IMG/VR virus record: IMGVR_UViG_3300028025_002672
Location: 1 to 30,128 of that record
From: a virus
DNA: 30,128 nt
Reading direction: 5' to 3' (one strand)
Shown here in pieces: positions 1-30,128 of the stretch. Every line of letters starts with the position of its first letter. The stretch's first letter is position 1. Position numbers and translations under genes: made by a program. The notes beneath the pieces were generated by a model. The model saw only the letters and a program-made list of their open reading frames with translations, was not told the origin of the DNA and searched no databases.

Positions 1-2
1 GT

Positions 3-236
3 TCCTACCCTGATACTTGGGCGCAATTACACCGGATACAGGGTCAGTCAGTGGAATGGGCGTGTCAGTACGCCGGCTATGAGATCGTAGCTATCTGTTC
101 CAAGTGTTCCGGTAAGTCCGATCCGCTTGCCATATTCCCGAAGGGACTGTGCCTAGCTTGCTATGAACAGCAACACGACCAAGACACGCCGGCGCAAGAT
201 TACGCCACCATAATGCAAGTGTTCGGGGGTAAGTGA
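3..236 (+). CDS. 5'-truncated small zinc-ribbon-like protein
   Basis: The reading frame is open from the first bases of the window to TGA at 234-236, so the gene probably begins upstream. A GTG at 51 is possible but has no Shine-Dalgarno sequence. The visible part carries two CxxC pairs (CSKC and CLAC) about 16 residues apart, the spacing of a small zinc ribbon. I do not recognise the family. The stop overlaps the next start as TGATG, so the two are probably translationally coupled. Role unknown; it belongs to a block of early accessory phage micro-proteins. Confidence 0.5.
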   Translation, partial: SYPDTWAQLHRIQGQSVEWACQYAGYEIVAICSKCSGKSDPLAIFPKGLCLACYEQQHDQDTPAQDYATIMQVFGGK

Positions 237-373
237 TGACTACCTACCAATTTATAGCTAGTGCCGTATTCGGGTGGCTGTTCCGGATCTGTTGGGTATC
301 TATGAGGCGTATGGTCACAGAGATAGAGGCAGAGCCGGTATGGAAGGATCCAACTGATACGCCATATAACTAA
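236..373 (+). CDS. 45-aa protein with short hydrophobic N-terminus
   Basis: The ATG at 236 overlaps the preceding stop (TGATG), and the 45-codon frame ends in TAA. Residues 5-22 are hydrophobic and aromatic (FIASAVFGWLF), followed by basic residues (RR) and an acidic, polar tail. This suggests a membrane-associated peptide with a short or marginal TM segment. No known family recognised. The tight coupling to the upstream frame is the main reason for calling it a gene. Confidence 0.5.
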   Translation: MTTYQFIASAVFGWLFRICWVSMRRMVTEIEAEPVWKDPTDTPYN

Positions 374-379
374 CTAATC

Positions 380-420
380 GGGTGAATGGCATACAGCTAA
401 GTTCAAGTCTTAGCCACCCA
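380..420 (+). ncRNA. T-arm-like structured RNA element, copy 1
   Basis: GGGTG (380-384) can pair with CACCC (415-419). Inside, GCTAAG (396-401) pairs with CTTAGC (409-414) and closes a 7-nt loop TTCAAGT (402-408) that matches the tRNA T-loop consensus. An 11-nt bulge (385-395) lies on the 5' side only. A second copy with a compensated base pair is at 2073-2112. It resembles a tRNA acceptor/T-arm minihelix without D or anticodon arms, so it is not a complete tRNA. It lies in the leader of the gene at 470. Function unknown. Confidence 0.6.
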
Positions 421-425
421 CTACG

Positions 426-439
426 CCGGAATAATCCGG
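426..439 (+). other. Small hairpin between RNA element and RBS
   Basis: CCGGA (426-430), loop ATAA, TCCGG (435-439) form a perfect 5-bp hairpin just downstream of the T-arm-like element. It is followed by the extended Shine-Dalgarno CCTAGAAGGGGG (452-463). No T-tract follows, so it is unlikely to be a terminator; it may be part of a structured leader. Confidence 0.35.
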
Positions 440-469
440 ATCGTAAATAGTCCTAGAAGGGGGCAAACA

Positions 470-697
470 ATGACAACAGTAGAGGCATACTTTTCAAGCA
501 TGATCTACACAAGTGGGCATATCCATTTAGTGATGGATCAGACCGGAGAGCAGACAATAGACATTGTGACATTCTGTACAGACGGCTGTCATAAGCAATG
601 GTGCCAAGATACCGGCAACAGCTACGAAGGGTGGTATGGCTGTCAGGAAATGCCTAGTCCGGCTGTATGCGCACAGTGTGGGGACAGTTGGAAATGA
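470..697 (+). CDS. Cys-rich small protein, probable zinc-binding
   Basis: A 75-aa protein starting with ATG at 470, with the strong extended Shine-Dalgarno CCTAGAAGGGGG 6 nt upstream. The N-terminal half looks like a short beta-rich domain. Cysteines then appear as C-x3-C-x4-C (residues 36-45), a further Cys near 58, and a C-terminal VCAQCG pair, suggesting one or two zinc sites. I do not recognise the family. Its stop overlaps the next start as ATGA. Its leader holds the T-arm-like RNA element, so translation may be regulated there. Confidence 0.7.
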   Translation: MTTVEAYFSSMIYTSGHIHLVMDQTGEQTIDIVTFCTDGCHKQWCQDTGNSYEGWYGCQEMPSPAVCAQCGDSWK

Positions 698-837
698 TTA
701 GGGAAGAATTAGACAGCTACCTTTACAGGCTAGAGGCAGATCTAGAAATAGAGGTGGATCTACACGGCGGGCGTACCGTACTGGCTAGGGATCTTCGGAC
801 ACTGATTATCTCCGCTAGGAAAGAGCTTGACCAATAG
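694..837 (+). CDS. 47-aa charged, probably helical protein
   Basis: ATG at 694 overlaps the TGA of the previous gene (ATGA). The 47 residues are mostly Glu, Leu and Arg with heptad-like spacing, predicting two amphipathic helices around a His-Gly-Gly turn near residues 24-26. No family recognised. Its last codons overlap the -35 box of the promoter at 827-855, so a new transcription unit begins where this gene ends. Confidence 0.55.
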   Translation: MIREELDSYLYRLEADLEIEVDLHGGRTVLARDLRTLIISARKELDQ

Positions 838-855
838 TTGAAACTGTACTACGGT
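827..855 (+). promoter_or_regulatory. Early promoter TTGACC-N17-TACGGT
   Basis: TTGACC at 827-832, a 17-bp spacer, and TACGGT at 850-855. The spacing is ideal for a vegetative sigma factor, and the -10 matches the actinobacterial TANNNT form. A very similar pair lies at 1788-1816 and on the minus strand at 9814-9786. The predicted start, near 862, falls on the 5' base of the hairpin at 862-883. Confidence 0.55.
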
Positions 856-861
856 ACAGTA

Positions 862-898
862 TGTGGGGGTTGATCTACCCACACTGATGATACAGATC
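862..898 (+). ncRNA. Candidate H-type pseudoknot at mRNA 5' end
   Basis: TGTGGG (862-867) pairs with CCCACA (878-883) around a 10-nt loop. Within that loop GATCT (872-876) is complementary to AGATC (894-898), which lies immediately before the Shine-Dalgarno CCTAGAAGGGG at 901-911. Stem plus loop-tail pairing gives a compact H-type pseudoknot between the predicted transcription start and the RBS of the gene at 919. The topology is like small translational riboswitches, but the L3 segment is not A-rich like preQ1-I and I match no known class. This comes from base complementarity only. Confidence 0.4.
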
Positions 899-918
899 TA
901 CCTAGAAGGGGTAAAACA

Positions 919-1335
919 ATGACAACAATAAAAATAGCAAAGGTGACTGGCGTACTAACAAATAGCTGTACTTGCCAGTCATACAATGAAGATCTAGGGG
1001 ACTTTCAACCGGCACCGGAGTGTTGGGGAGACTGTTGGCGTGATCAGGTTGAAGAATTTGAGATGATCACGAAGGATCTACGGGACTCTAACGAAACTTA
1101 TTGGTGGCGTGTAGATAATCTACGCCTATGGAATGGCGAGGTATCAGGATACTTTCAAGCTAAAAAGATCAGTGATCTAATCGCCGGCATGACAGTAAAA
1201 AGTGAATGGATTATGCGGTACTCGGTATTTGCTGATCGTATTGAATACTCGCTGTCTCACCATGACGCTATGGGTAGCAACAGTGTCCTACGGGGCGTGT
1301 CTGAGGAAGAATACGAAGACAAGGTGAGGTACTAA
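919..1335 (+). CDS. Hypothetical early phage protein (138 aa)
   Basis: ATG at 919 with CCTAGAAGGGG ending 7 nt upstream. The N-terminal third contains CTC near residue 18 and CWGDCW near residue 36, which together could bind a metal. The rest is mixed alpha/beta with aromatic residues (YWWRVDNLRLW). No family recognised. It is the first gene after the promoter at 827-855 and the pseudoknot-like leader, so it is probably an early gene under leader control. The next gene follows after 2 nt. Confidence 0.7.
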   Translation: MTTIKIAKVTGVLTNSCTCQSYNEDLGDFQPAPECWGDCWRDQVEEFEMITKDLRDSNETYWWRVDNLRLWNGEVSGYFQAKKISDLIAGMTVKSEWIMRYSVFADRIEYSLSHHDAMGSNSVLRGVSEEEYEDKVRY

Positions 1336-1337
1336 TC

Positions 1338-1736
1338 ATGTCTAGGTCTTACACTTTTACAGTTGAATGGAAAGATCCGGTGCTAGTTGTCGCCGGTGAC
1401 ATTGACGAAGCTACCGAAAAGGTATATAAGTTGATCTATGAAAAGATTAGTAGCGACATGGATCAGGCGATCACAGTCAAGCTAGGTCATGTCGGTAATT
1501 ACCATGACGATCCGGCAATACTTGGGTATTGGCAGAGTGATGGTGATATGAACTGTAAGAAGTGTTCGCCCGATACTGTTCGCCCGATCACGCTTGACAG
1601 CTACCCTGATGGGTTTACTTGTGATAGTTGTTGGGATCCTATTTTACCGGCAGTGTGTACCCATAACTGGCATGAGGTTGAGGGTCATAGCGGTGGATCT
1701 ATGCAGTGTTCACACTGTGATGCCTATCAGAATTAG
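1338..1736 (+). CDS. Zinc-ribbon protein with C-terminal CTHxW...CxxC tail
   Basis: 132 aa, ATG at 1338 with AAGGTGAGG upstream inside the previous gene. Residues 1-70 look like an alpha/beta fold. The C-terminal half has CKKC and CDSC pairs about 22 residues apart, then CTHNW and CSHC. The last is a common small zinc knuckle at the end of phage proteins. Two zinc sites are therefore likely. No specific function recognised. A promoter-bearing intergenic region of 130 nt follows. Confidence 0.7.
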   Translation: MSRSYTFTVEWKDPVLVVAGDIDEATEKVYKLIYEKISSDMDQAITVKLGHVGNYHDDPAILGYWQSDGDMNCKKCSPDTVRPITLDSYPDGFTCDSCWDPILPAVCTHNWHEVEGHSGGSMQCSHCDAYQN

Positions 1737-1787
1737 TTGTAGTGTGCAAGTTGTTTGAGCCTTGTGGTATAAGGGAAATAATAATAC

Positions 1788-1816
1788 TTGACATTGCACC
1801 TGAATTGTATTACAGT
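1788..1816 (+). promoter_or_regulatory. Early promoter TTGACA-N17-TACAGT
   Basis: Consensus -35 TTGACA at 1788-1793, a 17-bp spacer, and TACAGT at 1811-1816. The predicted start is near 1823, next to a 6-bp hairpin TCAGGC/GCTTGA (1824-1829/1836-1841, one G-U pair). It drives the gene at 1867 and probably the small-gene operon beyond. It is the best match to the three-member promoter set in this window. Confidence 0.65.
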
Positions 1817-1866
1817 TGAGTTATCAGGCAGTACAGCTTGAAGAAAAAAACAAGGGGAAATAAAAA

Positions 1867-2064
1867 ATGGCTACACGAATAGTGAAAGCTAAACCACCAA
1901 TAGCAGAGATAATTCTTTACCGTGAGAACAGTGACGAAGTTCTCCATGTGTTCAAGATATGGGAACAAGAAGTTCTTGACTTCTACTATGCCAAACTTGC
2001 ACCTCACACTAACTACAACGGGCAACGAGTTGGGCGTAATGAAGTAAGAGAAATACAGTCTTAG
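1867..2064 (+). CDS. Small basic hypothetical protein (65 aa)
   Basis: ATG at 1867 with AAGGGG 9 nt upstream in an A-rich leader. The sequence has a basic start, a central beta-rich stretch (AEIILYRENSDEVLHVFKIW) and a polar C-terminus, and could be a compact alpha/beta domain. No family recognised. It is the first gene downstream of the strong promoter at 1788-1816, which suggests early and high expression. The minus-strand frame across it has no RBS or context and is not a gene. Confidence 0.6.
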   Translation: MATRIVKAKPPIAEIILYRENSDEVLHVFKIWEQEVLDFYYAKLAPHTNYNGQRVGRNEVREIQS

Positions 2065-2072
2065 ATAAGACA

Positions 2073-2112
2073 GGGTGATAGCAGACAGCTAGGTGCAAGT
2101 CCTAGCCACCCA
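2073..2112 (+). ncRNA. T-arm-like structured RNA element, copy 2
   Basis: GGGTG (2073-2077) pairs with CACCC (2107-2111). GCTAGG (2088-2093) pairs with CCTAGC (2101-2106) around the 7-nt loop TGCAAGT (2094-2100). The 10-nt 5' bulge (2078-2087) resembles the copy-1 bulge: both contain GCA and end in ACA. Relative to copy 1, an A-T pair has become G-C, a compensatory change that supports a selected RNA. The 3' end reads ACCA like a tRNA tail, but there is no room for D and anticodon arms. It lies in the leader of the gene at 2164. Confidence 0.6.
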
Positions 2113-2163
2113 CCATGCGAAGCAAGTGCCGAGCAGTAGGTAATCCTAGAAGGGGATCACAAA

Positions 2164-2427
2164 TTGAAAACAATAGATATACCTAAGAGCGTTGAGCTGT
2201 TCGGAAAGTCATGGGCGTTACTGTTCAGCTTGACTAACCCGAAGTGGCACCACGCAGACCAAGAGCATGACGAGTGGAACTCTCACGCCGGTTACGACCT
2301 GAACTTGTACGCAGGTGACGGGCGACTCACTGTGACTGTGTACCCACTGGTTGATGATGGTACGGGCTTTATGACTACCGACACCTCAACATATAAAACA
2401 ATTGTCAAGAAAGAAAAGAAGGGCTAG
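2164..2427 (+). CDS. Hypothetical protein (87 aa), TTG start
   Basis: The TTG at 2164 is chosen because CCTAGAAGGGG ends 8 nt upstream, the same extended Shine-Dalgarno as at 470 and 919. The 87 residues include a His/Trp-rich segment (WHHADQEHDEWNSH) and a beta-rich second half ending in a Lys-rich tail. No family recognised. A non-ATG start behind a strong RBS and a structured leader is consistent with tuned translation. The next gene starts 2 nt after the stop. Confidence 0.6.
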   Translation: MKTIDIPKSVELFGKSWALLFSLTNPKWHHADQEHDEWNSHAGYDLNLYAGDGRLTVTVYPLVDDGTGFMTTDTSTYKTIVKKEKKG

Positions 2428-2429
2428 TA

Positions 2430-2582
2430 ATGAAAACTTGGAAAGTAAGTATATGGGCTATGCAAGAAGTGGAAGCCGAAACAAAGGAAGAAGCTGAAGA
2501 AATGGTGAACGACATGCTGATCGGCTGTCTGATAAAGACAAGCGATTTTGAGTTAGACACGGAAGAAGCGGAGTCGGAGTGA
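2430..2582 (+). CDS. 50-aa acidic micro-protein, paralogue of next gene
   Basis: ATG at 2430 with GAAAAGAAGGG upstream. The 50 residues begin with a short beta strand (MKTWKVSIWAMQEVEAET) and continue into an acidic helix. The pattern strand - VEAET/VEAD - helix with repeated Glu is shared with the next gene (VRVEADNEDTAENMAW), suggesting tandem duplication of a small alpha/beta domain. Ends in TGATG coupling. Function unknown. Confidence 0.6.
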   Translation: MKTWKVSIWAMQEVEAETKEEAEEMVNDMLIGCLIKTSDFELDTEEAESE

Positions 2583-2731
2583 TGAAGGAATACAACGTGG
2601 TCTTCCACTACTCGGTAAGGGTAGAGGCAGACAATGAGGACACGGCAGAGAACATGGCGTGGAAAGAGTTTGGGCAGTCAGACCCGACTAACATGGATGA
2701 GTTTATTTGCACAGTAGAGGAAATTGAATGA
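2582..2731 (+). CDS. 49-aa micro-protein (strand-helix domain)
   Basis: ATG at 2582 overlaps the previous stop (TGATG), and its own stop overlaps the next start (ATGA). The sequence has a VxxHYSVRVEAD strand, a helix with NEDTAENMAWKEF, and a closing strand FICTVEEIE. This is the layout of small beta-alpha-beta proteins common in phage early operons. It appears related to the preceding gene. No precise function. Confidence 0.6.
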   Translation: MKEYNVVFHYSVRVEADNEDTAENMAWKEFGQSDPTNMDEFICTVEEIE

Positions 2732-2877
2732 AACAGCTAGACATTATTGTTTATAAAGACGAAAAGACCGGCAAAGAAACCTCATGGGGCATAGCTTTTG
2801 ATGATGGATCTGTCAAGTGGTACGACTCACTTGATGAAGCAACATATTATTTTTCTGATACAGAAGGAACAGAATGA
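2728..2877 (+). CDS. 49-aa micro-protein
   Basis: ATG at 2728 overlaps the previous stop as ATGA. The 49 residues have alternating beta strands (LDIIVYKDE, TSWGIAFDDGSVKWYDS) and a Tyr-rich end (ATYYF). A small beta-hairpin domain is likely. No family recognised. Coupled on both sides, it is in the middle of a run of five or more consecutively overlapping small genes. Confidence 0.6.
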   Translation: MKQLDIIVYKDEKTGKETSWGIAFDDGSVKWYDSLDEATYYFSDTEGTE

Positions 2878-2999
2878 AACGCTACTCACCTAACCATCCA
2901 GCTGTCCGGTACCAACTAGACAACTACTTCAGCCCATACACAAGCCCACCGGCAAAACAATCACGGATCATCCGGTGGTGGAGAAAGGTAACAAGATGA
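2874..2999 (+). CDS. 41-aa basic, Pro/Tyr-rich peptide
   Basis: ATG at 2874 in an ATGA overlap with the previous gene, ending in TGA at 2997-2999, which overlaps the ATG at 2996. The peptide is Pro- and Tyr-rich in its first half and ends with a basic, Trp-containing segment (RIIRWWRKVTR), so it could bind nucleic acid or membrane. Called on gene packing rather than similarity. Confidence 0.5.
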   Translation: MKRYSPNHPAVRYQLDNYFSPYTSPPAKQSRIIRWWRKVTR

Positions 3000-3262
3000 C
3001 AACCATTCTTCACGACTATGTAGCAGGGGAACGGATCCCTGATGAAAGAGATGGGCAGTATTACACCTACGAAGAACTTGATGGGGCGTTGTTCCTAAAA
3101 GATGACGACATCACTGGGGCAGAGACATATCTTCTTACCAACGGCAAAGTCGTAGTTCTTTATTCCATTGACCTTGAATGGGTTGAACCGTATGAAGAAA
3201 AAGTGCTACGAACAACGTCACTGCCGGAAGGGGTAACAAGTCCGGAAGGGGGAACAAGATGA
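2996..3262 (+). CDS. Acidic hypothetical protein (88 aa)
   Basis: The ATG at 2996 is preferred over the in-frame GTG at 2975 because it forms the ATGA overlap seen throughout this operon and has AGAAAGG 11 nt upstream. The 88 residues are acidic and beta-rich (YYTYEELDGALFLKDDD, GKVVVLYSIDLEWVEP). No family recognised. Its stop overlaps the next start (ATGA), with GGAAGGGGG upstream of that start. Confidence 0.6.
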   Translation: MTTILHDYVAGERIPDERDGQYYTYEELDGALFLKDDDITGAETYLLTNGKVVVLYSIDLEWVEPYEEKVLRTTSLPEGVTSPEGGTR

Positions 3263-3441
3263 GTTTGCTTATCTCCCTGATCTGTGACAAGTGCGAAGCA
3301 CAATCAACACCCCATTACGGTACCGGCACAGACGCTAGGGTAGCTAACTTCTCTAGCGGTTGGGTATTTGACGGTGACGTAGATCTCTGCCCCGTATGCA
3401 GTGGGCGTGACCCTAACTATTGGACAGCAGAACCGTTTTGA
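3259..3441 (+). CDS. Small zinc-ribbon protein (60 aa)
   Basis: ATG at 3259 (ATGA overlap) with GGAAGGGGGAACAAG upstream. CDKC near residue 9 and CPVC near residue 44 form a typical four-cysteine zinc ribbon spanning nearly the whole protein. Such mini-ribbons are common in actinophage early regions and usually have no assigned role. A DNA- or protein-binding adaptor is possible, but this is inference. Confidence 0.65.
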   Translation: MSLLISLICDKCEAQSTPHYGTGTDARVANFSSGWVFDGDVDLCPVCSGRDPNYWTAEPF

Positions 3442-3722
3442 TAGGGCAATGGATCTATCTACTTCAACGGAAGCTGCAATCATTTAGAACAGCCAGTAAA
3501 AGCCGGCGCAATAACCGGTTGAAACATTATTGGATCGTAACGTACGACATCAACAGCAAACCACACCGGTACTTCTGTTGGGATTATGAACAAGTGTGGC
3601 GGTGGTCTAAGACCCCTCAAAAAGCAACACGATTTTATACTAAAGAGTTTGCTACTTCACAGATGGAGTCTTGTTCAATGTCTTGGCAATACCAATACAG
3701 TGTGCGCCCCATAGAAAAATAA
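3438..3722 (+). CDS. Hypothetical basic protein, last gene of early plus-strand block
   Basis: A TTG at 3438 overlapping the previous TGA is taken as the start, giving 94 aa. An in-frame TTG at 3420 is an alternative, and neither has a clear RBS. The N-terminal 30 residues are basic (RKLQSFRTASKSRRNNR). The core is aromatic and beta-rich (HYWIVTYDINSKPHRYFCW). No family recognised. The terminator begins 18 nt after the stop. Confidence 0.5.
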   Translation: MIGQWIYLLQRKLQSFRTASKSRRNNRLKHYWIVTYDINSKPHRYFCWDYEQVWRWSKTPQKATRFYTKEFATSQMESCSMSWQYQYSVRPIEK

Positions 3723-3739
3723 TCTGGTAGCATCAGTTT

Positions 3740-3781
3740 GGCTCCGGCTCGTGTCCCCCTTCTCACGAGTCGGAGCCTTTT
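3740..3781 (+). terminator. Strong intrinsic terminator between convergent operons
   Basis: A 14-bp stem, GGCTCCGGCTCGTG (3740-3753) with CACGAGTCGGAGCC (3764-3777) and one G-U pair, has a 10-nt loop and is followed by TTTT on the plus strand. It ends the early plus-strand block. On the minus strand no T-run follows, but the hairpin overlaps the 3' end of the convergent WhiB gene and could partly stop that transcript too. Confidence 0.85.
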
Positions 3782-4049
3782 ACCGTTTCCAGCTGATGCT
3801 GGTTGGCTGTCTAACGTGTTGATCTCGTTGTTTGGGGGTCATGCCAGCCCAAAACCCGTCACGTCTGCCGGTAGCAGACTCAAACGGTAAACAGAAGGCT
3901 AGGCATTGGGTTATGACCGGACAGTTAGAGCAGTAGTTCCTTGCCGGTTGCCAATAGAAGTCACGGACATCACCGTTAGGTATCTCCGGAAAAAAGATAG
4001 CTGATGGTGCGCCTTTGCAGTTAGCTTTGTCGTGCCATTCGTCTTTCAT
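3780..4049 (-). CDS. WhiB-like iron-sulphur transcription regulator
   Basis: 89 aa with the WhiB cysteine pattern: C11, then C40-x2-C43-x5-C49, the four ligands of a 4Fe-4S cluster. A tryptophan turn follows (GFWAGMT, residues 65-71), replacing the usual G-[VI]-W-G-G. The C-terminus is basic (KQRDQHVRQ, ISWKR), as in WhiB proteins that contact DNA beside the sigma factor. Wbl proteins are restricted to Actinobacteria and their phages; in mycobacteriophage TM4 a WhiB affects septation and superinfection. It is last in the minus-strand operon, overlapping the upstream stop as ATGA. An extra Cys at 53 is present. Confidence 0.88.
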   Translation of the reverse strand: MKDEWHDKANCKGAPSAIFFPEIPNGDVRDFYWQPARNYCSNCPVITQCLAFCLPFESATGRRDGFWAGMTPKQRDQHVRQPTSISWKR

Positions 4050-4207
4050 TTTTTCCTTCCCCGTTTCTTGGGGGTGTTGCGCTCTATCTCACGTTGTCGT
4101 CTAGCTTCATGGCATAGACATGGGCAACCTTCTGTTTCACTGTCCGGTGGGGGCATGAGGGCAAGTGCCACTGTCCCACAGTGGTCACAGATCCCTATGA
4201 ACGTCAC
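4046..4207 (-). CDS. Zinc-ribbon micro-protein with basic tail (53 aa)
   Basis: Starts with GTG at 4207 in a GTGA overlap with the upstream stop and ends in an ATGA overlap with WhiB. CDHC near residue 7 and a C-P-C-L-C cluster near residue 28 make a short zinc ribbon. The C-terminal third is strongly basic (RRQRE...KKRGRKK), suggesting nucleic-acid binding. No named family. Coupling on both sides makes this a confident small gene. Confidence 0.65.
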   Translation of the reverse strand: MTFIGICDHCGTVALALMPPPDSETEGCPCLCHEARRQREIERNTPKKRGRKK

Positions 4208-4449
4208 TCCGGTTTGCGAAATGGGTTACGCCATACAGACGGAGAATGATTATCTTCTATCGCTGTCTTGTCTTCAACGCTTGGATACAACCGAAGTATG
4301 TGCAGACAAGGATCTCCTTCAGAGAACTCCTCATCTTCAGCTTCAGATGTTGGTAGCCCATCGTGGGTGTAGCACACCGGTGCGCCTACGAAGTTGTGTT
4401 GTATGCCAGCTTGTAGCCAGTCATCAAAAGATATGTCTTTCAATGTCAT
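4204..4449 (-). CDS. Conserved actinophage protein (81 aa), CYTHDG motif
   Basis: ATG at 4449, immediately after the SSB gene. Contains a short N-terminal helix (FDDWLQAGIQHNF), the motif VCYTHDGLPTS, an acidic run (EAEDEEFSEGDPC), HILRLYP and a C-terminal NHSPSVWRNPF. I recall proteins with the same order of motifs in many actinophage genomes, always without assigned function. Two cysteines and a His could bind metal. Its stop overlaps the next gene's GTG. Confidence 0.65.
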   Translation of the reverse strand: MTLKDISFDDWLQAGIQHNFVGAPVCYTHDGLPTSEAEDEEFSEGDPCLHILRLYPSVEDKTAIEDNHSPSVWRNPFRKPE

Positions 4450-4451
4450 TG

Positions 4452-4859
4452 TTAGAAGAAGTCGTCAGCTGATGGTACTTGTGTCGCTGAAGGGAAAATC
4501 TTGCCGACTTGCGCCATTACATTTTCTGTTTGGTCTTTGACCCATGTGTTCCAGCGGAGTGATACACCAATTTCGTCAGCAAGAATCTTGATTGACTTGC
4601 CTTTGGTGCCATCTTTCTTGGTGAATTCTTCTTGCTCTAAGCGACCTGTAACGATTACGGTTTCACCTTTACCGCAGGTTGATGCAAAGTTTTCAGCGAG
4701 TGAGCCGAACGCTGTGACGTTGTGCCATGTGGTTTTCTTTTTGTCATCTTTGCCGTAGGTGTCTGCGACTGTGAATGTTGCGATAGCCATTTGATTGCCG
4801 GTGTATTTAAGTTCGGGTTCTTGTCCGAGCTTGCCGTGGATTGTGATGTGATTACTCAT
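4452..4859 (-). CDS. ssb: Single-stranded DNA-binding protein
   Basis: 135 aa. The OB-fold shows ITIHGKLGQEPELKYTGNQMAIATFTVAD, then WHNVTAFGSLAENFA and KGETVIVTGRLEQEEF with KKDG...KSIKILADEIG, a classic bacterial/phage SSB layout. A variable linker leads to the acidic tip ADDFF, which corresponds to the DDDIPF-type tail that recruits partner proteins. Start ATG at 4859 has GGAAGGGGACACCA before it. It overlaps the upstream gene by 8 nt. It probably protects ssDNA in replication and in recombination by the upstream exonuclease and annealing protein. Confidence 0.92.
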   Translation of the reverse strand: MSNHITIHGKLGQEPELKYTGNQMAIATFTVADTYGKDDKKKTTWHNVTAFGSLAENFASTCGKGETVIVTGRLEQEEFTKKDGTKGKSIKILADEIGVSLRWNTWVKDQTENVMAQVGKIFPSATQVPSADDFF

Positions 4860-5121
4860 TGGTGTCCCCTTCCGAGGGTTGTAATGGTTTGGGTTGGTTC
4901 GCAGCCTTTTGACAACGGTGTTGTGGTGGGGTTGAGAGGGTTATGTAGGTCGTCACGGATACTTTGCATCGTGGACAGTGCCAGTGTTGTTTCAGCGAGA
5001 TGCCCTTCATTGGGTTCATAGTATAGACATATTCAAGCGGTGTCAAGGTTTTTTCTTGCTTTTCTGCAAGCTCTACATTCCCTTGATCCGTTGGGTTTAT
5101 TGTAAGTGTTGGCTTCGTCAT
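4852..5121 (-). CDS. Zinc-ribbon protein upstream of ssb (start uncertain)
   Basis: The core has CPRC and a later H-x-C (PQHRC), a short zinc ribbon, with a Gln/Pro-rich tail. The start is ambiguous. ATG at 5121 has AGGGGACACGC before it, much like the ssb RBS, but overlaps the HNH gene by 89 nt, and the same bases encode the HNH protein's CPRGH motif. TTG at 5046 or ATG at 5019 would remove the overlap but lack an RBS. The HNH gene may have been inserted just upstream of this gene. Function unknown. Confidence 0.6.
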   Translation of the reverse strand: MTKPTLTINPTDQGNVELAEKQEKTLTPLEYVYTMNPMKGISLKQHWHCPRCKVSVTTYITLSTPPQHRCQKAANQPKPLQPSEGDTNE

Positions 5122-5452
5122 ATGCGTGTCCCCTGGGGCAGTGTGTTTTGTTGGCGTAGAAATGTCTGCCTCTGTCCACTACGTCTTTCATGTTTTCTGT
5201 TTGGGTTCCACCTTCTAGGTGGTGAGGGTTGACGCAGATTCGGTTGTCGCATTTATGTCTGACGACTGGGGGATAGTAGTAGTTAGCTAGGAAGAATGAG
5301 AACCGGTGGGCTGCTCGGTGTTTGCCTTGTGCGTATAACTGTCCGTAGCTGTCGCCTCGTAGTGAGCCTTGCCATTCCCAACATTCTTCGGGGGTTAGGA
5401 TGTTTACTCGTTTCCAAAAGCGTTGGCTTGTTCGGTATGTAACTGTATCCAC
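5033..5452 (-). CDS. HNH endonuclease with C-terminal zinc ribbon
   Basis: 139 aa. Residues 10-45 have the CWEWQG...YGQLYAQGKHRAAHRFSF pattern, followed by VRHKCDNRICVNPHHLEGGTQTEN, the HNH_3-type core with catalytic His and ββα-metal residues. The end (CPRGHAY...RECRACR) is a zinc ribbon typical of these free-standing homing-type enzymes. Start GTG at 5452 follows GGGGGGAACCT. It overlaps the downstream zinc-ribbon gene by 89 nt. A related enzyme sits at 18796-19218. Likely a mobile endonuclease rather than a core phage gene. Confidence 0.88.
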   Translation of the reverse strand: MDTVTYRTSQRFWKRVNILTPEECWEWQGSLRGDSYGQLYAQGKHRAAHRFSFFLANYYYPPVVRHKCDNRICVNPHHLEGGTQTENMKDVVDRGRHFYANKTHCPRGHAYDEANTYNKPNGSRECRACRKARKNLDTA

Positions 5453-5479
5453 AGGTTCCCCCCTGTTCTGTGGAGAACA

Positions 5480-5929
5480 TTAGCAGTATCTTTTCCAGCG
5501 TTGTACTTTGGGGTGGGGTGATCGGCATATGAACTGTTGTAGGTTCATGCAGTTTTGGGATTTGATGACCGACCAGCCGTATGGACCTACGGGGTGAACG
5601 TATTCGCCGGAGGGTTCGGTGTGTCCGAGGAAAGCGATGCGGTCTACGATTCGGGCTTGTTCTATGGGGGTGTAACGGTCTGCGTTGGAGCTGTTACTGA
5701 ACCGTTGCCAGGTTCCTTTGGCTATTCCGTAGCCGGAGGTGTAGTTGCGGGTGGAGGTGTACCAGCGGGAATTAGTTTCGCAACGGGCTAAACGCTTGTA
5801 AAACCGCCAGGGCATTACGAGTGCTTCAATCTCTTTGGGTGTCTTAGATGCGCTTACAGGGGCTTCTGAGAGGATTGTAGAGGGGATGGATAGGGACAAG
5901 ATAATGGTGATGAGGATGCGTGTACGCAT
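5480..5929 (-). CDS. Secreted Rpf/transglycosylase-like muralytic enzyme
   Basis: 149 aa. Residues 1-27 form a Sec signal peptide (RTR, hydrophobic core, cleavage near VSA). The mature protein begins a lysozyme-like fold: LARCETNSRW (Cys-Glu-Thr with the candidate catalytic Glu), YTSGYGIAKGTWQRF (glycine-rich substrate-cleft motif) and later IVDRIAFLGH, matching resuscitation-promoting-factor/transglycosylase domains. Paired cysteines near the C-terminus may form disulphides. RBS AAAGGAGAACC precedes ATG 5929. It sits in the early recombination operon, not with the endolysin, so it may remodel the wall during infection; that role is inference. Confidence 0.7.
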   Translation of the reverse strand: MRTRILITIILSLSIPSTILSEAPVSASKTPKEIEALVMPWRFYKRLARCETNSRWYTSTRNYTSGYGIAKGTWQRFSNSSNADRYTPIEQARIVDRIAFLGHTEPSGEYVHPVGPYGWSVIKSQNCMNLQQFICRSPHPKVQRWKRYC

Positions 5930-6022
5930 GGTTCTCCTTTGTTCAGGGGATAGGTCATTTAGGTGTCATAGTTCTCCCAACTAGGTACTGTTAAACGGAT
6001 TGGAATATATTAGCAGTGAAAG

Positions 6023-6445
6023 TTAAAAACCAACCAGCGAACGGATTACACAATCCATAGCTCGCACTTCGATGAAATCTTCCATCTCGGTGTACTTAGT
6101 TTTCTTAGACACAACCGGTGCAGCTTCCAAGGTCGGGGCATCAACAATCAACACAATCGTTCTCGCATGATTCAACATGGTAAAGAAATGATTGACCGCT
6201 ATAAACTTTTTCTTTCGGGCAGAGAAATGAACTGTGCTGAACGGGAACACATCAGTGTCCCAGTTGTGTTTCACTTCAACTTCAAATCCATATTCTGTTC
6301 CGTCACGTGTAGCCAACACATCAATGCCGTAGTCGTCAGGGTTAACCCAAGCTGAGAACCCTTGATCCATGAGCCATTCAATGATTTGGTGTTTAGCGTT
6401 GTCGTCAGCGTTGTAGATGAGCTGGCTGAATGGTTTACCAGCCAC
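6023..6445 (-). CDS. PD-(D/E)XK superfamily nuclease
   Basis: GTG at 6445 is preferred over the in-frame GTG at 6472 because GGAGAC lies 8 nt before it, giving 140 aa. An N-terminal helix (NAKHQIIEWLMDQGF) precedes strands bearing D42 (YGIDVLA) and E57-x-K59 (FEVEVKHNW), the catalytic D...ExK signature, then FPFSTVHFSARKKKF. This is the restriction-like nuclease fold; the specific substrate cannot be told. It follows a tiny membrane-protein gene whose end it overlaps in another frame. Confidence 0.65.
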   Translation of the reverse strand: MAGKPFSQLIYNADDNAKHQIIEWLMDQGFSAWVNPDDYGIDVLATRDGTEYGFEVEVKHNWDTDVFPFSTVHFSARKKKFIAVNHFFTMLNHARTIVLIVDAPTLEAAPVVSKKTKYTEMEDFIEVRAMDCVIRSLVGF

Positions 6446-6521
6446 CGAATTTGTCTCCAAGCAATACGCCACAGAGAAAAACTGCTGTGACCATGATGAC
6501 CATCATAAAAAAATCAGTCAT
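6435..6521 (-). CDS. 28-aa single-TM peptide
   Basis: ATG at 6521 with AAGAAGGTG 6 nt upstream; the frame stops at TAA 6435-6437. Residues 4-21 are hydrophobic (FFMMVIMVTAVFLCGVLL), a clear transmembrane segment, followed by a short GDKFGG tail. It overlaps the preceding gene's end by 8 nt and the nuclease start by 11 nt. The good RBS and TM character argue for a real membrane micro-protein, but at this size chance cannot be excluded. Confidence 0.45.
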   Translation of the reverse strand: MTDFFMMVIMVTAVFLCGVLLGDKFGGW

Positions 6522-6714
6522 TAGGTACACCTTCTTGGTTTTCATATTCGGCTTGTGCGTATTCAACCTTGCCTAGTTCACGAGCCAAGACTTCTGCGGT
6601 TCGTTTCCACTGGTCACGTTCGACCTGTACTTTGGCGAAGTCTTGCTCTGCAAACACAATCTCTTTGTCTCTAAGCCATTCGTACGCATCATCCTGGTGT
6701 ATGTACTCACTCAT
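6514..6714 (-). CDS. Acidic coiled-coil small protein (66 aa)
   Basis: ATG at 6714 overlaps the stop of the upstream resolvase-like gene (TGATG). The sequence is helical with heptad-like Val/Leu/Trp spacing (IVFAEQDFAKVQVERDQWKRTAEVLARELGKVE) and an acidic tail. Dimerisation through a coiled coil is likely. No family recognised. It lies between two nuclease genes in the recombination operon. Confidence 0.6.
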   Translation of the reverse strand: MSEYIHQDDAYEWLRDKEIVFAEQDFAKVQVERDQWKRTAEVLARELGKVEYAQAEYENQEGVPND

Positions 6715-7049
6715 CAGTAGCCTGCTTCCTTCAGTAAAGCTGCGAAGACACGGGCAGGCATGACTGCATACCAGTCTCCAACATCCATCGTGCCTCTTTT
6801 TTTTGCGATAACCGCACCCATAGTTACTTCGGCGTTAGCCATCTCAACCTTTAATTCTTTCATCCATTCAGACAACGTAATTGTCTTATGGTCTTTTACT
6901 TCTATAACGACTGGCGCACCCATGTTGATGTCGCCTTTGTCAAGATTCCCTGACAATGCACGACGCTCTGTATAGATCCAGCCTTCACCTTTGAGCCAGG
7001 TAACTACAGCGGTTTCAGCTGCGGTTCCTTTTTGTTTTGCTTTACTCAC
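6714..7049 (-). CDS. Holliday-junction-resolvase-like PD-(D/E)XK nuclease
   Basis: GTG at 7049 is taken as the start because related actinophage proteins begin just before the KQKGTAAE motif; an in-frame GTG at 7070 would add 7 residues. In the 111-aa form E12 (GTAAET), D40 (LDKGDI) and E50-x-K52 (VVIEVKDHK) make the E...D...ExK active site of Hjc-like resolvases. RRALSG and WYAVMPARVFAALL also match actinophage relatives. Probable role: cleaving branched DNA during replication and recombination with the exonuclease/annealing genes upstream. Confidence 0.8.
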   Translation of the reverse strand: MSKAKQKGTAAETAVVTWLKGEGWIYTERRALSGNLDKGDINMGAPVVIEVKDHKTITLSEWMKELKVEMANAEVTMGAVIAKKRGTMDVGDWYAVMPARVFAALLKEAGY

Positions 7050-7206
7050 TACGCCTAGCCAGTTCGTCACCCAACCGGCGACACTCTGATGAGAGCATGG
7101 CGTTAGTATCTTCGAGCAACATCAGCTTTTCTGTTAAACGATTGTTTTCTTTAACAAGCGAAGACACAGCTTCTTGCCACATCCCGCTATCCATTTCATC
7201 ATTCAC
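7042..7206 (-). CDS. Short coiled-coil protein
   Basis: GTG at 7206, with AAGGA 10 nt before it, gives 54 aa and only a short overlap with the upstream gene. An ATG at 7224 (60 aa) is possible but lacks an RBS. Nearly the whole protein is a helix with leucine-rich heptads (SSLVKENNRLTEKLMLLEDT). It resembles small coiled-coil partners of phage DNA-processing enzymes, but no function can be assigned. It overlaps the resolvase start by 8 nt. Confidence 0.5.
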   Translation of the reverse strand: MNDEMDSGMWQEAVSSLVKENNRLTEKLMLLEDTNAMLSSECRRLGDELARRSE

Positions 7207-7528
7207 TGTCAAAACATCCTTCATAGAATTTGTGTCCGAAGATTTCAGCAGGGTGAAGACCGAAACGAAGACACCATTTGTCTGCGGTGTAAACGCTTAA
7301 CCCGTTCTGCCACCAACGGGCAACAGTATGTTTGTCCAGGTATTGCAACTGTTCTGCTTTGGCGAGGAACTCAATCAACGGTTTAGCGTCAAGCCGGACA
7401 TCGCTAGACATGACAAGTGGGCGGTACTTCTTACGGGTCTGGGACATACCGACACGACAAACATCGCATCGGCAGCCCCTTCTACGGTACATAGATGCCC
7501 CGTGTTCAGTGATTTCCTTGGCGTTCAC
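7199..7528 (-). CDS. Probable DNA-binding protein (Cys cluster plus HTH-like end)
   Basis: 109 aa from GTG 7528, overlapping the upstream stop (GTGA). The N-terminus has EHGASMYRRRGCRCDVCR, an HGxxxxYxxxxCRCxxCR motif I recall from actinophage proteins. After a basic stretch comes DAKPLIEFLAKAEQLQYLDKHTVARWWQNGLSVYTADKWCLRFGLHPAEIFG, read here as two helices and a helix-turn-helix (given by positions 48-99). The pattern suggests sequence-specific DNA binding, perhaps regulation of this operon. It sits next to the RHH gene. Confidence 0.55.
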   Translation of the reverse strand: MNAKEITEHGASMYRRRGCRCDVCRVGMSQTRKKYRPLVMSSDVRLDAKPLIEFLAKAEQLQYLDKHTVARWWQNGLSVYTADKWCLRFGLHPAEIFGHKFYEGCFDSE

Positions 7529-7698
7529 GATGCTGTTACCGCTTGGCGTACCAAGTCACGGATCAACTGTGACCTGCGTACCCCACGTTGTTCGCACAGC
7601 ATCCCTATCTGTGTCAGTTGTGATTCGGTCACTCTGATACCAATAATCTTTGCGGATGCTTCGCTTGCGGATGGGTCGACTGTTCTTTTGTTAGCCAT
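7525..7698 (-). CDS. Ribbon-helix-helix (CopG-like) protein
   Basis: 57 aa, ATG at 7698 in a TAATG overlap with the annealing-protein gene; its stop overlaps the next GTG. After a polar arm, KIIGIRVTESQLTQIGML forms the beta strand and first helix, a Gly-containing turn (CEQRGVRRS) follows, then a second helix (QLIRDLVRQAV). This is the ribbon-helix-helix layout. Such dimers bind short palindromes and often autoregulate. The perfect palindrome at 9767-9780 at the operon start is a possible operator; the link is inference. Confidence 0.7.
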   Translation of the reverse strand: MANKRTVDPSASEASAKIIGIRVTESQLTQIGMLCEQRGVRRSQLIRDLVRQAVTAS

Positions 7699-8339
7699 TA
7701 CTCGCCGTCCTTAAATGCTACGAGTTCTTTGAACGCTGAACGCAATGCTGGTAGGTGTGATTCCATCCAGGGTGTGCCTTCAGGGATACCAGCGTTAGCT
7801 GCTACAACCTTCGGGTCTACACCTTTGGTTTCACAGGCTGCATTGAACTGGTTGACTTGTTCGTCTGACAATGCTGTGAGTGTCTTCGGCTTTGGCTTTT
7901 GTGCGGTCTGCGGTTGAGGCTGTGGCTTAGGCGAAGGTGCATGGTCAAGTTCTTCCCATTCGTTCTTTGTCCAAAGTGACAAATAAACGTTATGCCTCAT
8001 GGCGCAGTTCCTGATGGCATCGCTCATCAGTTCCTTGTACAGATCGGGCTTCGATGCCTGAACGGAACCAATACCTAAACGGCGAACACCATGAATGGTC
8101 AGCCATGCACCCATGTGTGCCATACCATTCTCAACACGGAACGCTGGCAAACCGTACTCGTCAAACGCAACTGGTTCCAGTGACCATGATGAATCAATTT
8201 CCGTCAAGGCTTTCTGTGTGTCGGCATGACCCACGAAGGATAACTGCTGACCGCCTTTAGGTAGCTTGCCGACAATTTTGGGATCTGGTACCCCATATTT
8301 AGTGAGGACTTCATCAAGTCCAATTGTTTTCTTTTCCAT
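7698..8339 (-). CDS. Rad52/ERF-like single-strand annealing protein
   Basis: 213 aa. The N-terminal domain (about residues 20-130) contains KLPKGGQQLSFVGHADTQKAL, SWSLEPVAFDEYGLP, AWLTIHGVRRLGIGS and ELMSDAIRNCAMRHNVYLSLW, the order seen in actinophage annealing proteins placed with Rad52/ERF-type recombinases. A Pro/Gln/Lys linker (about 133-155) joins a C-terminal helical domain. It would coat and anneal ssDNA made by the exonuclease at 8797-9747. ATG 8339 overlaps the upstream TAA. The exact family (Rad52, ERF or RecT) cannot be settled by eye. Confidence 0.7.
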   Translation of the reverse strand: MEKKTIGLDEVLTKYGVPDPKIVGKLPKGGQQLSFVGHADTQKALTEIDSSWSLEPVAFDEYGLPAFRVENGMAHMGAWLTIHGVRRLGIGSVQASKPDLYKELMSDAIRNCAMRHNVYLSLWTKNEWEELDHAPSPKPQPQPQTAQKPKPKTLTALSDEQVNQFNAACETKGVDPKVVAANAGIPEGTPWMESHLPALRSAFKELVAFKDGE

Positions 8340-8800
8340 TATTTTTCCCCTTTCAAGGATTTATTGTTTTGTAAATAGGTAATCGCTGAAGTCAGCAAGT
8401 TGATGTCGTCTTTAAGTTTTCCAATACCAGTGTTGCAAGCCTGGCAAAGCAACCCACGCACACACGACCCGCAGGATTCGTCGTTTGCACAACATGACCT
8501 GTCATGGTCAACGGATAAGTTCAGTAGCTTTCCACGTTTAATAATTGTTTCTGGGTTGCCACATACAGCACATACATAGTTTTGTTTTTCAAGAAGCAGG
8601 TTGTAGGCATCAAGTGTGATCTTGAATTTATTCAATATCCTTGATGATCTAGTTTTATCTGGGTTCTCAAATCTCCATTGCTTAGTATTTATCTGATGGC
8701 ATTTTTTGCACCATGCGGTGTAATTGTCTTTATAAGATTTGTTTGACACAAAAAAAGAAATGTCTTTTTCTTCTTTGCATTTGCTACAAATCTTTGTCAT
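8339..8800 (-). CDS. Recombination endonuclease VII
   Basis: 153 aa. An N-terminal zinc pair, CSKC at 5-8 and CKKC at 31-34, precedes the endonuclease VII core: CAVCGNP, LSVDHDR (catalytic His/Asp), then a Cys-rich insertion and RGLLCQACNTGIGKLKDD with the final CxxC of the structural zinc. This HNH-type fold resolves branched DNA in T4. The gene is visibly richer in A and T than the flanking exonuclease and annealing genes, hinting at separate acquisition. Coupled both sides (ATGA upstream, TAATG downstream). Confidence 0.88.
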   Translation of the reverse strand: MTKICSKCKEEKDISFFVSNKSYKDNYTAWCKKCHQINTKQWRFENPDKTRSSRILNKFKITLDAYNLLLEKQNYVCAVCGNPETIIKRGKLLNLSVDHDRSCCANDESCGSCVRGLLCQACNTGIGKLKDDINLLTSAITYLQNNKSLKGEK

Positions 8801-9747
8801 CGCTCACCTTTGAGTAGAAATGTACGGGTTTGTACTTCTTTAATAAAGTCTTTTGCTATGTCAGGATGGGCTGCACGGAAACCTTTAGCGTCAAATGATT
8901 CACGCTTCTGTCCCTTCCAAGTAGCAACGGTTGTGCCGTTTAAGATAGCGGTATCTGCATCGCCAATGGCATCACAGACTTGTGCTTTTAGTTCGTCTTC
9001 TAGTTGTTTGTATGAAGCCAGTTCGCTACGCACATGACGCAACTGTGTTAGGACTTCACCGAAGTTGTCGGGTAGTTCAACGGCTCGTGAGGTTGGGCGT
9101 TGGTACCTGGTTTGGATTGTTTCGTATGACCATTTGACACCGGATGGGGTCATGCCTAACTCAATGGTGTTAAGCCAGTCAGCTACAGCATCGATATGTG
9201 CAGCTACTTCTTCTTCAGTGATGACCTGTTCAATGAGGGTGAGGCGCAGGGTATTGTCAAAGACTGCCCACGTGACACGCTTTGCATCGGAACAAATGTA
9301 TTGGGTGATCCCTTGGATTTTCCAGTAGTCAGGGAGTGTGCCTGAGAACTCACGGCTAGTTGTTTTCACTTCGAGGATGTGTTTTGTTTCTTCGTTCCAT
9401 CCGTCAAGGGTGGAGATGAGATGGCATCCGTTGTCATCGTCGTAGCAAAACAGTTCCTTGGGTGTTTCAAATTGAACACCGAGCCTGTCGCCAGCCCAAG
9501 TGATGATGGTGTCTTCAAGGCGGTTGCCTGTTTCCATTGCCGCATTGGGGGTGATGGGGCTTGGTGCTACGCCTGATAGTTGTTCAGCTGCGTAGTGGTC
9601 TTTCTTTACGAAAGGATGCAGACCATAGATAGCTGCGGCTGCTGAGGCTGAGATGCGCCGGTTGCCGTTGGCATCCATGTAACGCTGATCTAGCCATGCT
9701 TGTGAACCGTGTGGTTCTTTGTGGATACGGTAACGATTGAAAGTCAT
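8797..9747 (-). CDS. YqaJ-like viral recombinase (exonuclease)
   Basis: 316 aa. The N-terminal domain matches YqaJ/lambda-exo-type nucleases: GSQAWLDQRY then RISASAAAAIYG, METGNRLED with its conserved Glu, STLDGW, and LEVKTT (catalytic ExK), followed by PDYWKIQGITQYI (Tyr/Gln DNA-contact motif). The C-terminal third is helical, ending with KGFRAAHPDIAKDFIKE. It should resect double-strand ends 5'-3' to feed the annealing protein. ATG 9747 has AGAAGGGGAAGTTAA before it. It is the first gene after the minus-strand promoter. Confidence 0.85.
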   Translation of the reverse strand: MTFNRYRIHKEPHGSQAWLDQRYMDANGNRRISASAAAAIYGLHPFVKKDHYAAEQLSGVAPSPITPNAAMETGNRLEDTIITWAGDRLGVQFETPKELFCYDDDNGCHLISTLDGWNEETKHILEVKTTSREFSGTLPDYWKIQGITQYICSDAKRVTWAVFDNTLRLTLIEQVITEEEVAAHIDAVADWLNTIELGMTPSGVKWSYETIQTRYQRPTSRAVELPDNFGEVLTQLRHVRSELASYKQLEDELKAQVCDAIGDADTAILNGTTVATWKGQKRESFDAKGFRAAHPDIAKDFIKEVQTRTFLLKGER

Positions 9748-9766
9748 TTAACTTCCCCTTCTCTGT

Positions 9767-9780
9767 GTAACAGTTGTTAC
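9767..9780 (-). promoter_or_regulatory. Perfect palindrome at transcription start (operator or 5' hairpin)
   Basis: GTAACAGTTGTTAC is a perfect 6-2-6 inverted repeat centred at about the predicted +1 of the 9786-9814 promoter. It could be the operator of a dimeric repressor, such as the ribbon-helix-helix protein encoded in the same operon. Alternatively it could fold in RNA as a 5-bp, 4-nt-loop hairpin at the mRNA 5' end. Confidence 0.5.
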
Positions 9781-9785
9781 GTTGC

Positions 9786-9814
9786 ACCGTACAGGAGGGG
9801 TGTGTCAATGTCAA
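9786..9814 (-). promoter_or_regulatory. Early promoter TTGACA-N17-TACGGT for recombination operon
   Basis: On the minus strand TTGACA (9814-9809), a 17-bp spacer and TACGGT (9791-9786) form a strong promoter. A second tandem TTGACA occupies 9808-9803. It matches the plus-strand promoters at 827 and 1788 in spacing and in the TACNGT -10. It overlaps the last codon of the gene at 9811 and probably drives the whole 9747-3780 operon. Confidence 0.7.
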
Positions 9815-10095
9815 CAGGAAAGAAGAATTATTTTTCTCACCATAGCTACGGGGATATAGAATAAGTTGATTCCTTCGCCATCATGGAAACTCTGTAGCAG
9901 TGTCACATGGTTTTCTTTAGCCCCAGGGTCGCCAACAGGCACAAGAAAGCCCACTGATTGTACCAGCACTTCGCCGTCATCCTCTACTTCGTCAAGCGTG
10001 AGCCAGCCAGCATCGCCACCACAAGCATCAGCCCAGTAAATGAGAGCCATCGGATATACCGGTGGGTCTAGTTCAGTCGTCAGATGGTTCGTCAA
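9811..10095 (-). CDS. Conserved phage hypothetical protein (94 aa)
   Basis: TTG at 10095 is chosen because AAGGGGAACCTC, the usual RBS here, lies directly before it. A GTG at 10161 would extend the frame across the zinc-ribbon gene, and ATG 10050 lacks an RBS. Motifs: IYWADACGGDAGWLTLDEV, VQSVGFLVPVGD, HVTLLQSF and INLFYIPVAMVRKI. This order is common in small phage proteins of unknown function. It overlaps the next promoter at its 3' end. Confidence 0.6.
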   Translation of the reverse strand: MTNHLTTELDPPVYPMALIYWADACGGDAGWLTLDEVEDDGEVLVQSVGFLVPVGDPGAKENHVTLLQSFHDGEGINLFYIPVAMVRKIILLSC

Positions 10096-10198
10096 GAGGT
10101 TCCCCTTCGGTGCGACATTCAACACAGTACCGACCTGTTTGCGACAGCCATACTTCTCCACAGGTGGGACACATGAATAGGTTACGAAAATTAGTCAC
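10073..10198 (-). CDS. 41-aa zinc-ribbon micro-protein
   Basis: GTG at 10198 (an in-frame ATG at 10174 would trim 8 residues); TGA at 10073-10075. CPTC near residue 10 and CVEC near residue 26 form a compact zinc ribbon, followed by an acidic tail. Its end overlaps the next gene, whose RBS lies within it. The paired CxxC motifs are the main support; no specific role known. Confidence 0.55.
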   Translation of the reverse strand: MTNFRNLFMCPTCGEVWLSQTGRYCVECRTEGEPLDEPSDD

Positions 10199-10202
10199 GG
10201 TC

Positions 10203-10221
10203 TAATCTTAGTTGAAGATTA
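10203..10221 (-). repeat. Inverted repeat TAATCTT-N5-AAGATTA
   Basis: A perfect 7-bp inverted repeat (10203-10209 with 10215-10221) with a 5-nt centre lies between the 10219 stop and the GTG at 10198. There is no T-tract, so an intrinsic terminator is doubtful. It may be a weak operator or a translational hairpin. Confidence 0.35.
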
Positions 10222-10353
10222 AGCTGCCTTGTTTTGCTTATGCTGTAAGGCTTCTAACTGTTGCACAGCACGGAAGAATTGATCCTGCTGGGTGATCGGA
10301 ACGTGGATTTTAGATAGAAAATACAGGAGTGTTTCAATGGTTTCGCTTGTCAT
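10219..10353 (-). CDS. 44-aa helical micro-protein
   Basis: ATG at 10353 and TAA at 10219-10221. The peptide is almost entirely helical, with a hydrophobic start (TIETLLYFLSKIHVP) and a Gln-rich second half (QQDQFFRAVQQLEALQHKQ). RBS is weak. No family recognised. It fills what would otherwise be an empty stretch behind the lysis genes, and coding-like composition is the only support. Confidence 0.45.
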   Translation of the reverse strand: MTSETIETLLYFLSKIHVPITQQDQFFRAVQQLEALQHKQNKAA

Positions 10354-10374
10354 AGGACTCACGAGAGTATCAGA

Positions 10375-10605
10375 TTATCGTGGCTTAGTTACGTAGTCTT
10401 CAACTATGGTTAAACGATTTTCGATGCGGTCAACAGCGTCACGCAATGATGAACCGCCGTTGTTTTTCATGTTCATTTCAACAGTTGTGATTGCGTTATC
10501 TAGTCGTTGTCCCCACCGAAATAAAGGTCTAACAACACTACGATAGATAACACCGATAGAAACAATAGACCCAGCAATTGTAGCAAGGACACTAACGATT
10601 TCCAT
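10375..10605 (-). CDS. Small TM protein with coiled-coil tail (holin-like accessory)
   Basis: 76 aa, ATG at 10605 overlapping the endolysin stop (TAATG). Residues 4-25 are a transmembrane helix (VSVLATIAGSIVSIGVIYRSVV). The cytoplasmic part ends with NNGGSSLRDAVDRIENRL, a motif I know from actinophage membrane proteins next to lysis genes. The one-TM topology plus coiled coil suggests a holin partner or pinholin-like accessory. Function inferred from position. Confidence 0.6.
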   Translation of the reverse strand: MEIVSVLATIAGSIVSIGVIYRSVVRPLFRWGQRLDNAITTVEMNMKNNGGSSLRDAVDRIENRLTIVEDYVTKPR

Positions 10606-11132
10606 TATGCAGGTTTAGGAAGTGAACGCCATGCGGCTTCAAACCGTTCAGGGTCTTTAGCCATCTCTGGAGAAAGTTCTATGTGCAACCACTGACCGCC
10701 GAATGACCCAGCGTTATCGTCGGCGGTAAATAATTTTACCCCCGCAGAATTTTCTCCACGGCTGCAACGAAAACCCCTTCCGTAGCCCTTGTTTTTATCT
10801 TTAGGATTTGCGTCAAAGGCATAATCGTGTATCTCCTCAATGCCTAGCTCTTTGGTGTACTTAATGAACCAGTCCCACATGGCAACGCCAACCTTGCGGT
10901 CAGAATATCCAATATCTACCGCAGCACCCGTCGCATGGACAGATAGGAACTTCTCCATGCCTGGATCACCAATCTTCTTGCCCTCGGTATGAGAGTTGCG
11001 CATCAATCTTGGGGAATAAATCCCTAGGTTCTTGGTTTTCCAACGGGCATGGCACAAATCAGCGAGTTTTTCAGTGCCATGCTGTGCGCCTTTACCATCA
11101 AAAGCAGGGTAGTAGCTGTATTTTCTTGGCAT
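10605..11132 (-). CDS. Endolysin, M15-type (VanY-like) zinc peptidase
   Basis: 175 aa with the M15 signature: SVHATGAAVDIG at residues 64-75 (Zn ligands H66 and D73) and QWLHIEL at 147-153 (catalytic E-like position and ligand H150, E152). This fits a D-Ala-D-Ala or L-Ala-D-Glu peptidase that cuts cross-linked peptidoglycan peptides. No cell-wall-binding domain and no signal peptide are seen, so release should depend on a holin. The start ATG 11132 overlaps the holin-candidate stop. Confidence 0.85.
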   Translation of the reverse strand: MPRKYSYYPAFDGKGAQHGTEKLADLCHARWKTKNLGIYSPRLMRNSHTEGKKIGDPGMEKFLSVHATGAAVDIGYSDRKVGVAMWDWFIKYTKELGIEEIHDYAFDANPKDKNKGYGRGFRCSRGENSAGVKLFTADDNAGSFGGQWLHIELSPEMAKDPERFEAAWRSLPKPA

Positions 11133-11305
11133 TATTCCTCGTCAATGCCAATGCCAGCAGCAATAGCAAGTATGTTAATAGCAAAAGCAACTGCACTAAT
11201 GTACAAAGCCTTGCCAAGCGTATCCCCAGACAGGGTGATAAGCATAAGTCCAGTGCTGGTTAACCACAGCGAAAGGCTGATGATGGCTCCTAGATATTTA
11301 CGCAT
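11132..11305 (-). CDS. Two-TM holin candidate (57 aa)
   Basis: ATG at 11305, TAA overlapping the endolysin ATG (TAATG). Two hydrophobic helices, residues about 5-25 and 33-53, are separated by a short polar loop (SGDTLGK). The C-terminus is acidic (IDEE). Size, topology and direct coupling to the endolysin fit a class II holin. No sequence family recognised, so the call rests on topology and position. The start has CTAGATATTT-type AT-rich sequence and no strong RBS. Confidence 0.65.
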   Translation of the reverse strand: MRKYLGAIISLSLWLTSTGLMLITLSGDTLGKALYISAVAFAINILAIAAGIGIDEE

Positions 11306-11318
11306 AGGTTGTACTTTA

Positions 11319-12389
11319 TCACTTTCGTTTAGTTGGCATAACCATTAGTGAGGTCATAATTGTGATGGCGATTAAGGCACGGCGAGTACCGACAGGTACC
11401 GTTGAACCGATAGGGACGTAGGTGTCTACTGCCCCGCTGAAAACATTGACTGACTCCTCGAAGGATTCACGGACAGCTTCCGGTGCATCTTGAACGGCTG
11501 ACACCAACTGTACTAATTCGGTTTCGGATAGATCATCTAGGATTAATGCTTCAAAGACTTGGGTTGCTTCTTCAGCGGTGATGACAGCCAGTGCAGCTGG
11601 GCTGGTGGCTAAAGCAACGGCTTGTTCAGGGGTCACGACAGGCGGTACAACCACTGGTGGTAACGTCGTTGAAGTTGTTGAAGTCGTAGAGGTTGTGGAT
11701 GTACTTGTTGTTGTGGGTGCCAGGGTTGATGTTGTCGTGGGTGGCACGGTTGATGGAGGCACAGTTGTTTGAGGAATGGGAACAGTAGATGTTGTGGTTG
11801 TTGGTAACTCTGTGGTTGTTGTGGGCGTTACTGTTGTGGTGGTGGTAGACGATGTGGTTGTTGTCGTTGGGGCTACCGTGGTTGTTGTTGGTGGGAGCGT
11901 TGTTGTGGTCGTTGTTGTGCTAGTCGTGGTCGTTGTGCTGGTGGTTGTAGTAGTCGCTTCGGTAGTGGTAGTAGACGAAGTAGAGGTGGTGTTGGCTGGT
12001 TCCCCATTGAAGGACAGCTCGTATCGTTCATTCCATTCAGGGCTACTACGCCAAATATCTGGTTGCCAACAGCAAGTACCAGCCCGCAGACGATACCGAC
12101 CAGGCTGTACCTCTACAGAAATGTATGACTGCAAACCAAAGTGGTCATCAACACTGACAATTAAAGTACCTTGCTCGTCGTACAGCCACAGTTGAGGGTC
12201 AGAGTTGTACCCGTCAATGTAATAAGTCTGGGCTACAAACTGTGTTGGCTCGGTGTATTCAAACCAGTAATCAGAGATACCAGTAATAATTGGATTTTCT
12301 GCGCTGGCACTTGATGACAGAAACAGAATGGAAAGTACAACCCCTACGAGGGCGTAACGGCTAGCCCTTTTTGCCGAAGGCTGCTGCAA
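11319..12389 (-). CDS. Secreted Thr/Pro-rich tethered surface protein
   Basis: 356 aa. Residues 12-30 are a signal peptide (ALVGVVLSILFLSSSASA). A beta domain follows (about 31-130, with FVAQTYYIDGY, LWLYDEQGTLIVSV, YELSFNG), then a 120-residue stretch of Thr, Ser and Pro that is very low in complexity. A helical domain (PEQAVALATSPAALAVITAEEATQVFEALI, positions about 255-330) and a C-terminal hydrophobic segment ending KRK complete it. This could display the protein on the host surface. TTG at 12389 is the only plausible start. Thr linkers of this kind are frequent in Acidimicrobiia proteins. Confidence 0.7.
   Translation of the reverse strand: MQQPSAKRASRYALVGVVLSILFLSSSASAENPIITGISDYWFEYTEPTQFVAQTYYIDGYNSDPQLWLYDEQGTLIVSVDDHFGLQSYISVEVQPGRYRLRAGTCCWQPDIWRSSPEWNERYELSFNGEPANTTSTSSTTTTEATTTTTSTTTTTSTTTTTTTLPPTTTTVAPTTTTTSSTTTTTVTPTTTTELPTTTTSTVPIPQTTVPPSTVPPTTTSTLAPTTTSTSTTSTTSTTSTTLPPVVVPPVVTPEQAVALATSPAALAVITAEEATQVFEALILDDLSETELVQLVSAVQDAPEAVRESFEESVNVFSGAVDTYVPIGSTVPVGTRRALIAITIMTSLMVMPTKRK
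11630..12000 (-). repeat. Thr-codon simple-sequence region (about 0.37 kb)
   Basis: Within the Thr-rich linker of the secreted protein, ACN Thr codons dominate, giving long near-repeats of gttgtt/gtggtt on the plus strand. Such tracts are prone to length change by slippage and produce long valine-rich false frames on the opposite strand. Confidence 0.75.
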
Positions 12390-12588
12390 CTTCTTCTTTA
12401 GTGAGGGTTCCGTCTTCAGACCATGAACGAAGCAATGCTTCAGTTACTTTACCTGCGGCTACAACACCTGCGATGGCTGCTGATTTCCAGAGTTCAACAC
12501 CGAAAATTGCGCCACCTGCGACAGCTGCGAGTGCGGATGATCCGAATACCCCAAAGATTCGGAGGATGAGTGTTTGTACTTTTATCAT
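12361..12588 (-). CDS. Small membrane protein (75 aa), possible holin
   Basis: The ATG at 12588 overlaps the upstream stop (ATGA) and is preferred over a frame extension to 12609. Residues 5-50 contain two hydrophobic helices (ILRIFGVFGSSALAAVAGGAIFG, then WKSAAIAGVVAAG), followed by an acidic amphipathic end (LTKEEVAAAFGKKG). I recall similar proteins in other actinophages beside lysis genes. It and the 11132 gene are alternative holin candidates. It ends 29 nt inside the Thr-rich gene. Confidence 0.65.
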   Translation of the reverse strand: MIKVQTLILRIFGVFGSSALAAVAGGAIFGVELWKSAAIAGVVAAGKVTEALLRSWSEDGTLTKEEVAAAFGKKG

Positions 12589-12881
12589 GGGTTTTCCTTT
12601 GGTATCCATCTACAGGTTTGTTCGTCAAAGTCTACATCACCTGCTGGTTTGGGGGCGATGAAGGCATCCCGTTGCGGGTCGTAGGTGTATCCAGAACCTG
12701 CGTAGTTTTTGCGAAAGGTGCCGTTGTATGAGGTTTGAAGGTAGTTTCCTTCACCGAACTGTTGGCAGAACGCTTGCCCTACGGCTTCTGATTCTTGACC
12801 GTTGCTGTCAAGGATGTCTTCGTTTCTTACAACAATTACTCGTGTAACAATGTTGTTATTTAGTTCTGCAAAGTGCGCCAT
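12585..12881 (-). CDS. Conserved phage structural/tail-associated protein
   Basis: 98 aa beginning MAHFAELNNN and containing VTRVIVVRNEDILDSNGQESE, GQAFCQQFG, WLQ-type QTSYNGTFRKNYAGSGYTYD and DAFIAPKP. This combination recurs in cyanophage, pelagiphage and other marine/freshwater phage tail regions, usually as an unassigned structural or fibre-associated protein. ATG 12881 overlaps the fibre stop (TAATG). Confidence 0.7.
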   Translation of the reverse strand: MAHFAELNNNIVTRVIVVRNEDILDSNGQESEAVGQAFCQQFGEGNYLQTSYNGTFRKNYAGSGYTYDPQRDAFIAPKPAGDVDFDEQTCRWIPKENP

Positions 12882-13885
12882 TATGGACCCCAGTATTCAA
12901 AGTAAGCATATCCTGAACCACCAAAACCTTCACTTTTAGGACTGTATCCATCACTGCTTCCTGTACCACCATTACCTGTGTACGTTCCACCGTTAACAGG
13001 TGCGGTGTTGGATAGGTTTCCACCTGCACCGCCCTCACCGTAACCTGATGTCCAACCTGCGCCACCTGCGCCAGGTGTCCATGGGAAACTACTACCTGAT
13101 GCGTTCCCACCTACGCCGTTGGTTCCACCACCGCCACCACCTGCTTCGTAAGTTCTACCTATACCACCAGCATTGCCATTGCCTGATGCCCCACCATCAT
13201 TGGCAAACAATGAATAGGGGTTAATGCCACCCGCAGCAGAAAGAACAGAACCGATAGAAGTAGCCCCACCATCGGAGTACGACCCACCACCAGCACCGAC
13301 AGTGACGGTCACATTGCCAGAAATAGTTGCAGATGAGGCAGTGGTTCGTGCGCCCGCACCGCCACCGCCGCCACCTTGGGTTCCAAATTCATACTCTCCA
13401 GCACCACCACCAGCACGGGCTTCAAGATTCAACAGTCCAGTAATGGCAAGACCTGAAGTACCTGAACTTGGAACAGGGTTAGTCCAAGTAGATGAACCAG
13501 TGAACGGGACAGCGTTCAACTTGTATGTCTTAAACGAAGAACCAATACTTGAAGTAGTTACAAACCCACTCGAATTAGTAGTACGGAAACGCACATAGTA
13601 AGTGGTGTTATTACCAAGACTTGAAGCAGAAACAGTACGGGCAGTGTTAGTAGTACCCTGACCAATCGTTGTGTTAGTAGAAGCAACAGTCCACGCACTA
13701 TTACCAGACGCAAACGAACTAGAAGTAGACCATTGGAACTCAACAGAAGTGATAGCCCTGTTACCAGTAGCAGAAACCGTAGCGTTCAACACACCACTGT
13801 TTTGGTTGTAATTCGTAGACGAATTAAGCGTCAGCGTAGGCGCAATATGAACTGCCGAAGCAGAAGGTCCAACACAAACAGGCAT
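12881..13885 (-). CDS. Glycine-rich tail fibre with Fn3-like domain
   Basis: 334 aa. Residues about 15-120 form a fibronectin type III-like sandwich (ITSVEFQWSTSSSF, NTTYYVRFRTTNSSGF). The remaining 200 residues are very rich in Gly, Ser, Asn and Ala with repeated GGGGGG runs, ending YAYFEYWGP. Gly-rich fibre tips of this type pack as polyglycine helices in phage adhesins, so a receptor-binding role is likely. It overlaps the 12585 gene by TAATG. Confidence 0.75.
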   Translation of the reverse strand: MPVCVGPSASAVHIAPTLTLNSSTNYNQNSGVLNATVSATGNRAITSVEFQWSTSSSFASGNSAWTVASTNTTIGQGTTNTARTVSASSLGNNTTYYVRFRTTNSSGFVTTSSIGSSFKTYKLNAVPFTGSSTWTNPVPSSGTSGLAITGLLNLEARAGGGAGEYEFGTQGGGGGGAGARTTASSATISGNVTVTVGAGGGSYSDGGATSIGSVLSAAGGINPYSLFANDGGASGNGNAGGIGRTYEAGGGGGGTNGVGGNASGSSFPWTPGAGGAGWTSGYGEGGAGGNLSNTAPVNGGTYTGNGGTGSSDGYSPKSEGFGGSGYAYFEYWGP

Positions 13886-13888
13886 TAG

Positions 13889-14854
13889 TTACGCAACCGT
13901 GTCGCCAGAAAGAATCCACTCAGTATTGGAAATTTTAACTAGCGTCGCCATTGAATACCGTGTGCGAAGTTTTTTTCCATTAGATGAGTTAATTGTCACA
14001 CCCGCAGCACCAGCCACAACAACTTGTGCATCTCCAGCCACATCAGCAAGCAATGTAACAACTGCCCCGTTAGGGAAAGCAATAGTAGAATCAGGAACAG
14101 TAACAGTAAATGCTGCCGAGCAACGCAATGTGCAGTTTGCGTCAACTAAAGCAAGGGAAAAGGCAGTGGCTTTGGCAGTTAAAGTGGGGGATGCAAGTTT
14201 AGGGGAAGTAACAGAAGCATCAGCAAGGTCAGCCTCCACAATAGTTCCATTAACAATGTTTGCAGAAGCAACCGTAATACCAGCAGGCAACGCACCAGTA
14301 GCCAACTTACTTAAAGCAATCGCAGCAGCCGAATTAATGTCAGCATCAACAATGGTGTCGTTAGCAATCTTGGCTGAAGTAACAGCTGAATCAGCAATAC
14401 CAGCCTCAACAACCTGTCCCCATTTGAAACCATTAGTAGCCGTACTGTCAGCTTGTAACACGTGAGTATTTGTGCCAACCCCAAGACGGTTGATAGATGA
14501 ACCATCAGTACCAATAACGTCACCCTTGGTGGTCATCACGGATGCAATCAAGTTGGCTTCGTCAGCTTCGTCAGCCGTAAACACAGGGTAGATAGCTGCA
14601 CCAGCATTATGAACAAGTGGCGCAGAAGTGTCATCTTGTGATCGAACAACAGTCAAAGTTAACGTCGAAATTGCTGTGACCTTAACCTTTTCTTCCTTTG
14701 AAGTGCCAGGTTCAACAACACAATAAAACGGGAAAGAAGTAGCCCACCCAGTAACAGTATCCACAACAAAAGTAGTATCACTATCAGTTGGGCTATTAGT
14801 CAGCACAGCCTTAGCAGGTGCGCCTTTATATCCTTTTCGTACTGGTAAAGCCAT
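13889..14854 (-). CDS. Tail fibre protein with Ala/Ser repeat shaft
   Basis: 321 aa. After a beta-rich head (FVVDTVTGWATSFPFYCVV), residues about 150-240 contain degenerate repeats of the form V-x-S-A-K-I-A-N-x-T-I-V-D-A-D-I (positions about 160-240), typical of trimeric fibre shafts. A C-terminal domain has AFTVTVPDSTIAFPNGAVVTLL and ISNTEWILSG, as in fibre tip domains. It lies between the long beta-rich tail protein and the Gly-rich fibre. Probably virion-associated; target unknown. Confidence 0.7.
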   Translation of the reverse strand: MALPVRKGYKGAPAKAVLTNSPTDSDTTFVVDTVTGWATSFPFYCVVEPGTSKEEKVKVTAISTLTLTVVRSQDDTSAPLVHNAGAAIYPVFTADEADEANLIASVMTTKGDVIGTDGSSINRLGVGTNTHVLQADSTATNGFKWGQVVEAGIADSAVTSAKIANDTIVDADINSAAAIALSKLATGALPAGITVASANIVNGTIVEADLADASVTSPKLASPTLTAKATAFSLALVDANCTLRCSAAFTVTVPDSTIAFPNGAVVTLLADVAGDAQVVVAGAAGVTINSSNGKKLRTRYSMATLVKISNTEWILSGDTVA

Positions 14855-14863
14855 TAGATTCTC

Positions 14864-16711
14864 CTAGTTTTCTACAGATCGCATTGTAACAGTAGCCGTG
14901 CCATCCCAAGACCAGGTGTTTCCTGTGCTATCAATGGGTTGCCATTCAACATCTTCAGTGATGACACTATACGACCTAGTACCTAGCTGGAGGGTGACGA
15001 TGCGAGGGTTATGAATAAGACTATTGAGATTGTTTAGTTCTGCTTCGGGATCCATATAGATGTCACGGTCACGAGGGCGTATCTTGTGGTGAAGCAGGAC
15101 AGGGATGGAGAACACTTCTGACCGGAACGGTGCAGCGTAGGCTCGTGCCATCCAACGGGTAACTATAGGGCTGTCGGTTAATGCGGCAGTTCCTTTAGTT
15201 AGTACCAGTTTGAAATCAGCTTCAATGGTTTTCGTGTCGGTACCTTGATAGGTGTATTCACTGTCGGTGGTGTCTTGAAAATTGCCAAGGAAAGTAAAAT
15301 CTGTGTGGTCGTGAGAAATGTAGGCGGCGACACTGCCTTTGAGTGGTTCGGTTCGGACATCAAATTTGGCTACGAACTTGCGGTCTGGGATACCCCAACG
15401 GTATGTGCCTGTTTCTATTTCACCTGATGCTACAACGCTTGTTGTGTCTTCACCGATGACACCGATGCCGTTGATGGAGAACACCCGTTTAGAATCAAAC
15501 GTAACAACACTTTGCACGACCCCTGTGTTTGTATACATAAGATCAGTAGCGAAAGCAGGGGTGTTTGGGGCTGTGCTAATAGACAAATCTAGGCGACCTA
15601 AACCGCCGGAGGTACCGTCGTAGTTTGTCCAAGTGAACCAAACGAATCGCCCATCGCCAGTGAAATCGTTTACTGAACCTGATGTTGGAATCATGGAACC
15701 GAGAAGTAGGTTGCCTGATGCGTCTGTGGTAGCCATACGGATACCTTTGTTTGTGCCGATAAAGATGAATCCAAGATACGAGTCAATGCTTGAAACTATT
15801 TCTCCGTAAGGTAGTTGTCCTGCAACAGAACAGTCATCTAAAGCGGTTCCATCAGCTTTCAATGTTGTTTTGTAGATAAGGCTTATATCGCCTGCGAACC
15901 CAGCTATATAGATGAAGCCGTTACCGCCTGCACTACCAACAAAACGCATTGCAGCATTACGGTTTGTGTGTACTGTGTTACCACCACCTGATGTGCTTAT
16001 GTCCATGATGATATTTGCTTGCGTACCGATAATACGTCCATTGGCATATCCCAAAGAAGTGAATGTGTGGGATCCTGTGGTATGGCTTGAAATGCTTGAA
16101 CCAGCACTGTCATGCACATGAACACTGTCTGTGGTGTAACCAATAAAGACTCTTGTACCGTCAGAAACCAACGCCGTAATGTCTTTAGCCAAAGCACCCG
16201 TACTGATTGTTGTCCAGTTGCCAGTTACCGTAGTAGTGCGTTTTAATGATTGCCCGTCAGCAACATAAATGTATCCACCAGCGACACACATCAACTGTTT
16301 AGCGGCAGTGGTTGGTGCGCCCGAACCAACATTCAACGCCGTGGTATTCAACAAAGATACTTGCCCTTTAACCCAAGGGTTAATACCCTTAGATTTGTAG
16401 AACATGTAGTCCTTGGCTTCAGCCGTATCAGCATACTGTTGACCCGCACCAAGATGCCATGAGTCTTGCCCTCTGCGCCACAAACCACCAGGGTTAATAG
16501 CTGCCTCACCAGGAGCAGTCGAAGTGTCCTGCGAATCACGAACACGTTGCTCATGGCTACGCACATACCTGCCTGATTTCATATCAATCAGATACGGACG
16601 ACCATTGATAGCCACAGGGTAAAGAGAAGGAACAACATTAGTTTGTGCAGTACCGCCGTAAAACGCAGGGGTATCTACAAAAGGGATACTAAACGTGGAA
16701 GCAGTCGCCAC
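14864..16711 (-). CDS. Large beta-rich tail protein (615 aa), tube/nozzle-like
   Basis: The longest gene in the window. Its middle has many short blades of the form YIYVADGQSLKR, VFIGYTTDSVHV, FIYIAGFAGDISLIY and FIFIGTNKGIRM, consistent with a beta-propeller-like fold. The C-terminal part (IPDRKFVAKFDV, RWMARAYAAPF, TWSWDGTATVTMR) resembles podovirus tail tube B/nozzle proteins in arrangement. It follows the adaptor-like gene, as tube A and tube B genes do in podoviruses. Assignment is by position and fold impression. Confidence 0.6.
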   Translation of the reverse strand: MATASTFSIPFVDTPAFYGGTAQTNVVPSLYPVAINGRPYLIDMKSGRYVRSHEQRVRDSQDTSTAPGEAAINPGGLWRRGQDSWHLGAGQQYADTAEAKDYMFYKSKGINPWVKGQVSLLNTTALNVGSGAPTTAAKQLMCVAGGYIYVADGQSLKRTTTVTGNWTTISTGALAKDITALVSDGTRVFIGYTTDSVHVHDSAGSSISSHTTGSHTFTSLGYANGRIIGTQANIIMDISTSGGGNTVHTNRNAAMRFVGSAGGNGFIYIAGFAGDISLIYKTTLKADGTALDDCSVAGQLPYGEIVSSIDSYLGFIFIGTNKGIRMATTDASGNLLLGSMIPTSGSVNDFTGDGRFVWFTWTNYDGTSGGLGRLDLSISTAPNTPAFATDLMYTNTGVVQSVVTFDSKRVFSINGIGVIGEDTTSVVASGEIETGTYRWGIPDRKFVAKFDVRTEPLKGSVAAYISHDHTDFTFLGNFQDTTDSEYTYQGTDTKTIEADFKLVLTKGTAALTDSPIVTRWMARAYAAPFRSEVFSIPVLLHHKIRPRDRDIYMDPEAELNNLNSLIHNPRIVTLQLGTRSYSVITEDVEWQPIDSTGNTWSWDGTATVTMRSVEN

Positions 16712-16714
16712 GAC

Positions 16715-17602
16715 CTAACCTCTTTGCAGGAACGTAGGGTATTGCCGAGCAAGTTTAGCTGCCTCAGCGGTGATGCGATCACGACGCATACGGATAAGGC
16801 TAGTGATACTGCCCGATACTGCACCAGCTGTGACTTCATCAGCCCTGCGGGTGTCGCCTTGGGATTCTGTGAAGTTGCGTTTCACTTCTCGTGGGGCTAC
16901 CAAACGGATTTGCGCCCCGATAACAAGGAGGTCTTCTGCTGATTCAGGGAAACCAGCGTTGAGTTGGATGCCTTCTGTTTCGGTTGTGACCTTGGTAAAC
17001 GGGGATCGGTAGGTGACACGGACATCTCCTGGGCGTACACCTTGGTCGAATTGAAGTGCCAACCCTGAACCGAAATCTTTGGTTGGCATATCACGGAGGA
17101 GTTTGACGTTGCGTACCTGCTGATAGTCAGACGATAGGTACCTTGCACGGACTTCGATGATGTCTATAACACCTGCGACTGAGGGCAGGTTGATTTGACG
17201 GTCTGAACCGTTGTAGTTCAGGTCTAGGATTTTGACCTGGAACAGCCCATTCATGGGGCTAGACAAGTCGGCTAGTTCGTCGTTGATTGCTTCTAGGATT
17301 TGCGCCCGTGGGAAACGAGGGTTGACAATCAGCATGGAGTTGACCACATGGGCGGCTGCAACGGTGGCATTAAAGGCTCGTTCAACAGTTACGGTTTTGC
17401 TGGACTCAACAACAGACCAGACATACATTTGTTCCGAGTCAATCTCGATGATGGTACCGGCACGGACACCGCCTACTTCGTAGGTCAGGGTAAGGGTTGT
17501 CGCCGTAGCATTGATAGCCGAAGCTAGTTTGTTACGTTCCTCAATAACTCCAGACAGCAGTTGCCGTTGGGTTCGGTTAATGACTTGGGCGACTGTAGCC
17601 AC
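16715..17602 (-). CDS. Neck/adaptor or tail tube A-like protein (295 aa)
   Basis: GTG at 17602 overlaps the upstream stop (TAGTG). The N-terminal helix TVAQVINRTQRQLLSG is followed by a beta domain with ATATTLTLTYEVGGVRAGTIIEIDSEQMYV, a pattern common to phage head-tail adaptors. A helical bundle (RFPRAQILEAINDELADLSSPM) and LVIGAQIRLVAPREVKRNF follow. Gene order, just before the large tail protein, supports a neck protein that joins portal and tail. Not certain. Confidence 0.65.
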   Translation of the reverse strand: MATVAQVINRTQRQLLSGVIEERNKLASAINATATTLTLTYEVGGVRAGTIIEIDSEQMYVWSVVESSKTVTVERAFNATVAAAHVVNSMLIVNPRFPRAQILEAINDELADLSSPMNGLFQVKILDLNYNGSDRQINLPSVAGVIDIIEVRARYLSSDYQQVRNVKLLRDMPTKDFGSGLALQFDQGVRPGDVRVTYRSPFTKVTTETEGIQLNAGFPESAEDLLVIGAQIRLVAPREVKRNFTESQGDTRRADEVTAGAVSGSITSLIRMRRDRITAEAAKLARQYPTFLQRG

Positions 17603-17730
17603 TATTTCATTTTCTTCTTACGGACTGGAGCCTTTTTGCCGTATTCCATTTTGCGTTCCATTTTGCCTTCGCCTTTTTCGTGCTTCATTTTGGCAGCTTT
17701 GGACTTGTACATTTCGCCTTTAGCAGACAT
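17602..17730 (-). CDS. Lys/Met-rich basic peptide (42 aa)
   Basis: ATG at 17730 with AAGGAG 6 nt upstream. Nearly half of the residues are Lys, Arg or Glu, in the pattern YKSKAAKMKHEKGEGKM...RKMEYGKKAPVRKKKMK. Similar short basic peptides occur in structural operons of marine podoviruses and may bind packaged DNA. Its stop overlaps the GTG of the adaptor gene. Confidence 0.65.
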   Translation of the reverse strand: MSAKGEMYKSKAAKMKHEKGEGKMERKMEYGKKAPVRKKKMK

Positions 17731-17758
17731 GGCTACTCCTTGTATTGAGACAAGGCAA

Positions 17759-18799
17759 TCATAGCCTATAGTGGCTTAGGTTTGTTTTTAGTCTTTCATC
17801 ACTGGGGTTTAACGCCACAGCTTGTGATCCGTGGAACCATGCTTCGTCCATGTCACCCAAGTGGTAGCAGGCGACAGCCATCAGGTCGTGTGGTAGCCAA
17901 CCCCAAGCGTCTGCTTCACAAAGATAATCCAATGGTTTTTCGGTGATTGCTAAAGCCATTGAGACTGTGTTTCTTACTGCGAGCCAGTTGCGTTTCTCGT
18001 GGTAGTACATCGCTAAAGCAACCCATGATTCACGACGGGTTGGGTCTTCAGCTATGGCACGGTACAGGTGGTAGTCAGCTGCGGTGGGAACCATCTTGGC
18101 TAGGTACCGGTGGGATGCGGCTCGTTCTGGGTTCCACGTGGATAGGTCTAGATGACGACTGAAGTGATATTGGGATAGTCCGTAGTCGCCGTGAAAGAAT
18201 AGTTCACGGGCTAGGTAGAACTGGTTGCGATCATCACGGGGGTCTTCTTCTACAGCCAGTTTCAGTAGGGGCAGGTATTGACTGCGGGACTTTGAGCTGT
18301 CGGGGTGGTGGTGGATTTGCAAGCCTGTGACCCAGTGTTGGGTTTCACCGTCGGTGGGTTTGAGGACTTCATGGACTGGGTGTTTCCATGTGTAGTCGCT
18401 TCGGCTGTGGATTTTGTCGCCTGCATAGGTGAGTCCTTCAGTGCCGTCGGGGTTCCATGACCAGATGTAGCGATACCTAGGTCTTGTTATCCCATCGGGC
18501 AAAGCCTCTAATGCCTGTCTCCAGCCAGGAAGCAACACTTCATCCATGTCTAGCCATATCACATAGTCAATATCATCAGGGATAAGGGAGAGGGCATGGT
18601 TGCGGGCATGGTCAAAACGCCAAGGAGTAAAAACTTTTTGATGCCACATGACTTTACCGATTGTTGGCATGACCCAAAAAGAGTTATCTGAGCCTGTGTC
18701 CAAGATGAGTCGGTAGTCGGCTTCTTGTGATGATTCAGACCATCGTGTGATGAACTCTTGTGATTCGTTTTTACAGATAGTTGCTACAGCAATCTTCAT
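17759..18799 (-). CDS. GT2-type glycosyltransferase with TPR-like C-terminus
   Basis: 346 aa from ATG 18799, which overlaps the HNH stop (ATGA). The start MKIAVATICKNES and LDTGSDNS (33-40) are the nucleotide-sugar-binding elements of GT2 enzymes, and WLDMDEVL has the metal-binding D84-x-D86. RFDHARNHALS lies between. The second half (from about residue 205) repeats helical pairs such as NQFYLARELFFHGDYGLSQYHFSRHL, as in TPR domains. It is among fibre genes and likely glycosylates virion proteins or the host surface. Confidence 0.82.
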   Translation of the reverse strand: MKIAVATICKNESQEFITRWSESSQEADYRLILDTGSDNSFWVMPTIGKVMWHQKVFTPWRFDHARNHALSLIPDDIDYVIWLDMDEVLLPGWRQALEALPDGITRPRYRYIWSWNPDGTEGLTYAGDKIHSRSDYTWKHPVHEVLKPTDGETQHWVTGLQIHHHPDSSKSRSQYLPLLKLAVEEDPRDDRNQFYLARELFFHGDYGLSQYHFSRHLDLSTWNPERAASHRYLAKMVPTAADYHLYRAIAEDPTRRESWVALAMYYHEKRNWLAVRNTVSMALAITEKPLDYLCEADAWGWLPHDLMAVACYHLGDMDEAWFHGSQAVALNPSDERLKTNLSHYRL

Positions 18800-19218
18800 T
18801 TCTTTTTCCTGATTCTGTCGTATGCACGGCGACATTCTTTACAAACACGCTTACCAGATGGTGTTGTATAAAGGTTCACCCCAGACAATTCGTGACCATG
18901 CTTACACCGTGTTTTCCTAGAAGACCAGTGCCGTTTTTTTTGAACACAATCAGACATGTTTTCTTTTTGTGTACCAGAAACAAGATGATTTGGGTTAACA
19001 CATGGCGGGTTATCACAGGTGTGCATACATATTTCTGGTTTTATACCGTTTGTAATTTCAAATGCGAACCTGTGTGCATAAACGGTTTTACCATAATACG
19101 GATTAAAAGTTCCATATTTATTTATCCCTCTATAACCAAGCCATTCCCAACATTCATCAATGTCGCCCTTGTTTACTTTGCTCCAAAATCTAGCGATGGT
19201 GTATACAGCGATACGCAT
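18796..19218 (-). CDS. HNH endonuclease fused to a glycosyltransferase-like N-terminus
   Basis: 140 aa from ATG 19218 (AGAAGGGAACCAT before it). The core has CWEWLGYRGINKYGTF, VYAHRFAFE, MHTCDNPPCVNPNHLVSG and a C-terminal CKHGHELSG...VCKECRR zinc ribbon, so it is closely related in plan to the 5033 enzyme. The first nine residues, MRIAVYTIA, instead resemble the GT2 gene start just downstream (MKIAVATIC) and are abnormal for an HNH protein. This looks like insertion of an HNH gene behind the initiation region of a glycosyltransferase. Likely mobile. Confidence 0.88.
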   Translation of the reverse strand: MRIAVYTIARFWSKVNKGDIDECWEWLGYRGINKYGTFNPYYGKTVYAHRFAFEITNGIKPEICMHTCDNPPCVNPNHLVSGTQKENMSDCVQKKRHWSSRKTRCKHGHELSGVNLYTTPSGKRVCKECRRAYDRIRKKK

Positions 19219-19241
19219 ATGGTTCCCTTCTGTTGACAGGT

Positions 19242-19802
19242 TTACCCTGCAATCTCCATAAGATAAATAGTGCAAGTCGCCACGGAGGAAGCACGGAAAT
19301 ATGCTGCCGAAGCATTTGTTTTGAACTGCACCTTGTAAGTAGTGGCAGAAGTAGTAGCAGGGCTGTCAAGGACAGTTAAAAAATGTCCACCGTCTAAGTT
19401 GTTTGCGTCACCACCCAAAGGGTTGGTTTCATTTATTTGTGTAGACCCTCTGACCAAGTTAAAAGTTGTTTTGTTGGTTGATACGTTATACCAGTTAATT
19501 TGAGCCAAAACTAAAACTTTGCTAGATGAAGATTTTGGTGTAATGGTTGCAGATAAACCAGCATCTCCGTAAGAACTTGGTCCAATACCTACTTGGGTAT
19601 TAGATGTCCCTGTGACTAACTGCAACACTGTCCCGTTGGTTGGCGTAGTTGCCGAGATGTACCGCCATGCTGTGCCGTTCCAAATCGCCACCATATCCGT
19701 GTCAGTCTCGTAAATCATCTGACCTTCGTACGGGGCTGTCGGGCGTGTCGTGGATGTGCATACACCAGTTCTGATACCCGTGTTGTTATTTGAGATAGCC
19801 AT
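19242..19802 (-). CDS. Tail fibre protein with TRPxxPYEGQ module
   Basis: 186 aa. The N-terminus has TTRPTAPYEGQMIYETDTD and VAIWNGTAWRYIS, shared with the next fibre gene (ARPASPYEGQ). The C-terminal 100 residues are a beta-rich tip domain (SKVLVLAQINWYN, TTFNLVRGSTQINE). The shared head probably attaches the fibre to the same tail site, and the tips differ. ATG 19802 overlaps the upstream stop (TAATG). Confidence 0.75.
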   Translation of the reverse strand: MAISNNNTGIRTGVCTSTTRPTAPYEGQMIYETDTDMVAIWNGTAWRYISATTPTNGTVLQLVTGTSNTQVGIGPSSYGDAGLSATITPKSSSSKVLVLAQINWYNVSTNKTTFNLVRGSTQINETNPLGGDANNLDGGHFLTVLDSPATTSATTYKVQFKTNASAAYFRASSVATCTIYLMEIAG

Positions 19803-20509
19803 TACGAGTTCCTATATCCATAGACACGAATTTGTCCACCAGTTATTGTCCCACCAGCAGGCGCAAAAGTAAATCCTGTACTTGATGCTGCATTGCTGTC
19901 ATGTGTGGAAAACTGACCATTGTAATTACGCCCTGAATAGTTGCCGACAAAGTTAGATGTAACTGCTAGGAAAGGTGCGTTAAGCATCCCATCAAGAGTC
20001 ATTGTTCCAGTTGATGAAATAGTATGAGCAAAGAAACCATTAGATGCACCATTCGCTGCCGACACGCCACCAATAGCAGAAGTAGTCCCAGCATTGTAAA
20101 TCATGTTGCCAAAATATGTACTGCCAGTTGAGTTGTTTAGTTTTAGATATGCGGCAGCACCATTAGAAGAACCAGCAAATCCACTAAAAATAATTCTATA
20201 GTTATCGTATGTGCTGCTAAAAGCAGTAGCAATAACGACGTTACTAACAGCAGAACCAATAGTCACAATACCGTTTGATGCTGTACCACCCGAACTGCAA
20301 GTCACCGTCGTAACAAGTTCTAATCCTTGTGGGTTTTGTGCGGGACTGTTAGGGATAACCCACGCCGTACCATTCCACACAAGCAATTGGTCCGTGTCTT
20401 TCTGAAAAATCACTTGACCCTCATACGGTGATGCAGGTCGTGCAGCCGTGTTGTCGACAACGCCTGGTTTGATTAGCGAACTCGCCCCGATTTGTTGTGT
20501 AATACCCAT
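19802..20509 (-). CDS. Tail fibre protein, paralogous PYEGQ module
   Basis: The ATG at 20509 (TAATG with the upstream gene) is preferred over a frame extension to 20524, giving 235 aa. Residues 18-52 carry ARPASPYEGQVIFQKDTD and LLVWNGTAWVI, the same head module as the gene at 19242. The rest is a beta-sandwich-like tip (YDNYRIIFSGFAGSSNG, AYLKLNNS, QIRVYGYRNS). Probable receptor-binding fibre. Confidence 0.75.
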   Translation of the reverse strand: MGITQQIGASSLIKPGVVDNTAARPASPYEGQVIFQKDTDQLLVWNGTAWVIPNSPAQNPQGLELVTTVTCSSGGTASNGIVTIGSAVSNVVIATAFSSTYDNYRIIFSGFAGSSNGAAAYLKLNNSTGSTYFGNMIYNAGTTSAIGGVSAANGASNGFFAHTISSTGTMTLDGMLNAPFLAVTSNFVGNYSGRNYNGQFSTHDSNAASSTGFTFAPAGGTITGGQIRVYGYRNS

Positions 20510-20667
20510 TACGCACCTGTCCATTCTTCAGCGGTGTTACCTTCGGCTACCCACGCTAAATAATCGGGCATAAACTCTGCGACACCACTAACAACAGAAC
20601 CATCCTCAAAAAAACGAATAGCCATTTGCCTGTCATCAAAAGCAGTTGTGTAAACCATCCATGCCAT
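20509..20667 (-). CDS. 52-aa conserved tail-module protein
   Basis: ATG at 20667 overlaps the upstream fibre stop (TAATG); its own TAA overlaps the next ATG. The sequence has FDDRQMAIRFFEDGSVVSG and MPDYLAWVAEGNTAEEW; the PDYLAWxAEGNT motif recurs in small proteins or fibre ends in many phages. It may be a fibre chaperone or cap. It is short but tightly coupled on both sides. Confidence 0.7.
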   Translation of the reverse strand: MAWMVYTTAFDDRQMAIRFFEDGSVVSGVAEFMPDYLAWVAEGNTAEEWTGA

Positions 20668-21659
20668 TACAGTTCAACCCCAGTCGTTTCAATAGTGCAA
20701 GTGCCAGAACTGAATATCAGGGCAGCATTGCCAGCAGTTAAGTTATATCCTGCTGAAAACGAAAACCCTATACGGTTTGTTCTTCCATCACCATACGCAA
20801 TAGTTATACCACGACCAACACCGCCTGCATCTAAAGCAACAAATTGTCCTGTTGTAATAACCCCAGTTGGGGCAATTCTCATATCTGTTGGCAGGTTCAC
20901 TACAAAGTAACCAGCATTGGATGCTAAACATTGTGCTGTTGTCCAATATCCGCCAGTAAGTTTTGCAAAATACCGTTGGCATAGGGCTAGTTCTGTTCCG
21001 ATTGGTCGTTGTTCAAACGGGGTTGGCTGGAGATTCTGTTCCAACTGCACACCCGTAATCTCGAAATAATCAGCAGCCCCAGCCGTACCAACAGGAGTAA
21101 ATTTGAAACCTACAAACACCTGAGTCTGTGAAGCCGCAATCGTTGCGGGCATAGAGAAATACTGCCAAGTTGTAGTTAACGTATTGTTTTGTGAAACCAC
21201 TGTTGTGCTTGAACCATCACCAATACTGTAGTAATTAGAATCTGTACTAGTTGCATACTCAACACTTGAACGCAACGCACCGCTTGATGCTGAATAGTTT
21301 GCACCAGCCCTAGCCCAAAAAGAAAGAGTAACTTGTTTGCCTGCAAGTGGTATTGAATTTATAGATTCAACATTTTGGACAAAATAAAGAGCATTAGTTG
21401 CAGTGTTCCCTGAATCTCGCTGGATGCGTGAACAATACTGGAACCCTGTTAATCCTGCGGTTTGCCTAGAAACAGTGATACCAGATACGGCTCCACCACG
21501 AAAGTTGTTCCATCTATCGCAAGCAAAAGAACTAGCAGTTGATGTAGTTGAAGATGCATTGCGTTGGTACACGGTCATGGCACCGTTAATCAGGACATTG
21601 CGGAACCCCAGACCAGCAGGCAACAACGCCGACGAACCAAGGACACTAGAAATAGCCAT
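20667..21659 (-). CDS. Tail fibre with carbohydrate-binding-like domain
   Basis: The ATG at 21659 overlaps the upstream stop (TGATG), giving 330 aa. The N-terminus RNVLINGAMTVYQRN and FACDRWNNF are characteristic of a common phage fibre family. A jelly-roll-like module follows (VTLSFWARAGANYS, WQYFSMPATI, YFEITGVQLEQN, TPFEQRPIGTELALCQRYF), as in CBM-type lectin domains. The end is a small beta domain. Probably binds a surface glycan. Confidence 0.8.
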   Translation of the reverse strand: MAISSVLGSSALLPAGLGFRNVLINGAMTVYQRNASSTTSTASSFACDRWNNFRGGAVSGITVSRQTAGLTGFQYCSRIQRDSGNTATNALYFVQNVESINSIPLAGKQVTLSFWARAGANYSASSGALRSSVEYATSTDSNYYSIGDGSSTTVVSQNNTLTTTWQYFSMPATIAASQTQVFVGFKFTPVGTAGAADYFEITGVQLEQNLQPTPFEQRPIGTELALCQRYFAKLTGGYWTTAQCLASNAGYFVVNLPTDMRIAPTGVITTGQFVALDAGGVGRGITIAYGDGRTNRIGFSFSAGYNLTAGNAALIFSSGTCTIETTGVEL

Positions 21660-21994
21660 CAGATAGTGCGGTCCCAACCCGTGATAGTCACAGTCACCTT
21701 AGAAGCCGTATCACTCAAACCCTGCACCGTTTCAGCAGCCTCCAACACCAAACCAGTATCCAACACAACCGTGTCAAACCCAGCCACAGGCAGATTGTAT
21801 GTGAAGCAGTTAGCCGCTGTAGCCGCTGTACCACGAGCCAGTGTAATCAACCTGTCCACCCCGTCAGTGTTGCAAATAATAATCTGCTTAATCGTGTACT
21901 GATGCGACGCAGGCACCGTAAACAAAGTTGTTGTTGTAGTACCCACCTGTGTAGGGATAGTCAACATTTTCGGGAATACATCACCACTAGCCAT
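21659..21994 (-). CDS. Small tail-associated beta protein (111 aa)
   Basis: Starts with ATG at 21994, overlapping the collagen-like gene's stop. The sequence is beta-rich with TTTTLFTVPASHQYTIKQIIICNTDG and VSDTASKVTVTITGW, a jelly-roll-like pattern found in small phage fibre or decoration proteins. Between two fibre genes, it is probably a fibre component. Function not recognised. Confidence 0.65.
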   Translation of the reverse strand: MASGDVFPKMLTIPTQVGTTTTTLFTVPASHQYTIKQIIICNTDGVDRLITLARGTAATAANCFTYNLPVAGFDTVVLDTGLVLEAAETVQGLSDTASKVTVTITGWDRTI

Positions 21995-22752
21995 TAGAAC
22001 TCCATGTTCATCATTGTGTAAGTCATTAGATTACTTGTTGTTTGTGTAGGTGCAGACGGTCCAGTTGCACCCGTAGGACCTGTTGGTCCTGTGGGTCCTG
22101 TCACTGTCGAAGCTGAACCTGTAGCACCTGTTGGACCTGTTGGTCCTGTGGGTCCTGTCGCTCCGTCAACACCGATAGTTCCGTTAGTACCTGTAGCACC
22201 TGTAGGACCAGTAGGTCCTGTGGGTCCTGTAGGTCCTTGTGAACCTGTTGGACCTGTAGCACCATCGGCACCGATATACCCAGCAGACCCTGTAGGTCCA
22301 GTGGGTCCTGTGACTGTTGAGGCGGCTCCTGTGGGTCCTGTAGCACCAGTAGGACCCTGTGGTCCTGTTGGTCCAGTTACGAACGAGTCAGCACCAGTAG
22401 GTCCCGTAGGACCAGTAACACCCTGAATACCCTGTGGACCTGTCGGTCCAGTAACAAACGAATCAGCACCAGTTGGACCAGTCGGACCAGTCGGACCAGT
22501 CACGCCCTGAATACCTTGCGCACCAGTTGGACCAGTCGGACCCGTTACACCCTGTGAACCTGTAGAACCCGTCGGACCTGTAGGACCCGTCGCACCCTGA
22601 GGACCAGCGTTCTCAGAACCAACAACAACAACCTTCGTACCAACCGTCGCAGGAACAGACGGATCAGCAAGAGCAACCGTAACCGTAGAACCAGTCTTGA
22701 AAACAACAACCGGCTCGTTCGATATCGCAACCGTAACCTGGACAGTAGCCAT
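21994..22752 (-). CDS. Collagen-like tail fibre protein
   Basis: 252 aa. A 50-residue beta-rich head ([19 protein letters not shown]) is followed by about 175 residues of Gly-x-y repeats, mainly GPTGPTG with GPQG, GADS and GSAG variants, in register with a collagen triple helix. The C-terminus ([19 protein letters not shown]) is short. Collagen-like proteins commonly form trimeric fibre shafts in phages. The repeat tract could recombine or change in length. Confidence 0.9.
22020..22610 (-). repeat. Collagen-like Gly-Pro-Thr repeat tract (about 0.6 kb)
   Basis: Repeated 9-nt and 18-nt units encode GPTGPTG, interrupted by near-identical longer segments such as [17 protein letters not shown] (two copies). 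The DNA-level similarity is high enough to cause slippage and misassembly. It is not a CRISPR array: units are translated, in frame and without spacers. Confidence 0.8.
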
Positions 22753-22755
22753 TAA

Positions 22756-23094
22756 CTACCGAGTCACATCGGCAAGAACCGTGACAGTCCCAGACAAAAT
22801 AGTAGTAATCACACCCGAAGCATTTTCCTGCAAATCCCAATACAAAAAGCCAGGGTCAAGAGCAGCCGTGTTTGTGGCAGAGAATGTGGCTGTCAACTGT
22901 CCAGCTGCCCCATTAGTTACGGCACAAGTGCCTGTGATGCTGATAGCTGAAATGTCTGGGGTGACTCTCATCTGGGATGAATACGTACGACCCGTGATGT
23001 CAACAGGGGTGGTACCGTCGGTAGTGATAGTCACCTCAACGGTTTCTGTATCACCACGAGTGATAGTTAAATCTTGTTTTGCAGGTGCAGCCAT
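22756..23094 (-). CDS. Ig-like tail/baseplate protein (112 aa)
   Basis: ATG at 23094. The sequence is a compact beta domain: QDLTITRGDTETVEVTITTDG, PVDITGRTYSSQMRV, GQLTATFSATNTAAL and GFLYWDLQEN. This order is typical of BppU-N-like or Ig-like domains of phage baseplate or fibre-base proteins. It directly precedes the collagen-like fibre, so a fibre-anchoring role is plausible. Confidence 0.7.
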   Translation of the reverse strand: MAAPAKQDLTITRGDTETVEVTITTDGTTPVDITGRTYSSQMRVTPDISAISITGTCAVTNGAAGQLTATFSATNTAALDPGFLYWDLQENASGVITTILSGTVTVLADVTR

Positions 23095-23112
23095 ATCAAC
23101 GGTATATTACCA

Positions 23113-24195
23113 TTAAACGACATATCCTGCATCGGTTAAAACCTGATGGACATTATCAGATACAACATAGATTTGCCCTGGTTGTAGACTGTATGACTCG
23201 TTGCCGATGTCGGCTTTGACTTTGCGGTTCACTTGGATTTCAACCTTCACATCAGGTGATGCCCAGTCGGGGTTATCTAGAAGGGTGCCTTCAGGGATCA
23301 AAGACAATAACCGGCGGGTGGCGTTAGACCATGAGAAAACCTTGGTTTCAGGGATACGAGCAACTGCGACCTCTTTAATAGAGCCACGGTTACGGTATGC
23401 CTCCATCATCAGTTCCTCCAGTACCTTCTGATTCGGTTCATCCCACAGCCCTGTAGTCTCCGCTTTGGATTTACCGCATGGAACTACCCCGAAGGCTAGA
23501 TGAGCGAACTGGGCTTGTCCTGTGCTGTCTGACACGATTGTAGGGATACCGCTGGCAATGGCTTGCAACGGCATAAGCCCGAAACCTTCGCCACGGGCAG
23601 GAGCCACAAAACAATCAGCTTTGCTGTACCAGTCACGTTGCTCGATGGGACTCATCCAAGTCCTATTAAGAAATACCTTGTCACCAAGGTTTCGGCTAGG
23701 AACATCCTGTGCATGGGGGGCAGCTTTGATGTGTAGTTCAGCGTCAGGAAGTTTCAAAGCATTAAAGGCTTTAACTAAAACATCCATTCCTTTGCGATGC
23801 CATAGTGATCCGCCTCCTTGGAAACGAAACACCCCGTCAGGTTTGGGCATTGGTTTCCAAAACTTGTGGTCAACCCCCAACGGGCAATAGGAAACATCGT
23901 TATGAAACTGACTGAACAGTTCCACATTATGTTGACATGGGACAACCACCTGGTCAAACTGACCCAGCCACTTACGGAAATTAGCAGGCAACGTATCGGT
24001 TTCCCACATAGAAAACAAAACCCGATGCTGACCCGCAAACCAACCCTTACAAGCATACGGAACCTGCATATGAACACTCACAGAAGCATGGTCATCCAAT
24101 GTCACAGACTTAGGAAGCGAATCCTTAAACCCCTGAAGCATTGAACCATACCCCAACTTAGGATCATCAAAACCCTTCCAAGATTGATAGTTCAC
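23113..24195 (-). CDS. GT4-type glycosyltransferase
   Basis: 360 aa from GTG 24195 (GTGA overlap upstream). N-terminal Rossmann half: LGYGSMLQGF, then SVHMQVPYAC and RVLFSMWETDTLP. C-terminal half: FRFQGGGSLWHRKGMDVLVKAF (glycogen-synthase-type phosphate loop region) and APARGEGFGLMPLQAIASG, the E-x7-like nucleotide-sugar motif of GT4 enzymes. A C-terminal 60 residues outside the GT fold (VKADIGNESYSLQPGQIYVVSD) resembles a small structural domain. It lies between capsid-side genes and fibres. Confidence 0.85.
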   Translation of the reverse strand: MNYQSWKGFDDPKLGYGSMLQGFKDSLPKSVTLDDHASVSVHMQVPYACKGWFAGQHRVLFSMWETDTLPANFRKWLGQFDQVVVPCQHNVELFSQFHNDVSYCPLGVDHKFWKPMPKPDGVFRFQGGGSLWHRKGMDVLVKAFNALKLPDAELHIKAAPHAQDVPSRNLGDKVFLNRTWMSPIEQRDWYSKADCFVAPARGEGFGLMPLQAIASGIPTIVSDSTGQAQFAHLAFGVVPCGKSKAETTGLWDEPNQKVLEELMMEAYRNRGSIKEVAVARIPETKVFSWSNATRRLLSLIPEGTLLDNPDWASPDVKVEIQVNRKVKADIGNESYSLQPGQIYVVSDNVHQVLTDAGYVV

Positions 24196-24464
24196 AACGG
24201 GGCAGGAGTGCCTTCAATTTGATGTCTCGAAGTAGCCAACTGTTCAACAGCATGGCAACCATCAATAGTTTTAGGTTGCAAACCTTCAGCCCTTAAACGC
24301 TTATAAGCAGGCATATCCTTAGACCAGTTCTTTTCCCGCTGATTAATATGCGCAACTGATTCTCCACGAGTGGTCGTAGAGTTAGACCCCATCTGGACAC
24401 CGGCAACCCTGCAACCAAAGCAACCCTCAACGTCAAGGTTCGGATGTGTTTCTTGATGCTTCAC
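24192..24464 (-). CDS. Conserved small phage protein with Cys/His motif (90 aa)
   Basis: Starts at ATG 24464, overlapping the upstream stop. HPNLDVEGCFGCRVAGVQ has a CxxC preceded by His and may bind a metal. Then comes a helical, basic part (HINQREKNWSKDMPAYKRLRAEGLQPKTIDGCH). I recall this pattern in small proteins of marine and actinobacterial phages. Function unknown. Its stop overlaps the glycosyltransferase GTG. Confidence 0.65.
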   Translation of the reverse strand: MKHQETHPNLDVEGCFGCRVAGVQMGSNSTTTRGESVAHINQREKNWSKDMPAYKRLRAEGLQPKTIDGCHAVEQLATSRHQIEGTPAPL

Positions 24465-24715
24465 GAAATGAACGCCCCATAACCAGCAGCCACAAGATCG
24501 GCTTGTTCCTGACCGGACACTGTATGCACATGACCTCCGTGGTATGTATAGGAAATTAACGTATGGTCAGACGGTTCAGTTTCTTGAAAAGACCCGTCAG
24601 TCATTTTGAACACATTGCGTCCACGACGACCAGGGCGAAGATGGGCAAAGATCCCTCTCTCCTCCGCTTCAGACCAATACACAAAGTTGTCCGTTGGGGT
24701 AATAAATGTTGCCAT
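24461..24715 (-). CDS. Small virion-associated candidate (84 aa)
   Basis: ATG at 24715, first gene after the capsid terminator. Beta-rich: TDNFVYWSEAEERGIFAHLRPGRRGRNVF, KMTDGSFQETEP, HVHTVSGQEQADLVAAGYGAFIS. The position just after the major capsid protein suggests a head completion or decoration protein, but no family was recognised. Confidence 0.6.
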   Translation of the reverse strand: MATFITPTDNFVYWSEAEERGIFAHLRPGRRGRNVFKMTDGSFQETEPSDHTLISYTYHGGHVHTVSGQEQADLVAAGYGAFIS

Positions 24716-24727
24716 ATCTAGATAATA

Positions 24728-24757
24728 ACAAAAGCCCCCGCCTTTCGGCAGGGGCTT
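24728..24757 (-). terminator. Intrinsic terminator after major capsid gene
   Basis: On the minus strand AAGCCCCTGCC, GAAA tetraloop, GGCGGGGGCTT (one T-G wobble) forms an 11-bp stem followed by TTTGTTATTA. It lies 24 nt after the capsid stop and would lower transcription of the downstream tail genes relative to the capsid gene, a common stoichiometric device. Confidence 0.85.
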
Positions 24758-24781
24758 CCGTTAATTCCTTGTCGGAAATGA

Positions 24782-25762
24782 TTAGGCGTTTGTACCAATG
24801 CTTGAAGCTGATTCGATACGACGAAGTGCTTCCTGACGGAACACTGCGTAACCAACGAAATGCTTCCAACCAACTGGACGGAAACGCTTCAGAAGGTCTG
24901 TAACTGTTCCGTAAACAATTGATGGCTGGTTGCCGTACTCGCCACCCATAGAAACAGCCTTGGCAAGAGCCTGCTGTCCCATGATGAGGGTACCGTAAAC
25001 ATCAATGGTGCCTGATGCGCCGGAGTTGTTTGATGCGTCTGCGAACAGAGGCGCACGTGACGACTCCATGAAGCGAACTCCTTCAAACATACCAATTTCA
25101 CCGTTGTAAAGCGGCATTGCGTTGGTGTACTTGTATGAGTCACGCCAACCTGATGCGTCTGTAATACCACGAAGGTCGTACGAAACGTCTGGGTGGATGA
25201 AACCGACATAGTTGCCACCGATTGTTGGAACGTTAGCTCCACGCAATTGAGCAACAGCCTTGCGGATGTCGTTAGCTGTAAGGGTGTCATCAGTGTTGAT
25301 GGTTGTACGGCTAGATGGGTCTACTGCACCACCTGTTGCGTAAATCACGTTTGATCCAGCCTGAACAGCGTTACGAGCGATGGTGTCAATTGACAAACCA
25401 GCGTTGTAACCAACAGCCTGGGCTGCTACTGGGTCCACAGGGAGGAACGATGATGCACGGAGTTTAGCGGTGGTAACAGTTGCGTTACCGTATTCTTCAA
25501 GGGTTACAGTAACTTGGCTATCGCTCATGGCGACAGGGGTTACATCCTCAGCTTCACCCAGTGGCGTTGTTGCCGCTGCGAGGTCTGCGAATACGGTGAA
25601 CTTCACTGAAGCACCTGGGTTTGTAGCGTTTGTAGCTTGAACAGATGCGAACTGGTCAAAGTACATTTCTGGGCGAAGGGCAAAATATGCCAACTTCTCA
25701 AAAGCTACCTGGTCTGTTGACAGGTTTGTGGTTCCTGTCTCTGCTGCGTAATAATCAGCCAT
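24782..25762 (-). CDS. Major capsid protein, N4-gp56 type
   Basis: 326 aa with features of the N4-gp56 family: N-terminal arm, ALRPEMYFDQFASVQ, FTVFADLAAATTPLGEAEDVTPVAMSDSQVTVTLEEYGNATVTT (positions about 56-100), the long GFIHPDVSYDLRGI segment, GEIGMFEGVRFMESS and C-terminal KRFRPVGWKHFVGYAVFRQEALRRIES. It assembles the HK97-fold capsid shell. AAGGAAA lies before ATG 25762. A strong terminator follows. Scaffold gene immediately upstream supports the call. Confidence 0.92.
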   Translation of the reverse strand: MADYYAAETGTTNLSTDQVAFEKLAYFALRPEMYFDQFASVQATNATNPGASVKFTVFADLAAATTPLGEAEDVTPVAMSDSQVTVTLEEYGNATVTTAKLRASSFLPVDPVAAQAVGYNAGLSIDTIARNAVQAGSNVIYATGGAVDPSSRTTINTDDTLTANDIRKAVAQLRGANVPTIGGNYVGFIHPDVSYDLRGITDASGWRDSYKYTNAMPLYNGEIGMFEGVRFMESSRAPLFADASNNSGASGTIDVYGTLIMGQQALAKAVSMGGEYGNQPSIVYGTVTDLLKRFRPVGWKHFVGYAVFRQEALRRIESASSIGTNA

Positions 25763-25790
25763 TTGGATTTTTCCTTAATTGTTGGGTGGT

Positions 25791-26249
25791 TTACCCAAGG
25801 TCAATACCTTGGGCTTGCGCCTCAGCAAAAATATCGTAAATCTCTTGTTCAGATGATGCTTCACTAATACGTTTGTTCCACGACGGAGGAGGAGGGGCTG
25901 ACTCGCTGCCTGCTGCAATCTTGTTGGATTGCTTCCATGCTTGCTTATCGGCATCTTCCGACGCTGAGGGTGTAATTAGTTGTGCTTCCACGGCGGCTTC
26001 ACGGATAGCTTCTGGGGTTAAATCACCGTCGTAACCTTTAACGAAATACTTGGCTTGCGGTGAAGCGGGATCAATTCCTGCTTTAACGAAAGCTAGTTCT
26101 CGTTGGGTTGCTGAGAATTCCGCAACTTGTTTGCGTAGCTCTTTGGCTTCTTTTTCCAACTGCTTCATCCTTGCCCGTACAGGATTCTGTGTGGGTTCGG
26201 TTTCCGTTTGGTCGTCGAATTCTGAATCGAAATCTTCGTATTCTGACAT
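25791..26249 (-). CDS. Capsid scaffold protein
   Basis: The ATG at 26249 is preferred over a frame extension to 26276 because AAAGGAGAG lies 10 nt before it; length 152 aa. Acidic N-terminus (YEDFDSEFDDQTETE), a long coiled coil (MKQLEKEAKELRKQVAEFSATQREL) and a Pro-rich, amphipathic C-terminal helix (SEQEIYDIFAEAQAQGIDLG). This composition and the place just before the capsid gene are typical of phage scaffolds. Confidence 0.85.
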   Translation of the reverse strand: MSEYEDFDSEFDDQTETEPTQNPVRARMKQLEKEAKELRKQVAEFSATQRELAFVKAGIDPASPQAKYFVKGYDGDLTPEAIREAAVEAQLITPSASEDADKQAWKQSNKIAAGSESAPPPPSWNKRISEASSEQEIYDIFAEAQAQGIDLG

Positions 26250-26270
26250 ATGGCACTCTCCTTTAGCCCG

Positions 26271-26293
26271 CACCACACTGGAGGGTTGTGGTG
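26271..26293 (-). promoter_or_regulatory. Hairpin in scaffold leader
   Basis: CACCACA (plus 26271-26277) and TGTGGTG (26287-26293) form a perfect 7-bp stem with a 9-nt loop in the leader of the scaffold gene, 22 nt before its ATG. It has no T-run on the minus strand. It may stabilise a processed mRNA or regulate translation. Confidence 0.4.
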
Positions 26294-26324
26294 GCTGCTT
26301 TTGTTTACACCCCGTATTTCGCCA

Positions 26325-26350
26325 GTTAACTAGGGGGGCTGTTAACTAGG
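26325..26350. repeat. Tandem GTTAACTAGG repeats in capsid-operon leader
   Basis: Two identical 10-bp copies, 26325-26334 and 26341-26350, each with the palindromic core GTTAAC, are 16 bp apart in a 150-bp intergenic gap before the scaffold. The spacing (about 1.5 helical turns) and the perfect match suggest protein binding. A weak promoter-like TTAACT-N16-TAAACA lies just downstream on the minus strand. Confidence 0.45.
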
Positions 26351-26399
26351 TCTTCCCATCGGGATCAGACTTAAACTAACACACTTAAAAGTAGTTGTG

Positions 26400-27263
26400 C
26401 TACTGCCCTACTGTGCCGAGTGCTGACGCACCTTGTGTTGATGCAAAACTGCCACCGGTTTCAAATGCTGCTTGTCGTGAACGCTTGCGTGTTGCGATTG
26501 CTTTACGTGCTTCAGCGTTGGTGCCGAATGTTCCAGCGATTTGTTGTTCACGGCTGATTGCTTGTTCACCTTGGAGTGGGTTGAATAGTTCTTGCTGTGC
26601 GCTGATTTGTTCAAACCCTTGTTGAGCCTGACTAGCAGTAATTCCTTGGGCAGCCAATTCTTCAGCTGTTCCCCTGCCAAGTTGGATGCCAGCCTGAGTC
26701 CGACCTTGGGCAGCAATCTGAGATGCTTGAACCTGCTGACCAAAGGTAAACGCATTTTTCTCTTTAGCTTGAATCACATCAGTTGCCTTAGTTGGGTCAA
26801 GGAAATAAGCAGCAAGGTCTTGGTCTGTAATCCCATACAGGGCTGCCAGTTGGTCTTTGACTGTTTGCGGAGCTGACTTGGCTGCTAAATATCCTTGCTG
26901 GATGCGGTTATTGAATTCAACCGCTGACACATTCCCTGCAATAAGTTTTGACAAATCATCAGGCTGGTCATAAAAGCCTTGGGGCATACCGTTATTTTTC
27001 AAAGTTTGTGTATATGTCTGTTCAGCTTGGATGTATTCCTTGGGGGTCAACGGCTGAAGCCCAGCTTTTACCCGACCCTCATTACCAATGAAACGTTTCT
27101 TAATGGCATCCTGTGAACCAGCATCGGATTCAATGTATTTAGATACAGCATCTTCGTTGGTAGCGTCAACAGTTGGGTCAGTTACCAACCGGTTCAAGAT
27201 AGGGAAAAGAAACCCTAAACCTAAACCGTCAAGAGTTTTTTGTAGTTGTGCTGGACTGGACAT
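26400..27263 (-). CDS. Internal virion/ejection-type protein, Ala/Gln-rich (287 aa)
   Basis: ATG 27263 overlaps the upstream stop (TAATG). The sequence is helical: KEYIQAEQTYTQTLKNNGMPQGFYDQPDDLSKLIAGNVSAVEF (positions about 76-118), AAYFLDPTKATDV, then QASQIAAQGRTQAGIQLGRG and an end rich in Gln/Ser/Ala. I know the pattern GFYD...D...I..xVS..E from proteins upstream of scaffold genes in marine and freshwater podoviruses. Likely a DNA-ejection or inner-core protein; not proven. Confidence 0.65.
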   Translation of the reverse strand: MSSPAQLQKTLDGLGLGFLFPILNRLVTDPTVDATNEDAVSKYIESDAGSQDAIKKRFIGNEGRVKAGLQPLTPKEYIQAEQTYTQTLKNNGMPQGFYDQPDDLSKLIAGNVSAVEFNNRIQQGYLAAKSAPQTVKDQLAALYGITDQDLAAYFLDPTKATDVIQAKEKNAFTFGQQVQASQIAAQGRTQAGIQLGRGTAEELAAQGITASQAQQGFEQISAQQELFNPLQGEQAISREQQIAGTFGTNAEARKAIATRKRSRQAAFETGGSFASTQGASALGTVGQ

Positions 27264-28366
27264 TATCCAACCTTCCCGAAGATTTTAGAAACTGTGTCAA
27301 TGATGCCAGAATACTGACTTTTCGCTTCTGAAGTATTACCCCATTCAGGTAACGCTCGAAGGTACTGCGTCCATTCAGTTGAGTTCATAAGGCGATTCTC
27401 CCCAGATTTAGGGTCTTGGTAAGTGAGAAGTTTGCCGAACTTAGTTGCGTCAGTGAAATCAATAGCCGTCCCATCAATACCTAAAGTTTTGGCGGCAATA
27501 GAACGATACGTTGAAGTGGCATCAGCGACTGTTCCGCTGTCAAGTTGGGAACTTAAAGCAGGGTACAAACTTTTAGCTTGGTTGCGGAACTGATCCTTGA
27601 CCTGTTGGGCTGTTATGTTTCCTGAAACAATTGACTGGGTATATCCTTCAATGTCGGAATCAGACAGACTTAAACCATAAGCTCGTGATAACGCTTTCAA
27701 AGATGCAGCATCAGAACCAGCTTGGAGAGCAGTTGGGGCTTTACCAGTTGGGGCTGTTGCCATAACTTGCCCACCACCAGTAGCTCCTGACACAACTGAT
27801 TCACCAATTTTTTTGGTTAATGTCGCAGGGTCCCACATGCCTTTAAGAGAGTCTGTGGTTAAGCCAGTAAGTTGGTCTTCGGTAAGTGTGTAACCGTTAT
27901 CGGCTGCTTGTTTTCTAATGGTTGCTTTTTGTGCATCAACTTTAGACAAAAACGCTTTATCTTGTAAAGACACCCCTTTGTTATATTCGTATTCTCCTGG
28001 TTGAAGATTTAAATACCATTTAGTTGATTGAATCTTTTTTAATGTATCGGCAGCCAATTCATCGTTTTCGTAGGCATATTTAATAATGCCAGCAACATCG
28101 GGTTCAGAATTATAAACATCAAGTACATACTGCCCGTATTGACCAGCAATATATTTAGACCAATCTGTGCTTGCTATAAACTTTTCGTCTTTGGCTTTGC
28201 CACGGGCATTTTCTACAGCACTAAGTCGACGCTTATAACTGTCTGTAGTAGCGGCAAGTTTCCCGTTGTCAGTCAAATATTCTTTGATTGTTTTATAGGA
28301 TTTTTTTAGACGTGCATTTGCTTCTGCAAGTGTCTGTTTATCTGTTTCGCTTATTTTGGCAGCCAT
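27263..28366 (-). CDS. Internal virion/ejection-type protein (367 aa)
   Basis: ATG 28366 overlaps the upstream stop (TAATG). N-terminal helices (NARLKKSYKTIKEYLTDNGK), a central repeat-like part, and a C-terminal half with SRAYGLSLSDSDIEGYTQSIVSGNITAQQVKDQFRNQAKSLYP (positions about 230-273) and LRALPEWGNTSEAKSQYSGIIDTVSKIFG. This layout recurs in inner proteins of N4-gp56-type phages. It belongs with its neighbours to a set of three or four; individual functions are unknown. Confidence 0.65.
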   Translation of the reverse strand: MAAKISETDKQTLAEANARLKKSYKTIKEYLTDNGKLAATTDSYKRRLSAVENARGKAKDEKFIASTDWSKYIAGQYGQYVLDVYNSEPDVAGIIKYAYENDELAADTLKKIQSTKWYLNLQPGEYEYNKGVSLQDKAFLSKVDAQKATIRKQAADNGYTLTEDQLTGLTTDSLKGMWDPATLTKKIGESVVSGATGGGQVMATAPTGKAPTALQAGSDAASLKALSRAYGLSLSDSDIEGYTQSIVSGNITAQQVKDQFRNQAKSLYPALSSQLDSGTVADATSTYRSIAAKTLGIDGTAIDFTDATKFGKLLTYQDPKSGENRLMNSTEWTQYLRALPEWGNTSEAKSQYSGIIDTVSKIFGKVG

Positions 28367-29196
28367 TATTTACCTTTGCTTAGATTTGCGTCAATAGCAC
28401 CAAAGATGTCTGACAATTTGCGTGTATTCACTTCTGTGCCGAAATCCTTATTGATTGCTGATTGGGCGAACGTTTGGGCTGATGGGGCTTGGGTTACAAC
28501 GCCACCCACAGTAGATACTTGTTTTTGGTATTGGGCTTCTTGCGCTTGATATGTTTCTACAAGTCGGTTGATGTCGCCATCTTGCAGGTTGCGACCAAGG
28601 GAATCTTGTGCAGCTTTGCGAAAAACTGCTTTCAAATCTTCAGGGTTTGTTAGCTGGTATGCAGGAAGTTTTGTTCCTGTAGATGCACCTGCTTGGGATA
28701 CTGAACCTAAAGCATTTATCCAATCGGTTCCTTGCCGATTAGATATTCCTAGTAGTTCTTTAAACCCTGAACGTGTTTGGTTATCAACAACACCTGGGGT
28801 GTATTTGCGCCCCATTAAACCATTCTTAGATAGGTTGTATTGCAACTCAGCAATGGTTTCTTTGCTGTACGAGTTGATTGCGTCTTCGTCACCTGAAAAG
28901 TATTTAGGTTGGTTGGCAACTGTTTGTCCTGCTGGCTCAAATCCGCCAAGTTGCGGGAGCGTTTCTTTAGTTTGAAAACCAAAATACCCTGTTGGTTTAC
29001 CTGTTAATGGGTCAAGGGTTTGTGTGCCTTGAACGCCGATAGCTGACCGTGATGACGGGGATACTGATCCAGCGGGAAGACTGCTAAAGCCACCGTTTTG
29101 GGCATTAGTTAAAATTTCTTTAAGTTGATCCGCCACTGACTTTTGGGCTGGAACAGTTGTTGTGGGGGTAGGGGTTTCTTGCGGTTTAGGTGCCAT
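28366..29196 (-). CDS. Internal virion-type protein with peptidoglycan-binding-like domain
   Basis: The ATG at 29196 (TAATG with the upstream stop) is preferred over an extension to 29250; length 276 aa. Residues about 115-160 (ETIAELQYNLSKNGLMGRKYTPGVVDNQTRSGFKELLGISN) resemble a PG_binding_1 module, with the G-x-VD-x2-T signature. Downstream AAQDSLGRNLQDGDINRLVETYQAQE is helical. The module would suit a tail-tip or ejected protein contacting the wall. The Pro/Thr-rich N-terminus is disordered. Confidence 0.6.
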   Translation of the reverse strand: MAPKPQETPTPTTTVPAQKSVADQLKEILTNAQNGGFSSLPAGSVSPSSRSAIGVQGTQTLDPLTGKPTGYFGFQTKETLPQLGGFEPAGQTVANQPKYFSGDEDAINSYSKETIAELQYNLSKNGLMGRKYTPGVVDNQTRSGFKELLGISNRQGTDWINALGSVSQAGASTGTKLPAYQLTNPEDLKAVFRKAAQDSLGRNLQDGDINRLVETYQAQEAQYQKQVSTVGGVVTQAPSAQTFAQSAINKDFGTEVNTRKLSDIFGAIDANLSKGK

Positions 29197-30128
29197 TACT
29201 GACCTTCTTCTGTAGGTATTGTGAATTCTCTTGATAATACCCTGTCCCACAAAGAAGCAAACTCAGGGACAATTTTAGAAAATCCTTCACCAATGGTTCG
29301 CAACTGTTGACGCATAGGTAAACCCTTGGCTGAGGTCTGCCACCCCTTAACACCTTGCTTCAAAAGTTTAGCAACTTCATCGTCACGATATGCCATGTAC
29401 GCCGCAACTGTCTGACCCATATCAGTATCTTTAACTTTCGGGTCAGCCACAATTTCACGAAGTTGTTTAATTTGGTTCTCCCGTTTAGATTTTGATTCTG
29501 CGCCGGCAAGAGCCATATCCCATTTAGGGAAAGACTTTTTAAGAATCTCTTTAGTTGATGTGAGGATTGCTTGACCAGTAGGACTTGCCTGTTGTGCAGG
29601 GGTCATCTTGGATTGGATTGAATCAAGGAAAGTGTATGCCACATTGGATTGTGCTTGGGCAATAAGTTGTTCACCTGTTTGGGTTTTGATAACGCCTTTA
29701 GCAATAAAACGGTTGTACACAGATTGTTCTTGTGGACCAAATTTGCCTGGTTGTTTTTGTGGACCAAAGTATGAAGCAACTTGTGGGTATGTATTAATAA
29801 GTTTTTGGTTGTCGTCAAACCAGTCTTCAAATTCTTTAGACATGACAACACCCTCATACTTGTCGCTTCTACGCAATGAACCAAATGTTGCCCAAACCGT
29901 GTCGCCGTAGACATCAATAAATCGAGCATCGCCGTCTGCGCTTGTTTGTCCGGCAGCAATTGCTTGTTCTTCAAACAGCCGTCGTGTGTCAGCCAAAACA
30001 CCTAGTTCAATGGAACCAAGTTTTGTTTCAGCCATAAATTTACTTACTGGAGTTCCAGGTAAAATGAAGTTGCCTATGCCACGAAGGAAATACAATTGGT
30101 TTGTTTTTGTTTCTGCGTCAGCTAGTAA
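29196..30128 (-). CDS. 5'-truncated large structural protein
   Basis: The frame stays open to the right end of the window, so this is the C-terminal part (310 residues) of a longer protein; a TTG at 30095 is an unlikely start. Visible: YFLRGIGNFILPGTPVSKFMAETKLG, then SIELGVLADTRRLFEE, a charged helical middle with KQPGKFGPQEQSVYNRF, and MRQQLRTIGEGFSKIVPEFASLWDRVLSREF. Hydrophobic entry and helices suit an inner virion or ejection protein. It is first of the set ending at 26400. Confidence 0.65.
   Translation of the reverse strand, partial: LLADAETKTNQLYFLRGIGNFILPGTPVSKFMAETKLGSIELGVLADTRRLFEEQAIAAGQTSADGDARFIDVYGDTVWATFGSLRRSDKYEGVVMSKEFEDWFDDNQKLINTYPQVASYFGPQKQPGKFGPQEQSVYNRFIAKGVIKTQTGEQLIAQAQSNVAYTFLDSIQSKMTPAQQASPTGQAILTSTKEILKKSFPKWDMALAGAESKSKRENQIKQLREIVADPKVKDTDMGQTVAAYMAYRDDEVAKLLKQGVKGWQTSAKGLPMRQQLRTIGEGFSKIVPEFASLWDRVLSREFTIPTEEGQ

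Follow-up and report, generated by a model that had tools for sequence, protein, structure and literature searches.

The window, i.e., the whole 30,128-nt stretch of viral DNA that was analysed, carries several small genes near its start, and in two of the gaps between them a hairpin of the same design follows the upstream stop codon (Table 1). The first copy consists of an outer stem GGGTG/CACCC, a bulge AATGGCATACA and an inner stem GCTAAG/CTTAGC closing the loop TTCAAGT, and the second of the same outer stem, a bulge ATAGCAGACA and an inner stem GCTAGG/CCTAGC closing the loop TGCAAGT. An earlier note on this DNA had placed the elements at 380-420 and 2073-2112, which was borne out when the sequence was re-read: the hairpins span 380-419 and 2073-2111, each with A-C behind it. 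The stem, bulge and loop architecture proposed there holds as well: both copies fold that way, with z-scores of -2.28 (element 1) and -2.35 (element 2) relative to dinucleotide shuffles. The A-T to G-C change in the inner stem, described as compensatory, is real, and homologues add further two-sided changes.

Table 1. Features of the two element-bearing gaps; coordinates are those of the window.
Feature	Position	Strand	Description	Basis
Gene 5' of element 1	233..373	+	46 aa; stop codon end to element 1, 6 nt	
Element 1 predicted cut	between 379 and 380			
Mini-tRNA element 1	380..421	+	outer stem 380-384/415-419; T-stem 396-401/409-414; T-loop 402-408; purine-73 = A420, C-74 = C421	sequence, fold; covariance model R1 63.6 bits, R2 E 3.8e-12
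Element 1 bulge	385-395		D-loop-like	
P2 hairpin	422..445	+	adjoins element 1 on its 3' side	fold
Small Shine-Dalgarno hairpin	450..464	+	holds the Shine-Dalgarno sequence; leader of gene 470-697	fold; motif
Gene 3' of element 1	470..697	+	75 aa, Cys/His-rich	
Gene 5' of element 2	1867..2064	+	65 aa; stop codon end to element 2, 8 nt	
Element 2 predicted cut	between 2072 and 2073			
Mini-tRNA element 2	2073..2115	+	outer stem 2073-2077/2107-2111; T-stem 2088-2093/2101-2106; T-loop 2094-2100; tail ACCA 2112-2115	sequence, fold; covariance model R1 71.4 bits, R2 E 3.2e-9
Element 2 bulge	2078-2087		10 nt	
Predicted P2 hairpin, weak	2112..2141	+	3' of element 2; clearer in homologues, e.g., L014 (ACACC gaag GGTGT)	fold
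Small Shine-Dalgarno hairpin	2143..2157	+	holds the Shine-Dalgarno sequence; leader of gene 2164-2427	fold; motif
Gene 3' of element 2	2164..2427	+	87 aa, TTG start	

The extended Shine-Dalgarno sequence CCTAGAAGGGG, noticed earlier in both leaders, has three and no more than three sites in the window, at 452, 901 and 2145; the leader around the site at 901 (about 838-918) contains other hairpins and lacks the mini-tRNA element. In the hairpin at 450..464, the flanks of the Shine-Dalgarno sequence vary in paired fashion among relatives. The region designated P2 is structured more generally: in a set of 203 copies, the 40 nt on the 3' side of the element fold better than expected from mononucleotide shuffling, with a mean z of -1.6. 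The earlier note described the elements as lying in early leaders; they are intercistronic, only a few nucleotides past the stops at 373 and 2064, rather than parts of simple leaders.

Compared with phage records at the DNA level, the initial 8 kb of the window matched only over 80 nt of an HNH gene, and homologues were therefore sought by protein and by pattern. A search descriptor recovered 230 distinct copies from the fetched DNA and 1 from shuffled DNA, and there are many covarying homologues, so that a lack of them, named in the earlier note as grounds for giving up the idea, does not apply. Both hairpins are members of a widespread, previously unnamed RNA family of about 41 nt, which occurs in many actinobacterial viruses and some other mobile DNAs. 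It was found in phages of Mycobacterium, Streptomyces and Gordonia, in metagenomic phages, in plasmids of Corynebacterium, in one integrated element and in a small number of contigs from Bacteroidota and Gemmatimonadota. In the Streptomyces phage phiC31, which has an early region of small genes, no element was found. Chromosomal copies were few in class and phylum genome searches (5/198 and 1/198, seed genomes included), numbers that are lower bounds because 32 candidates were scored per genome. Rfam scans of the window and of L138, L142, L137, L225 and L144 gave nothing at the gathering threshold, only chance-level matches outside the element (E 0.9 and 2.5), in line with the first impression that no known family fits. 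Literature searches on tRNA-like elements, tRNA punctuation and repeats in these phages yielded no earlier description of the element. The repeats reported for the Gordonia phages CaiB and Vardy and for Microbacterium phages appear unlike it, judging from the published text.

The stacked acceptor/T-arm helix comprises 11 bp in most copies and 12 bp in a minority. In 12 homologues picked by sequence pattern, with pairing not required, all 11 pairs are kept in 132/132 cells, and five pairs show two-sided changes, which goes well beyond what chance would give. Stem covariation in the larger alignment A4 is biased because the descriptor demanded pairing; free of this bias are the 12-homologue set, the elbow contacts and the 9-24 swap (see below). 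G1 is present in 134/145 cores. The T-loop reads TTCRANY or TGCRANY in most copies and retains U54, R57 and A58 of the tRNA T-arm, while the counterpart of G53-C61 (G22-C30) occurs in 145/145 cores, where it was fixed by the descriptor, and also in copies obtained with other patterns.

The D stem and anticodon arm of a tRNA are absent, and the 10-11 nt bulge stands in their place. On the evidence of covariation, this bulge resembles the D-loop of tRNA in the way that it docks on the T-loop, rebuilding the D-loop side of the elbow; the one-sided bulge of the earlier note is thus present, but as a D-loop-like strand touching the T-loop rather than as a passive one. The contact corresponding to G18-U55 of tRNA (element positions 9-24) interchanges with A18-G55: among 145 cores, 127 have G-U and 17 have A-G (Fisher p 3e-21). 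Both classes occur within the single loci L160, L172 and L180 and likewise in the window itself, where element 1 is G18/U55 and element 2 is A18/G55. The neighbouring G19-C56 (10-25) is invariant, G-C being found in 145/145; the pairing geometry assigned to G18-U55 and G19-C56 is putative. Three more contacts, 7-13, 14-29 and 15-28, are of Watson-Crick type: they pair in 95.7% of cells across 46 diverse sequences, and their covariation amounts to 0.633, whereas shuffles reach 0.146 and slid pairings no more than 0.052. By mutual information, 7-13, 14-29 and 9-24 rank among the stem pairs, with weaker support for 15-28. These four contacts were not part of the search descriptor. Contacts 14-29 and 15-28 are without a tRNA counterpart. 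L011 and L021 have extra hairpins between positions 10 and 12, the exact site of the D stem and anticodon arm in tRNA. A pseudoknot between the bulge and the 3' flank (GCA with TGC) was plausible in the first copies and breaks down in L013, L070 and L090.

The end of the helix is also tRNA-like. R73-C74, i.e., a purine at 73 followed by C-74, is found in 224/225 copies (CAC was fixed in two early pattern scans and left free in the others), while C75 and A76 are not conserved and the tail runs A-C and then variable. U-1 stands opposite A73 in 7/203 copies compared with 19% expected (p 3e-11), and C or U opposite G73 in 0/21. Bacterial RNase P cuts model hairpins made of acceptor stem, T-stem and T-loop and pairs with RCCA, and some phage RNAs and mRNAs are cut as well (PMC11143913, PMC12710915). 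An unpaired N-1/N73 at the cut and a 3' RCC(A) next to the helix end, of which R73-C74 is kept here, are what its substrates display; the helix end, the elbow and the unpaired -1 base are features read by this enzyme. The acceptor/T-arm minihelix and tRNA-mimic reading of the earlier note gains support from the elbow contacts and the conserved helix end.

As in the window, most copies (172/203) start 0-20 nt after a stop codon, the mode being 6-8 nt, and the distance to the next start codon is mostly 33-56 nt. In the early regions of seven cultured phages, 54/70 intergenic gaps measuring 55 nt or more have a copy, and all 57 copies lie on the coding strand, with 0 on the other. A coding-strand, tRNA-like structure that separates cistrons is the arrangement of tRNA punctuation and t-elements, and many phages have the element as a general mark between their early genes. 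Several departures from it were seen: some copies have a promoter-like sequence about 10 nt on their 5' side (L030, L033, L031 and the second L014 copy), others precede one (L108, L114), and in L157 four or more copies follow one another in tandem within a single gap. In Corynebacterium plasmids the element sits before repA. L070 and L073 share a downstream module and differ upstream.

The resulting hypothesis, to which a probability of roughly 0.6 may be assigned, is that the element mimics a tRNA in minimal form and marks where host RNase P splits early polycistronic mRNA, so that the cis-regulatory role first suggested narrows to that of a site probably processed by RNase P. The transcript would fold into the 11-bp, sometimes 12-bp, acceptor/T-arm helix, on which the D-loop-like strand, replacing D stem and anticodon arm, would hold the T-loop and recreate the elbow. 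Host RNase P would bind this elbow and base-pair with R73-C74 through its P15 loop, and its cut just 5' of G1 would part the upstream from the downstream cistron and leave the downstream mRNA with a folded, tRNA-like 5' end bearing a 5' monophosphate. Such a cut might balance or stabilise early mRNAs. What the sequences themselves provide is the fold, the elbow contacts, the helix end, the avoidance of -1/73 pairing, the strand and intercistronic position, and the wide spread. However, the helix mostly has 11 bp instead of the 12 bp of tRNA, R73-C74 alone is kept and not the full CCA, and contacts 14-29 and 15-28 are foreign to tRNA. Moreover, where a promoter-like sequence lies just upstream, a cut would remove almost nothing; the copies standing before such sequences, the tandem run, which plain punctuation would not need, and the absence from phiC31 also fit poorly. 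A broader version, in which phages, integrated elements and plasmids cut their operons via host RNase P with a natural mini-tRNA class not known before, and the released RNAs of ~41 nt also act in trans, e.g., as decoys for tRNA-targeting defences or for host enzymes that bind tRNA, appears quite doubtful.

An element that stays uncut could serve as a folded 5' shield or roadblock that holds off RNase J, RNase E or 3' exonucleases; alternatively, a host tRNA-binding or ribosomal factor could bind it and tune how the next gene is translated. The rather uniform spacing to the next start codon, the linked P2 and Shine-Dalgarno hairpins, the upstream promoter-like sequences and the location before repA would suit this explanation, which is possible though on balance unlikely, as it accounts neither for the near-invariant R73-C74 and the avoided -1/73 pairing nor for the start 6-8 nt past the previous stop. 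That the ~41-nt RNA is excised and acts in trans, e.g., as the decoy just mentioned, seems improbable: the L157 run, the many copies per genome and the completeness of elbow and acceptor mimicry speak for it, but nearly all copies are single, lie between genes and have a linked start codon, and a conserved 3' cut signal was not found. A transcription terminator or put-like antitermination element, which a hairpin a few nucleotides past a stop codon and the occasional promoter-like sequence behind it might suggest, is if anything less probable. The hairpin lacks a U-run, elbow contacts and R73-C74 would be without a role in an intrinsic terminator, and copies close to transcript 5' ends would halt transcripts at once.

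Readings at the DNA level, i.e., a tRNA-like attP, a repressor stoperator or a recombination or homing site, draw on the resemblance to the tRNA T-arm, on contigs such as L070 and L073 with a common module downstream and unlike sequence upstream, and on the intergenic stoperators reported for phage R4 and its relatives (PMC10276819). They are highly improbable because stems and elbow contacts change in a compensatory manner, which requires pairing of the RNA; the element is, moreover, always on the coding strand and in several copies per genome. Least credible is an origin as decayed fragments of ordinary phage tRNA genes, which the earlier note had named as a possible refutation. The T-loop consensus and R73-C74 would agree with it, but compensatory pairing is intact in more than 200 copies, contacts foreign to tRNA are conserved, and parent genes are missing: ARAGORN made 0 tRNA calls in the window and the related phage loci, the sole call among about 50 related loci being one tRNA-Ala in a bacterial contig.

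If RNase P processing is confirmed, the element would extend tRNA punctuation to bacterial viruses and mobile DNA and would explain many gaps of ~90 nt between small early genes that are annotated as empty in well-studied Mycobacterium and Streptomyces phages. It would make a convenient system for studying recognition of the tRNA elbow by RNase P, for which the alternative contact, A-G in place of G-U, with the two classes side by side in one genome, provides a stringent test, and it might serve as a small, portable tool to split synthetic operons.

Punctuation of mitochondrial transcripts by tRNAs was reportedly described by Ojala in 1981. Mimicry of tRNA elbow and acceptor is familiar from plant-virus tRNA-like structures and the tRNA-like domain of tmRNA; these are not known to lie between phage mRNA cistrons, and Rfam gave the element no match. 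In plant mitochondria, t-elements are tRNA-like structures that mark cleavage sites (PMC8003010). Like these and mitochondrial tRNA punctuation, the element places tRNA-like structures between cistrons of polycistronic RNA, but the organellar signals are full or near-full tRNA shapes, whereas the element has 41 nt, no D stem or anticodon arm, a predicted cleavage, and phages and plasmids as carriers. The SAS and ESAS repeats, known from TM4 and other cluster K mycobacteriophages (ESAS being a 17-bp inverted repeat; PMC3203893), are likewise repeated structures 5' of early start codons with a Shine-Dalgarno sequence between short inverted sequences. The element does not have GGGATAGGAGCCC with 17-bp inverted repeats upstream, and TM4, whose sites are long inverted repeats, gave no descriptor match and no significant R2 match. 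The synthetic RNase P model substrates of McClain and Altman (see PMC11143913), hairpins of acceptor stem, T-stem and T-loop, are the same minimal tRNA half with R73-C74 by the cut and an unpaired -1 base; the element would be their natural counterpart, differing in that it is repeated and that a conserved D-loop-like strand docks on its T-loop. Known phage and mRNA targets of RNase P, such as C4 antisense RNA of P1/P7, M3 RNA and T4 gene 32 mRNA (PMC11143913), are single cases, whereas the element, with its putative RNase P cut, is a repeated family between genes.

Judged by sequence comparison, the two mini-tRNA-like elements of the window belong to a real, widespread and unnamed RNA family. 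The earlier note had located and folded both hairpins correctly (sequence inspection; z about -2.3 each), and searches at the two sites returned neither a tRNA gene, of which the hairpins might have been fragments, nor an Rfam family. The same strong Shine-Dalgarno, CCTAGAAGGGG, lies 3' of each copy. The elements start 6 nt and 8 nt past the upstream gene's stop codon and are therefore intercistronic and not simple leaders. CCTAGAAGGGG also occurs in a third early leader, where other hairpins (ACTGTAC/GTACAGT and GTGGG/CCCAC) replace the mini-tRNA. The extended Shine-Dalgarno is itself enclosed by a small hairpin (flank-CC [TA]GAAG GG-flank), whose flanks vary among relatives with pairing kept and which resembles the SAS motifs found in phages of clusters K and EF.

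Relatives were collected by a RecE-like exonuclease search (64 related contigs) and, beyond these, by sequence patterns. The covariation claimed from two copies extends to 12 homologues picked by sequence: all 11 pairs are kept (132/132 cells), five show changes in both partners, and pairing falls to 40-53% when the partner is shifted by 1-3 columns. The proposed covariance-model search recovered further homologues, including cultured-phage records: model R1 found second copies in contigs L013 and L014 and four copies in the Mycobacterium phage Konstantine record, and model R2, run on whole phage records, found copies that all share one strand within any one record (Table), with none in the phiC31 record. 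Consensus BLAST against cultured phages matched Mycobacterium, Streptomyces and Gordonia phages. Applied to the fetched loci (2.06 Mb), a descriptor of T-loop, 11-12 paired positions and one-sided bulge yielded 230 distinct copies, versus 1 after dinucleotide shuffling of the loci. This measures specificity and not abundance, since the loci were chosen for carrying the element themselves or via relatives.

Table. Locations and copy numbers of the elements and associated features
Feature	Location	Remark
Window record	30,128 bases	virus
Element 1	380-421 (+)	starts 6 nt 3' of stop codon of gene 233-373
Element 2	2073-2115 (+)	starts 8 nt 3' of stop codon of gene 1867-2064
Third leader	window 838-918	other hairpins
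Shine-Dalgarno hairpins	window 450-464, 899-913, 2143-2157
Small gene	window 3780-4049, reverse strand	product looks WhiB-like by cysteine pattern
80-nt stretch	window 5183-5267
Longer variant	L011 17008-17071
Longer variant	L021 9374-9439
Longer variant	L096
Longer variant	L103
Longer variant	L142 8191-8244
Possible diverged member	L041 9304-9352
Possible diverged member	L051 12502-12550
Tandem copies	L157 6600-7110 (minus strand)
Integrated element	L225, Actinocatenispora rupis contig C29, 5500-11500
Konstantine	whole record	5 copies (R2)
Joe	whole record	8 copies (R2)
Papyrus	whole record	12 copies (R2)
Predator	whole record	6 copies (R2)
Lika	whole record	7 copies (R2)
Caliburn	whole record	10 copies (R2)
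Lorelei	whole record	7 copies (R2)
Katyusha	whole record	1 copy (R2)

The core was numbered 1-40 (outer stem 1-5/36-40, bulge 6-16, T-stem 17-22/30-35, T-loop 23-29). Among 145 unique cores (effective number 44), the non-stem contacts 7-13 (C-G 97, G-C 23, A-U 21), 14-29 (A-U 108, G-C 15, C-G 7) and 9-24 (G-U 127, A-G 17) rank among the stem pairs by mutual information; 15-28 is weaker (C-G 127, G-C 3), and 10-25 is G-C without exception. Some of what is counted was set in advance by the scans themselves. The descriptor fixes stem pairing and the T, C and A of the loop and demands no bulge-loop contact; two pattern scans set the CAC tail, another set the bulge and position 29, and one left positions 9 and 24 free. 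Copies unconstrained at the positions in question supplied the variants G-C, C-G and U-A of 14-29 as well as the A-G class of 9-24. In 46 diverse sequences, 7-13, 14-29 and 15-28 are paired in 95.7% of cells, with a covariation of 0.633 compared to 0.146 shuffled and at most 0.052 slid. Contacts 9-24 and 10-25 correspond to G18-U55 and G19-C56 of tRNA, respectively, and G18-U55 is cleanly exchanged for A18-G55 (Fisher p 3e-21, a guide, since the sequences are related). Both elbow classes coexist in L160, L172, L180 and the window, where copy 1 combines GG with TTC and copy 2 AG with TGC. In a few relatives (L011, L021, L096, L103), positions 10 and 12 are separated by an inserted hairpin, at the very point that the D stem and anticodon arm occupy in tRNA. 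From these contacts and this insertion site it follows that the element is a tRNA cut down to its elbow and acceptor end. Two loci, L041 and L051, may hold far-diverged members, which resemble the family in outer stem, ACTA tail and the hairpin downstream but have an altered T-loop.

At the helix end, a purine and C follow directly in 224/225 copies, in 11-pair and 12-pair helices alike, and the next two bases are variable. The first base is G in 134/145 cores. At -1, U faces A73 in 7/203 copies against an expectation of 19% (p 3e-11), and in the 21 copies with G73 the facing base is never C or U. Synthetic hairpins of acceptor, T-stem and T-loop are cleaved by bacterial RNase P at the normal site; the enzyme's P15 loop pairs with the 3' RCC, and its known targets include some phage RNAs and mRNAs (PMC11143913); -1/73 pairing affects the cut (PMC12710915). 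The element appears to keep the feature set read by RNase P, the parts needed for translation being gone.

As to placement, 172/203 copies start 0-20 nt past the upstream stop (most commonly 6-8 nt), the next start codon mostly lies 33-56 nt downstream, and the 40 nt 3' of the element fold better than shuffles. Seven annotated phages were compared in their early regions: 54 of their 70 gaps of 55 nt or longer contain a copy, and all 57 copies are on the coding strand (0 on the other), two of them outside annotated gaps. Outside phages, the integrated element of A. rupis has a copy in almost all of the gaps between its tiny genes. Promoter-like sequence lies about 10 nt 5' of some copies (L030, L033), and others precede such sequence (L108, L114). 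Given the retained substrate features and the place between cistrons, an RNase P processing mark is the best explanation, with a probability of roughly 0.6. Host RNase P would recognize the element and cut there; the presumed gain would be separate early messages with a tRNA-like, protected 5' end. The main rival, an element that stays uncut and serves as a shield or for binding, is considered unlikely. A trans-acting mini-tRNA is less probable still; in its favour, a single gap of L157 carries at least four tandem copies, spaced by about 110 nt, and GGCATGGC-like repeats lie between them.

The family would be a new form of tRNA-like processing signal, its cleavage being putative, and searches of an open-access literature library gave no previous account of it. 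In its proposed action it comes nearest to the tRNA punctuation of mitochondria and to plant t-elements, both of which belong to organelles and have a fuller tRNA shape. Cluster K phages have SAS/ESAS repeats at comparable sites, but these are different structures: TM4 has no match. Also outside phages, Corynebacterium plasmids have one copy 5' of repA (in L231 and L232 it lies about 150 nt from the gene and is irregular at one base). Two Bacteroidota contigs have single copies, and one Gemmatimonadota contig has several. An actinobacterial host of the window virus is likely, given the WhiB-like product and the relatives in actinobacterial phages. In the first 8 kb of the window, no DNA match to enterobacterial phages was found outside one 80-nt stretch, which has about 76-78% identity to enterobacterial-phage HNH endonuclease or hypothetical genes.
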